From the NCBI GenBank assembly GCA_017622555.1, contig JAGAQV010000024.1:1-47420 (forward strand): DNA of 47,420 nucleotides, in the 5' to 3' direction. Source of the stretch: Clostridia bacterium. Lineage in GTDB: Bacteria > Bacillota > Clostridia > Oscillospirales > Acutalibacteraceae. Below are positions 1 through 47,420 of this stretch, in pieces. Under the pieces are notes generated by a model. That model worked only from the letters and a program-made list of their open reading frames with translations, made no database searches and was not told where the DNA came from. Each line of letters opens with the position of its first letter. Within the stretch, counting starts at the first letter, position 1. The position numbers and the translations under genes are program-made.

Positions 1-168
1 GTCCTTGAACTTTTCAAAGGTTTCTTTTTGCTTCTCTGTGAGGCCTGAATTCAGTTCTTCCTCGTTTTTGCATATCAGCTTAACGAGTTTATCCACTCTC
101 GTTCCTCGCTTGATATACCTTTCGTGCGGACTGATGTTGCCATAGTATAAATCTTCTAATGTTGTCAT
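1..168 (-). CDS. DUF6809 family protein, N-terminal part (runs off left edge)
   Basis: An open frame starts at ATG 168 and runs leftward for 56 codons to the window edge without a stop, so only the N-terminus is seen. It begins MTTLEDLYYGNISPHERYIK and continues with a lysine/glutamate-rich helical stretch. From memory this is the DUF6809 family of about 80-90 residues, common in clostridial mobile elements and of unknown function. The start is fixed by an AAAGGAGG ribosome binding site (positions 205-174 strand-wise, core near 177-184). That site lies in one arm of an 11-bp inverted repeat. An in-frame upstream ATG (codon at 204-202) would add twelve residues but has no ribosome binding site. 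It is the last visible gene in the minus-strand block and hints that the block is mobile. Confidence 0.72.
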   Translation of the reverse strand, partial: MTTLEDLYYGNISPHERYIKRGTRVDKLVKLICKNEEELNSGLTEKQKETFEKFKD

Positions 169-173
169 AAAAA

Positions 174-215
174 TTGCCTCCTTTGTAGTACAAACACATA
201 CCATAAAGGAGGCAA
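174..215 (-). promoter_or_regulatory. hairpin covering the ribosome binding site of the DUF6809 gene
   Basis: TTGCCTCCTTT at 174-184 is perfectly complementary to AAAGGAGGCAA at 205-215, with a 20-nt loop. In the minus-strand RNA the copy next to the start codon is the Shine-Dalgarno sequence of the DUF6809 gene. The upstream copy is therefore an anti-Shine-Dalgarno that can mask it. This suggests translational control, for example silencing of read-through transcripts, but regulation itself is inferred. Confidence 0.6.
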
Positions 216-268
216 CAAGTCCAGCATATTATTCGAAGATTTTTATCTTTCAAAAAAGTTGCAACATT

Positions 269-1525
269 TTAATCTTCGTATTTTTTGTTTGAATCCTGCA
301 TTATTTCAAAAATGGAATCGCTTCGAAATCCTAATGCCGCACCCAAATCATCTGCAATTAAAGAACCAGGAAGTTTTTCAAAAGTGAGTTTAGGGTAATC
401 CTTTAAAAAGTGGATAGAACTTTTATTTCTTTCTTTATGAGCATACGGAAGACCGTAGTTCTTTATATACTCTTTATATTTCTCACCATAAAACACCGCT
501 ACAGATTCTCCAGCATTTTCAATTTCTACGCAAAAGGCATAATTTTTCTCTTTTAACTTATATTTTTTTGCAATATCGCTAAAAAGCATTGTGCCAAAGA
601 ACATTGAATTAAACAAAGTCGAGCCATTGGCGATTCGGAAGTTTTGTGCAATTTCATAATCAACTCCCAAGGATTCTAAAATTGCTATAAACTCATCTTT
701 TTCATCCTCGGAAACACCAAGCGGTACAGAAATTTTACACGACCAATCATAGAAAAGTTCAAAAATGTATGTAGCAGAATTTGTGCTTGGGAAGATATTT
801 CTTTGCTTAAAAATAATAGAGTTCATAGAATAGGCAACACTTTTGAAGATATCATGTTTGTCCTGCACATATTTTATAAATTTATCCCTGTTGGCGTACA
901 GATTAAAAAATGTATCTTTTTTTGCGCTAATATTCTTCAGATATATGTTTGCAATAGGATATGTTACTTTTTGTTGAAGAACATTATTGTATGCGTAAAA
1001 GGAATCTCGTTGACAAAAGTCTTCTACTTGCTTCTTATAGGCATTTGATTTTTCATACAAGTACTCAATATTGCCCCTATCCGCCGGCTTAATAGGTTCC
1101 TTACTGCTACCACTACGAACATATACACTCCCATTGCAAATATACGGTGTATTGTTACCTTCGTACACATAAACTACCAATACACCTGCAGTTTTATCAT
1201 TGGGGCAAGTGAGGAATCGTGTATCAAACTCCGGCATAGGAGAAATGCGAGTGGCGATTTTTCCTATTTTCTGACTATAATCTTTCTTGGTTATAGGTTT
1301 AATTTCTTTAGTCTTATCATCAATTCCAATTATTAACCATCCACCTTCACAATTAGCAAAAGATGCTATTTCCTTTGCCAATTGTGCTTTCTCGTCGTCC
1401 TTTAATAAAAGTTTAAACTCTAAATGATGTCCTTCATCACAGTCAACCAATTGAGATAAGTGTTCATATTTTAATTTTCCAATAGTTAATGGTTTGCCAT
1501 TGCTATCAAAAAAGGGTGAATACAT
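269..1525 (-). CDS. AlbA_2 (Schlafen-type) domain protein
   Basis: 418 residues. Residues about 30-160 form an AlbA_2 domain: a conserved HHLEFKLLL stretch at 33-41, then an alpha-helix and EGGWLIIGIDD at 60-70, and a YVRSGSS-like strand near 135. This domain is found in divergent Schlafen-like proteins, many of them predicted transcription regulators or effectors in bacterial conflict systems. The remaining about 250 residues are not recognised. It is the last gene of the six-gene operon, 28 nt after the HEPN-motif gene. No Schlafen catalytic acidic triad was identified by eye, so nuclease activity is not claimed. It could be a regulator of the island or an effector. Confidence 0.75.
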   Translation of the reverse strand: MYSPFFDSNGKPLTIGKLKYEHLSQLVDCDEGHHLEFKLLLKDDEKAQLAKEIASFANCEGGWLIIGIDDKTKEIKPITKKDYSQKIGKIATRISPMPEFDTRFLTCPNDKTAGVLVVYVYEGNNTPYICNGSVYVRSGSSKEPIKPADRGNIEYLYEKSNAYKKQVEDFCQRDSFYAYNNVLQQKVTYPIANIYLKNISAKKDTFFNLYANRDKFIKYVQDKHDIFKSVAYSMNSIIFKQRNIFPSTNSATYIFELFYDWSCKISVPLGVSEDEKDEFIAILESLGVDYEIAQNFRIANGSTLFNSMFFGTMLFSDIAKKYKLKEKNYAFCVEIENAGESVAVFYGEKYKEYIKNYGLPYAHKERNKSSIHFLKDYPKLTFEKLPGSLIADDLGAALGFRSDSIFEIMQDSNKKYED

Positions 1526-1553
1526 TAACTTGCCTCCTAAGTATTTTTTGCAA

Positions 1554-2165
1554 TTACCTTATTTCTTTTAACGCTTCTTCAAACATCATATCACGATCTT
1601 CTTTTGAAAGACTATCTATGTATTTATCCCAATCTAAAATAGAATAATTAAAGAATGTGAACTTTTCCTTGTTCTTTTTATAGTAATTCTCTGCTGACAA
1701 ACATAGAATCATACAAAGTCTTCTAACACTAACGCTATATTCGCGGTGCTCTACGCCATTGTTATCTATTGTTAGCGTTCCTGCTTCGCCACCATATATT
1801 TTAAAAGGTTTTTCAGTTTCAATAACTATTTTAAAGTGTTCAATAGGACAATCTTTTTGATTATGGCGTTTCTTATATTCGTCATTATCAAGATTAGGGT
1901 TCCCTTGATGAAATAGTGAACCTCTAAAATTATATACAATTTCTCCACTTAAGTATGGCATGTCTGGCACACCTTCAACAGACGGAGACTTTTCGTATTG
2001 CCCTATATACTCATCATACCAGAGCTTGTAACGATTTGTAGAGCTTTTATCGGGATATTCAGCTTTTCCGCATATATCAGGAAGGGTTAGTGCTAATGAT
2101 AAAGCTGCAAAATATAAATTGTGAGATAGAGCGGTATTTATCTCTTCAATAAGTTTTATTATCAA
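1554..2165 (-). CDS. Small protein with HEPN-type R-x4-H motif, function unknown
   Basis: 203 residues, not recognised as a named family. The N-terminal 35 residues are a leucine/alanine-rich helix. Residues 76-90 read IVYNFRGSLFHQGNP, giving R81-x4-H86. That matches the R-x4-6-H signature of HEPN ribonuclease and toxin domains and sits at the end of a predicted helix, as HEPN motifs do. Further helices follow at about 150-165. Helical content, size and position between a GIY-YIG fusion and an AlbA_2 protein in a restriction operon fit a HEPN effector, but a chance R-x4-H cannot be excluded. The start ATG is 21 nt past the stop of the preceding gene, with an AGGAGTG-like ribosome binding site. 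Confidence 0.55.
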   Translation of the reverse strand: MIIKLIEEINTALSHNLYFAALSLALTLPDICGKAEYPDKSSTNRYKLWYDEYIGQYEKSPSVEGVPDMPYLSGEIVYNFRGSLFHQGNPNLDNDEYKKRHNQKDCPIEHFKIVIETEKPFKIYGGEAGTLTIDNNGVEHREYSVSVRRLCMILCLSAENYYKKNKEKFTFFNYSILDWDKYIDSLSKEDRDMMFEEALKEIR

Positions 2166-2186
2166 AACACACTCCTCCTTTGCATA

Positions 2187-3260
2187 TTAATTATCTTTCA
2201 AATACTTCATAAGCTGCACGGTTGCTTTGCTACGCCCCTGAACACTTGAAAGTCCGTTTTCTTTAAGTTCTTTCAACGGATACTTGTCCGGGGCGTATTT
2301 TTCTATGAGCTTTAATTTCATATAACGGATGTCAGGATCTTTAGCCAACTCTTTATAATAGGGATAATCCTCGTCCGAACGGTTTCCGTACAAATCCGCG
2401 GCAACAACTTCGCATTTATACATAATGGCTTTATATTTTTCGCCTACGTAGATATAAACGGTATCGCCAACCGATGTATTGGTAGATTGACTCCATTCGA
2501 TTACATCCAAATTATCGAAAGCTGCAACAATATCGTAATACTTAGGATTACACGGAATAACCCACACATCATCAAGCCGAGAGGAAACCTGACGTCCTTC
2601 AGCTTTTGCGCGAATATCGTTTAACCACTCGCCGTTATATTTAAAATAGCGAGGTCCGGCAACCCCCCACTTGCTACCAAGCAGTTCGGAGGCAAGGGCA
2701 GAAAGAGACGATTTCCTACCCTCATATTCCACGGTTTTGTCATCAACAACACTGCACTGTACACCGGAGTTTGCATTACCCTGACTAACGAACGTAATGG
2801 TAGCACCCACAGGGATATTACACTTAGAGAAGGTGAACGGTGCCATACGCTCAATGTGCTGTTCTTCAATATCCTGCGCCATTTCTTCACTCTGACGTTC
2901 TACCGCAGTCGGCTCATACAGATGAAGTCTATCTTTGCGACCACCTAAAACTGCAATGGTCTCAAGGATCGAATACGCCTGTTCGGGTGACATGGCATAA
3001 AACTCGCGCACACGCTTTTTACCGTCCACATTGTCGATAGAACGCAGATTCGGATTGAGTTGGTCAATCAGCGCATGGAGTTTCAGATCCGTCAGCCGTT
3101 CTTCAACCTCATATGTAGCATAAATACGGAAGGCAAACGGAATACACTCGCTATTATTCAATTGTTTTAACCGCGATTCCACGTTATCGGCATAGCCGAT
3201 TTTTACATATTGAGGAAACGACGGATTTGTAAGAATATAAATTACGCCTGATTGTTCCAT
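2187..3260 (-). CDS. GIY-YIG (T5orf172/MUG113) - DUF4357/RAMA-like - EVE-like fusion
   Basis: 357 residues with three visible parts. Residues 5-95 are a GIY-YIG nuclease of the T5orf172/MUG113 type: VIYIL at 6-10, VKIG at 19-22, ESR at 28-30 and a closing REFY at 85-88 with the likely metal-binding glutamate. Residues about 141-215 resemble DUF4357/RAMA, a domain met beside adenine methylases: a GATITF strand, a polar turn and a terminal KYNGEWL. Residues about 230-310 (VWVIPCNPKYYD, then VGDTVYIYVGE) look like an EVE/PUA-type base-recognition fold. A nuclease joined to two possible modified-base readers would suit sensing of methylation next to an adenine methyltransferase; this is inference. 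It lies 13 nt after res in the same operon. Confidence 0.72.
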   Translation of the reverse strand: MEQSGVIYILTNPSFPQYVKIGYADNVESRLKQLNNSECIPFAFRIYATYEVEERLTDLKLHALIDQLNPNLRSIDNVDGKKRVREFYAMSPEQAYSILETIAVLGGRKDRLHLYEPTAVERQSEEMAQDIEEQHIERMAPFTFSKCNIPVGATITFVSQGNANSGVQCSVVDDKTVEYEGRKSSLSALASELLGSKWGVAGPRYFKYNGEWLNDIRAKAEGRQVSSRLDDVWVIPCNPKYYDIVAAFDNLDVIEWSQSTNTSVGDTVYIYVGEKYKAIMYKCEVVAADLYGNRSDEDYPYYKELAKDPDIRYMKLKLIEKYAPDKYPLKELKENGLSSVQGRSKATVQLMKYLKDN

Positions 3261-3273
3261 AATAACTCCTATT

Positions 3274-6228
3274 CTACATCAACACCTCATCAATAATTTG
3301 CTTTATCTGCTTATTATTGATTTGCGTTTTAAAATAAACTTTATAGCCGTCTTGTTCGAGCATACTAAAGAACAATTCGGCACATTCAATTTTTGCTTTT
3401 TCTGTGCCACGCAACTCCGTCTTGTTTTCTACGTCCTTTGTTTCAACAATAACATTAAGCTCCTTTTCTCCCGATGTACGAGTCACAACATACATAAAGT
3501 CAGGACTGTACGTACCACCCGTAATAGTGGGAATAGCAATACTGCTTCTCGGTATTTTGCCATATACCGTTACAGACTCAATATCCGAGGTAATGTTTTG
3601 CTTTTCCAAAGGAGAATCATAAGCATAGGCATCGTACAGATATTTATCGCTTGGCGTGCCTGCGACAATTTTTGTGCCTATACGACCTTGTGCAATTTCA
3701 TCCCTCGGCGTACCATCAGCATAAGTGAGAGCCGTCTCTTTTGTGGCGATAGAACTCTTTTTATAGTGAAAATGCCCTTGTAGATGAGCAATTTTCCAAT
3801 CATAAAACTCCTTACAGAATACAGCAACGGTACTTTCGTTGATATAATCGCTATTGATGTTTCCGTGTTTCTTCGCATATTCACACATAGCCTTGTGCAT
3901 AACGGTAAGTGGGATGTTTGTAGCGTGCATAATCCGCTTTAAGAACATATTATAGGCAATGGGACGAGAAATGGTATATTGTACACCAACCCCTGCTTCG
4001 GTAGACATTTGCGAGCCATCGCTACGGACTATATCACGTTCACTACTCAAAACAACACCATTAAAAATGCCCGGTTTTTCAAGTATTTCTAAAATAGCTG
4101 TATCAAGCGTATCGTTAAGCTCGGTATCATAATAAAGCAAATACCTTTGGTTGATTTTCTCCCAAAGTTCTTTAATTTCGTTGAAAACGCCTTTTCTGAT
4201 CTTAATCGGCTTGCTTTCCGACTTGTTTCTGTCTTTGACTTTTCCGACAGCAAGACCTGCGACAAAGTCAGGATACTCATCAAGGAATTGTTCACGTGTT
4301 TCAAGATTGATATTATACCGTCTATCAATATACTTTTTCGCACGCAACTCATCATAAAGATCGTCAGGATCAACTCCAAGTTTCTTTGCAACTCTCTGCA
4401 AATCTTCTTCACTAATTGTCGCTGCTTGAGGTATTTCACCGTTAATTTGTTCCACAAGTTGCGTTGCAAAATTAGCTTCAGTAAAATCGACAATATAATT
4501 AAGTGTAAATTCTTCGGTAGCTATACGGTTACCGTTTTCATCAACGGGCAAACGTAGACCACGACCAACCTCTTGAAGTTTGCTAATTTCACTTCCGCTT
4601 GAACGCAATTTAGCGATGGTGAATACGTTAGGATTATCCCAACCTTCTTTTAACGTCCATTTTGAAAATAAAAATCGCAAAGTGTTATAACTACCGTCTG
4701 AATTCTTGAATGCTAATAATTTCTTTTTGCCATGAAGAATAGTATCTACCTGTTGGGCAATTTCTTCATCGCTATCGTTGTTATCCTGTGCAAAATATCC
4801 TGCGTGACAAGCAGAAATGTCAGCAAGACTCGCCTCTAAATATTCGCGGTAAGCTGTTTCGTGTTCGTCTAAAACACAAATAGTTTTCTCAATTGTTTCC
4901 TTTAGCAATCTTTCAAAAGCTTCTAACACATAAGGCTTTTTGCCCTCATCATTAGCACGATAAGAGGTAATATCATCGATGAAAAAGAGAGCAAGTGTTT
5001 TGATCTTGAAAGTTCTGTTGAAATTATCTCGCTCGGTTTCAAAATGGCGTTGTAATGCAAGCCTTATCATTTCTTCTTGATAAGACGTCATGTAAATATC
5101 AACATCCAATTCTTCGCCCGCGGTTTTCGTAACACCATTTGAAAATGTTACAGATGTAGCATCTATCTCTTTTACGGTAACACCTTCAAATGCATCCGTA
5201 ATAATAGAGAGTGAATCATCCGGATACAAGGTAAAGGTCTTAGTTTCTTCGTTTTGCTTTTTATATTGCATTGTTACAGAGGTTTTGCTTGCAACACGTA
5301 AAATTTTTACCTTTTCTGCCTTTGTGGACGGTGGATTGAAATGCTCCTTTGCCACACCCTTAATCAATCCTTGGTTAAAGGAAACGCAAGCATTCAAATC
5401 GTAAAGTAAATTTTGATAATCTTTAACCGTTACTTTATTTGCACCTCTGCCTGACGTTGTTTCGGGGAAGGTCGCACCAAAGCGTATTACGCATTGAGGC
5501 TTAATTTCATCCGTAATAACCTTATAAGATTTTTGTTCACGAGAAAATCTATGCGGCTCGTCTATCAAGACAATAGGTTTCGTTGCACGGAGAGCATCAA
5601 AAGGGCGATAAAAGCCTTCTGCTCCGTAACCGTAATCATCACGACTCAACATACCGTTAGCGCGAACAGCAAGAAGCTGCATATTCACTAACAGCACGTA
5701 AATTTTCTTCTTGTTTTGACAAGAGCCCTTTACGAAGTCGCTAACGACGCTCGGAAAATACAAGCGACCTTTCTTCTTTGTCTTTGGTGCATCCAAAACA
5801 CCAACTTCCATATCCACATCGTATCCGCAACCATCAGAAAAATGCCTGCGAGCATATCCATCCTGCAAAAATTGTGCTGTACCAGCTTTGATCGCAAGAG
5901 ATGGCACGGCGATAATAAATTTATTAAAACCGTATTGCTTATGCAGTTCATACATAGTCTTAGTATAAACATAGGTTTTGCCCGTACCGGTTTCCATTTT
6001 GACATCAAGATTTAAACAATCACCGATAGGATTATTACTTCTGTATTGTACAGGAATATCGCTTTGTATAGCACGAATATTGCTTGTGATTTTAGGATCG
6101 TTCAGTGGAATATGCGGATTTTCATAAAACTGTACAGGCGAAGTGCATGACACTCCGTCAAATACAGCACATATCGCATCAATTGCTTTCTGCTGATGCG
6201 GTAATCCTTGTTGTAAAATAAGTTCCAT
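3274..6228 (-). CDS. res: Type III restriction enzyme, Res subunit (helicase-nuclease)
   Basis: 984 residues, full length for the family. It pairs with Mod; the complex translocates or slides after recognising unmethylated sites and then cuts. Visible motifs are METGTGKT (Walker A) at 78-85, VLIDEPH (DEAD-type motif II) at about 220-226, RFGATFP (motif III) and QEVGRGLRLP (motif VI) near 560. The C-terminus carries a PD-(D/E)xK nuclease: YSPDF near 908 followed by VIVETKD near 922-926. All catalytic positions that I can identify are present and the frame is intact, so it is probably active. It starts 12 nt after mod, which fits translational coupling. Confidence 0.93.
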   Translation of the reverse strand: MELILQQGLPHQQKAIDAICAVFDGVSCTSPVQFYENPHIPLNDPKITSNIRAIQSDIPVQYRSNNPIGDCLNLDVKMETGTGKTYVYTKTMYELHKQYGFNKFIIAVPSLAIKAGTAQFLQDGYARRHFSDGCGYDVDMEVGVLDAPKTKKKGRLYFPSVVSDFVKGSCQNKKKIYVLLVNMQLLAVRANGMLSRDDYGYGAEGFYRPFDALRATKPIVLIDEPHRFSREQKSYKVITDEIKPQCVIRFGATFPETTSGRGANKVTVKDYQNLLYDLNACVSFNQGLIKGVAKEHFNPPSTKAEKVKILRVASKTSVTMQYKKQNEETKTFTLYPDDSLSIITDAFEGVTVKEIDATSVTFSNGVTKTAGEELDVDIYMTSYQEEMIRLALQRHFETERDNFNRTFKIKTLALFFIDDITSYRANDEGKKPYVLEAFERLLKETIEKTICVLDEHETAYREYLEASLADISACHAGYFAQDNNDSDEEIAQQVDTILHGKKKLLAFKNSDGSYNTLRFLFSKWTLKEGWDNPNVFTIAKLRSSGSEISKLQEVGRGLRLPVDENGNRIATEEFTLNYIVDFTEANFATQLVEQINGEIPQAATISEEDLQRVAKKLGVDPDDLYDELRAKKYIDRRYNINLETREQFLDEYPDFVAGLAVGKVKDRNKSESKPIKIRKGVFNEIKELWEKINQRYLLYYDTELNDTLDTAILEILEKPGIFNGVVLSSERDIVRSDGSQMSTEAGVGVQYTISRPIAYNMFLKRIMHATNIPLTVMHKAMCEYAKKHGNINSDYINESTVAVFCKEFYDWKIAHLQGHFHYKKSSIATKETALTYADGTPRDEIAQGRIGTKIVAGTPSDKYLYDAYAYDSPLEKQNITSDIESVTVYGKIPRSSIAIPTITGGTYSPDFMYVVTRTSGEKELNVIVETKDVENKTELRGTEKAKIECAELFFSMLEQDGYKVYFKTQINNKQIKQIIDEVLM

Positions 6229-6240
6229 AGTTTATCCTCT

Positions 6241-8289
6241 TTAATAACGAACATCAAAATTAACGTGGAGATTTTTAATATCCTTCAACCGTTTCAAGTT
6301 GGTTTTCAAGGTTTCCATCTCCGTCCAAGTGAAACTATAACCGAAAAGCACGATGTTTTCGGGGTTAAACTTACCATCAGTTTCATATTTCATGAGCATA
6401 GCATCAATTGCTTCTTTTGTTAAATTCTGCGTAATCAAATATAAGTGTTTACCAATATAATAGGCTTCGTAATCGGCAAAGATAAGTTTTTCCGGCGTTG
6501 CCGTCAAACCGTAACCGTCACGAACGAGCCAAGTAGAGAGAATGGTAGGAAGCCCAAACTCATTCAACATATCACTTGCAAACATACCATATTCATCAGC
6601 ATCGAATTTTTCAAGCTTATCGAGTGTGTCGGCAGAAGGCTCTACCAATGTGTAATGACGGAAACCTAAATCTGCAGTCGTGTCAGGATGTTCTCCTTTA
6701 ATCTTTGCTGCAGCTCTAATAATACGTTCAATTCCAATTTGGTCAAGCGTATGAGGTCTGCCAACGGAATCAAGAAAATCTATACGCTTTTTCACTTTTG
6801 CCTTTTCCGAATCGGAAACAGATACATATTGTGCATCCAAATCTTCTGGTAATTGAATAGCGATAACGCGCCTTGTTCCCTTGTCATCATTATTAAGCGA
6901 CGCAACAGCCTCAACAGTCGTTGCTGACCCCGAGAAGAAATCAACTATTAAGGAATTTTTATCAGCACCAATTCTCAAAGCCTTTTCAATTAAATATGTC
7001 GGTTTGGGAAAATCGAAAGCATCACCCATACCATAAACGCCAAGTTCTTTAGAGCCTTGTTCTGTAATAACGCCTGTTTCTTCCCAAATATCATCATCTT
7101 CACCGAAAAGGTCTCCGATGATTCCGTCGTTAAACCATATTGTTTTCGCCTTAAAAGTTCCTTTGCGATATTTTTCATAACAGCCGTATTCGCCTGTAGT
7201 TTTTAATTTAGCAACTACTTCACTTGTCATAGAATCGCTTGAATTATTGTTTGCGTTGAATTTATTTTTTCCCCAGCGCCAACAACTTTCTTCACCCTCG
7301 CTATTAAGAGGAAGTATTTCTTCAGTAAAACCACCTGTTTTAGTTAAAGACACGGGACAGAAACCGCACGAATCTACTTTTGACGGATCTGCATAAATAG
7401 GATAAAACAAGTTTGGACGGTTAAACTTTCCGAATTTAGGATTTCGGTTTCTTAATTCCCTTATATCAAATTCTCCGATAGTATCTACGTAATCAAAAGA
7501 ACCATTAGATTTTAGCAACTCGTTTAATTCAGTATTTACATTTCTTGTGTAAACAAATAAATACTCGTGCGTTTTTGCCAATTGCTTGTAGGTTTGTCCT
7601 CTTTTATTAGATTGAACAATGATATTTGCAACAAAGTTTTCTTCTCCAAAAACATCATCGCAAATCAATTTCAAATTAGATTGTTCATTATCATCAATTG
7701 AAATGAATATAACTCCATCCGTATCAAGTAAATCTCTTGCTAACAGTAGGCGAGGATACATAAACATCAACCAAGCAGAATGGGAAGCAGAGCCTTTCTT
7801 TGTCAAATTTAATATTCTCGTGGCTTGTTCTTCGTTTACACTTAATTTAGACACTAAATCATCTACCGTGAAATTAAATGTATCATTATAAGCAAATCCG
7901 TCAGAACCGGTATTGTACGGGGGATCAATGTAGATACATTTGACTTGTTTAGAATACGATTTTAAGAGATGCTTCAACCCATCGAGATTGTCACCGCTAA
8001 TATACACATTTTGGCTCTTAGAATTTTCAGGTTTTGTGTTATGTTCTTCGTCAGGAACAATAACGGTAGTCGTATCAACAGAAGCAAGAAGTCGAGCATA
8101 GTTTTTTCCGAGGAATCTTAATTCATATCCCTCGTGATTTACTGTAAGACTATCACCCAAATACTCCTTAAAACGCTCCAAATCAAATCCACCGTCATGG
8201 AAGCAAGCGGGAAAGTGTTCTTTTAAAACTTCAATTTCTTTACTATTGGGCAGCTGATTTTCATTGTGGCTTAGTATATCTCTAATCAT
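6241..8289 (-). CDS. mod: Type III DNA adenine methyltransferase, Mod subunit
   Basis: 682 residues. N6-adenine methyltransferase of the beta class: the catalytic DPPY motif (CIYIDPPYNTGSDGF) is at 118-132 and precedes the SAM-binding loop VDFFSGSATT near 449-458. The central target-recognition region of about 300 residues is the variable part that sets specificity; no site can be predicted from it. The protein both methylates host DNA and recruits Res. A GTGAGGAAC ribosome binding site precedes ATG 8289. It follows the ATPase gene after 26 nt and precedes res after 12 nt, so it is the second gene of the operon. The frame is intact; I looked for but did not see a long simple-sequence tract that would indicate phase variation. 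Confidence 0.93.
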   Translation of the reverse strand: MIRDILSHNENQLPNSKEIEVLKEHFPACFHDGGFDLERFKEYLGDSLTVNHEGYELRFLGKNYARLLASVDTTTVIVPDEEHNTKPENSKSQNVYISGDNLDGLKHLLKSYSKQVKCIYIDPPYNTGSDGFAYNDTFNFTVDDLVSKLSVNEEQATRILNLTKKGSASHSAWLMFMYPRLLLARDLLDTDGVIFISIDDNEQSNLKLICDDVFGEENFVANIIVQSNKRGQTYKQLAKTHEYLFVYTRNVNTELNELLKSNGSFDYVDTIGEFDIRELRNRNPKFGKFNRPNLFYPIYADPSKVDSCGFCPVSLTKTGGFTEEILPLNSEGEESCWRWGKNKFNANNNSSDSMTSEVVAKLKTTGEYGCYEKYRKGTFKAKTIWFNDGIIGDLFGEDDDIWEETGVITEQGSKELGVYGMGDAFDFPKPTYLIEKALRIGADKNSLIVDFFSGSATTVEAVASLNNDDKGTRRVIAIQLPEDLDAQYVSVSDSEKAKVKKRIDFLDSVGRPHTLDQIGIERIIRAAAKIKGEHPDTTADLGFRHYTLVEPSADTLDKLEKFDADEYGMFASDMLNEFGLPTILSTWLVRDGYGLTATPEKLIFADYEAYYIGKHLYLITQNLTKEAIDAMLMKYETDGKFNPENIVLFGYSFTWTEMETLKTNLKRLKDIKNLHVNFDVRY

Positions 8290-8315
8290 TTTTGTTCCTC
8301 ACTTTCAATAAACAA

Positions 8316-9545
8316 CTATATAATCCAAATCGGGACGATGAGGTTATCTCTGTCGAAGGCAGAGAGGCGGTCGCTTATGCAGAGCACAGCAGATGTGCCG
8401 AGTACCAAGGGCGATTTATCGATAAGACTGAAAGTCTTTGTGATTCTCTTATCGGGGTTCGACGTTTTCTTGATCTCCAACGGACACAGTTTGCCGTCGC
8501 CTTCAATAATAACGTCAATCTCTCTTGCATCGCGGTCGCGATAATAGTTGAGATAGGGTTCTTTACCGGCATTTTGATAACTTTTCATAATTTCGGATAC
8601 GGTAAAGTTTTCGAGCAATGCGCCACTCATCGCACCGCTTTCTGCGACCTCGGGGGAAGACCATTTTGTAAGATAGCAGATAAGACCGGTATCATAAAAA
8701 TACAGTTTTGGTGTTTTGATTGTGCGTTTTAAAACGTTGTTGGAATACGGATGCAGAAGGAAGATAATGCCTAATGTTTCAAGTATCTGAAGCCATGCTT
8801 TTGCCGTTGGCTGATCAATATCCGCATCGTCTGCCATAGCTTTATAGTTAACAAGCTGCGATGCACGGGCGGCGACCGCCGTGATAAATTTTGTGAATTT
8901 CAAGGCATCTATCGCACCCGAGAGTTCACGAACGTCACGCTCGATATAGGTAGAAAGATAGGAAGAGTAATACATATTTCTGTCGGTGTATTCTCCACTT
9001 GCAAGACCGGGCATGCATCCGTTCCAAATGCGCTCATACATTTGAGGAGTGGTAAGTGCCTGACTGTTTTTGCTATCCTCCACAAGTGCATCAAAATCGG
9101 TAGTAAAGGGACGGGGTTCTGCACCAATAATTTCCCTTTGAGACAAGGGGGACATATGCAGAAGCGCAACACGACCTGCCAGCGACTCCTGAACACCTTT
9201 CATCAAACTGAACACCTGAGAACCGGTCAGCCAAAAATCGCCGGGGTTATGATGTGTATCTACATGAATTTTTATATAAGTGAACAGCTCCGGAGCATAC
9301 TGAACCTCGTCGATAATAATCGGCGGTTTATGAAGTTGCAGGAACATTTTAGGATCGTTTTTCGCCATTTCTCTAACAGTCAAATCATCAAGAGAAATGT
9401 ATTCACGACCGATATTTTCCTTTGCAGCAAGGTTTTTAAGCATAGTGGTTTTGCCGGACTGACGCGGACCGGTAAGCAAAATTGCCGACCAAGTTTTTGA
9501 AAGTTCGGTTATACGCTGTTCCATATGTCGATTAATATAGCTCAT
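8316..9545 (-). CDS. AAA ATPase with DUF4143 domain
   Basis: 409 residues from ATG 9545. The N-terminal half is a P-loop ATPase: GPRQSGKT Walker A near residues 25-32, PPIIIDEVQYAP Walker B near 74-85, and WLTGSQ sensor-like motif. The C-terminal half contains the DUF4143 region, ending in a restriction-endonuclease-like stretch REIDVIIE...PLEIKKT, where D and E-x-K recall a PD-(D/E)xK fold; DUF4143 ATPases often have it. The start was placed at the second ATG because GAGGTG sits five bases upstream; the first ATG (9557) lacks a site. It is the promoter-proximal gene of the operon. Whether it serves the restriction system or is a passenger is not known. Confidence 0.85.
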   Translation of the reverse strand: MSYINRHMEQRITELSKTWSAILLTGPRQSGKTTMLKNLAAKENIGREYISLDDLTVREMAKNDPKMFLQLHKPPIIIDEVQYAPELFTYIKIHVDTHHNPGDFWLTGSQVFSLMKGVQESLAGRVALLHMSPLSQREIIGAEPRPFTTDFDALVEDSKNSQALTTPQMYERIWNGCMPGLASGEYTDRNMYYSSYLSTYIERDVRELSGAIDALKFTKFITAVAARASQLVNYKAMADDADIDQPTAKAWLQILETLGIIFLLHPYSNNVLKRTIKTPKLYFYDTGLICYLTKWSSPEVAESGAMSGALLENFTVSEIMKSYQNAGKEPYLNYYRDRDAREIDVIIEGDGKLCPLEIKKTSNPDKRITKTFSLIDKSPLVLGTSAVLCISDRLSAFDRDNLIVPIWII

Positions 9546-9579
9546 AATACACCTCATCAGAGTATAATTTCTCGATTAC

Positions 9580-9608
9580 ATTATATATTATTATGCGCTC
9601 AAAGTCAA
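9580..9608 (-). promoter_or_regulatory. sigma-A promoter of the defence operon
   Basis: On the minus strand TTGACT (9608-9603) and TATAAT (9585-9580) are separated by 17 bp. Transcription would start near 9573, about 28 nt before the ATPase start. No other good promoter was seen in the short gaps downstream, so one transcript probably carries all six genes. Confidence 0.75.
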
Positions 9609-9611
9609 TAG

Positions 9612-9656
9612 AAATCTCGGCTAAAATATGAAAAGTTCGCATTTTAGCCGAGATTT
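9612..9656. repeat. 16-bp perfect inverted repeat upstream of the defence promoter
   Basis: AAATCTCGGCTAAAAT at 9612-9627 is the exact reverse complement of ATTTTAGCCGAGATTT at 9641-9656, with a 13-nt spacer. It begins four bases upstream of the -35 box. It could be an operator, an insulating terminator, or a recombinase site at the element end. It is followed on the plus strand by TGTT rather than a long T run. Confidence 0.7.
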
Positions 9657-9680
9657 TGTTCATCCCATACATATAAATGA

Positions 9681-9739
9681 TTTTTCACTATCAAGAGTGA
9701 AAAAAGTGAAAATTCGCTGAATTTTCACTTTTGGAGTGA
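9681..9739. repeat. cluster of overlapping AGTGAAAA/TTTTCACT palindromes
   Basis: TTTTTCACT 9681-9689 pairs with AGTGAAAAA 9696-9704. Overlapping it, AAAAGTGAAAATTC 9702-9715 pairs with GAATTTTCACTTTT 9719-9732 (14 bp, 3-nt loop). A fifth copy of the core, AGTGAA, lies at 9734-9739. The two hairpins share bases 9702-9704. The arrangement suggests either a multi-site operator or binding sites for an element-encoded protein. Confidence 0.65.
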
Positions 9740-9905
9740 ATAATCCTACACGATTTTATGTGTCATATGCTTCAACCGGTGCTTTTTATTGCACTGCCAA
9801 AAGGGTGATTTTTGTGTAAAAACACCCGCAGTTCTATAAAAAATTCTAATAGGCTTTCTCAAAAAACCATTAGAACTCGGTAAAATCGGAGAAGACTTTT
9901 AGACC

Positions 9906-9934
9906 TTGATTTTCACTGCGTTTTCTGATATAAT
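9906..9934 (+). promoter_or_regulatory. sigma-A-like promoter reading toward the tRNA half, no ORF downstream
   Basis: TTGATT at 9906-9911 and TATAAT at 9929-9934, spacing 17 bp, with a TG two bases upstream of the -10 (extended -10). The expected start is near 9941, exactly where a 15-bp hairpin begins. There is no plus-strand gene before the next terminator. Confidence 0.5.
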
Positions 9935-10028
9935 AACTGCGAGAACCTTGAAAACATCGGGGTTTTCGGGGTTCTCACTGTGGCCTTTATCTTCCGTTAA
10001 ATTCTGCCAAGTTCGTTTTTTGACACTT

Positions 10029-10086
10029 GACTCGAAATCAGTTAGGGAGCAATCCCCCGCGAGTTCGAATCTCGCCGTCTGCGCCA
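10029..10086 (+). tRNA. 3' half of tRNA-Ser(CGA), probable att site (not a functional gene)
   Basis: The sequence holds an anticodon loop CTCGAAA (10031-10037, anticodon CGA), a class II variable arm (GGG...CCC near 10045-10055), a T arm with GAGTTCGAATCTC, the 3' acceptor strand CGTCTGC, a discriminator G and encoded CCA at 10084-10086. The 5' half (acceptor strand expected to read GCAGACG, and the D arm) is absent upstream, and the 5' side of the anticodon stem is already imperfect. This is what integration with crossover in the anticodon stem-loop leaves behind. Since the tRNA points right, the element should lie to the left, with the intact tRNA beyond the window start. Confidence 0.75.
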
Positions 10087-10091
10087 AAATG

Positions 10092-10127
10092 AAGGAACTG
10101 CACCGAAAGGTGCGGTTCCTTTGTTTT
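10092..10127 (+). terminator. Rho-independent terminator after the tRNA half
   Basis: AAGGAACTGCACC 10092-10104 and GGTGCGGTTCCTT 10109-10121 form a 13-bp stem (one G-U) around a GAAA tetraloop, followed by TGTTTT. It presumably belonged to the ancestral tRNA-Ser transcript. Confidence 0.8.
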
Positions 10128-10166
10128 ATATAAAGCGAGATTCGAAAAGGACGGTATTGCAAAGAT

Positions 10167-10197
10167 AAAACACCAACCGTGTGGTTGGTGTTTTTTG
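10167..10197 (-). terminator. terminator of the ferritin gene (symmetrical)
   Basis: AAAACACCAACC 10167-10178 pairs with GGTTGGTGTTTT 10183-10194 around GTGT. T runs occur on both sides, so it can act in either direction. It lies 8 nt past the ferritin stop. Confidence 0.8.
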
Positions 10198-10204
10198 TTG
10201 TGAA

Positions 10205-10717
10205 TTATAAAACGAGTGATGGGGCGCTGTAAATGCGGGCGGCAAGCTCTTGGTTTAGCATATAAAGGCTCTTGGGGTCGCTGCCAAAAAGCTCCATTTT
10301 AGAAATTAAGTCGTTAGCGTTGGTTTCTTCCTCGCCCTGTTCCTTAACAAACCAGTCTAAAAACTGCATTGTGCGGAAGTCCTTAACGTCATAAGCGGCG
10401 CTATAGATGTCATTAATAAGTGACGTTACATATTGTTCGTGTTCAAGACCTGCCTTTAAAACGTCCATATCGCAGGTGAAAACCTTATCGGGTTTTGCGA
10501 TAGCTTCAAGTGTTACGGTTTGATTTTCGTTTTGCAAATAGGTGTAGAAAAGCATTGCGTGGTCACGTTCTTCTTGAGCCTGAATCATATACCAGTTTGC
10601 AAAGCCGTCAAGACCGCGTGCTTTAAAGTAATTTGAAAAATCGAGATAAAGATAAGCGGAATATAATTCCTTATTAATTTGCTGATTTAACAGCTCATGT
10701 ACTTTTGCATTCATCAT
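10205..10717 (-). CDS. ftnA: Bacterial non-haem ferritin
   Basis: 170 residues, the normal length. Ferritin oxidises Fe(II) at a di-iron centre and stores it in a 24-subunit cytosolic cage. The sequence shows the four-helix pattern with E17 in INKELYSAYLYL, the QEERDHAM stretch (E and H ligands) near 48-55, E94 in GLEHEQ and the E-Q-x-E segment VKEQGEEE near 128-135. The start ATG 10717 follows GGAGG by eight bases and the promoter at 10738-10766. It stands alone as a monocistronic unit. It is the first clear chromosomal gene to the right of the tRNA half. Confidence 0.93.
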   Translation of the reverse strand: MMNAKVHELLNQQINKELYSAYLYLDFSNYFKARGLDGFANWYMIQAQEERDHAMLFYTYLQNENQTVTLEAIAKPDKVFTCDMDVLKAGLEHEQYVTSLINDIYSAAYDVKDFRTMQFLDWFVKEQGEEETNANDLISKMELFGSDPKSLYMLNQELAARIYSAPSLVL

Positions 10718-10737
10718 AGTTACAACCTCCTTTTTTT

Positions 10738-10766
10738 ATTATACTATATTCAAGCGCTTTTTGCAA
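10738..10766 (-). promoter_or_regulatory. sigma-A promoter of ferritin
   Basis: On the minus strand TTGCAA (10766-10761) and TATAAT (10743-10738) with 17 bp spacing. No PerR or Fur box is clear. Confidence 0.65.
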
Positions 10767-10783
10767 GTAATACAGTGATATAA

Positions 10784-11536
10784 CTATCCCAATAATACAT
10801 CGCTTATAAGCATTACACAAAATCCGACAAGCAGTGCGTAGGTTGCGCCGCGCTGGTTACCGTGCGCGTGGGTTTCGGGTATCATTTCGTCACTTATTAC
10901 GTAAAGCATTGTACCGCCCGCAAAGGCAAGAGCAAAGGGAAGTATAGCCTGCGAAATGCTGACTGCAAAATAGCCGATAAACGTGCCGATTACTTCGACA
11001 ACACCTGTAAGCATTGCAAGAATAAAGGTTTTGCGGGGGGATGCGCCAGCGGCAAGCATTGGCCCAATAATTACCATACCTTCAGGTATGTTTTGAAGCG
11101 CAATACCGCCTGCAATTAAAAGCGCTTGAGAAGTATCTCCTGAGCCAAAGCCAACACCTGCCGCAATACCTTCAGGCAGGTTATGTATGGCAATAGCAGT
11201 TACAAAAAGCAAAACCTTGCTTAATTTGGCATTGGGGTGTTGTTCGGAATCTGCCCCGATAATTTTGTGCATATGGGGCACGAGTTTGTCAATAAGGTTA
11301 AGGCATAAGGCACCTGCAAAAATGCCCGTAACGGCGTATATAAGCCCCAATTTGCCACCGTATTCAACCGATGGAATGACAAGTCCTAAAACTGCCGCAG
11401 CAAGCATTACACCTGCGGCAAAGGAAATTATTATATCAGAAAATTTGTGGGAAAGCTTTTTAAAAATAAAGCCGATAAGCGCACCAAAAACAGTTGCACC
11501 ACCCACACCAACTGCAGTTAAAATTACAAGCTCCAT
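10784..11536 (-). CDS. ZIP family metal transporter
   Basis: 250 residues from ATG 11536. ZIP proteins import Zn(II) and other divalent metals through eight membrane helices. The hallmark metal-binding motifs are present: HNLPEG in helix 4 and QNIPEG in helix 5, in a glycine-rich hydrophobic setting. A short histidine-containing cytoplasmic loop (HMHKIIGADSEQHPN) lies between helices 3 and 4. The start chosen has AGAGGTGAT upstream; a longer frame beginning at 11569 would overlap the rubredoxin terminator. It lies downstream of rubredoxin in the same direction but behind that terminator, so it may depend on read-through. Whether zinc, iron or manganese is the substrate cannot be told. Confidence 0.88.
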   Translation of the reverse strand: MELVILTAVGVGGATVFGALIGFIFKKLSHKFSDIIISFAAGVMLAAAVLGLVIPSVEYGGKLGLIYAVTGIFAGALCLNLIDKLVPHMHKIIGADSEQHPNAKLSKVLLFVTAIAIHNLPEGIAAGVGFGSGDTSQALLIAGGIALQNIPEGMVIIGPMLAAGASPRKTFILAMLTGVVEVIGTFIGYFAVSISQAILPFALAFAGGTMLYVISDEMIPETHAHGNQRGATYALLVGFCVMLISDVLLG

Positions 11537-11554
11537 AAAATCACCTCTTAATAA

Positions 11555-11580
11555 AAATGACCTTGGCAAACGCCAAGGTC
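11555..11580 (-). terminator. terminator after rubredoxin
   Basis: GACCTTGGC 11559-11567 pairs with GCCAAGGTC 11572-11580 (loop AAAC). On the minus strand the stem is followed by ATTTTTATT, a proper U tract. It falls between the rubredoxin stop and the ZIP ribosome binding site. Confidence 0.75.
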
Positions 11581-11586
11581 AAGGCT

Positions 11587-11745
11587 TTATTCTTCAGAGA
11601 ATTGGTCCTTGCCGGCGCCGCAAAGGGGGCAAGCAAAATCGTCAGGTAAATCTTCAAATTTTGTGCCAGGCGCAATGCCGCATTCCTCACAACCCAATTC
11701 TTCATCATAAACCCAACCGCAAAGGTCGCATACATATTTTTTCAT
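11587..11745 (-). CDS. Rubredoxin with an extra CxxC
   Basis: 52 residues, typical length. Rubredoxin is a one-electron carrier with an Fe(Cys)4 site, often feeding peroxide or superoxide reductases in anaerobes. The iron ligands are C6 and C9 ([10 protein letters not shown]) and the pair in [11 protein letters not shown] near residues 39-42. The odd feature is CEECG near residues 19-23, where rubredoxins usually have an acidic D-P-E-N-G turn. This gives six cysteines. The start has GGAGGTAAT seven bases upstream. It lies between trxB and the ZIP gene with its own promoter; redox neighbours fit an oxidative-stress role. Confidence 0.92.
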
Positions 11746-11776
11746 TTAAATTACCTCCAAATAAGATTATAGTATT

Positions 11777-11805
11777 AGTATATCTATTATTGCTTGTTTT
11801 TTCAA
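11777..11805 (-). promoter_or_regulatory. sigma-A promoter of rubredoxin
   Basis: On the minus strand TTGAAA (11805-11800) and TATACT (11782-11777), spacing 17 bp, about 30 nt upstream of the start codon. The -35 lies only a few bases beyond the trxB stop. Confidence 0.6.
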
Positions 11806-11813
11806 TAATATTT

Positions 11814-12734
11814 TTATAAATTTGCAATATATTCTTCAATAAAGTGAACGGCGGTCGCACCGTCAGAAACAGCTGTAACAACCTGACGAAGCGGTTTCGT
11901 GCGAACATCACCCACAGCATAAACACCGTCAACGTTGGTTTTGGTGGTTTCGTCAGCGACAATGTAACCGTATTCATCAAGGTTTAATATGTTTTTAAAA
12001 ATTTCTGTTGCGGGCTTTCGTCCAATGCTTATAAAAACACCGTCAAGAGCAATACCGCTAATTTCTTCATTTTTAAGGTTTTTAAGCTCGGCACCTATAA
12101 CCTTGTTATCAAAAATTACACCTGTAAGGGAGGTGTTCCACAAAAATTCAACGTTTTCGGCATTTTCAAGCGGTGCCTTGTAAATATGTGTGGCTTTTAA
12201 GGTGTTGCGTCGGTGGATAAGATACACCTTCTTGGCTAGGTTTGAAAGGTAAAGCGCATCACTTACAGCCGAATTGCCGCCGCCCACAACCGCAACGGTT
12301 TTGTCTTTATAAAACCTGCCGTCGCAGTGGGCACAGTAGTGAATACCCCTGCCCGTAAGCTCGGCTTCATTTTTAAGTCCTAACATTTTTGGGTTGGCGC
12401 CGGTGGCGATAATTACGGTTTTAGCGCTATATTCACCCATTGCGGTTTTTATATATTTAATTTTTTGTGAAAAATCAACCGATAAAACCTCGTCATATTC
12501 GGTTTTGGCGCCAAAGCGTTCGGCTGACTGCTGCATTTTCATGCCCAAGGTGAAGCCGTCAATACCTTCTTCAAAGCCAGGGTAATTGTCAATGTCACCT
12601 GTGAGTGTCATTTGACCGCCTGCAGACATTCGTTCAATAAGAAGGGTGTTAAGCCCCGCCCGTGCGGAATAAAGCGCCGCCGTATAGCCTGCGGGACCGC
12701 CGCCGATAATTATTACATCGTAAACGTTTACCAT
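11814..12734 (-). CDS. trxB: Thioredoxin reductase
   Basis: 306 residues, full length. FAD- and NADPH-dependent flavoenzyme that reduces thioredoxin. The FAD motif GGGPAGYTAALYSARAG is at 11-27, the redox-active CAHC at 134-137 (usual CATC; the histidine variant is uncommon but keeps both cysteines), the NADPH Rossmann motif GGGNSAVSDAL near 152-162, and HRR near 174 for the 2'-phosphate of NADPH. The second FAD motif GVYAVGDVR is near the C-terminus. Only 3 nt separate it from trxA, so trxA-trxB is one operon. Confidence 0.95.
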   Translation of the reverse strand: MVNVYDVIIIGGGPAGYTAALYSARAGLNTLLIERMSAGGQMTLTGDIDNYPGFEEGIDGFTLGMKMQQSAERFGAKTEYDEVLSVDFSQKIKYIKTAMGEYSAKTVIIATGANPKMLGLKNEAELTGRGIHYCAHCDGRFYKDKTVAVVGGGNSAVSDALYLSNLAKKVYLIHRRNTLKATHIYKAPLENAENVEFLWNTSLTGVIFDNKVIGAELKNLKNEEISGIALDGVFISIGRKPATEIFKNILNLDEYGYIVADETTKTNVDGVYAVGDVRTKPLRQVVTAVSDGATAVHFIEEYIANL

Positions 12735-12737
12735 TTT

Positions 12738-13046
12738 TTAACCTTCAAGTAAAGCAAGAATTTGTGCCTTGGGCCTTGCGCCTGCAGACTGGTTAATAAC
12801 CTCGCCATCCTTAATTACAACAAGGGTGGGAATGCTCATAACACCAAATTGTGCAGATAATTCAGGGTTTTCATCTACGTTAACCTTGGCGATAACATAT
12901 TCGGGATGCTCTTCGGCAATTTCATCAACAATGGGGGATACCATACGGCAGGGTCCGCACCATGTGGCGTAAAAGTCAATAAGCACTTTTTTGTCGGTGT
13001 TTGTAACATCTTTAAAGTTGTTTTTATTAAGTTCTAAAACTGCCAT
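12738..13046 (-). CDS. trxA: Thioredoxin
   Basis: 102 residues, single thioredoxin fold. Active site WCGPC with C30 and C33; conserved D24 region (IDFYATWC) and cis-proline in IPTLVV near residue 75. It reduces cytosolic disulfides, for example in ribonucleotide reductase and peroxidases. The upstream trxA ribosome binding site is weak (GGAATG). It is the first gene of the trxA-trxB operon; a TATAAT-like box lies at 13074-13079 on the minus strand, without a convincing -35. Confidence 0.96.
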   Translation of the reverse strand: MAVLELNKNNFKDVTNTDKKVLIDFYATWCGPCRMVSPIVDEIAEEHPEYVIAKVNVDENPELSAQFGVMSIPTLVVIKDGEVINQSAGARPKAQILALLEG

Positions 13047-13111
13047 AATTTTTCATTCCTTTCATTTTATTTTATTATATACCATTTAATCATAAATTTC
13101 CATATAAAAAA

Positions 13112-13142
13112 TAAAAAACCGCAGTTACACTGCGGTTTTTTA
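13112..13142 (-). terminator. terminator of the ABC transporter gene
   Basis: AAAAACCGCAGT 13114-13125 pairs with ACTGCGGTTTTT 13129-13140. On the minus strand the stem is followed by T-rich sequence; it lies just after the stop at 13146. Confidence 0.85.
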
Positions 13143-13145
13143 TGA

Positions 13146-16106
13146 TTATAACGAACGGATAGAATCAACGGGCTTTTTCTTTGCGGCGTTGTAAACGGGC
13201 AGGAAAGTAGCAACAATTGCGGTAAGAACGGCAATTGCAACCATAATGATAAATGAAAGAATGCCGAATACAAATAAAGAAGCGCCGATATATTCTACAA
13301 TTGTAGAATTAATTAAACCACAAATTATTATGCTAAGCACGGTTGAAAGAGCAATACAAATTATTGTGATTGTAAAGGATTCCGAGAAAAAGATTTTGAA
13401 AACGTCGGTGCTGCGGGCGCCTACCGCACGCAAAATACCGATTTCACGTTTTTTATTGGAAATTGAAACGGAAATGAAGTTTGAAAGTAAGAGGGCTGCA
13501 AACAATGCGAACACAAGACCAACGTAAAGGAATACTTTAGATAAGCTGTCAACCATATCGTCAACCATTTGAAGATTTCCTACGAATTCGCTTGAAATAG
13601 AAAGACGGGTTGATTTTTCATCAAACTTCTTGTTGCTATAAATGTTCCAGTATTCGTTAACAAGGCTTTCATCATAGCTAAAGGGAATAATTACGTTCGA
13701 ATAAAATGCATTTTTGGGCTCAATATAGTTGGTTTCGGTGTCGGAATAATATTCAACATAGTCGTTTTGAACATCCCAAAGCTTATTAAATGTATTTTCG
13801 TTAAGTAAAATACAGCTTTCGCCACCGTTTTGGTTATTAAGCCTGTAATATGCGCCAACAACATTAAACTCGTTTTGGTCACCAACTGTGGACTGATTTA
13901 CATCATCAAAGAACTTCATACCAAGCTTAAGGTTAACGTTGTCGCGCTTAAGGGCGTTGAAAAGCTCTTTAAGCTTTTCAACCATCTGCGCATCAGTAAA
14001 GGGGGTAAAGTTATCGGTCTTATCCTTTTCGTTCCAGTTGTGAATGCCGCCGTTTGAAATGTTATTAGCAAGGTCAGTGACCTTACGATATCTGTCAGCC
14101 AATGGGTAATTTTCGTTCATTTCAGCGTCTTCAATCATTGGCCAATAGATATTATTTACAAATTCGCTTAAAAGCTGTGTTGAAACAAATGCCTCTTTGT
14201 CGCCGGGCTCGTTCTTGCTGGTAGAGGAATAAATCTTTTCTTTTGTGTCAAGGTCTTTGGGGCGAATATACCTAGCGTTTGACCATTCTGGGTAGCTGTA
14301 CTTACCGTCAACCTTGGTGGCGGCTACTACACGGGAATACTGCGCAATACTTTCAACCCAGTTTTTGTTTTGGTCTGCCATTTGCTCGACACGGTCCGAT
14401 GTAACAAATACAAGCAGGTGAAGACTGCTTCTCATATAAGCGCCAAGCTTATTTTGCAGGCTGTAATTATCATCAGTTGCGGTTTTAAGCTCTTCATATT
14501 CAGGGGGAACCTCGCCAGTTTCTAAAATGCCGGTGACAGTATAAACCTCACCTTGAAGATTTATCTTCTTGCCGATAATTTGTGTATATTCGGTCATAGC
14601 AATAAGGTTAGAATTACTGTCGGTTATTTGGCATTCCATAAACATTTTTGCGAAATATGAGGTTATTACAATTTCGTTTTTGTTTGTGGGGTATGTACCG
14701 TTAATTTGTCCACGAAGAGAGTTACCTTCCGGTAAAGTTGCAAAGGCATAAATTTCGTTTTGCCAATATTTTGGAGTGTTTGTGCGAAGGCTAAAGCTGC
14801 CGCCTGCCTGAATGGCGCCAAAAGCGTCCTTGCCAAGTGTTTGTGAAATTTCAGCAATTTCATCACTGCTAAAGCGGGCTGAGTTATAGCCTTCATATTC
14901 GCCCTCTTTTTCACCACGAACGTACCAGATATTCTTCATAGAATAATACTTTTGAAGCTGGATATTTGAAATGCTCATATCAGAAAGGGTTTCCTTAAAG
15001 GTGGCTTCACTGTCATAAAAATTAAGGGTAGACAAAAGACCTAAAAGGGTGAAGGCTACCGTACAAAGAATAATTGTAAAGAAAAGTCGAATAGGCTTTA
15101 GGCGAAGACTTGAAACACCAATTTTTATTGCATGACGAATAGGAAGCTTTGAGCGGATAAAACGACTTTCTTCCTTGGTGTATTCTTTTTGTGGAAGCTT
15201 GTCAGCTTCGGTGTCAAGGAAAACCTCTTTTTGACCTTCATCATTTATGCGGTTGGCCTTTTTAAAGTTTTTAACGTCCTTTTCGTCGTTTGCAATAATG
15301 ACGTCATTTTTGGACCTTTTAAGGAATGCTTTAATTTTTTCAAAGTCACTTTCGTTTAATTCGCTACCGTTTTTAATGCAAAGCACGTCACCCACGGTAT
15401 TAATGTTTTCGCTTACTGCCGTTTGAGAAAGAGTGCCCTTTGAAATATCGGCAATTACTTTACCGTCTTTAAGTTCAATAATGCGGTCACCGTATTGCTC
15501 GGCAAATTCACGGTCGTGCGAAACAACAATGACAAGTTTCTTTTCGGAAAGCTTTTTAAGTGTGTCAAACACCTGCTTACCAGTGTTTGAATCAAGCGCA
15601 CCTGTCGGTTCGTCAGCCATAATAATTTCAGGTGACTTTATAAGCGCACGGGCAATGGCAATACGTTGCTTTTGACCGCCTGATAAAGTGTTCGGTTTTC
15701 GCTTGGCATAGCCCTGAAGGTCAACTTCACTAAGTAATGCTTGAATAGCCTTTTTATCTTTTGGCTTGCCTTGAAGTTCAAGTGCTAACGCAATATTATC
15801 TTCAACCGAAAATTCGTTAAGAATGTTATATTCTTGAAAAATAAAACCAATGAAGGTGTTTCGGTAGCTGTCAAAATCGCTTTGTGAAAAGTCCTTACTG
15901 CTGCGACCTTTAACTATGATTTCGCCGCCTGAGGGTGAGTCAAGCCCGCCGCAAACATTTAAAAGGGTAGACTTACCGCTGCCGCTTTTACCTAAAAGAA
16001 ATACCATACCCTTTTCGGGAAATTGAAGGGTAACGCCGTCAAGCGCATGAACGTCTGCGCCCTTTTTTGTTTTATATATTTTTGTTAAATTTACAACTTT
16101 TAGCAT
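13146..16106 (-). CDS. ABC transporter, ATPase fused to FtsX/MacB-type permease
   Basis: 986 residues. Residues 1-225 are an ABC ATPase of the LolD/MacB group: Walker A LGKSGSGKST near 38-47, Q-loop FQEYN, signature LSGGQKQR near 141-148, Walker B IIMADEPTGALDS near 161-173, and the H-loop SHD. A linker of about 100 residues leads to the first membrane helix near 335-360, then a large extracytoplasmic domain of about 480 residues, and three C-terminal helices in an FtsX domain (from about 845). This layout is typical of clostridial transporters for antimicrobial peptides or lipoproteins and of mechanotransmission ABC systems. No sensor kinase or partner permease is adjacent, and the substrate is unknown. 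Confidence 0.9.
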   Translation of the reverse strand: MLKVVNLTKIYKTKKGADVHALDGVTLQFPEKGMVFLLGKSGSGKSTLLNVCGGLDSPSGGEIIVKGRSSKDFSQSDFDSYRNTFIGFIFQEYNILNEFSVEDNIALALELQGKPKDKKAIQALLSEVDLQGYAKRKPNTLSGGQKQRIAIARALIKSPEIIMADEPTGALDSNTGKQVFDTLKKLSEKKLVIVVSHDREFAEQYGDRIIELKDGKVIADISKGTLSQTAVSENINTVGDVLCIKNGSELNESDFEKIKAFLKRSKNDVIIANDEKDVKNFKKANRINDEGQKEVFLDTEADKLPQKEYTKEESRFIRSKLPIRHAIKIGVSSLRLKPIRLFFTIILCTVAFTLLGLLSTLNFYDSEATFKETLSDMSISNIQLQKYYSMKNIWYVRGEKEGEYEGYNSARFSSDEIAEISQTLGKDAFGAIQAGGSFSLRTNTPKYWQNEIYAFATLPEGNSLRGQINGTYPTNKNEIVITSYFAKMFMECQITDSNSNLIAMTEYTQIIGKKINLQGEVYTVTGILETGEVPPEYEELKTATDDNYSLQNKLGAYMRSSLHLLVFVTSDRVEQMADQNKNWVESIAQYSRVVAATKVDGKYSYPEWSNARYIRPKDLDTKEKIYSSTSKNEPGDKEAFVSTQLLSEFVNNIYWPMIEDAEMNENYPLADRYRKVTDLANNISNGGIHNWNEKDKTDNFTPFTDAQMVEKLKELFNALKRDNVNLKLGMKFFDDVNQSTVGDQNEFNVVGAYYRLNNQNGGESCILLNENTFNKLWDVQNDYVEYYSDTETNYIEPKNAFYSNVIIPFSYDESLVNEYWNIYSNKKFDEKSTRLSISSEFVGNLQMVDDMVDSLSKVFLYVGLVFALFAALLLSNFISVSISNKKREIGILRAVGARSTDVFKIFFSESFTITIICIALSTVLSIIICGLINSTIVEYIGASLFVFGILSFIIMVAIAVLTAIVATFLPVYNAAKKKPVDSIRSL

Positions 16107-16191
16107 ATATTCAGCCCCTTAAGTTGATTTTGTTGTTAACAGTATAACATAATTTAAAAACCGCAACAATAAATATGACATAATTGTAATA

Positions 16192-16225
16192 AAAAACAGC
16201 GTGATGTTTAGTCACGCTGTTAAAA
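16192..16225 (-). terminator. terminator of the sortase operon
   Basis: AACAGCGTGA 16195-16204 pairs with TCACGCTGTT 16212-16221. On the minus strand the stem is followed by TTTTTTATT. It ends the transcript of the thiI-pncC-sortase group. Confidence 0.8.
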
Positions 16226-16228
16226 TTA

Positions 16229-16954
16229 TTATTGTGCTTCGCTTTGCTTAACTGCAATTATAAGCAAACGGGCGTTTTTATCAATGCCGTAGCAGGTTGA
16301 AAGGGTTACATATTCTTTTCCATCTTGATTTCCGTCTAAATTGTGGGTGTACCAGCTATCCGTAATGTCGGTTTTACGTACCTCTATAATATCATACTTA
16401 ACACAACCGTTAAGGGTTTCAAATTCAATAGTAGGATGTGATTGTAAATAACTTTCATCAAGATATTTGCGAAGACCGCCAAACATTGAAAGGTTTTTCA
16501 TATTGTGGCCGTAAATTATAATATTTGTACTATCAAGTGTACATCTTGCATCGATAAATGGTACACCTGCGGTTAAATGTTTTCCGTAAAAATCACGCCT
16601 TAAGTATTTTTCGGGTTGATTTGGGGTGTACATAACGGGATAATTAACACTTGTGTCTTTGATATAAACCCAACCGACACAGTCGCTGTTGCGCTCGTTC
16701 AAAAGTGCAATATTGCGTGTGATCGGCGGCGGTGTTTGTTCGGCAGGCGATTGCTCGGTAGATTCATTGGATGAAGTGACGGGCGCTTCAATGGGTGTTT
16801 CATTTGACAGGGTGGCAAGCGAAGCCAATTCATCAAACTGCTTTTCGGCTTTTTGGTTGTCTAAAACGGTTTTAAAAAGCATAACAGACGAAAACACAAA
16901 CACAGTTAAAAAAACGGCTATCAGTGTGTAGCGTATAACCTTCTTGTTAAGCAA
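16229..16954 (-). CDS. srtB: Class B sortase
   Basis: 241 residues. Membrane-anchored cysteine transpeptidase that attaches proteins to peptidoglycan or builds surface polymers. A single N-terminal membrane anchor spans about residues 7-28, followed by a Ser/Thr/Pro-rich linker to about 75. Catalytic residues are visible: H in IIYGHNM near 150, C in TLSTCYG near 220, and R in KNARLLI near 229. The order of these motifs and the VNYPVMYTPN segment fit class B. No substrate with an obvious sorting signal lies in the window, so the target is unknown. It lies 24 nt downstream of the membrane protein gene at 16979-18136. Confidence 0.92.
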   Translation of the reverse strand: MLNKKVIRYTLIAVFLTVFVFSSVMLFKTVLDNQKAEKQFDELASLATLSNETPIEAPVTSSNESTEQSPAEQTPPPITRNIALLNERNSDCVGWVYIKDTSVNYPVMYTPNQPEKYLRRDFYGKHLTAGVPFIDARCTLDSTNIIIYGHNMKNLSMFGGLRKYLDESYLQSHPTIEFETLNGCVKYDIIEVRKTDITDSWYTHNLDGNQDGKEYVTLSTCYGIDKNARLLIIAVKQSEAQ

Positions 16955-16978
16955 ATTATCAGTCCTTTAATTAATATT

Positions 16979-18136
16979 TCACCCAAAAACAGCTTGCCAA
17001 ACACTGCGGATATATTCGGTTGGGGCAACACCTTCGTTTGATGATGCCGAGAAAATGCAAACGCACAAAACAATAATTGAAAGCAACAAAATTACAGTAA
17101 TAATAATTGTTGCAATATTCAGGCGAGATGGACGGCTATCTGTATCATCTTCAAAGCCATTTATTATATCACCGTTATCGTACAGCATTTGATAACCGTT
17201 ATCCCGAATATCATTTGACGGGATATTTGGGGGTGTTTCTTCTTTATCTCTTTCTAAATAAAGGTTGTTAAACACATTTTGATATTGTTCTTTAAATGTG
17301 TTTTCTTCTTCATTTTCTTCGTTTGTTGTTTCCATTATAATGGGACTTTCAAAAAGATCTGCAGGTACTTTTGTTTCTTCTGCAGCTGTTTCGTTTATTT
17401 CGGTATAAAGAGAACTTATATCAACCGTGGGCTCTGATACCTGTAAATCTTCTTCGACAATAGGTTCTTCAATAATTAGCTCTTCGCTGATAACTTCTTC
17501 GGTTGGAATAGTTTGAGAAGTGGTATCAATAATTAAAGAATCTTCCGTTATATCGTCTTGAGTTACAGGGACTTCGGTTACAATAGGAGTCGGTTCGGTT
17601 TCAGTAGCTTCTTCTGACATATTAACAGGAATTTCTGTTTTGGGCTCAACCTTGCTTTCAGTGTTTGCCTGCAACTCGGCGGCGTAAAGCTCAGAAATAT
17701 AGGGGTGAATAAGTGTAGACATAATGTTCTTGCGAAGGGTTTTGTTGTCGGTTAAAAGTATCATAGTTTGGGGTCCGCTTTCAATGATACAACCACCGAA
17801 CGAGCCGTCGCTTGAAACCAGAGGAATAGAGCCCTTTATGATTTCAATTTCGTCATCACTTGCAATGTTGTAGGCGTTGTTATCTACAACCTCAGTAGTG
17901 GTGCCGAGAGCTTGTGATACAATTTGAATGGTGTTTTCTTCACCAAAAATAGCGCCTGCAATTAAAATCACACGGCTACGTGAAACGGCACGTGCAAGTG
18001 AATGAACAAAAGCTTTTTTGTTTGAAGGCTTGTCGGTCAAAAGTCGCATTCTACAGCAACCGCAAAGGTTGAATTCAAGTTCAAAATCCGAACTAGATTT
18101 ATAGTAAATAATGTCAGATCTTAAATTATAAAGCAT
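16979..18136 (-). CDS. Membrane-anchored protein with a degenerate CinA-N/MoCF-like domain
   Basis: 385 residues, no named family recognised with certainty. Residues about 45-155 resemble in order and spacing the N-terminal MoCF domain of CinA: SRVILIAGAIFGEENTI (in place of the TGGLGPT loop), SQALG, and a closing TLRKNIMSTLIHPYISEL. The signature glycine/threonine loop is lost, so catalysis is unlikely. Residues about 165-320 are an acidic Glu/Thr/Pro-rich linker and residues about 338-362 a membrane helix with a short outer tail. It sits 1 nt after pncC, which encodes the CinA C-terminal domain alone, so the pair may be a split and reordered CinA. Residues 25-30 contain CGCC, possibly metal-binding. 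Confidence 0.55.
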   Translation of the reverse strand: MLYNLRSDIIYYKSSSDFELEFNLCGCCRMRLLTDKPSNKKAFVHSLARAVSRSRVILIAGAIFGEENTIQIVSQALGTTTEVVDNNAYNIASDDEIEIIKGSIPLVSSDGSFGGCIIESGPQTMILLTDNKTLRKNIMSTLIHPYISELYAAELQANTESKVEPKTEIPVNMSEEATETEPTPIVTEVPVTQDDITEDSLIIDTTSQTIPTEEVISEELIIEEPIVEEDLQVSEPTVDISSLYTEINETAAEETKVPADLFESPIIMETTNEENEEENTFKEQYQNVFNNLYLERDKEETPPNIPSNDIRDNGYQMLYDNGDIINGFEDDTDSRPSRLNIATIIITVILLLSIIVLCVCIFSASSNEGVAPTEYIRSVWQAVFG

Positions 18137-18640
18137 TTAATCTTCCTCCAACTGTAAATAATTTATTAGTAAATTGAAAACCTCAACAGTGGCAGTGCTT
18201 CTTATAAAATCACGACCGAGGTTTTCAATATTAAGCTCTTTAACGGTGGTTTGGTTTTTGTCGCTTAAAGCGATGTAAACAAGACCAACAGGCTTGTTCT
18301 CAGACGGGGTTGGTCCTGCAACACCCGTTACCGAAAGACCGATATCGGCTTTTGCTATCAGCCGTACGTTTTGCGCCATTTCCGAAGCTGTAAATTCACT
18401 AACCGTGCCATATTTCATAAGTGTTTCGCTTTTAACCTTTAAAACCTGATTTTTTGCTTCGGGTGAATAGGAGCATATACCAAGCCCAAACACCGCTGAA
18501 GCACCAGAAACCGAGGTTATAAGCGAAGAAATAAGGCCGCCTGTACAGCTTTCGGCTGTGGCAACTGTCAGTCCTTTTTGGGTTAGGGCTTTAACGGCCG
18601 CTTCACTTTTATTTTTAAGTGTATTTTCCAATATAAACAC
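18137..18640 (-). CDS. pncC: Nicotinamide-nucleotide amidohydrolase (CinA C-terminal domain)
   Basis: 167 residues, corresponding to the stand-alone CinA C-terminal domain. The family deamidates nicotinamide mononucleotide to nicotinate mononucleotide in NAD recycling. The family motif TVATAESCTGGLISSLIT is at about 25-42, and GVAGPTPSENKPVGLVYIAL near 118-137. Many clostridia encode full CinA of about 410 residues; here the N-terminal MoCF domain is absent from this protein. It lies 3 nt after thiI and abuts the next gene, so it belongs to the desulfurase-thiI operon. Confidence 0.92.
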   Translation of the reverse strand: MFILENTLKNKSEAAVKALTQKGLTVATAESCTGGLISSLITSVSGASAVFGLGICSYSPEAKNQVLKVKSETLMKYGTVSEFTASEMAQNVRLIAKADIGLSVTGVAGPTPSENKPVGLVYIALSDKNQTTVKELNIENLGRDFIRSTATVEVFNLLINYLQLEED

Positions 18641-18643
18641 CCC

Positions 18644-19813
18644 TTATTCAATATAGGTGTAAATGGTTTCGCTAATGGCCTTTTCAACTAAAGCATCAAC
18701 ATCAAGACCCTTTTCTGCTTCGGCGCAGGATTCAAGCGTTGGGCGGGTTTTGGGGTGCTTTGGTGTGAATACGGTACAGCAGTCCTCGTAAGGTAAAATT
18801 GAGGTTTCAAAGGTGTCAATCTTGCGGGAAATTTCAATAATTTCTTCCTTGTCCATGCCAATTAACGGTCTAAGCACAGGCATTTCACAAACATAGTCGG
18901 TAGTCACAAGTGCGGGTAACGTTTGGCTTGCAACTTGACCCAAGCTTTCACCTGTAATAAGAGCAAGACTGCCCGATTTTGCGGCAAGCTTTTGAGAAAT
19001 GCGCATCATCATACGGCGCATAATAAGTGTGAAATAATCTTCAGGGCAGTTTTCGGCAATTTGGTCCTGAATTTCGGTAAAGGGAACAATTGCTAAGTTT
19101 ATTGTACCGCTATAGCGTGCCACCTTTGATAAAAGGGTTTTAACCTTTTGTTCGGCACGGGGGCTGGTATAGGGTGGGCTTGCAAAGTGGATTGCATTAA
19201 GTCGAAGACCGCGCTTTGCCATACACCATGCGGCAACGGGGCTGTCAATACCGCCCGAAATTAAAATTGAAGCGTTACCTGCTGTGCCAACGGGTAAGCC
19301 GCCCGCCCCTTGAAGCTGTTCGCCACGAACGTAAGCATTATAGTCACGAATTTCAACGTTTACCACTAAATCGGGGTTGTGAACGTCAACCGACAAATGC
19401 GGAAAATGCGACAGCAAAACGCCGCCAATCTCACGGCAAATTTCGGGTGAGGTTAGGGGGAAGCGTTTATCGGCACGCTTGGCTTCAACCTTAAAGGTTT
19501 TGACTTTTTTAAGGTCTTCACGCAAATAATCGGGTGATTTTGCAATAATATCGTCCATATCTTTTTCGCAAACACAGGCACGGCTAAAGCCCGCAATACC
19601 AAATACACGCTTTATTCTTTCTAAAGCTTCGGCAAAATCGAAGCTTTCGTCCTTTGGTTCAATAAAAATGGTGGACTGTGCTTTGCGGATATTACATTCA
19701 CCCAAATCACGAATGCTTTTGCGAATATTTTTAATTAAAATATCTTCAAAATTGCAACGGTTAAGACCCTTAAGGGTTAATTCACCGTTTTTTATAAGTA
19801 TAATTTCTTTCAT
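18644..19813 (-). CDS. thiI: tRNA 4-thiouridine synthase ThiI
   Basis: 389 residues, the short form without a rhodanese domain. It adenylates U8 of tRNA and inserts sulfur received from a cysteine desulfurase. An N-terminal ferredoxin-like plus THUMP region covers about 1-165; the PP-loop SGGIDSPVAAW is near 185-195; a conserved ITGESLGQVASQT stretch is near 280 and a C-x-x-C-x-x-F segment (EDCCTVFTP) near 348. The start overlaps the desulfurase stop by four bases (ATGA), so the two are translationally coupled, as in the nifZ-thiI pair of Bacillus. Confidence 0.95.
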   Translation of the reverse strand: MKEIILIKNGELTLKGLNRCNFEDILIKNIRKSIRDLGECNIRKAQSTIFIEPKDESFDFAEALERIKRVFGIAGFSRACVCEKDMDDIIAKSPDYLREDLKKVKTFKVEAKRADKRFPLTSPEICREIGGVLLSHFPHLSVDVHNPDLVVNVEIRDYNAYVRGEQLQGAGGLPVGTAGNASILISGGIDSPVAAWCMAKRGLRLNAIHFASPPYTSPRAEQKVKTLLSKVARYSGTINLAIVPFTEIQDQIAENCPEDYFTLIMRRMMMRISQKLAAKSGSLALITGESLGQVASQTLPALVTTDYVCEMPVLRPLIGMDKEEIIEISRKIDTFETSILPYEDCCTVFTPKHPKTRPTLESCAEAEKGLDVDALVEKAISETIYTYIE

Positions 19814-20949
19814 TTTAAAACCTTTCTAAGCTGACCTTTAGCAACCTTAAGTGCTTCATAAAGCTGGTCAATATCTTGCTTTTGGGTTGTGTGGGAAAAG
19901 CTGATGCGAAGCATAGAATCAATAAGCTTGTCCGCAAGTCCGAGTTCTTTTAAAACATAGCTTTGGTTACCCTTTGCGCAGGCGCTTCCGCTTGAAACAT
20001 AAATTTCACGGCTTTCTAAAAAGTGAAGCAAGGTTTCGCTTCTGTATCCCGGTATAGATATGTTAAGTATGTAGGGTAGACCGTCATCAAACGAATTTAT
20101 CGTAATGTCGTTATCGGATGATAAAAGCTCTTTTGCATAATTATATACTTCACGCATTCGTTGAAGGCTTGGCTGTAAATTTGGTAAATCCTCAATTGCG
20201 CCCTGAAGCGAGGCAATAAGCGGAACACTTTCGGTGCCTGAACGCATACCGTCTTCCTGACCGCCGCCTGTTATAAAGGGGGCTATATGGCATTTTTGAT
20301 TTTTATACAAAAAGCCAATACCTTTAGGTGCGTGAATTTTATGACCGCTGGCTGTTAGCATATCCACACCCAGCCTTGCGGCGTTTATCGGCATTTTGCC
20401 AAAGGCCTGAACGGCATCGGTATGAAAATAAGCAAAGGGGGATAGCTGTTTTGTAAGCCTTGCGGCCTCTTCAATTGGCTGAATGGTGCCAATTTCGTTA
20501 TTAACAAGCATAATGCTTACAAGTAAGGTTTTGTCATTTAAAGCGGCCTTTAAATCATCAAGTGAAATAACACCGTTGTTTTGAGGTTTTAAATAAACAA
20601 CCTCAAAGCCGTAGCCCTCAAGCCGTTTTGCAGTTTCCAAAACCGAGGGGTGTTCAATAGTGGTGGTAATAATTCGGTTGCCACGGTTTTTACGCGCAAG
20701 TACCGACATAAGCGCCATATTATTGGCTTCGCTGCCGCAAGAGGTGAAAATTATTTCACTGTCCTTAGCGCTAAGCATTTTGGCAACTGATTTTCGTGAA
20801 GCATTAACTATATCTTCAGCGTTCATACCCAAAATGTGTAGGGAAGAGGGGTTGCCCCAATTATCCGTTAAGGCCTTGTTCATATATTCAACAGCCTTTT
20901 TACACGGCTTTGTCGTGGCAGAATTGTCAAGATAAATTATTTGCTTCAC
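19810..20949 (-). CDS. iscS: Cysteine desulfurase (NifS/IscS class, ThiI partner)
   Basis: About 380 residues. PLP enzyme that takes sulfur from cysteine. Visible: IYLDNSATT at the N-terminus, the Schiff-base lysine in TASGHKIHAPKG near 205, and the catalytic loop SSGSACAKGNQS near 330. The start is unsettled. The frame opens at GTG 20967, but a sigma-A promoter (TTGTGT at 21001-20996, TATAAT at 20978-20973) predicts transcription starting at about 20966, too late for it. GTG 20949 is given here. A GGGGGTGA ribosome binding site instead points to ATA at 20940, exactly where homologues have ATG before IYLDN. Confidence 0.92.
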   Translation of the reverse strand: MKQIIYLDNSATTKPCKKAVEYMNKALTDNWGNPSSLHILGMNAEDIVNASRKSVAKMLSAKDSEIIFTSCGSEANNMALMSVLARKNRGNRIITTTIEHPSVLETAKRLEGYGFEVVYLKPQNNGVISLDDLKAALNDKTLLVSIMLVNNEIGTIQPIEEAARLTKQLSPFAYFHTDAVQAFGKMPINAARLGVDMLTASGHKIHAPKGIGFLYKNQKCHIAPFITGGGQEDGMRSGTESVPLIASLQGAIEDLPNLQPSLQRMREVYNYAKELLSSDNDITINSFDDGLPYILNISIPGYRSETLLHFLESREIYVSSGSACAKGNQSYVLKELGLADKLIDSMLRISFSHTTQKQDIDQLYEALKVAKGQLRKVLK

Positions 20950-20972
20950 CCCCAAGTATATATACACTAAAT

Positions 20973-21001
20973 ATTATACTATATAATATTTAAAAACACA
21001 A
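20973..21001 (-). promoter_or_regulatory. sigma-A promoter of the desulfurase-thiI operon
   Basis: TTGTGT (21001-20996) and TATAAT (20978-20973) on the minus strand, spacing 17 bp. The region is shared with the divergent symporter gene. Confidence 0.55.
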
Positions 21002-21051
21002 TATCTAACATAAAATTTTTAACCTGTTCATAAAATATTGCGGTGATAAAT

Positions 21052-22332
21052 GTGCTGGAATTTACATTAAATTTATTTTCAGGTGCCGTGCCCTTTTGTT
21101 TAACGTTAATAGTAGGCGGGTATTTAACCTTTAAAACACGCTTTTTTCAGTTTAGAAATTTTGGGGCTTCCTTAAAACTTTTTAAGGGTGAAAAAACGAA
21201 TGGAATAAGCGGTTTTTCGGCGATGTGTAATTCGCTGTCTGCCGCTATTGGAACGGGTAATATCGTTGGCGTTGCGGCGGCAATTACACTAGGTGGTGCG
21301 GGCGCTGTTTTTTGGATGTGGGTAAGCTCATTTTTAGGTATGGTGATAAAAGCGGGCGAAATTGCGCTTGGTGTTTTTTACCGTGAAAAAACAGATGGTG
21401 GCCCGCACATTTACATAAAAAACGCCTGTCCAAAAGGTGTCGGATTTTTGGCTATAATATTTGCTGTTATTGGGGTTTTAGCATCACTTTTTTGTGGCAA
21501 TATGACACAAATAAATGCGGCGGTATCGGGCGTGTCGGAAAGTGTTTTAATAAAGCTTTTAGTTGGTGTAATTGCCGCTTTTATTACAGGCTTTGTTATA
21601 TGTGGCGGAACTCAAAAAATTGCAAGGTTTTTAAGCGGAATGCTGCCATTTATGGCGGTTTTGTATATTGCTTTGTGTTTGGGTGTTATTTTTCGAAATT
21701 TTAATGCTTTACCAAACGCTTTTAAAAGCATTTTTTGGGGGGCTTTTTATCCCAAATCGGTAACGGGCGGGGCGGTAGGGAGCATATTAAATGTAATTTC
21801 TATTGGTGCTTCAAAGGGTATCTTTTCAAATGAAGCAGGGGTTGGTACCGCCGCAATTGCTCATTCTGCTGTTTTAGGTGCAAAGCCCTTTAAACAAAGC
21901 CTTTACGGCATTTTTGAGGTGTTTATAGATACTACGCTTTTATGTACCCTAACTGCATTGACAATTTTAACAAGTGGCGTTATTATAGAATATAACGCAC
22001 CGCCCAATTCGGCACTTACTGTGGGGGCGCTTTCTACCATTTACGGCAACGCCTCATCGTTGATTTTAAATGCAATGCTGTTGCTTTTTGGAGTTTCGAG
22101 TGTTATTGGTTGGGCAAGCTACGGCATAAGCTTTTGTCGGTTTTTGTTTCAAAAAAACGGGGAACGGCTTTTTGTTTTGATCTATCCGTTCTTTTGTGTT
22201 TTGGGTAGCATTTTATCAGGCAATGTTGTGTGGCGCTTAGCCGAGCTTTTTAACGGTGTTTTAGTAATTATAAACCTTTGTGTAATGGCTTTTTTGTCGA
22301 AAAAAGTTATTACGCTTTTAAAGGAGAAGTAA
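21052..22332 (+). CDS. AGCS family sodium:amino acid (alanine/glycine) symporter
   Basis: 426 residues from GTG 21052. The AGCS family imports alanine, glycine or related amino acids with sodium. The sequence is hydrophobic throughout, about ten to eleven helices, with the family segment SLSAAIGTGNIVGVAAAITLGGAGAVFWMW near residues 55-85 (only the start quoted matters: SLSAAIGTGNIVGVA), EIALGVFYREK, GGPHIYIKN, NEAGVGTAAIAHS and GVSSVIGWASYG. The start at 21052 was chosen because GGTGA lies five bases upstream; GTG 21043 lies within that site. It is divergent from the desulfurase gene and followed after 1 nt by the M24 peptidase, so the two are co-transcribed. Confidence 0.9.
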   Translation: MLEFTLNLFSGAVPFCLTLIVGGYLTFKTRFFQFRNFGASLKLFKGEKTNGISGFSAMCNSLSAAIGTGNIVGVAAAITLGGAGAVFWMWVSSFLGMVIKAGEIALGVFYREKTDGGPHIYIKNACPKGVGFLAIIFAVIGVLASLFCGNMTQINAAVSGVSESVLIKLLVGVIAAFITGFVICGGTQKIARFLSGMLPFMAVLYIALCLGVIFRNFNALPNAFKSIFWGAFYPKSVTGGAVGSILNVISIGASKGIFSNEAGVGTAAIAHSAVLGAKPFKQSLYGIFEVFIDTTLLCTLTALTILTSGVIIEYNAPPNSALTVGALSTIYGNASSLILNAMLLLFGVSSVIGWASYGISFCRFLFQKNGERLFVLIYPFFCVLGSILSGNVVWRLAELFNGVLVIINLCVMAFLSKKVITLLKEK

Positions 22333-22333
22333 A

Positions 22334-23404
22334 ATGATAAAGGAAAGAATTTTAAAAATTCAGCAAAAGCTTTGTGACGATGAAGCCTTTATAGTTTTTT
22401 ATGGGCCAAACCGTTTTTATTTAACGGGGTTTAATTCGTCGGCAGGGGCTGTGCTAATCACCCCAAAAAGCGCAAGCTTTATAATTGATTTTCGTTATTT
22501 TGAAAAGGCAAAAAAGGTTGTAAAAAGCTGTAACGTAATTTTAAGTGATAAAATATGGCAACAAATTACCGAAATATTAAAGGCAGATAAAATAAAAACG
22601 CTTTACGTGGAAAACCGTACACTTTCACTTTCGGAATTTTCTGCTTTAAAGAAGCAATTGGGCGGTTTTAAAATTAGTGAAGACACCACACTTGACGATT
22701 ATATATATTTACTTCGTTCGGTTAAAAGTGAGGGCGAGCTTTCGCTTATGCGTAAGGCTCAAGCCCTTACCGATGAAGCCTTTGAATATATTTTAAACTA
22801 TATTCGCCCCGGCAAAACCGAAAAGGCAATTGCCTTAGAATTAGAATTTTATATGCGTCGCCACGGCAGTGAGGGTGTGGCGTTTGATTCTATTGTTGTA
22901 AGCGGTGAAAATTCATCTCTTCCGCACGGCACACCTGGTGACCGTGAAGTCGGGCAAGGTGATTTTATAACAATGGATTTTGGCGCAGTTATTGGCGGTT
23001 ATTGTGCTGATATGACCCGTACGGTTGCTGTGGGTGAGATTAGTGACAGGCAAAAACTTGTATATGACACCGTGCTTAACGCTCAGCTTGAAGCAATGAA
23101 GCATATTAAAACGGGGGCTGTTTGCAGGGAAATTGATGCCGTTGCACGTGACCTTATTGATAACTGTGGTTTCGAGGGTTGTTTTGGACATTCGCTTGGG
23201 CACAGCCTCGGTATCCAGGTGCACGAAGCACCCGGCTTTAATTTAAGGGACAACACCGTATTAGTAAGTGGTATGGTGCTTTCGGTTGAGCCGGGAATTT
23301 ACCTTGAAAACGAGTTTGGCGTAAGAATTGAAGATGTTGTTTGTGTAACAAATGGGGGTTTTGAAAATCTTACAAAAAGCACTAAAGAGCTTATTATACT
23401 GTAA
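22334..23404 (+). CDS. pepP: M24 family metallopeptidase (Xaa-Pro aminopeptidase/dipeptidase)
   Basis: 356 residues. Releases the N-terminal residue before proline, using two metal ions. Residues 1-125 are the creatinase-like N-domain; the pita-bread catalytic domain follows. Metal ligands are visible: D and D in TMDFGAVIGGYCADMT near 215-230, H in GHSLGHSLGIQVHE near 290, E in SVEPGIYL near 325, and E in VRIEDV near 339; the SLPHGTP histidine near 197 is also conserved. It probably recycles peptides in concert with the adjacent amino acid symporter. Whether it acts on dipeptides or longer peptides cannot be told. Confidence 0.9.
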   Translation: MIKERILKIQQKLCDDEAFIVFYGPNRFYLTGFNSSAGAVLITPKSASFIIDFRYFEKAKKVVKSCNVILSDKIWQQITEILKADKIKTLYVENRTLSLSEFSALKKQLGGFKISEDTTLDDYIYLLRSVKSEGELSLMRKAQALTDEAFEYILNYIRPGKTEKAIALELEFYMRRHGSEGVAFDSIVVSGENSSLPHGTPGDREVGQGDFITMDFGAVIGGYCADMTRTVAVGEISDRQKLVYDTVLNAQLEAMKHIKTGAVCREIDAVARDLIDNCGFEGCFGHSLGHSLGIQVHEAPGFNLRDNTVLVSGMVLSVEPGIYLENEFGVRIEDVVCVTNGGFENLTKSTKELIIL

Positions 23405-23407
23405 AAG

Positions 23408-23438
23408 AAAAGCGACGGATTATTCCGTCGCTTCTTTG
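23408..23438. terminator. shared terminator between convergent genes, overlapping a stop codon
   Basis: AAGCGACGGA 23410-23419 pairs with TCCGTCGCTT 23424-23433 (loop TTAT). On the minus strand it is followed by TTCTTTTAC. The proximal arm encodes the last residues and stop of the minus-strand AI-2E gene, so the hairpin is partly coding. Confidence 0.8.
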
Positions 23439-24613
23439 ATTTCTAACTGTTCGGGAGTGGCTGCAGCCGCTTCCTTTTCTTTTTGTTTTTTTATGCGAAT
23501 ATCTTCCATTGCTTCCTTTAAAAGTGTGTAAATTACAGCGGCAAGCGGTACACCGATAAGCGCACCCATAACACCGCCGATATTACCACCTACAAGCACT
23601 GCGCTTATAACAATAACACCAGGAAGCCCCACGGCCTTGCCCACAACCTTGGGGTAAATAAGGTTGCCTTCAAGCTGTTGCAAAATGATAAGGAACACAA
23701 GGAACAAAATTGCTTTTATGGGGTCGGAAATAAGAATTAAAAATGCACCGACAACCGCGCCTGCAAGTGCGCCAACAACTGGCACAAGTGAGGTTACACA
23801 AATTATTATTGAAATTATTGCGGCGTTGGGGAAGCGGAAAATAAGCATTCCAATGTAGCACAACACACCCAAAATTATAGATTCAGTAAGTTGACCGCCG
23901 ATAAAGCGTGTGAACGAAAAGAAGGTTTGCTGGCTTACGTGGTGAATAATATTTGCCGCTTTTTCGGGCAAGAAGGAATTAATAACACGCTTCATAAATG
24001 CGCCGATTTTTTCTTTTTTGGCTAAAATGTAAGCCGAAACAATAATACCGAAAAGAATGTCAGAAACAACACCTACAACCGAGCCCGTAATGCTTATAGC
24101 GTCGTCAACAATGGTTGTGCTGTATTTTGAAAACAAATTTTTGACAGTATCCATAAGGGAATTAACGTCAATTTCGGGAATATCCTCAGTGGGAATATTA
24201 AAGCCCTCAAGTGTTTTAATAAGCCATTCACGTGATTCTACGATAAAAGCGGGCAGCTTATCAATAATGTAAGCAATAGTGTCGCTAATATCAGGAATAA
24301 TTACCAGTACAATAAGTGCTAAAAGCCCAATTGCTAAGGCGTAGGTTAAAATAAGGCACAACGGACGTTGAAGCACGCGAACAATTTTGTGCTTTGATTT
24401 TTTCATAAAGGGGAAGATTTTGGTTTCAAAACCTGTTAAAAATACATTAAGCACAAAGGCAATGCAAAGCGCAATAATAATTGGGGTAACGTATCCCATA
24501 AGCTTGCCTAAAAAACCAAGCACACCCATAAAGTTGAAAACAAGGGCGAAAATTATTGCCGAGCAAAACACAATTAGTAAGATTTTTTGAATGTTTTTTG
24601 AATCAAGTCCCAA
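23420..24613 (-). CDS. AI-2E family transporter
   Basis: 397 residues. Family PF01594 holds membrane proteins with about eight helices linked to autoinducer-2 export, sodium/proton exchange or unspecified transport, so the substrate cannot be named. Visible: a hydrophobic pair of helices at about 12-52, another at 83-107, a soluble stretch at about 115-170, and a hydrophobic C-half with the family segment GGNIGGVMGALIGVPLAAV near 350-368. The C-terminal about 30 residues are lysine- and glutamate-rich and cytoplasmic. The start codon is TTG, supported by GGTGATT upstream and the promoter at 24681-24709. Confidence 0.88.
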   Translation of the reverse strand: MGLDSKNIQKILLIVFCSAIIFALVFNFMGVLGFLGKLMGYVTPIIIALCIAFVLNVFLTGFETKIFPFMKKSKHKIVRVLQRPLCLILTYALAIGLLALIVLVIIPDISDTIAYIIDKLPAFIVESREWLIKTLEGFNIPTEDIPEIDVNSLMDTVKNLFSKYSTTIVDDAISITGSVVGVVSDILFGIIVSAYILAKKEKIGAFMKRVINSFLPEKAANIIHHVSQQTFFSFTRFIGGQLTESIILGVLCYIGMLIFRFPNAAIISIIICVTSLVPVVGALAGAVVGAFLILISDPIKAILFLVFLIILQQLEGNLIYPKVVGKAVGLPGVIVISAVLVGGNIGGVMGALIGVPLAAVIYTLLKEAMEDIRIKKQKEKEAAAATPEQLEIKEATE

Positions 24614-24639
24614 TTTTAATCACCGTTTTAATTTTAATG

Positions 24640-24666
24640 ATTTTCTATTGTCATAAAATAGAAAAT
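24640..24666. repeat. A/T-rich inverted repeat in the leader of the AI-2E gene
   Basis: ATTTTCTATT near 24640 pairs with AATAGAAAAT near 24657-24666 around a six-base loop. It lies between the promoter and the start codon of the AI-2E gene, so it would form in its 5' leader. It may also serve as the terminator of the DUF1349 gene upstream. Confidence 0.45.
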
Positions 24667-24680
24667 TTTGACTTTTAGTT

Positions 24681-24709
24681 ATTATACTTTATTTTTTCTG
24701 TTTAGTAAA
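24681..24709 (-). promoter_or_regulatory. sigma-A promoter of the AI-2E transporter gene
   Basis: Minus strand TTTACT (24709-24704) and TATAAT (24686-24681), spacing 17 bp. Confidence 0.55.
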
Positions 24710-24733
24710 TAATTTTTTTATAAAATACAGGGT

Positions 24734-25336
24734 TTATTCTTCATCGGGCTTCTGTCCGTCGTGGGCAAGCCATTTACATTCCAATATTTCAAGGTTTGAA
24801 AATACTGCTTTAAAGCTTGAATTTTCAGGGCTGCAAGCATAAATACCAAACTTGATTTTATCCTTTGCGTTAAACATATGGCAAATGCGCATTTGCTTAA
24901 AATTGACGCCATCTACCGAATTTTCAATGCAAAAGTCATCTTCTCGGCGGCTTAAACGAAACCAAATGGATTTGATAGATGCATCAATATCAACCGATGC
25001 CCAGTCGGAATAACCGTTGTTGGTAACAACACTACCAAGTCGCTGTATTTCATTATTTTCATATTCAATTGAGGCTTTAAGCCAGTTTTCACTGTTAAGA
25101 TACATTACAATACCGCTTTGGTCGTAACGTACCTTTGTGTCAAATTCGGTTTTCACAACGAATGAAAAATATTTTTCATCAGTTTCCGTTTGAAAAACGG
25201 GGGCGTTATCATTACGAAAATGGTAGTACGTGCGCTGCCATAAATCAGTAAAAGGCTCAGTTATAATTTCAACCGTATCATTATTTACGGTGTATGCCTT
25301 TGGCGCACGTGTCCACTTAAAGCTATTAAGGTTCAT
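24734..25336 (-). CDS. DUF1349 domain protein (concanavalin-like beta-sandwich)
   Basis: 200 residues covering the whole DUF1349 family fold. Visible landmarks are TDLWQRTYYHF near 30-40, an alternating beta pattern, YDQSGIVMYLNSENWLKASIEY near 71-92 (hallmark SGIVMYLNSENWLK), and FGIYACSPENSSFKAVFSNL near the C-terminus. The fold is related to lectin-like glucanases, but no catalytic residues are evident and no signal peptide is present, so it is cytosolic. The biological role is unknown. Start ATG 25336 has AAAGGACGG upstream and a TATAAT box on the minus strand near 25367. It is a single-gene unit. Confidence 0.88.
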   Translation of the reverse strand: MNLNSFKWTRAPKAYTVNNDTVEIITEPFTDLWQRTYYHFRNDNAPVFQTETDEKYFSFVVKTEFDTKVRYDQSGIVMYLNSENWLKASIEYENNEIQRLGSVVTNNGYSDWASVDIDASIKSIWFRLSRREDDFCIENSVDGVNFKQMRICHMFNAKDKIKFGIYACSPENSSFKAVFSNLEILECKWLAHDGQKPDEE

Positions 25337-25452
25337 AAGTATCCGTCCTTTCGGGATGATGGATATATTATAGCATATATTTTAAAAATGTGAATAGATT
25401 TTTAAATGTTTGTGTGCATTCTTAAGGTTTAAGTCCTGTTGTAATAAAAAAG

Positions 25453-25491
25453 AAAATTCCAAACCCAACCTAAAGGTCGAATTTGGAATTT
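25453..25491 (-). terminator. terminator of tRNA-Pro
   Basis: AAATTCCAAACCCAACC and GGTCGAATTTGGAATTT pair around a TAAA loop with one internal mismatch region. On the minus strand the stem is followed by TTTTCTTTTTT. It directly follows the tRNA 3' end. Confidence 0.85.
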
Positions 25492-25568
25492 TGGTCTGAG
25501 TGACAGGACTTGAACCTGCGGCCTCTACCACCCCAAGGTAGCGCGCTACCAATCTGCGCCACACCCAG
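25492..25568 (-). tRNA. tRNA-Pro(GGG)
   Basis: 77 nt including encoded CCA. The acceptor strand CTGGGTG pairs with CACTCAG (one G-U). The D arm contains GGCGCAGATTGGTAGCGC, the anticodon stem CTACC/GGTAG encloses TTGGGGT with anticodon GGG, and the T arm contains GGTTCAAGTCC. Its own promoter and terminator flank it. Confidence 0.95.
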
Positions 25569-25604
25569 ATTTTTTATTGTTTTGCGCTTTTTGGCGCAAA
25601 TGTT

Positions 25605-25632
25605 ATTATAACATAATTTTGAAATTTGTCAA
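25605..25632 (-). promoter_or_regulatory. sigma-A promoter of tRNA-Pro
   Basis: Minus strand TTGACA (25632-25627) and TATAAT (25610-25605), spacing 16 bp. A small hairpin TTTGCGC/GCGCAAA (25581-25600) lies between the start point and the tRNA and may guide leader processing. Confidence 0.65.
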
Positions 25633-25644
25633 TAGAAAAATAAC

Positions 25645-25678
25645 GGGTTGCGCCGATTTTTTAAAATCAGCGCAGCCC
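25645..25678 (-). terminator. terminator of ptsH
   Basis: GGGTTGCGCCGATTTT pairs with AAAATCAGCGCAGCCC with one mismatch and one G-U. On the minus strand it is followed by GTTATTTTTC. It lies 22 nt past the ptsH stop. Confidence 0.75.
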
Positions 25679-25700
25679 CAGTTTATTTAATCTAAAGAAA

Positions 25701-25964
25701 TTAGTCGGCAAAGCCTGATTCAACCAAAGCAACAAGACCTTCAATAGCTTCCTTTTCGTCAGAGCCATCAACAATGATCTTAATTGTGGTGCCGCCAACA
25801 ATACCGAGAGAAAGTACGCCTAAAAGACTTTTAGCGTTTACTTTTCTATCATCCTTTTCAACCCAAATTGAAGACTTGAATTCGTTAGCCTTTTGGATGA
25901 AGAAGGTTGCGGGACGAGCGTGTAAGCCAACCTGATTTTGAATAACAACATCTTTAACGCACAT
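25701..25964 (-). CDS. ptsH: Phosphocarrier protein HPr
   Basis: 87 residues, standard length. HPr carries phosphate from enzyme I to sugar-specific IIA proteins and, in Firmicutes, acts as catabolite co-repressor when phosphorylated on serine. Both sites fall at canonical positions: H15 in GLHARPA and S46 in NAKSLLG. The intact H15 distinguishes it from Crh. No enzyme I gene is adjacent; it is a single-gene unit with its own promoter and terminator. The start has an AAGGAGAATT ribosome binding site. Confidence 0.95.
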   Translation of the reverse strand: MCVKDVVIQNQVGLHARPATFFIQKANEFKSSIWVEKDDRKVNAKSLLGVLSLGIVGGTTIKIIVDGSDEKEAIEGLVALVESGFAD

Positions 25965-26011
25965 TATAAATTCTCCTTATCGGTTAAATGGTGTTTTTAA
26001 CTTATAATGGT

Positions 26012-26039
26012 ATTATACCACATTTAATGCTTTAGTCAA
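26012..26039 (-). promoter_or_regulatory. sigma-A promoter of ptsH
   Basis: Minus strand TTGACT (26039-26034) and TATAAT (26017-26012), spacing 16 bp. No CcpA site was found by eye. Confidence 0.65.
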
Positions 26040-26115
26040 TTCTTTGTGAATAAGTTCTAATATTTATCCAACAAACGAAAAAGTGACAAGTTCGTTTTTG
26101 TGCAAAATAACAACA

Positions 26116-26856
26116 TTATTTTACACTTTCAGCGTGTTTTTTTAAAAGCTTTTTGTCTTTTTCGGAAAGGTCGTCGCTTTTTAGCATATCGGGCCGCTTT
26201 TCCATTGTGATAAGCAGTGATTCGGCCCTGCGCCAGTCGTTAATTTTGGCGTGATTACCCGACAGTAACACTTCGGGCACCGGCTTTTCGTGCCATACAG
26301 CAGGGCGAGTGTATTGTGGGAATTCCAAAAGACCGTCAAAGTGGCTTTCTTCCTCAAAACAAATATCTTCAGACAAAACACCCGGAAGCATTCTACAAAC
26401 TGCATCGGCAACAGTGAGGGCGGGTAATTCGCCGCCTGTCAGCACAAAATCGCCAATAGAAATTTCTTCATCTACAATTTCGTCAATAACACGCTGATCA
26501 ATGCCCTCGTAATGACCGCAAAGCAGCACCAAGCGGTCAAGCTTTGAAAATTCAACCGCTTTTTTTTGAGTAAAGGTTGTTCCTTTCGGAGATAAATATA
26601 CCAAATGTGGCTTGGGTTCACTTTCGTTATAAAGGCTTTTATAACAGTCATAAATAGGGCTTGGGGCCATAATCATACCCATACCACCGCCGTAAGGGGT
26701 GTCATCAACCTTGTTGTGCTTGTTGCCCGCAAAATCACGAATATTGGTGCAAACAATTTCAACCTTGCCCGCTTTTTGCGCACGGCCTATTATACTTTCA
26801 TTCATAACGGCGCTACACATTTCGGGAAAGAGGGTTAATATATCAATCCTCATCAT
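26116..26856 (-). CDS. trmD: tRNA (guanine37-N1)-methyltransferase
   Basis: 246 residues from ATG 26856. Methylates G37 of tRNAs with G36, preventing +1 frameshifting; the enzyme has the trefoil-knot SPOUT fold. Visible: ILTLFPEM at the start, DDTPYGGGMGM near 51-62, LLCGHYEGIDQR near 110-121, and the knot loop SIGDFVLTGGELPA near 131-144. The reading frame overlaps the end of rimM by 14 bases; the ATG at 26856 is favoured because AGGA lies seven bases upstream, and an in-frame TTG one codon earlier is less likely. It closes the operon. rplS, which usually follows trmD, is not here. Confidence 0.95.
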   Translation of the reverse strand: MMRIDILTLFPEMCSAVMNESIIGRAQKAGKVEIVCTNIRDFAGNKHNKVDDTPYGGGMGMIMAPSPIYDCYKSLYNESEPKPHLVYLSPKGTTFTQKKAVEFSKLDRLVLLCGHYEGIDQRVIDEIVDEEISIGDFVLTGGELPALTVADAVCRMLPGVLSEDICFEEESHFDGLLEFPQYTRPAVWHEKPVPEVLLSGNHAKINDWRRAESLLITMEKRPDMLKSDDLSEKDKKLLKKHAESVK

Positions 26857-27358
26857 CAAAAATTCCTTTCAATGGGCGGATGATGGCTTTCTCATTTTCA
26901 ACATCCACGTCAATAATAACGGGGTCGATAGCGGGCACAAGGTATTCCTTACCGTCTTTTTCAATATGCCAAACGTCGTTTGCACCCGTTTCAGAAACAT
27001 CGGTAATAACACCTAAAGCTTCATTTGTGTCGGCATCAATTACACTACAACCAATAAGGTCAGCAATAAAATAACGGCCTTTCGGAAGCTTTGCATCTTT
27101 TCTGTCGATATAAAGCACTGTGCCACGAAGCTTTTCAATGGCTTCAATGGTGTCAATACCCTTAAAGGCTATAATGCAAACGTTACCGTGCGCCTGTGCT
27201 TTTTTAATTTCCAAACGGTTTTGGCCACAATTATCGGTATAGACGTATTTGAATTTTGAAAGAAAATCTTGCGAGTCGGCCCAAAGCTGAACACGTGCCA
27301 TACCCTTAACACCGTGTGTTCCGACAATTTTACCCGTTTCAAGATATTTATTTTTCAT
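26843..27358 (-). CDS. rimM: Ribosome maturation factor RimM
   Basis: 171 residues. Helps process 16S rRNA and assemble the 30S head by binding S19. The N-terminal RimM domain shows GKIVGTHGVKGMARVQ near 9-24, and the C-terminal PRC-barrel shows FIADLIGCSVID near 97-108 and VPAIDPVIIDVD near 143-155. The 3' end overlaps trmD. It stands next to khpA and rpsP as in most Firmicutes. Confidence 0.94.
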   Translation of the reverse strand: MKNKYLETGKIVGTHGVKGMARVQLWADSQDFLSKFKYVYTDNCGQNRLEIKKAQAHGNVCIIAFKGIDTIEAIEKLRGTVLYIDRKDAKLPKGRYFIADLIGCSVIDADTNEALGVITDVSETGANDVWHIEKDGKEYLVPAIDPVIIDVDVENEKAIIRPLKGIFDDED

Positions 27359-27429
27359 TTTTTCACCTATATAAATACCCCCAACAACGTGGGGGTAGTA
27401 GTATGCGTTGGGGCTGACAAGAGTCAGCC

Positions 27430-27663
27430 TTAGTCGATTTCAACCGCAATGTTCATATCAGCTTTGTTGGCTGCGGCACGCATTACTGTACGTATAGCCT
27501 TGGCAATTCTGCCTTGCTTACCTATAACACGACCCATATCGCCTTCAGCAACTGATAAATGAAGCACGGTAACACCGTTTTCATTGGGCTCGTCAACTGT
27601 TACTTTTACTGCTTCGGGGTTTTGAACCAAGCCTGAAGCAATAGATACTAATAACTCTTCCAT
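27430..27663 (-). CDS. khpA: KH-domain RNA-binding protein KhpA
   Basis: 77 residues from ATG 27663, a single KH domain with the GRVIGKQGRIAKAIRT loop (G-x-x-G core) near 44-59. KhpA pairs with KhpB/Jag and acts in post-transcriptional control and cell elongation in Firmicutes. The start has GAGGTA seven bases upstream; the longer GTG start at 27675 overlaps that site. The gap to rimM (71 nt) contains a short GGGGTATTT/CCCCAACAACGTGGGGGT-type hairpin (27376-27396), which might tune expression or processing. Confidence 0.93.
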   Translation of the reverse strand: MEELLVSIASGLVQNPEAVKVTVDEPNENGVTVLHLSVAEGDMGRVIGKQGRIAKAIRTVMRAAANKADMNIAVEID

Positions 27664-27691
27664 AAAATACCTCACACAAAGTTTACATTAA

Positions 27692-27934
27692 TTAAAGAAC
27701 GCCGTTCTTCTTAAGTAAAGCCTTTACGGTATCAGTAGGTTGAGCACCGTTAGCAATCCACTTCTTAGCCTTTTCGCTGTCAATGTTTACTGCTGCGGGA
27801 TCCTTAGTGGGATCGTAGGTACCGATTTCTTCGATGAAACGACCGTCACGGGGGAATCTTGAATCAGCAACAACTACACGGTAGAAGGGAGCACGCTTAG
27901 CACCCATACGACGAAGTCTGATTTTTACTGCCAT
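27692..27934 (-). CDS. rpsP: 30S ribosomal protein S16
   Basis: 80 residues, canonical length. The N-terminus [19 protein letters not shown] and the motif [18 protein letters not shown] are diagnostic. S16 binds 16S rRNA early in 30S assembly. The gene lies between ffh and khpA, with AGGTG as ribosome binding site. Confidence 0.97.
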
Positions 27935-27981
27935 TTAAATACACCTCCACAAAGTAATGTCTAATATTTTAAAGATTTCTC

Positions 27982-29334
27982 TTAAAAACCAAAGGGATTT
28001 CCCGGGGGCATACTGCCCATACCACGCATCATATTGCGCTTGCCGTTTTTGCTGTTCATTTGCTTGAACATCTTTTTCATTTGTTCGTACTGCTTTACAA
28101 GGCGGTTAACATCTTCAACCTTAACACCTGCGCCTGCGGCAATACGCTTGCGGCGGGAAGCATTCAAAATATCGGGCTTTGCGCGTTCTTTTTTGGTCAT
28201 TGAAGTAATAATTGCTTCAATTCTTAAAAGCTGGCGGTCGTCAATGTCAACGTCACGAATTTGACGTTCCATACCCGGAATCATAGACATGACGCTTTTT
28301 AGTGAGCCCATTTTTTTGATTTGCTGGAACTGGTCCAGCAAATCGTTCATATCAAATTTATTTTCAGCCAAGCGCTTTGCAGTTTCTTCTGCCTTGGCTT
28401 CGTCAATTTCGTTTTCAACCTTTTCAATAAGGGATAGAACGTCACCCATACCTAAAATACGGGAAGCCATACGGTCGGGGTGGAACTCTTGCAGCTGGTC
28501 AAGCTTTTCGCCAACACCCGCAAACATAATGGGCTTGCCTGTAACGGCTTTAACCGATAATGCAGCACCGCCACGGGTGTCACCATCAAGCTTGGTTAAG
28601 ATAACACCGTCAATTTCAAGTAAATCGTTAAAGGCTTTTGCAATATTAACTGCGTCCTGACCTACCATTGAGTCAATAACCAAAAGAATGTTGTGAACTT
28701 CAATTGCTTCGGTAATATTTTTAAGCTCGGCCATTAATTCTTCATCAATGTGAAGACGGCCTGCCGTGTCAAGAATCATAAAGTCGTGACCGTAATCTCT
28801 GGCGTAATTTAATGCTTCTTTAACGGTTTTAACGGGGGACTGGGTGCCTTTTTCGAAAACGGGTGCGCCAACGGCTTCACCCACAACCTTTAACTGCTGA
28901 ATAGCAGCAGGGCGGTAAATGTCGCAAGCGACAAGCATAGGTCTGTGACCTTGAGCCTTTAAATGTTTTGCAAGCTTTGCCGAATGTGTGGTTTTACCCG
29001 AACCCTGTAAACCGCACATCATAATAACGGTGGGCAGTTTATTAGATGTTTTAAGACGGGCTTGCTCGCTACCCATAAGGGCTGTTAATTCGTCACGAAC
29101 AATTTTAATAACCATTTGGGGTGCGGTAAGGCTTTCCATAACGTTGGCACCAATGCATTTTTCGGTAACGGTGTTAGTAAAGTCCTTAGCAACCTTGTAG
29201 TTAACGTCGGCTTCCAAGAGAGCAAGACGCACCTCACGCATAGCGGTTTTTACGTCGCTCTCACTAAGCTTACCTTTAGAGCGTAGGCGCTTAAATACGC
29301 CGGCTAATTTGTCAGATAAATTGTCAAAAGCCAT
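27982..29334 (-). CDS. ffh: Signal recognition particle protein Ffh
   Basis: 450 residues. GTPase that binds signal sequences of nascent membrane proteins and the 4.5S/6S-like SRP RNA. The N domain covers 1-90; the G domain has the P-loop GLQGSGKTTHSAKLA near 108-122, DTAGR near 190-194, and TKLDGD near 247-252. The M domain from about 300 ends in a methionine-rich tail (residues 415-446) that forms the signal-peptide groove. It is co-transcribed with ylxM upstream, spaced by 11 nt. Confidence 0.97.
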   Translation of the reverse strand: MAFDNLSDKLAGVFKRLRSKGKLSESDVKTAMREVRLALLEADVNYKVAKDFTNTVTEKCIGANVMESLTAPQMVIKIVRDELTALMGSEQARLKTSNKLPTVIMMCGLQGSGKTTHSAKLAKHLKAQGHRPMLVACDIYRPAAIQQLKVVGEAVGAPVFEKGTQSPVKTVKEALNYARDYGHDFMILDTAGRLHIDEELMAELKNITEAIEVHNILLVIDSMVGQDAVNIAKAFNDLLEIDGVILTKLDGDTRGGAALSVKAVTGKPIMFAGVGEKLDQLQEFHPDRMASRILGMGDVLSLIEKVENEIDEAKAEETAKRLAENKFDMNDLLDQFQQIKKMGSLKSVMSMIPGMERQIRDVDIDDRQLLRIEAIITSMTKKERAKPDILNASRRKRIAAGAGVKVEDVNRLVKQYEQMKKMFKQMNSKNGKRNMMRGMGSMPPGNPFGF

Positions 29335-29345
29335 AGCTACACTCC

Positions 29346-29639
29346 TTACAAATTGTTAATAATTTTTTTGATTTCGGTGAAATTTTTATCCGTTTGTGAA
29401 AGCTCTTTAAGCTTTAAAAATTTTTCACAGTAATGGCATTTTTCTTCCCATTCTAAAAGCTTGCTTTCGGCACGCTTTATTTGGTCGTGTGCACCTTGGC
29501 GGGTAATACCCTCGTTTTCGGCAATTTCAGAAAGAGATAAATCGTCGTTATAATAATATTCCAAAAATGCTTTGGGTTTTTCACCTAAAAAATCACCGTA
29601 TACGTCAAGAAGTGCGGAAATATATAAATTTTTAGACAT
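29346..29639 (-). CDS. ylxM: YlxM/UPF0122 helix-turn-helix protein
   Basis: 97 residues from ATG 29639. A sigma-70 region 4-like helix-turn-helix protein usually next to ffh, thought to help SRP function. Visible: LLDVYGDFLGEKPKAFLEYYYNDDLSLSEIAENEGITRQGAHDQIKRAE, with the turn at EGITRQG. The start has GGGGTG five bases upstream; the longer ORF from 29651 lacks a ribosome binding site. It is the first gene of the ylxM-ffh-rpsP-khpA-rimM-trmD operon. Confidence 0.93.
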   Translation of the reverse strand: MSKNLYISALLDVYGDFLGEKPKAFLEYYYNDDLSLSEIAENEGITRQGAHDQIKRAESKLLEWEEKCHYCEKFLKLKELSQTDKNFTEIKKIINNL

Positions 29640-29669
29640 AATACACCCCACATTTTCTCAACTTTAACG

Positions 29670-29698
29670 AGTATAGCATAAAAATGTGTATCTGTCAA
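29670..29698 (-). promoter_or_regulatory. sigma-A promoter of the ylxM-ffh operon
   Basis: Minus strand TTGACA (29698-29693) and TATACT (29675-29670), spacing 17 bp, near consensus. Confidence 0.75.
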
Positions 29699-29723
29699 GT
29701 TTTTTTCTTTACAGATAAAAAAT

Positions 29724-29751
29724 AAAAGACGGTAGCCACCTACCGTCTAAA
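29724..29751 (-). terminator. terminator of the lexA-rnhA-mtaB operon
   Basis: AGACGGTAG 29727-29735 pairs with CTACCGTCT 29740-29748. On the minus strand it is followed by TTTATTTTTT. It sits just after the mtaB stop. Confidence 0.85.
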
Positions 29752-29752
29752 A

Positions 29753-31036
29753 TCATACTATTTCACCAAGTGCAAATTCCTTTTCACAGTCGGTAATTTT
29801 TACATTTAAAAGCTCGCCTGTGTGGGCGTTGCCGCTTTTAACCTTAACGTAAAGATAATTTTTTGTGTAGCCAACGGCGAAGCCGTTTTCTTGTGTTTCA
29901 AACAAAACCTCAACCGTTTTGCCAAGGTGTGATTTTATAAAATTGCTTTCGGTTTCGGATGTGGCTTCAATCATCAGTCGGCTTCGGCGCGATTTTTCGG
30001 CACGGGTAAGCTGATTTGGCATATTGTAAGCCATTGTGCCTTCCCTTCTGGAATAGGCAAAAACGTGTGCCTTTGCAAAGCCAATTTCCTTTGCAAAAGT
30101 AATACTTTGCTGAAATTCCTCTTCGGTTTCACCCGCAAAGCCAACCATTATATCGGTTGTAATGGAAGCGTCGGGGAAGATTGTGCGAATGCGTGTTACT
30201 AAATCACGGTAAAAGGCGGTGTCGTAATGGCGGTTCATACGGCGAAGCGTTTCGTCACAGCCGCTTTGAAGTGATAAATGGAATTGAGGGCAAAATTTAT
30301 CAACAGCACGAAGACGCATAAGCATTTCGTCGGTTATGTGGTCTGGCTCTAATGACCCTAAGCGAATACGTTTAATGCCCGAAACCTCGGCAACCGCTTC
30401 AACGGCATCGCAAATGTTAAACCGGTCTTCGCCCTTGCCGTAGGATGTAAGGTTAATGCCAACAAGCACGGCTTCAATATATCCGTTTTGTGAAAGCGCT
30501 TCGGCTTCTTTTTTAATTTCACTAATCGGCTTTGAACGAAGCCAACCACGAGCTGATGGGATAATACAATAGGTGCAAAAACGGTCACAGCCGTCCTGAA
30601 TTTTCATATAAGCACGGGTGCGTTCGGCAAAGCTCTTTATTGACGGGGTGTTAAAGCGTTCGTCACGGGGGTGGGGAATAACCTCAAAAATGCGGTTGTT
30701 ATTATATTCGTACACCTTTTCATAAATTTTCGAAACGTCGGTGTTGCCGATAACTATATCGGCGTCGGTTAGTAACTTTGCATCCTCGCTAAAGGCTTGC
30801 GCCATACAGCCCGTAAGCACCACCACAGCATTTGGCTGTTGTTTTTTAAAGCGGTGCACAGCCTGACGGGTTTTGCGGTCACTTTCAGCCGTAACCGTGC
30901 AAGAATTTATTATTATTACGTCAAAGGGCATACTGCTTGAAACCACAGTGTGCCCGTTTTTTTCAAATGCTTCACGCATAACCTCGGTTTCGTATTGGTT
31001 AACCTTACAGCCAAGCGTGTAAAAAGCTATGTTCAT
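29753..31036 (-). CDS. mtaB: tRNA t6A37 methylthiotransferase MtaB
   Basis: 427 residues. Radical-SAM enzyme that converts t6A37 to ms2t6A37 in tRNAs reading ANN codons. The MTTase N-domain has C10 (FYTLGCKVNQYE), C46 (INSCTVT) and C76 region (LTGCMAQ) for one Fe-S cluster. The radical-SAM cluster is CDRFCTYC near 146-153; a TRAM-like domain ends the protein. Start ATG has AGGAGT upstream. It is 3 nt after rnhA. Its presence behind lexA suggests damage-linked transcription. Confidence 0.95.
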   Translation of the reverse strand: MNIAFYTLGCKVNQYETEVMREAFEKNGHTVVSSSMPFDVIIINSCTVTAESDRKTRQAVHRFKKQQPNAVVVLTGCMAQAFSEDAKLLTDADIVIGNTDVSKIYEKVYEYNNNRIFEVIPHPRDERFNTPSIKSFAERTRAYMKIQDGCDRFCTYCIIPSARGWLRSKPISEIKKEAEALSQNGYIEAVLVGINLTSYGKGEDRFNICDAVEAVAEVSGIKRIRLGSLEPDHITDEMLMRLRAVDKFCPQFHLSLQSGCDETLRRMNRHYDTAFYRDLVTRIRTIFPDASITTDIMVGFAGETEEEFQQSITFAKEIGFAKAHVFAYSRREGTMAYNMPNQLTRAEKSRRSRLMIEATSETESNFIKSHLGKTVEVLFETQENGFAVGYTKNYLYVKVKSGNAHTGELLNVKITDCEKEFALGEIV

Positions 31037-31039
31037 ATA

Positions 31040-31480
31040 TTACTCCTGTAAAGATTGGTAAAAAGCGACTGCCAATTTATCGCAGCGTTCATTTTCAGGG
31101 TGACCTGCGTGGCCTTTAACCCAAGTAATTTCAACCTCGTGAACGGTTAAAAGGCTTAAAAGCTCATCCCATAAGTCTGGGTTTAAAGCAGGCTTTTTAT
31201 CAGCCTTGCGCCAATTGTTATTTTTCCAAGACTGCGCCCACCCTTTAGAAATGCCGTCACTTACATATTTAGAATCGGTTGTAAGGTGCACCTTGCAGGG
31301 CTCTTTTAAGGCTTTAAGCCCCATAATAACGGCGGTTAGTTCCATTCGGTTGTTGGTGGTGTCTTTTTCGCCGCCTGAAAGTTCCTTTTCAACACCGTTA
31401 TACCGAAGCACAGCGCCCCAACCACCAGGACCGGGGTTGCCGCTGCAAGCGCCGTCAGTAAAAAGTTCAATTTGTTTCAT
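31040..31480 (-). CDS. rnhA: Ribonuclease HI
   Basis: 146 residues. Cleaves the RNA strand of RNA-DNA hybrids. Catalytic residues are visible: D8 in [17 protein letters not shown]47 region in [10 protein letters not shown]68 region in TTDSKYV, and D134 region in NERCDKLA, with the HAGHPEN loop. It starts 8 nt after the lexA stop and precedes mtaB by 3 nt, so it belongs to the lexA operon. Confidence 0.97.
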
Positions 31481-31488
31481 AATTCACC

Positions 31489-32076
31489 TTAATACTTTCT
31501 ATAACTGCCCACAACCTTGCCAAGCACCATTGGGTCTTCGGGGTAAATGGGGTCAAAAGCTTCATTTTCAGGCATAAATATAATTTGCTTATCCTTAATT
31601 AAAAGGCGTTTAACGGTGGCACAGTCACCATCCATACCAACAACAATATCACCGCTTCTACAGGGGGCGTTTTTGTCAGCTACAATAATATCGCCGTCCA
31701 AAATGCCGGCATTTTTCATACTAAGGCCAACCACCTTTAAGGCGAAAAGACCGTCAGCATCCTTTGTGGGATAGGGAATATAATCCTCAATTTCCTCAAC
31801 GGCTAAAATAGGTTTACCTGCGGTTATATTGCCAACAAGGGGCACCATTGAAGAATTATAATCACTTGCTGGCTTAATTGCACGGGAATATTTAGCATCA
31901 CGAACTATGTAACCCTCCTCTTCAAGTACGCCCAAAACGGCGTGTACGGTAGAGGTGGATTTAATACCTGTATTGTTGCAAATTTCACGAACAGTGGGCG
32001 GAAAGCTGTTTGCCATTTGCTTTAAAATGAAATTGTAAACTAATTCCTGCTTTTCGGTTAGGGGCTTTTTTGACAT
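31489..32076 (-). CDS. lexA: SOS repressor LexA
   Basis: 195 residues from ATG 32076. Represses SOS genes and cleaves itself when RecA filaments form. The winged helix-turn-helix is at about 5-65 (LTEKQELVYNFIL, PTVREICNNTGIKSTSTVHAVL). The cleavage bond A-G lies in NITAGKPIL near 92-100. The catalytic serine is in VGLSMKNAGI near 130, and the lysine in ATVKRLL near 167. The start with GAGGTATTTTT upstream is preferred over an ORF start at 32136 because the promoter and LexA box lie between the two. Confidence 0.96.
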   Translation of the reverse strand: MSKKPLTEKQELVYNFILKQMANSFPPTVREICNNTGIKSTSTVHAVLGVLEEEGYIVRDAKYSRAIKPASDYNSSMVPLVGNITAGKPILAVEEIEDYIPYPTKDADGLFALKVVGLSMKNAGILDGDIIVADKNAPCRSGDIVVGMDGDCATVKRLLIKDKQIIFMPENEAFDPIYPEDPMVLGKVVGSYRKY

Positions 32077-32088
32077 AAAAATACCTCG

Positions 32089-32102
32089 CGAACATTTATT
32101 CG
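32089..32102. promoter_or_regulatory. LexA box at the lexA promoter
   Basis: CGAACATTTATTCG matches the Gram-positive LexA box CGAAC-N4-GTTCG with one mismatch. It lies between the -10 box and the start codon, over the likely transcription start, as expected for autorepression. Confidence 0.8.
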
Positions 32103-32107
32103 TTTTC

Positions 32108-32136
32108 AGTATATCATTTTTTATTATCATTTTCAA
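32108..32136 (-). promoter_or_regulatory. sigma-A promoter of the lexA operon
   Basis: Minus strand TTGAAA (32136-32131) and TATACT (32113-32108), spacing 17 bp. The -35 lies inside the end of the upstream TauE/SafE gene. Confidence 0.7.
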
Positions 32137-32497
32137 CAGTTTTAGTTTTTTTAGTGAAAAATTCTTTTAAAGCCATTAAAATGAGAAAAACACCAAAGAT
32201 TTTTGACAGCCAGTCATTGCTGATATATTTAGTTAACATAATGCCTAAAAATGTGCCGATTACCCCATAAAGAGAAAGGGGTAAAACGGTTTTCCATTTT
32301 ATTTGCTTTTTAAAAGCATAAATTATTAAAGCGGTAAGCCCGATGGGAATAAAAAACAGTAAATTTATTCCCTGTGATTTAAGCTGAGGTGTGTCGGTGA
32401 AAAGGGAAAGATAAATTATTAAAACAGCACCGCCGCCCATACCCATTCCGCCAATTATACCTGAAAACAGCCCTGCTAAAAGGGCGGTAATATTCAT
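32114..32497 (-). CDS. Half-size TauE/SafE (TSUP) membrane protein, second of a pair
   Basis: 127 residues from ATG 32497, about half the usual TSUP length of 240-260. It has four hydrophobic stretches with the family motif SGIIGGMGMGGGAVLI near 13-28. TSUP proteins move sulfite, sulfonates or other anions; the substrate is unknown. The start overlaps the stop of the first half by four bases (ATGA), so the halves are translationally coupled and probably pair into one transporter. A longer frame from 32557 overlaps the first gene and lacks a site. Confidence 0.85.
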   Translation of the reverse strand: MNITALLAGLFSGIIGGMGMGGGAVLIIYLSLFTDTPQLKSQGINLLFFIPIGLTALIIYAFKKQIKWKTVLPLSLYGVIGTFLGIMLTKYISNDWLSKIFGVFLILMALKEFFTKKTKTVENDNKK

Positions 32498-32850
32498 TTT
32501 AAAAGCAGGCGAACGCCTGCATAAAGCATAAAGAAAGCAAAAATTCTTTTGAGCCATTTGTTTGAAAATTTTTTCATTAAAAGTGTTGCTGTAATTGCTC
32601 CAAGAAAGCCTGTCGGCAAATAGGAAAAGCTATCGGTAAGGTTTACATAATCTTTATATAAATATATCCCTGCCGATACGGCGGTTACAGGCAAAATAAT
32701 CGCAATTGCATTTTGCTGTGCTGCCTTTTGTGAAAAACCGTATTTTTTCAAAAGCGGCACTGCGAGCATACCGCCGCCCGCACCCAAAAGACCGTTTACA
32801 AAACCGATAGCCGCACCGCACAGCGCTGTTATAAGCTTTTTGTTTTTCAT
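32494..32850 (-). CDS. Half-size TauE/SafE (TSUP) membrane protein, first of a pair
   Basis: 118 residues with four hydrophobic segments. The family signature is GFVNGLLGAGGGMLAVPLL near 16-34, the counterpart of the GxxGxGGG motif in the second half. A short basic helix KKFSNKWLKRIFAFFMLYAG closes it, as in the N-half of full-length TSUP proteins. Upstream lies the divergent plus-strand gene starting at 32939. Sequence likeness between the two halves supports the idea that full-length TSUP arose by duplication. Confidence 0.87.
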   Translation of the reverse strand: MKNKKLITALCGAAIGFVNGLLGAGGGMLAVPLLKKYGFSQKAAQQNAIAIILPVTAVSAGIYLYKDYVNLTDSFSYLPTGFLGAITATLLMKKFSNKWLKRIFAFFMLYAGVRLLLK

Positions 32851-32938
32851 TTTATCACCACAATTATTCTTGCCAATACACTTGAAAACATAACCTTAAT
32901 GTGCTAAAATGTTATTACTTTTAAAAAGGAGCCGTAAA

Positions 32939-33661
32939 ATGTCTAATAAAATTATTGAAGAACAAAGACGGGCCAGAGAAGAGAAAATTAACACAATTAA
33001 AGCCAAGCAAGGCTTAATTGAAATTGAAAAAACGGATGAAGCGGCGGTTATCATCCCTAAAACCCCTAAAGAAAAGTGGCAAAATTATTGGTACCATTTT
33101 AAGTGGCACACCATTGGCGGCATTGCCTTAATCGCGGTGCTTGCAGTTATGATTGTGCAGTGCGCTTCCCGTGAAAGCTATGACTTCATAACTATTCTTT
33201 ATACACGCAGTGCAATTGAAAGCGGCCGTATGGAAAAGATAGAGGAATATATTGAGCAGTATGCTGAGGATATTGACGGTGACGGTAAGGTTTCGGTTGA
33301 GGTTGTGGACTGCAGTTTTATTGAAACCAATGGTAATTTACAAACAACCCAAGCGGCAATGGCAAAGGTTCAGGCTATGATAGCGGCCGAACCGAAGGCG
33401 GTTTTATATATTTGTGATGATAAGGGCTTTAATGATCTTAACGCTATTGTTGCCGAAGGCTTTTTTGACGCCGAAGCGCTTTTGCTTGATGAGGATTTTT
33501 ATAATGCTTGCGAAGGGGAAAACGATTTTGAAAAGCTTCCGGAAGGTCTTAAAATCAGTTATCGCCGTATAAATGAAACCTTAATGGAAAAGGATAAAAC
33601 TGCGAACAAGGTTTATGACGTTTGCAAAGAGGTTTATGAAAAGTTATCTAAAAAACAGTAA
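32939..33661 (+). CDS. Single-pass membrane protein with calcium-loop-like motif, function unknown
   Basis: 240 residues from ATG 32939 (AAGGAGC eight bases upstream). A charged coiled-coil-like N-terminus of about 55 residues leads to one membrane helix, HTIGGIALIAVLAVMIVQCA at about 61-80, and a globular outer domain of about 160 residues. Near residue 112 is DIDGDGKVSVEVVD, resembling an EF-hand/dockerin calcium loop, although the acid at position 12 is displaced by one. The family is common in clostridia but I do not recognise a name. It is a single-gene unit ending in a shared terminator. Confidence 0.75.
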   Translation: MSNKIIEEQRRAREEKINTIKAKQGLIEIEKTDEAAVIIPKTPKEKWQNYWYHFKWHTIGGIALIAVLAVMIVQCASRESYDFITILYTRSAIESGRMEKIEEYIEQYAEDIDGDGKVSVEVVDCSFIETNGNLQTTQAAMAKVQAMIAAEPKAVLYICDDKGFNDLNAIVAEGFFDAEALLLDEDFYNACEGENDFEKLPEGLKISYRRINETLMEKDKTANKVYDVCKEVYEKLSKKQ

Positions 33662-33666
33662 AATTA

Positions 33667-33703
33667 AAGGACAGAGAAACGTGAATTTCTCTGTCCTTAT
33701 TAT
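33667..33703. terminator. bidirectional terminator
   Basis: AAGGACAGAGAAA 33667-33679 pairs with TTTCTCTGTCCTT 33686-33698 around a six-base loop; T-rich sequence follows on the plus strand. It serves convergent genes on both sides. Confidence 0.85.
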
Positions 33704-35032
33704 TTATTCTGCAGGAATTGTGAAGGTTACCTCACAACCGATTTTTTGTTGTACGTTGGTTAAGCCGTTACCCATAATTTCTTTTGTTCTAAGGTATGAT
33801 TCGTTAAGACGGGAAGCAATATTCGGGTACTTGGTTTTAGCTTCTTCAAGGTTTTCCATCGGGTAGATGGTGTATTTGTGTTTGCCGCCAACCAAATATC
33901 TGTCAACCCAAGTGGGAATGGCTTCAAAATCAACAAGGGTTACGGTACCGTCGGCAGTCTTTTTGAGGGTGTATTTTACCATTAAGCCATCCTCAGTGTG
34001 ACCCTTGGGTGCGTTATTAGGCATAAGGCTGCGGCGCTGGTTTGAAACAGCGTTACCGAGAGAATAAACACAAACTGTCTCGGTTTGGCCGTCTTCGGAA
34101 TAGATATATTCAATAGGCTGTACAACGTGCGGGTGGCCGCCGATTATCATATTAACTCCCATATTGGAAAGCTTTTGGGCAATTGTTTTTTGCCATGTGT
34201 TTTGGGTACGCTTATATTCATCACCCCAGTGCATATAGAAGGTAATATATTCAGCGCCGTCTTGCTTCATTTTTGTTATAATTTCTTGTGCTTCGGCGTA
34301 AAATTCGTCAATTTTACCATAGCAAAAGCTGTTAACCAAGGGGCCTGCTTCGGCACTTAAACGAATACCGTTTAAGTATTTGTTGGTTTGTGTGGCAGAG
34401 GTGGTTTCATAAGTGTAGCTAATTATACCGACCTTAATGCCGTTAAGGTCTTTAACGATATATTTTGCCTCAGTTTCATCCTTACGGCTGCCGTTGGTCT
34501 GGATACCAAGATTTCGCACAACGTCAAGGGTGCGCTTCATACCGGAAAAGCCTGTGTCATAGGTGTGGTTATTGGTTGTCATTAAAAGACCAATGCCACT
34601 ATTTGCAATAGCGGCACTAAGTTCGTCAGGGGCATTAAAACCGCCGGGATTACCGCTATAATTTCTTCCGTCTGTACCCCCAAAAGTGGTTTCAAGATTG
34701 CCAATTGCCAAGTTGGCAGATTTAAAGTATGGTGCGAGTTCGGTAAAATATTCCGAAAAATCATATCCATTGTTGGTTTTGGCGCCTTGTATTTGGGTGT
34801 TGTGGCACATAATATCACCAACGGAAACTATGGTTGCAAATTTGTCAGGTATGGGCTCGGGCTTTGGTGTGCTGCTGTTATTACCCGAATTATTGCCATT
34901 GTTATCGCCAGTTATAGCCGAGCCGATAACGAATGATAATAAAGCGATAGCGGCAATAAGCACTAACGAACAAAATGATAAGAAAATTCTTCTTTTTAAA
35001 ATTGCCTGTTGGCGTTTAGTTCTTTTAGCCAT
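33704..35032 (-). CDS. capA: CapA-type metallophosphoesterase (poly-gamma-glutamate capsule family)
   Basis: 442 residues. One N-terminal membrane helix (about 14-38) after a lysine/arginine-rich start is followed by an asparagine/serine-rich linker and an extracellular PGA_cap domain. Metal-binding and catalytic signatures of the calcineurin-like fold are visible: SVGDIMCHN near 71-79, GNLETTFGG near 112-120, TTNNHTYDTG near 153-162, MHWGDEY near 268-274, and IIGGHPHVVQP near 300-310. No other capsule genes (capB, capC, capE) are adjacent, so the role is probably general phosphatase-like processing at the envelope rather than capsule synthesis. ATG start with AGGAG-like site. Confidence 0.88.
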   Translation of the reverse strand: MAKRTKRQQAILKRRIFLSFCSLVLIAAIALLSFVIGSAITGDNNGNNSGNNSSTPKPEPIPDKFATIVSVGDIMCHNTQIQGAKTNNGYDFSEYFTELAPYFKSANLAIGNLETTFGGTDGRNYSGNPGGFNAPDELSAAIANSGIGLLMTTNNHTYDTGFSGMKRTLDVVRNLGIQTNGSRKDETEAKYIVKDLNGIKVGIISYTYETTSATQTNKYLNGIRLSAEAGPLVNSFCYGKIDEFYAEAQEIITKMKQDGAEYITFYMHWGDEYKRTQNTWQKTIAQKLSNMGVNMIIGGHPHVVQPIEYIYSEDGQTETVCVYSLGNAVSNQRRSLMPNNAPKGHTEDGLMVKYTLKKTADGTVTLVDFEAIPTWVDRYLVGGKHKYTIYPMENLEEAKTKYPNIASRLNESYLRTKEIMGNGLTNVQQKIGCEVTFTIPAE

Positions 35033-35041
35033 AATTTCTCC

Positions 35042-35770
35042 TTAAAAAAGACAAAGTATAAGTGGTAATAAAATTGCGGGTACAAAGTTCATAACTTTGA
35101 TTTTGGTTATACCCAGCATATTAAGTGATAATGCAACGATTAAGAGCGAGCCTATAACCGACATTTGAGAAATAATATATTCGGTTAAAATGGGGGAAAC
35201 TACCGTTGCAAGCAGGGTGAGTCCGCCTTCGATAAACAGTACTGATAGTGAAGCAAAAATGACACCGAAGCCAAGGCTAGAGGTCAGCGCCATTGCGGCA
35301 ACACAGTCAATAACCGATTTTGAATAAAGGGTTGCATTGTCGCCGTTAATACCGCTGTCAATCGAGCCGACAATGGTCATGGCCCCCACGCAAAACAAAA
35401 GGGTTGCCGAAACAAAACCTTTGGCAATACTTAAATTGCTACCGTTTTTGTTAAATTTATTTTCAATGCTTTCACCAATTTTGTTGACAAGCTTGTCCAA
35501 ATCAATAAGCTCGCCTATAACCGAGCCTATAGCCATACAAGCAATAATTACAAGAATGTTTGCTTTTTCATCAAAAATGCCTGTAACTCCAATGTAAAAT
35601 ACGCAAAAGGCCATACCTGTCATTAAAACGTTTTGTATTCTTTCGGGTAGACCTTTTTTAAATAAAAGCCCTAAAAATGTACCTAAAATTACAAGAAAAA
35701 AGTTTACAACCGCACCGCTTAAAAGCACTGTGCCTACGGTGCTTTCCATAAACTGTTTTAATATTTCCAT
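35042..35770 (-). CDS. DUF554 family membrane protein
   Basis: 242 residues from ATG 35770 (AGAGGTG upstream). DUF554 members (for example YdfK and YqgA) have about six to seven helices and unknown function, possibly transport. The family features are GAVVNFFLVILGTFLGLLFKKGLPERIQ near 18-45, GMAFCVFYIGVTGI, and GSIDSGINGDNATLYSKSVID near 136-156 (polar conserved loop). The longer frame from 35857 lacks a site. It lies divergent from parE, 9 nt upstream of capA in the same direction. Confidence 0.9.
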   Translation of the reverse strand: MEILKQFMESTVGTVLLSGAVVNFFLVILGTFLGLLFKKGLPERIQNVLMTGMAFCVFYIGVTGIFDEKANILVIIACMAIGSVIGELIDLDKLVNKIGESIENKFNKNGSNLSIAKGFVSATLLFCVGAMTIVGSIDSGINGDNATLYSKSVIDCVAAMALTSSLGFGVIFASLSVLFIEGGLTLLATVVSPILTEYIISQMSVIGSLLIVALSLNMLGITKIKVMNFVPAILLPLILCLF

Positions 35771-35842
35771 TAAAGACACCTCTGTTAAGGATATAATAAA
35801 ACATAATTTTGGAAAAATCAATAGATATTTATGGGTTTTTAC

Positions 35843-35872
35843 TTGACTGCAACACAAAATGTAGTATATAAT
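35843..35872 (+). promoter_or_regulatory. sigma-A promoter of the parE-parC operon
   Basis: TTGACT 35843-35848 and TATAAT 35867-35872, spacing 18 bp. The start codon follows 30 nt later with GAGGT as ribosome binding site. No second promoter was seen before parC. Confidence 0.7.
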
Positions 35873-35901
35873 ATATAAGTTAATAATTATAATGAGGTAT
35901 T

Positions 35902-37890
35902 ATGTCTATGGCAAAAACCAAGCAAGAATACGGTAACGACAGTATTAAACAGCTTAAAGGACCTGACCAGGTGCGACTTCGTCCTGCGGTTATTTTCGGT
36001 TCGGACGGACTTGACGGCTGTCAGCATTCGGTATTTGAAATAATTTCAAACTCAATAGATGAAGCACGTGAGGGTCACGGTAATAAAATTATTATTACCA
36101 AATATAGCGACGGCTCAATTGAAGTGCAGGACTTTGGCCGTGGCGCTCCTGTTGACTATAACCAAAAGGAAGAACAGTATAACTATGTTTTGCTGTTTGA
36201 AAGCCTTTATGCCGGCGGCAAGTATGACACTAATAGCGGTGGCGATTATGAATATTCAATTGGTCTTAACGGATTAGGTCTTGCTTCGACCCAGTTCTCG
36301 TCTGAATATATGGACGTTGAAATTAAGCGTGACGGTTATAAATATAACCTTCATTTTGAAAAGGGCTTTAATAAGGGTGGACTTCAAAAGGAAGAATATT
36401 TGGGTAAAGACACGGGCACCAAAATTAAATGGAAGCCTGATTTAGACGTTTTTACTGATATTGATATTCCTGTTGAGTATTTTTTAGATACCCTTAAAAG
36501 ACAAGCTATTGTTAATGATGGGCTTGTGTTTGTTTTCCGTGAACAGCAGGGAAGCCGCTTTATTCAACAGGAAATTGTTTATAACGACGGTATTAAGGAC
36601 TATGTAAACGAAATTGTCGGCGAAGATAAGATGGCTAACGTTCAGTTTTGGCAAACTGAAAGAAAGGGACGCGACCGCGAGGACAAGCCCGAATACAAGG
36701 TAAAAATAAACGTTGCGATGAGCTTTTCCAACAAAACGCCCATTCGTGAATACTACCACAACTCCAGCTGGCTTGAACACGGCGGTGTGCCCGAAAAGGC
36801 AACAAGAAGCGCATTTTTAAGCATGCTTGATAATTACATTAAGCAGACAAATAAATATAAAAACAACGAAAGTAAAATTACTTTTTCTGATATTGAGGAA
36901 TGCTTGGTTTTGGTTATTTCGTCATTCTCGACAATGACCTCTTACGAAAACCAAACCAAAAAGTCAATAACCAATAAGTTTATTTATGAAGCAATGGTTG
37001 ATTTTTTACGCCATCAGTTAGAGGTTTACTTCATTGAAAACAAGGCCGAGGCTGATAAAATTGCCGATCAGGTTCTTGTTAATAAGCGCAGTCGTGAACG
37101 CAGCGAAAAGGAAAGAATTAACCTTAAAAAGACACTTGCCACCAATAATTCAATGGTTGACCGTGTCCAAAAGTTTGTTGACTGCAGAAGCCGTGACGTA
37201 AGCGAACGTGAGCTTTATATAGTGGAAGGTGACTCGGCTTTAGGTTCTTGTAAATTGGCTCGCGATGCCGCTTTCCAAGCAATTATGCCTGTTCGCGGTA
37301 AAATTCTTAACTGCTTAAAGGCTGAATATGAAAAAATTTTTAAGAGTGAAATTATTACCGACTTACTGAAAGTGCTTGGTTGCGGTGTTGAGGTTAAATC
37401 GAAAGCCAACAAGGGTCTTTCAACCTTTGACCTTAATAATCTTCGTTGGAATAAGATTATAATTTGTACCGATGCCGACGTTGACGGCTTCCATATTCGT
37501 ACCCTTATTTTAACAATGATTTACCGCTTAATGCCCACCCTTATAAGCGAGGGCAAGGTATATATTGCGGAAACCCCGCTTTATGAAATTAACACTAAAA
37601 AAATGACCTATTTCGCTTACGATGAAAACGAAAAGCGTGAAATTCTTGAAAAAATCGGGGATGAAAAGTACGATTTACAGCGTTCAAAGGGTCTTGGCGA
37701 AAACCAACCCGATATGATGAACTTAACGACAATGAATCCCGACACCCGCCGACTTATAAAGGTATTACCCGAGGATGCCGAAAGAACAAGCGAAATGTTT
37801 GATTTACTGCTTGGCGACAATTTGCAGGGCAGAAAAGATTATATTTCAGAAAACGGCTATCTTTACATTGACGAAGCAGATATTTCTTAA
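35902..37890 (+). CDS. parE: DNA topoisomerase IV subunit B (type IIA ATPase subunit)
   Basis: 662 residues. With ParC it decatenates and relaxes DNA using ATP. The GHKL ATPase has EIISNSIDEA near 48-57, DFGRGAPVD near 77-85, and SIGLNGLGLAST near 119-130. The transducer domain follows. The Toprim motifs are YIVEGDSALGSCK near 439-451 and the D-x-D IICTDADVDGFHIRT near 516-530; QRSKGLGENQPD is near 592. The length and divergence fit the clostridial ParE-like group rather than housekeeping GyrB. Two ATGs, 35902 and 35908, are usable. The stop abuts the left repeat of the four-helix-bundle insertion. Confidence 0.93.
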   Translation: MSMAKTKQEYGNDSIKQLKGPDQVRLRPAVIFGSDGLDGCQHSVFEIISNSIDEAREGHGNKIIITKYSDGSIEVQDFGRGAPVDYNQKEEQYNYVLLFESLYAGGKYDTNSGGDYEYSIGLNGLGLASTQFSSEYMDVEIKRDGYKYNLHFEKGFNKGGLQKEEYLGKDTGTKIKWKPDLDVFTDIDIPVEYFLDTLKRQAIVNDGLVFVFREQQGSRFIQQEIVYNDGIKDYVNEIVGEDKMANVQFWQTERKGRDREDKPEYKVKINVAMSFSNKTPIREYYHNSSWLEHGGVPEKATRSAFLSMLDNYIKQTNKYKNNESKITFSDIEECLVLVISSFSTMTSYENQTKKSITNKFIYEAMVDFLRHQLEVYFIENKAEADKIADQVLVNKRSRERSEKERINLKKTLATNNSMVDRVQKFVDCRSRDVSERELYIVEGDSALGSCKLARDAAFQAIMPVRGKILNCLKAEYEKIFKSEIITDLLKVLGCGVEVKSKANKGLSTFDLNNLRWNKIIICTDADVDGFHIRTLILTMIYRLMPTLISEGKVYIAETPLYEINTKKMTYFAYDENEKREILEKIGDEKYDLQRSKGLGENQPDMMNLTTMNPDTRRLIKVLPEDAERTSEMFDLLLGDNLQGRKDYISENGYLYIDEADIS

Positions 37891-37920
37891 TGCGTAATGC
37901 GTAATTCGTAATGCGTAATT
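37891..37920. repeat. left inverted heptad repeat of the parE/parC insertion
   Basis: Four tandem 7-base units, TGCGTAA, TGCGTAA, TTCGTAA, TGCGTAA, start one base after the parE stop, followed by TT. They are the reverse complement of the right-hand array at 38286-38313 apart from two bases. Confidence 0.9.
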
Positions 37921-37934
37921 AAAGGACGGTAAAA

Positions 37935-38285
37935 ATGCAGAATATTATAGTTGTGAAAAGTAAGGATTTTGCAATAAGGATTGTGAAGTTATACAAATAC
38001 CTGAATGAAAATAAAAAAGAATATGTTTTGTCAAAGCAACTATTAAAAAGCGGTACTAGTATAGGCGCTAACGTAAAAGAGGCTATAAGAGGTCAAAGCA
38101 AACCCGATTTTTATGCAAAGATGAATATAGCACTTAAAGAAGCAAGCGAAACAGAATATTGGTTGGAGATACTTAAAGAAACTGAGTATATAGATGATGT
38201 TTCATTTGAAAATATTTATGCTGATTGTCAAGAAATATTAAAAATCTTAATGTCGATAACTAAAACTCAAAAGAGTGATGTGTAA
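37935..38285 (+). CDS. Four-helix-bundle protein of the 23S rRNA intervening-sequence (S23/TIGR02436) family
   Basis: 116 residues. Family hallmarks are the SGTSIGANVKEAIRGQS stretch near 39-55 and KMNIALKEASETEYWLEIL near 62-80. Members were first found inside intervening sequences of bacterial 23S rRNA, and related Avd proteins serve diversity-generating retroelements; they form basic pentameric barrels that bind nucleic acid. Here the gene sits between parE and parC with its own AAAGGA site at 37921-37926. Inverted heptad arrays lie on both sides and the right array begins inside the stop codon. No reverse transcriptase or variable repeat is near. The insertion is unusual because parE and parC otherwise adjoin. 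Confidence 0.9.
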   Translation: MQNIIVVKSKDFAIRIVKLYKYLNENKKEYVLSKQLLKSGTSIGANVKEAIRGQSKPDFYAKMNIALKEASETEYWLEILKETEYIDDVSFENIYADCQEILKILMSITKTQKSDV

Positions 38286-38315
38286 TTACGAATTACGAAT
38301 TACGCATTACGAATT
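38283..38315. repeat. right inverted heptad repeat of the parE/parC insertion
   Basis: Units TTACGAA, TTACGAA, TTACGCA, TTACGAA at 38286-38313, opposite in orientation to the left array. The first bases overlap the stop codon of the four-helix-bundle gene. The parC ribosome binding site AAAGGA begins four bases past the end of the array at 38317. Confidence 0.9.
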
Positions 38316-38329
38316 CAAAGGATGAGAAT

Positions 38330-40573
38330 ATGGCACCGAGAAAGAAGAAGGAGCAGGAAGCTCCCAAAAAGAAAAATAATGCCAACGCTTATATTGCGGG
38401 CGCAGGTACAATAGTTGAAAGTCCCGTTACCGAAACTATAACCTCTAACTTTATGCCTTATGCTATGAGCGTTATTGTGTCCCGTGCAATTCCCGAAATT
38501 GATGGCTTTAAGCCGTCGCACCGCAAGTTGCTTTATACAATGTATTTGATGGGGCTTTTAAACGGTAAAACAATAAAATCGGCTAATATTGTTGGTCGCA
38601 CAATGCAGCTTAACCCTCACGGTGATGCCGCCATTTATGAAACAATGGTGCGTTTGTCCGAAGGTCACGAAGCACTTTTGCACCCCTTTGTAATGTCAAA
38701 GGGTTCATTCGGTAAGGCATATTCCCGTGATATGGCTTATGCGGCTTCCCGTTATACCGAAGCAAAGCTGGCACCAATTGCGGCCGAGCTTTTTACCGAT
38801 ATTGATAAGGACACGGTTGATTTTGTGGATAATTATGACGCCACAATGAAGGAGCCCGTGTTATTTCCCGTCACCTTCCCGACAATTCTTGTTAATGCAA
38901 ATATGGGTATTGCGGCAGGTATGGCAAGCTCGATTTGTCCCTTTAACTTAAAGGAAGTTTGCGAAACCACAATTGCTTACATCAAGGATGACGAAATCAA
39001 CGTGGCGGACACCCTTTTAGCGCCTGATTTTCCCATCGGCGGTCAGCTTTTATACAACCGCAGTGATATGGAAAAAATTTATGAAACGGGTCGTGGCAGT
39101 TTTAAGGTTAGGGGCGTTTACACATATGATAAATCTGCTAACTGCATTGATATTACTGAAATTCCGCCCACAACCACCTGTGAGCAGATTATCGAAAAGG
39201 TAGTTGAGCTTGTAAAGGCTAAAAAAATTACTGAAATTAACGACATTCGTGATGAAACCGACCTTGAGGGTCTTAAAATTACCATCGACCTAAAGCGTGG
39301 TATCGACCCCGACAAGCTGATGAAGAAAATCATTAAAATGACACCCTTTGAGGACAGCTTTGCCTGCAACTTCAACATTCTTATTGCAGGCTCACCTCGT
39401 GTTATGGGTGTTAAGGAAATTATTAGCGAGTGGGTTGCATACCGTGAGGAATGTGTGCGCCGCAGGGTTTATTTTAAGCTTTCAAAAGCAAAAGACCGTT
39501 TACATCTTTTAAAGGGTCTTGAAAAAATTCTTTTGGATATTGATAAAGCCATTAAAATTGTTAGGGAAACCGAGCAGGAATCCGAGGTTGTACCCAACCT
39601 TATGATCGGCTTTGGCATTGACGAAATTCAGGCCGAATACGTTGCAGAAATTAAGCTTCGCCATTTAAACCGCGAATATATTTTAAAACGCACAGCTGAT
39701 ATAGAAAACCTTATTAAAGAAATTGAAGAAATGGAAAGCATCCTTTCTTCAAAATCAAAGCTTAAGCGCATTATTATTAAAGAGCTTGAAACGGTTATTG
39801 ACAAATATGGCCGTGACCGTAAAACTCAAATCATTAGTGCCGAAACCGAAGCGGTTGACAGTGTTGAAATTGAGGTTGATAATTCGCCCGTTACATTGTT
39901 CTTCACAAATGACGGCTACTTTAAGAAGATTACACCGCAGTCACTTCGTATGAGCGGTGAGCAAAAGCTTAAAGAGGGGGACGAAATTACCCAAACTATT
40001 GAATCAACCAATGCCAGCGAGCTTTTATTCTTCAGCAACAAGGCGCAGGTTTATAAATCAAAAGCTGCTGATTTTGCTGACTCGAAGGCGAGCATTTTGG
40101 GTGATTATATCCCATCAAAGCTCGAATTTGACGAGGGCGAAAATGCAATTTATATGGTTGAAACAAATGACTATAAGGGTCACATGGTGTTTGTGTTTGA
40201 AAACGGTAAAATTTCACGCGTGCCGCTTGAATCCTATGCAACAAAAACCAACCGTAAAAAGCTTATAAAGGCATATAGCGAAAAATATCCCATTCACACA
40301 ATTTTGTTTGTTAAGGAAGACTGTGACATTTTGCTTAAATCGACTAACGGCCGTATGTTAATTGTTAATACCGCATCTATCCCTGCAAAAACTACAAAGG
40401 ATAACGGCGGTGTTGCGGTTATGACACAAAAGAAGGGTCAGCGCATTAGTGAAGTTACCCTTTACGAAAAGGGAACACTTGACAGCGAGCACCGCTACCG
40501 CACCCGTAATTTGCCCGCGGCGGGACAGAAAAAACCGACAGGCACGGCAGAACAGGCAATGCTTGATTTGTAA
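38330..40573 (+). CDS. parC: DNA topoisomerase IV subunit A
   Basis: 747 residues. The DNA-cutting subunit of the type IIA topoisomerase. A lysine-rich N-terminal tail (MAPRKKKEQEAPKKKN) precedes the breakage-reunion domain: FMPYAMSVIVSRAIPEIDGFKPSHR near 42-66, and the catalytic tyrosine in AASRYTEAKL near 140-149. A coiled coil and C-terminal beta-pinwheel follow, with a non-canonical pinwheel start; a GyrA box (QRRGGKG) was not seen, which supports topoisomerase IV over gyrase. It shares a transcript with parE, now interrupted by the four-helix-bundle insertion. Confidence 0.92.
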   Translation: MAPRKKKEQEAPKKKNNANAYIAGAGTIVESPVTETITSNFMPYAMSVIVSRAIPEIDGFKPSHRKLLYTMYLMGLLNGKTIKSANIVGRTMQLNPHGDAAIYETMVRLSEGHEALLHPFVMSKGSFGKAYSRDMAYAASRYTEAKLAPIAAELFTDIDKDTVDFVDNYDATMKEPVLFPVTFPTILVNANMGIAAGMASSICPFNLKEVCETTIAYIKDDEINVADTLLAPDFPIGGQLLYNRSDMEKIYETGRGSFKVRGVYTYDKSANCIDITEIPPTTTCEQIIEKVVELVKAKKITEINDIRDETDLEGLKITIDLKRGIDPDKLMKKIIKMTPFEDSFACNFNILIAGSPRVMGVKEIISEWVAYREECVRRRVYFKLSKAKDRLHLLKGLEKILLDIDKAIKIVRETEQESEVVPNLMIGFGIDEIQAEYVAEIKLRHLNREYILKRTADIENLIKEIEEMESILSSKSKLKRIIIKELETVIDKYGRDRKTQIISAETEAVDSVEIEVDNSPVTLFFTNDGYFKKITPQSLRMSGEQKLKEGDEITQTIESTNASELLFFSNKAQVYKSKAADFADSKASILGDYIPSKLEFDEGENAIYMVETNDYKGHMVFVFENGKISRVPLESYATKTNRKKLIKAYSEKYPIHTILFVKEDCDILLKSTNGRMLIVNTASIPAKTTKDNGGVAVMTQKKGQRISEVTLYEKGTLDSEHRYRTRNLPAAGQKKPTGTAEQAMLDL

Positions 40574-40591
40574 AAGACCAAATTGTGATAT

Positions 40592-40618
40592 GTAGGGGAT
40601 GATGCCTACATCATCCCT
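40592..40618. repeat. REP-like palindrome after parC
   Basis: GGGATGATG 40596-40604 pairs with CATCATCCC 40609-40617 around CCTA; GTAGG/CCTAC allows an alternative fold. There is no T run after it, so it is a poor terminator. It looks like a dispersed repeat unit. Confidence 0.5.
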
Positions 40619-40680
40619 CATTAACTTAATAATAAATATGTTTATATTGCATAATTTAAACTTTTATGCTAAAATATAAA

Positions 40681-40722
40681 ACCGCCCGACGTGTTATCAC
40701 ATCAGGCGGTGTCGGTCTTTTA
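40681..40722 (+). terminator. terminator-like hairpin before valS
   Basis: ACCGCCCGA 40681-40689 pairs with TCAGGCGGT 40702-40710 with one mismatch. It may end the parE-parC transcript or be part of the valS leader. A second pair, GTCGGTC 40711-40717 with GACCGAC 40748-40754, follows immediately. Confidence 0.5.
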
Positions 40723-40822
40723 AAGTTTAACTTTTGCAAACGCCTTTGACCGACAATAGTATCTTGTGTAGAAAACACAAAAATATTTATGTAATTATTT
40801 TCCAATTAGGATGTGTTAAAAA

Positions 40823-43531
40823 ATGGCTAAAGAACTCGCCAAGCAATACGACCCTAAAGAAGTTGAGGACAGAGTTTATGCCCAGTGGCTTCAGGGTAAG
40901 TATTTCCACGCAAAATGTGAAGAGGGTAAGGAAACTTACACCATCGTAATTCCGCCACCAAATATTACAGGTCAGCTTCATATGGGCCATGCGCTTGACA
41001 ACACCTTGCAGGATATTCTTATCCGTTTTAAGCGTATGCAAGGCTTTGATACCTTGTGGCTTCCCGGTACTGACCACGCTTCAATTGCTACCGAAGCTAA
41101 AATTGTTGAAAAAATGCGCGAAGAAGGTATTACTAAAGAAGATATCGGTCGTGACAGCTTTTTGGAACGCGCTTGGGATTGGAAAAAGCAATACGGCGGC
41201 CGTATTATCGAACAGCTTAAAAAGCTTGGCTCTTCTTGCGACTGGGACCGTGAACGCTTTACCCTTGACGAAGGCTGTAACAAAGCTGTTAACGAAGTGT
41301 TTGTTCGCCTTTATGAAAAGGGCCTTATATACCGCGGTAACCGTATGGTTAACTGGTGCCCGTACTGTAACACGTCAATTTCTGACGCGGAAGTTGAATA
41401 TGAAGAGCAGGACGGACACTTCTGGCATCTTCTTTACACAGTTAAGGAAACAGGCGAAAAGCTTGAGCTTGCAACAACACGTCCCGAAACGATGCTCGGC
41501 GATACTGCTGTTGCTATTAATGCGGATGATGAAAGATACAAGCATCTTCACGGCTGTCATGTAATTTTGCCGTTACTTAATAAGGAAATTCCTATCGTAT
41601 GCGATGAGCATGCAGATATGACAAAGGGTACGGGTGTTGTTAAAATTACTCCCGCACACGACCCTAACGACTTTGAAGTAGGTCTTCGTCATAATCTTCC
41701 CATAGTACGTACCTTCACTTATGACGGACATCTTACGGGGGCCGAGGATAAGCGAATTGCCGATGAGCTTATTGCCAGTGGCAGAGCAACCGAAAATGAA
41801 CCTGAGGTTCTTGACTGCGGTAAGTATGCGGGTATGACAACAAGGGAAGCAAGAAAGGCTATTCTTGCAGACCTTGAAGCAGGTGGCTATCTTAAGGAAG
41901 TTGAGCCTCGTAAGCACGAGGTTGGCACATGCTACCGTTGCCACAACACTATCGAACCTATGGTTTCAAAGCAGTGGTTTGTTCGTATGCTGCCCCTTGC
42001 AAAGCCTGCTATTGAAGCAGTTGAAAAGGGCGAAATTAAATTCGTTCCCGAAAGATTTACAAAGAACTATCTTAACTGGATGAACGGTACTCGCGACTGG
42101 TGTATTTCACGTCAGCTCTGGTGGGGACACAGAATTCCTGCCTGGTACTGTCAGGATTGCGGCGAAACTATCGTTTCAAAGACTGAGGTTACCGTTTGCC
42201 CCAAGTGCGGCAGCACACATCTTCATCAGGATGAGGACACTCTTGACACCTGGTTCTCATCAGCGCTTTGGCCCTTCTTTACATTGGGTTGGCCCGAAGA
42301 AACAGCTGATCTTAAGCATTATTATCCCACAAATACACTTGTTACGGGATACGATATAATCGGCTTCTGGGTATCGAGAATGATTTTCTCTGCTCTGGAA
42401 TATACAGGTAAAGTACCTTTTGACACTGTTCTTATCCACGGTCTTGTTCGTGACTCGCAGGGTAGAAAAATGTCTAAATCACTCGGCAACGGTGTTGACC
42501 CGCTTGAAGTTATTGACAACTACGGCGCTGACGCCTTAAGGTTCTCACTCGCAACAGGTAACAGCCCCGGTAACGATATGCGTTATATTCCCGAACGTGT
42601 TGAAGCCAGCCGTAATTTTGCAAACAAGATTTGGAATGCTGCAAGGTTTATTTTAATGAATCTTGAAAATGACCAAGAAATGCCGCTTGATTTAGGCGCT
42701 TTAGCACTTGAAGATAAGTGGATTTTGTCACAATACAACACTATTGTTGCTGAAGTAACCGAAAACCTTGATAAGTTTGAGCTTGGCCTCGCTATTCAAA
42801 AGCTTTATGACTTTATCTGGGATGTTTTCTGTGACTGGTATATCGAAATTTGCAAAGCACGTCTTAATGGTGAAGACGAAGCCGCAAAGAACACTGCACG
42901 CAGCGTATTGGTTTATGTGTTCACCAATACATTAAAGCTTTTGCATCCCTTTATACCCTTTATCACTGAAGAAATCTGGCAGTCAATGCCTCATGGTGAT
43001 GAAGAAGCGCTTATGATTTGTGAATGGCCCAAATTTAGTCAAGACCTCGCTTTCAAGGCAGAAGAAGCTGATTTTGAAAAGATTATGGCGGTTATCAAGG
43101 CTGTCCGTAACCGCCGTGCTGAAATGAACGTTCCGCCCAGCAAAAAGGCAAAGGTTTGTATTGCTTCTGCTGACAAGGCTGTTTTCCAAAGCGGTACCGC
43201 TTACATTTGCCGTTTGGCTTATGCAAGTGAAGTGGAAGTTGGCGATAGCTTTGATGCCGAAGGTGCAGTTCGTGTTATTACCGATGCCGCTACCGTTTAT
43301 ATGCCTATGAAAGAACTGGTTGACTTCTCGGCTGAAATTGAACGTCTTAAAAAGGATCTTAAGAAAGCCGAAGAAGATAAAGTATTCTTTGAAAAGAAGC
43401 TTAATAACCCCGGCTTTATGGCAAAAGCACCCGAAGCTCTTGTTGAACAGCAAAAGGCTGGTCTTGCTAAGGCGCTTGATAAAATTAAAATGATAAACGA
43501 TAGCATAGCGCAAATTGAGGAGATGCAGTAA
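40823..43531 (+). CDS. valS: Valyl-tRNA synthetase
   Basis: 902 residues, full length. Class I synthetase that charges tRNA-Val and edits threonine. HIGH motif as HMGH at 53-56 after PPPNITGQL; the CP1 editing domain has ATTRPETMLGDTAV near 218-231 and GTGVVKITPAHDPND near 271-285; a zinc ribbon CQDCGE...CPKCGS lies near 446-470; KMSKS appears as GRKMSKSLGNG near 549-559; a C-terminal coiled coil rich in Lys/Glu ends it. No T-box was found in the leader although many Firmicutes have one. The 3' end overlaps the lipoprotein start by one base. Confidence 0.97.
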   Translation: MAKELAKQYDPKEVEDRVYAQWLQGKYFHAKCEEGKETYTIVIPPPNITGQLHMGHALDNTLQDILIRFKRMQGFDTLWLPGTDHASIATEAKIVEKMREEGITKEDIGRDSFLERAWDWKKQYGGRIIEQLKKLGSSCDWDRERFTLDEGCNKAVNEVFVRLYEKGLIYRGNRMVNWCPYCNTSISDAEVEYEEQDGHFWHLLYTVKETGEKLELATTRPETMLGDTAVAINADDERYKHLHGCHVILPLLNKEIPIVCDEHADMTKGTGVVKITPAHDPNDFEVGLRHNLPIVRTFTYDGHLTGAEDKRIADELIASGRATENEPEVLDCGKYAGMTTREARKAILADLEAGGYLKEVEPRKHEVGTCYRCHNTIEPMVSKQWFVRMLPLAKPAIEAVEKGEIKFVPERFTKNYLNWMNGTRDWCISRQLWWGHRIPAWYCQDCGETIVSKTEVTVCPKCGSTHLHQDEDTLDTWFSSALWPFFTLGWPEETADLKHYYPTNTLVTGYDIIGFWVSRMIFSALEYTGKVPFDTVLIHGLVRDSQGRKMSKSLGNGVDPLEVIDNYGADALRFSLATGNSPGNDMRYIPERVEASRNFANKIWNAARFILMNLENDQEMPLDLGALALEDKWILSQYNTIVAEVTENLDKFELGLAIQKLYDFIWDVFCDWYIEICKARLNGEDEAAKNTARSVLVYVFTNTLKLLHPFIPFITEEIWQSMPHGDEEALMICEWPKFSQDLAFKAEEADFEKIMAVIKAVRNRRAEMNVPPSKKAKVCIASADKAVFQSGTAYICRLAYASEVEVGDSFDAEGAVRVITDAATVYMPMKELVDFSAEIERLKKDLKKAEEDKVFFEKKLNNPGFMAKAPEALVEQQKAGLAKALDKIKMINDSIAQIEEMQ

Positions 43532-44142
43532 TGTTTAAAAAAGTGATTTCATTTTTTGCCATTACGTTATTACTTTTTAGTTTGTGCGCATGTGATATTA
43601 ATGAAGTAATTACAGATGCAAGAGATGCAATCTTTGAAAGCGAAGGGTCTACCGATATAACAACAAGTAATATTACGGTTGAAAATAGTAACGGATATCG
43701 CATTTTCACTATGGAAGATTACAATGTAAGTTTTACCGTTCCTAAAGATTGGTATGTGGATATGGAAGACGCAGCGCTTGACATGTTTTGTGAAAACGGC
43801 AAGGTTTATATGGGTGTTTTCGGATATCATACAAGTGATTTTTCAGCCGAAGCCGATTACTTGAGAATTTGGGAAGACCAAAACGAAGGTGTTTTGGAAG
43901 AATACTCTAATGTAAACCAAATCGACCATACACCCAAGTTTGATTCTAAGGATAAAGAACTCAAAACAGCTCTCTATTCTTCTGAAATCAAAAATGTTAA
44001 GCAGTACTCGTATTTTGTTTTTGCGAAGCCCAAGACTAATGCAAATACATTTTTGTGGATTCAATTTTCAGGATTACCTTCAAACATATTGAACAATTTT
44101 GAAATGCTTGAGGATATTGTTGATTCAATTGAATTTAAGTGA
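43531..44142 (+). CDS. Predicted lipoprotein, function unknown
   Basis: 203 residues. A lipoprotein signal peptide is clear: MFKK, hydrophobic core, and lipobox SLCAC with the acylated cysteine at about residue 21. The mature part has FTVPKDWYVD near 69-78, which recalls PsbP/DUF-type domains that begin with a PKDW strand. This is a likeness only and no family is claimed. It overlaps valS by one base (TAATG), so it is translated from the valS mRNA by coupling. A terminator at 44153-44182 ends the operon. Confidence 0.8.
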   Translation: MFKKVISFFAITLLLFSLCACDINEVITDARDAIFESEGSTDITTSNITVENSNGYRIFTMEDYNVSFTVPKDWYVDMEDAALDMFCENGKVYMGVFGYHTSDFSAEADYLRIWEDQNEGVLEEYSNVNQIDHTPKFDSKDKELKTALYSSEIKNVKQYSYFVFAKPKTNANTFLWIQFSGLPSNILNNFEMLEDIVDSIEFK

Positions 44143-44152
44143 TTTTTAACTG

Positions 44153-44183
44153 AAAGGAGCGATATGATTTGTCGCTCCTTTTC
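44153..44183 (+). terminator. terminator of the valS-lipoprotein operon
   Basis: AAAGGAGCGA 44153-44162 pairs with TCGCTCCTTT 44172-44181, followed by TC and A/T-rich sequence. Confidence 0.8.
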
Positions 44184-44189
44184 AAAATT

Positions 44190-44292
44190 TAAAAAAGGAC
44201 TGCCCGTTTGGACAGTCCCTATATGGAACAAAAATCATCATCAGCACACTGCGGTGTATCATTTATGCGCTGTTTATTGCGTTTTTTGTTCC
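44190..44292 (-). ncRNA. candidate minus-strand structured RNA
   Basis: A hairpin GGACTGCC/GG-A-CAGTCC (44197-44218) is followed by TTTTTT only when read on the minus strand. It is thus a terminator for a transcript coming from the right, where no gene exists. Above it, a 10-bp stem GGAACAAAAA (44225-44234) with TTTTTGTTCC (44283-44292) encloses further small stems (ACAC/GTGT, CAGC/GCTG). This fits an RNA of about 100 nt opposite to the folC leader. No clear promoter was found for it. Confidence 0.35.
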
Positions 44293-44346
44293 TTTAATAT
44301 AATGTGCAGTATGTAAAATATAATACTTGTAAAGTTTTGGTGTTAT

Positions 44347-45552
44347 ATGAATTATTTGGAAACTTTAAATTACATTCATTCTCTTGGCAATTTTTCGTTG
44401 CCGTCCACCCTTGACCGAATAAAGCTGGTCTTACAAAAACTTGGCAACCCACAAAACAGCTTTAAAGCAATTCACATTGCGGGTACAAACGGCAAGGGTT
44501 CGGTATCCGCTATGCTTGCTAAGGTTTTTCAGACAGCTGGCTATAAAACGGCTCTTTTTATTTCACCGTTTATAATTGATTTTCGCGAGCGTATTCAGAT
44601 TAACGGTGAATTTATTAGCGAAGCTGATTTAGTTTACTATGCCCAAAAGGTAAAAACGACGAATGTTGCGCTTACTGAATTTGAATTTATAACCGCTATC
44701 GCTTTTTTATATTTTTGTGATAAAAAATGTGATATTGCAATAATCGAAACGGGTCTTGGCGGTCGGCTTGATGCCACAAACGCTTTAACAAACGTTATTG
44801 CAAGTGTTATTACAAAAATCGGGCTTGACCATACTGCAATTTTGGGTGACAGTATTGAAAAAATCACCGCCGAAAAATGCGGAATTATAAAAAATGCACC
44901 TGTTATTACAAGCTTTAACCAATGCGAAAGGGCTATGTCGGTTTTTGGGGAATTTAACCCCATTATTCCTGATAAAGCCTCCCTTGAAATTCTAAAAAGC
45001 GATATAACAGGTAACACCTATATATATAAAGGTGTGCAGTACAGCACCTCGCTTATTGGCAAACACCAAATTGAAAATTCACTTATCGTTATTGAAACGG
45101 TTAAAAGCTGTGGTATTAATATAGGTGATGAAACGGTTAAAACCGCTTTGGCAAACACCCATTTCCCCGCAAGGCTTGAGGCTGTCTCAAAAAAACCACT
45201 TATAATAATTGATGGCGCCCACAACCCTGACGGTGCTATGGCTTTGGCAGAATTTTTAAAAGGATATAATGGCAAAGCATCGGCTATAATTGGCGTTATG
45301 AAGGATAAGGATTATGAAACTGTTTTGCGTGTGTGCCTACCTTATATATATAAAGCGGTCGCTGTAACGGTGGAAAAACTACCCCGCAGCCTTAGTGCTG
45401 TTGACCTTTGTAAAACCGCAAGCAAATATACTAACTGCGTTGCCGCAAACAGCTATGACGAGGCGCTTGAGCTTTTAAAAAATGAAGAAACTATTTTCAT
45501 TTTCGGCTCACTTTATTTGGCGGCTTCTATTCGTGAAAAAATAAAATTTTAA
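44347..45552 (+). CDS. folC: Bifunctional folylpolyglutamate/dihydrofolate synthase
   Basis: 401 residues. Adds glutamate to folates and, in most bacteria, to dihydropteroate. Mur-ligase family: P-loop IAGTNGKGSVSAML near 43-56, SPFIIDFRERIQING near 77-91, the ETGLGGRLDATN segment near 129-140, GLDHTAILGDS near 160-170, FPARLE near 276-281 and DGAHNPDGA near 292-300. It lies between the lipoprotein unit and the spoIIA operon, with TATAAT-like boxes at 44298 and 44318. No THF riboswitch was seen. Confidence 0.95.
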   Translation: MNYLETLNYIHSLGNFSLPSTLDRIKLVLQKLGNPQNSFKAIHIAGTNGKGSVSAMLAKVFQTAGYKTALFISPFIIDFRERIQINGEFISEADLVYYAQKVKTTNVALTEFEFITAIAFLYFCDKKCDIAIIETGLGGRLDATNALTNVIASVITKIGLDHTAILGDSIEKITAEKCGIIKNAPVITSFNQCERAMSVFGEFNPIIPDKASLEILKSDITGNTYIYKGVQYSTSLIGKHQIENSLIVIETVKSCGINIGDETVKTALANTHFPARLEAVSKKPLIIIDGAHNPDGAMALAEFLKGYNGKASAIIGVMKDKDYETVLRVCLPYIYKAVAVTVEKLPRSLSAVDLCKTASKYTNCVAANSYDEALELLKNEETIFIFGSLYLAASIREKIKF

Positions 45553-45579
45553 TAAAACTAAATATGACAAATTTTTTAA

Positions 45580-45620
45580 GGACAAGTCTTTATACTATTA
45601 TAAGGACTTGTCCCATTTTT
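45580..45620 (+). terminator. terminator between folC and spoIIAA
   Basis: GGACAAGTC 45580-45588 pairs with GACTTGTCC 45605-45613, followed by CATTTTTATTT. Its loop contains TATACT, so the hairpin may overlap the spoIIA promoter. No convincing sigma-H box was found. Confidence 0.65.
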
Positions 45621-45637
45621 ATTTAGGAGTGAATTTT

Positions 45638-45949
45638 ATGTCGGTAGAAATTAACGTAACGGGTGAGGTTGTGACTGCTTATCTTTCGGGAGAGCTTGAC
45701 CACCACACCGCAAAGGAAATGCGTGAAGCTATTGATGCCGCAATCGAGCTTAATATGCCAACACTTGTCGTGCTTGACTTTAAGGATATTACCTTTATGG
45801 ATAGCTCGGGCATAGGCTTGGTTATGGGGCGGTACCGCTTACTTCAAAAAACAGGGGCGGATTTACACATCACCGAAACTCCACCTAATATATATAAGGT
45901 GTTTCGTTTATCGGGAATTGAAAAATTAGCAAAACTTGAAAGCAGGTAG
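45638..45949 (+). CDS. spoIIAA: Anti-sigma F factor antagonist SpoIIAA
   Basis: 103 residues from ATG 45638 (AGGAGTGA upstream). STAS-domain protein that frees sigma F by binding SpoIIAB. The regulatory phosphoserine lies in FMDSSGIGLVMGRY near residues 55-68. It is phosphorylated by SpoIIAB and dephosphorylated by SpoIIE. First gene of the tricistronic spoIIA operon, which acts in the forespore. Confidence 0.95.
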   Translation: MSVEINVTGEVVTAYLSGELDHHTAKEMREAIDAAIELNMPTLVVLDFKDITFMDSSGIGLVMGRYRLLQKTGADLHITETPPNIYKVFRLSGIEKLAKLESR

Positions 45950-45953
45950 AAAA

Positions 45954-46394
45954 ATGTTAAAAAACAAATTTACAATGACACTTCAGTCACGTTCGTTCAA
46001 TGAAAGCTTTGTTCGTGCAACCGTTTCGGCATTTGTGCTTCAGCTAGACCCCACTTTAGAAGAAATAAGTGATATTAAAACCGCAGTAAGCGAAGCGGTG
46101 ACAAACTGTATTGTTCACGCTTATAAGGAAGAGCTTGGCAACATTTACATAACCGCCGAAATTTATGATGATAATACTTTAAAAATTAAAATTCGTGATA
46201 AGGGTTGCGGTATTGAAAACATCAGCAAAGCTATGGAGCCACTTTTCACAACCGTTGGCGGCGAAAGGGCAGGGCTTGGCTTTGCAGTTATGCAAAGCTT
46301 TATGGACACAATAAAGGTACGGTCGGTTGTGGGGAAAGGCACAACTGTTTATCTTTCCAAAAAAATCGGCAAGCGTTTTAATCTAAATGGCTGA
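45954..46394 (+). CDS. spoIIAB: Anti-sigma F factor and kinase SpoIIAB
   Basis: 146 residues from ATG 45954 (a start at 45936 overlaps spoIIAA and lacks a site). GHKL serine kinase that holds sigma F and phosphorylates SpoIIAA. The N box is AVSEAVTNCIVHAYKEE near 42-58, G1 is RDKGCGIENI near 80-89, and G2 is GGERAGLGFAVMQSF near 102-116. It follows spoIIAA after 4 nt and overlaps sigF by 8 nt. Confidence 0.95.
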   Translation: MLKNKFTMTLQSRSFNESFVRATVSAFVLQLDPTLEEISDIKTAVSEAVTNCIVHAYKEELGNIYITAEIYDDNTLKIKIRDKGCGIENISKAMEPLFTTVGGERAGLGFAVMQSFMDTIKVRSVVGKGTTVYLSKKIGKRFNLNG

Positions 46395-47058
46395 GGCGCT
46401 TTTAAACCGTGAAGAATTTATAAAAGATAATCTTGGGCTTGTGCATTCAATATGCCGACGGTTTTCAGGGCGGGGGATAGATTATGACGATTTGTATCAA
46501 GCCGGGTGTGTAGGACTTATAAAGGCAGTGGATGCTTTTGATATTGACCGTGGTTTTGCGTTTTCAACCTATGCCGTGCCTGTTATTATGGGCGAGGTTA
46601 GAAGACTTTTTCGTGATGGCGGCGCAGTTAAGGTTTCCCGTGGCGTTAAAGAACTTTATCTAAAGGTTGTTAAAGCAAATGAAATTTTACAACAAAACTT
46701 AAACCGTGAGCCTACCGTTTCGGAAATTGCTGAATTTTTAAAGGTAGATGCAAATGATGTAAGCGAAGCCTTATGTGCCTCACAAGCAACGGTATCGTTG
46801 ACAGTTGAAAAAGATAGCGGCATCAGTGAAATGGATCTGCCCGTTATAGACCATCAGGAAGAAATAAACAATAAAATTATAATTGAAGCGGCGGCTGAAT
46901 ACTTAACCGAAAAAGAACGGTTAATTTTAAAGTACCGTTATTTTGATTTGTTTACACAAAGTAAAACCGCAAGGCTTTTAAATATGACACAGGTGCAGGT
47001 TTCTCGTGCTGAAAAGCGAATATTGTTAAAAATGCGACATATAATAGGTAATGTGTGA
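46387..47058 (+). CDS. sigF: RNA polymerase sigma-F factor
   Basis: 223 residues. Forespore-specific sigma factor. Region 2 shows LGLVHSICRRFSGRGIDYDDLYQAGCVGLIKAVDAFD near 16-52 (core DDLYQAGCVGL), with YAVPVIMGEVRRLFRD near 62-77; region 3 near 95-135; region 4 has the helix-turn-helix LTEKERLILKYRYFD...TQSKTARLLNMTQVQVSRAEKR near 172-213. It starts inside spoIIAB, so translation is coupled. The genes that often follow (spoVA cluster) are absent; an rRNA operon begins 90 nt further on. Confidence 0.95.
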   Translation: MAEALLNREEFIKDNLGLVHSICRRFSGRGIDYDDLYQAGCVGLIKAVDAFDIDRGFAFSTYAVPVIMGEVRRLFRDGGAVKVSRGVKELYLKVVKANEILQQNLNREPTVSEIAEFLKVDANDVSEALCASQATVSLTVEKDSGISEMDLPVIDHQEEINNKIIIEAAAEYLTEKERLILKYRYFDLFTQSKTARLLNMTQVQVSRAEKRILLKMRHIIGNV

Positions 47059-47148
47059 TAAAAATAGACATAAAATACCACCAATTTCAACTAAATTTAT
47101 CTAAAATTGCAAAAGACGAAAAAAATTAAAAATTTTTGAAAAAAAGTG

Positions 47149-47178
47149 TTGACAAAAGGGGTTTGGGTGTGGTATTAT
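47149..47178 (+). promoter_or_regulatory. rRNA operon promoter
   Basis: TTGACA 47149-47154 and TATTAT 47173-47178, spacing 18 bp. An A-rich tract lies just upstream (UP element-like, 47120-47146). Transcription should begin near 47185. Confidence 0.8.
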
Positions 47179-47184
47179 ACTCTA

Positions 47185-47391
47185 GCGCTCTGCGAAAGCG
47201 GGGAGCAAAACGGACCTTGAAAATTAAACAACGACAATAATAAGGACCCGACAATTCTCGAGAGAAATTGAGAGAAAAGTTAAGTACTTTAAAAGTATTG
47301 AAGGACAGAATAATGCGTCAGCATTGTTCGGTTGAATGAGCTTAAAGCTTATCTAAGAAGATGTTAACGCCGAAAGGTGTTAAGATATAAT
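47185..47391 (+). other. rRNA leader with boxA-like site and processing hairpins
   Basis: About 205 nt without ORF. ACCTTGAAAATTAAACAA near 47214-47231 resembles the boxA/antitermination element of Firmicute rRNA leaders. Several hairpins follow: AGTACTT/AAGTATT, AATGC/GCATT near 47312-47325, and TTAACGCC-GAAA-GGTGTTAA near 47364-47383. One flank probably pairs with the 3' side of 16S as an RNase III stem beyond the window. Confidence 0.65.
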
Positions 47392-47420
47392 TTTTTAGAG
47401 AGTTTGATCCTGGCTCAGGA
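47392..47420 (+). rRNA. rrs: 16S rRNA, first about 29 bases
   Basis: The conserved AGAGTTTGATCCTGGCTCAG (27F site) is at 47399-47418. The 5' end is placed at about 47392 by analogy with the E. coli numbering. The gene continues past the window. Confidence 0.95.

Follow-up and report, generated by a model that had tools for sequence, protein, structure and literature searches.

The window, i.e. the whole 47,420-nt stretch of DNA analysed, carries a small gene enclosed by two inverted arrays of heptads, lodged between genes encoding the B and A subunits of a type II topoisomerase. The flanking genes were recognized by profile search. The upstream, parE-like gene (B subunit) spans positions 35902 to 37890 on the forward strand, and its TAA stop codon (37888-37890) shares bases with the outermost anchor on the left, the first of that array; the downstream, parC-like gene (A subunit) runs on the same strand from 38330 to 40573. 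The names parE and parC are those used in an earlier note on this DNA, and neither gene reaches an NCBIfam equivalog cut-off. The left array (37889-37921, forward strand, 33 nt) includes four heptads and the inner end AATTA, and features five AAT anchors at 37889, 37896, 37903, 37910 and 37917. The right array (38283-38315, 33 nt) is inverted, with minus-strand anchors at 38315, 38308, 38301, 38294 and 38287. Anchors are spaced 7 nt, and the two full arms are complementary at 31 of 33 positions. The earlier note had described four heptads at 37891-37918 and an inverted set of four at 38286-38313, with 26 of 28 bases able to pair: pairing and heptads are confirmed, but the arrays are slightly longer than claimed, and hold five anchors each. 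Both arrays score 57 in Tandem Repeats Finder, the top value in the window (the runner-up scores 45). The enclosed gene (37935-38285, forward strand) encodes a protein of 116 amino acids of the 23S rRNA-intervening-sequence type, a four-helix bundle, and will be referred to as IVP. The TAA that ends this gene (38283-38285) shares its bases with the right array, at the inner end. An AAAGGA sequence bordering the left array on its inner side (37921-37926, forward strand) is the likely Shine-Dalgarno of the IVP gene, and a second one immediately beyond the right array (38317-38322, forward strand) is the likely Shine-Dalgarno of parC. The element spans 427 nt in all, from 37889 to 38315.

The assignment of IVP to its family, made in the earlier note from the letters alone, is borne out by matches to PF05635 (E 2e-29, 102.4 bits, curated cut-off 33.8) and TIGR02436 (E 4.8e-33, 113.6 bits, cut-off 24). 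At E <= 0.001 no domain besides PF05635 was found in the protein, neither a catalytic one nor a Y1 (IS200/IS605-like) transposase domain. The AF2 model features four helices (pLDDT 94.7), and matches the solved structure 2rld (Bacteroides thetaiotaomicron BT_0352; E 9.8e-10, 58% identity). The best solved relatives, 2rld and 2gsc, have been deposited with five chains each, and a Xanthomonas protein of the family has been described as a homopentamer (PMC4990558); by analogy, the window IVP is plausibly a homopentamer as well. The family is widespread, and two structures have been solved, but no function is known for IVP/S23 proteins, according to the available text of PMC4990558 and to PDB titles. 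The protein is under purifying selection, as dN/dS is 0.06-0.13 in the nine IVP pairs with a finite value (a tenth pair is saturated), and 0.08-0.13 between the window IVP and three relatives from the parE locus. The own genome of the window (G000; 1.6 Mb, 31 contigs) contains three PF05635 genes. Proteins at least 60% identical to the window IVP are called type A. The other two genes (L002, L003) have no arms, look promoter-bearing by eye, and are assigned to a second kind, type B. Inverted arms are missing from the type-B loci examined, several of which carry promoter-like sequences following CATCAT-hairpin strings, as judged by eye.

Inverted arms recur among the relatives of the window IVP. 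In the best 80 of at least 539 relatives confirmed by contig scan, the inverted-arm score is 14 or more at 69 loci and lower at 11, vs 1 of 400 pseudo-gene windows drawn at these loci and none of 240 shuffles. By record title, the 80 relatives span seven or more phyla, and seven named phyla, mostly as MAGs, are represented among the 81 proteins of the tree. All the 14 intact type-A loci of 61 genomes of the genus are armed, as opposed to none of the 19 type-B loci examined; L097, armed and not type A, was left out of both counts, and L112 scores 22. The two arms of an element pair with each other better than arms shuffled among elements do (none of 10000 permutations was as good), and the own right arm ranks first in only 7 of 69 cases, a weak measure because many elements share the same spelling. 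In two further IVP sets, 27 of 43 loci with an ORF score 14 or more; 8 of the 27 had already been counted, these sets have no control of their own, L270 is unscored and five loci lack an ORF. Several of these loci have quite different heptads, TAGGCAG in L257 being an example, and at a few (L258, L265) the inverted arms are not made of heptads. In a Spirochaetota genome, a DUF805 RNA (Rfam RF03081) is found close to an IVP gene, at L299:123-190.

The length of the arrays is nearly fixed. In the 67 elements counted, which omit L137 and L179 as near-duplicates of L134 and L181, exactly five anchors are found in 53 left and 51 right arms, and AATTA forms the inner end of 37 of these left and 40 of these right arms. 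Long arrays of 10-33 anchors occur at a few loci, and no five-anchor AAT run is present in either arm in G028, G035, G036 and G038. Five anchors are also the mode of arrays dispersed in the genome: 10 of 20 runs in G000, and 19 of 30 at loci of G033, G009, G013 and G035, selected by a pattern requiring four anchors. A control on reversed sequences was discarded as invalid, since periodic arrays remain periodic when reversed. Spellings vary among elements (AATTCGG, AATKCGT, AATGCGC, AATKCAT, AATTAGG, others), and both arms share the same dominant heptad class in 56 of the 69 cases, vs an average of 18 and a highest value of 32 over 10000 permutations. AATKCGN arrays have been identified in 21 of the 61 genus genomes and AATKCAY arrays in 6, and no genome has both; this exclusivity is weak alone, because the six genomes are closely related in the parE-parC tree.

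TKCGTAA arrays are found at 13 other places in G000, and the repeat that flanks the IVP gene in two inverted copies is, in a REP-like fashion, also dispersed. At seven loci of this genome (L025, L026, L028-L031, L033) a dispersed repeat joins a heptad array to a AATTTAATTG palindrome, and L254 (G035:C37:43500-45600) has larger, imperfect repeat units in which arrays are repeated in direct orientation. At 20 loci of G033, G009, G013 and G035, 22 of 28 arrays are located within 15 nt of a same-strand stop codon, and several precede terminator-like hairpins (by eye); at 12 loci of G000 the same holds for 3 of 14, and 6 more are within 400 nt. One orthologous gene end has five anchors in G011 and G009, four in G033, two in G019, one in G004 and none in seven others (by eye), an array having been gained or lost exactly at the stop codon among relatives. 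Arrays beyond the arms reside in 11 of 13 genomes with an intact or decayed AAT-type type-A gene vs 14 of 48 others (Fisher p 0.0008, kinship not corrected for). The table was counted by hand, with arm matches rechecked in eight genomes; G009 was counted as lacking the gene though the end of a type-A ORF lies at a contig edge, and 12 of 14 vs 13 of 47 may be truer figures.

The parE-parC interval was compared in 60 loci of the genus, both flanks being recovered in 59 (L044 lacks parE), and G027 was added from L101. Site states, set by hand for the 61 genomes, are intact IVP in 7, decayed IVP in 2, an ORF-less heptad insert in 1, a GTGAATA-type non-coding insert in 8, other in 4, empty in 38 and unknown in 1; G023, scored as other, may hold an IVP remnant, and G003, scored as empty, retains one heptad. 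A search for an empty site in relatives had been proposed in the earlier note. Empty sites were found in 38 of the 60 scored genomes, and the gene is not carried by all relatives. In turn, vertical descent, set there against mobility, may hold for the parE copies: the IVP label requires 6 changes on the parE-parC tree (in the alignment of which G027 fills less than half of the columns), and the parE-locus IVPs as a single clade are not rejected (p-AU 0.47), so that the gene may as well have been lost several times as gained several times. One ancient insertion followed by many losses would fit the locus. Between G000 and G027 there are 129 differences in the 1435 nt of the region 36441-37875, and none in the following 473 nt (37876-38348). 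The jump in identity starts near the left end of the element, and continues to the end of the G027 contig. The identical block looks as if the element had recently been replaced or transferred, or as if the contig were chimeric, as may be the case since the jump reaches the contig end. In eight relatives (L038, L039, L041, L051, L061, L072, L084, L088) another, non-coding insert is found at the same parE stop (junction of 130-158 nt), made of GTGAATA-like inverted heptads enclosing two hairpins (structure by eye). In L064 (G021) a similar two-hairpin core, with no ORF, is enclosed by AATKCGK-type arms, and from this case arms and cores seem interchangeable.

The supposition that the armed gene might have no other copies proved false. 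An IVP gene with AATKCAY arms is located between atpG and atpD in G033 and G035; it is decayed in G056, and the end of an IVP is found at a contig edge in G009. In G011 and G004 the same interval is an empty 24-nt spacer, although over the compared part their AtpG ends show 96 and 92% amino-acid identity to that of G033. Pfam and ARAGORN checks support armed IVP genes at asd-dapA (L133), at atpG-atpD (L188) and preceding dnaE (L147); more asd-dapA-like cases were seen by eye. In three Clostridia MAGs (L148, L164, L175) an armed IVP gene lies just ahead of the tmRNA gene (ssrA), the gene upstream being SmpB in L148 and similar-looking in the others. Related IVP copies with unrelated flanks occur within one genome, as for L140/L144 and L180/L202. 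Comparison by eye of filled and empty junctions, the spacers of which are too diverged, established no target-site duplication, and no transposition event was observed.

IVP genes with inverted arms of near-fixed length recur in many lineages, downstream of the stop codons of unrelated genes; their insertion is polymorphic, and the protein is under purifying selection. The gene and its arms form a recurrent package of the mobile type, not a curiosity of parE-parC, and we infer that this package moves. Judging from the sequence, the chances seem to us about even that the region 37889-38315 is a mobile-type element, namely an IVP gene between two inverted near-fixed recognition arrays, inserted at the parE stop. 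Points against it are the lack of a catalytic domain match in the protein and of an established target-site duplication, the fit of one ancient insertion with many losses to the parE locus, the possibly chimeric G027 contig, the arrays present in 14 of 48 genomes (hand count) with no listed AAT-type type-A gene, the few dispersed arrays of G000 close to a same-strand stop (3 of 14 within 15 nt), the 11 of 80 loci with scores below 14, and the four genomes (G028, G035, G036, G038) with no five-anchor AAT run. According to this hypothesis, an IVP homopentamer would bind one array, one subunit per anchor, and the two inverted arrays would mark the ends of the element for mobilization, cutting and joining being left to enzymes of the host or of some other origin. 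Arrays with no partner, and inverted pairs with no ORF inside, would be non-autonomous or leftover copies. The operon would tolerate the element because it is sited past the parE stop but ahead of the ribosome site of parC, and has a ribosome site of its own. To our knowledge, the origin of ribosomal intervening sequences (IVSs) has been unclear for decades; they could be elements of this kind that inserted in rRNA. In its widest form the hypothesis is more tentative, and we incline somewhat against it: transposase-less mobile elements would occur across phyla, a homopentameric ring would read an array of five 7-nt sites whose spelling is tuned to the host, insertion would take place at stop codons, and ribosomal IVSs would represent the rRNA cases.

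A regulatory system is one alternative to a mobile element. IVP might bind arrays at 3' ends and tune termination, translation restart or mRNA decay, its own gene being autoregulated, whereas arrays would spread by copying and mobility would be secondary. The low dN/dS (0.06-0.13 in the nine finite pairs) speaks for such a role, as do the 22 of 28 arrays within 15 nt of same-strand stops in G033, G009, G013 and G035, several before terminator-like hairpins (by eye), and the lack of genus genomes matching both spelling patterns. Yet arrays persist in genomes with no listed AAT-type type-A gene (14 of 48, hand count), closely related species differ through gain and loss of sites, and IVP copies reside behind unrelated genes. 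On balance we rate a primarily regulatory role as possible, and unlikely.

It is slightly more doubtful that the element is an intervening sequence of the mRNA. In the parE-parC transcript the arms would form a 33-bp stem cut by RNase III, and the IVP part would be released or separated, as in ribosomal IVSs. The arms are conserved as complements, and the upstream gene is on the same strand at 64 of 68 armed loci by mechanical ORF picks (44 of 54 by alternative picking, on the 62 left arms with at least four anchors, 54 of which have a left gene); some upstream genes scored as opposite in this alternative picking are antisense ORFs, a same-strand stop being present at the array. The likeness to an IVS in topology pointed out by the earlier note is real, and extends to size: the 23S IVS of Coxiella burnetii, which RNase III cuts, is 428 nt long, vs the 427 nt of the window element, and has a stem of 28 bp as well as tandem heptamers next to the place of RNase III cleavage (PMC4990558). 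The excision or processing in mRNA inferred there found no support, because G-U and A-C mismatches are equally common in the arms (17 vs 17), and unpaired arrays of similar length lie behind other genes, suggesting that the array rather than the stem is the unit. The idea that the arms exist in order to pair as RNA was rejected on the same lack of G-U excess, in a test of little power, since most mismatches are G-A or T-C and stem from T/G alternation within heptads. Moreover, the downstream ORF is on the opposite strand at 17 of 69 armed loci. Processing of the mRNA retains some plausibility because the RNA of the element folds well (z -3.8 vs 100 shuffles). Tandem repeats slip, and slippage might have built the arrays, the long ones of 10-33 anchors at a few loci included, with the IVP gene as a hitch-hiker, but this is highly improbable in view of the sharp five-anchor peak and preferred inner end, the inverted pairing at 69 of 80 loci, and the purifying selection on IVP.

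If the mobile-element hypothesis is correct, one testable class would take in the intervening sequences of rRNA, the inserts in operons and the heptad repeats dispersed in genomes, and the near-fixed five-anchor array on both flanks of IVP would provide a concrete handle on the role of the pentamer. The data suggest a widespread, little-known kind of mobile element related to ribosomal IVSs. Among the titles and abstract beginnings listed, no description of heptad-armed IVP genes in protein operons was found, nor were strings of the tandem heptad motif found in the literature searched; both searches mostly concerned journals other than subscription ones.

The window element shares terminal inverted repeats with insertion sequences and MITEs. 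The TAACTGA repeats of Beggiatoaceae are, likewise, dispersed intergenic tandem heptamers (PMC4679880), but no inverted pairing around an IVP gene is described in the available text of PMC4679880, in which the words 'helix bundle' do not occur. The fold of IVP is similar to that of Avd of diversity-generating retroelements (4dwl, TM 0.75, E 0.098), and the likeness of Avd to PF05635 has been noted (PMC10053308). Unlike with Avd, the only reverse-transcriptase match (PF00078) of G000 is on contig C8, whereas the window is the whole of contig C18. Movement dependent on reverse transcriptase was considered by analogy to Avd and rejected, PF00078 being present in only 16 of 61 genus genomes. No PF00078 match was found in five MAGs with armed IVP genes (G033, G035, G042, G022 and G010), the completeness of which is 87-97%; within the limits of MAGs, reverse transcriptase is thus not needed, at least for persistence.

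REPs and RAYTs offer another parallel, as in these systems too a gene lies between two inverted repeats also dispersed in the genome (PMC2817692). In contrast to RAYTs, no tyrosine-transposase domain was found in the window IVP; its repeats are heptad arrays rather than palindromes headed by GT(A/G)G, and are found in many phyla. The 23S rRNA IVSs, for the ORF of which a role in mobility was proposed in 1993 (as cited in PMC4990558), differ from the window element, which resides behind a stop codon in a protein operon, not in rRNA; at 40 other IVP loci (29 + 11), scanned to test for heptad-armed rRNA IVSs in Spirochaetota, no rRNA was detected at Rfam gathering scores. Moreover, the window ORF is under purifying selection, whereas the ORF of the Coxiella IVS is said to decay (PMC4990558). 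Tandem heptamers adjoin the ORF in Coxiella as well, the available text of PMC4990558 not stating whether heptads are found in both arms. In either case, a single S23p/IVP-type ORF is enclosed by complementary terminal arms, which in the window match at 31 of 33 positions.
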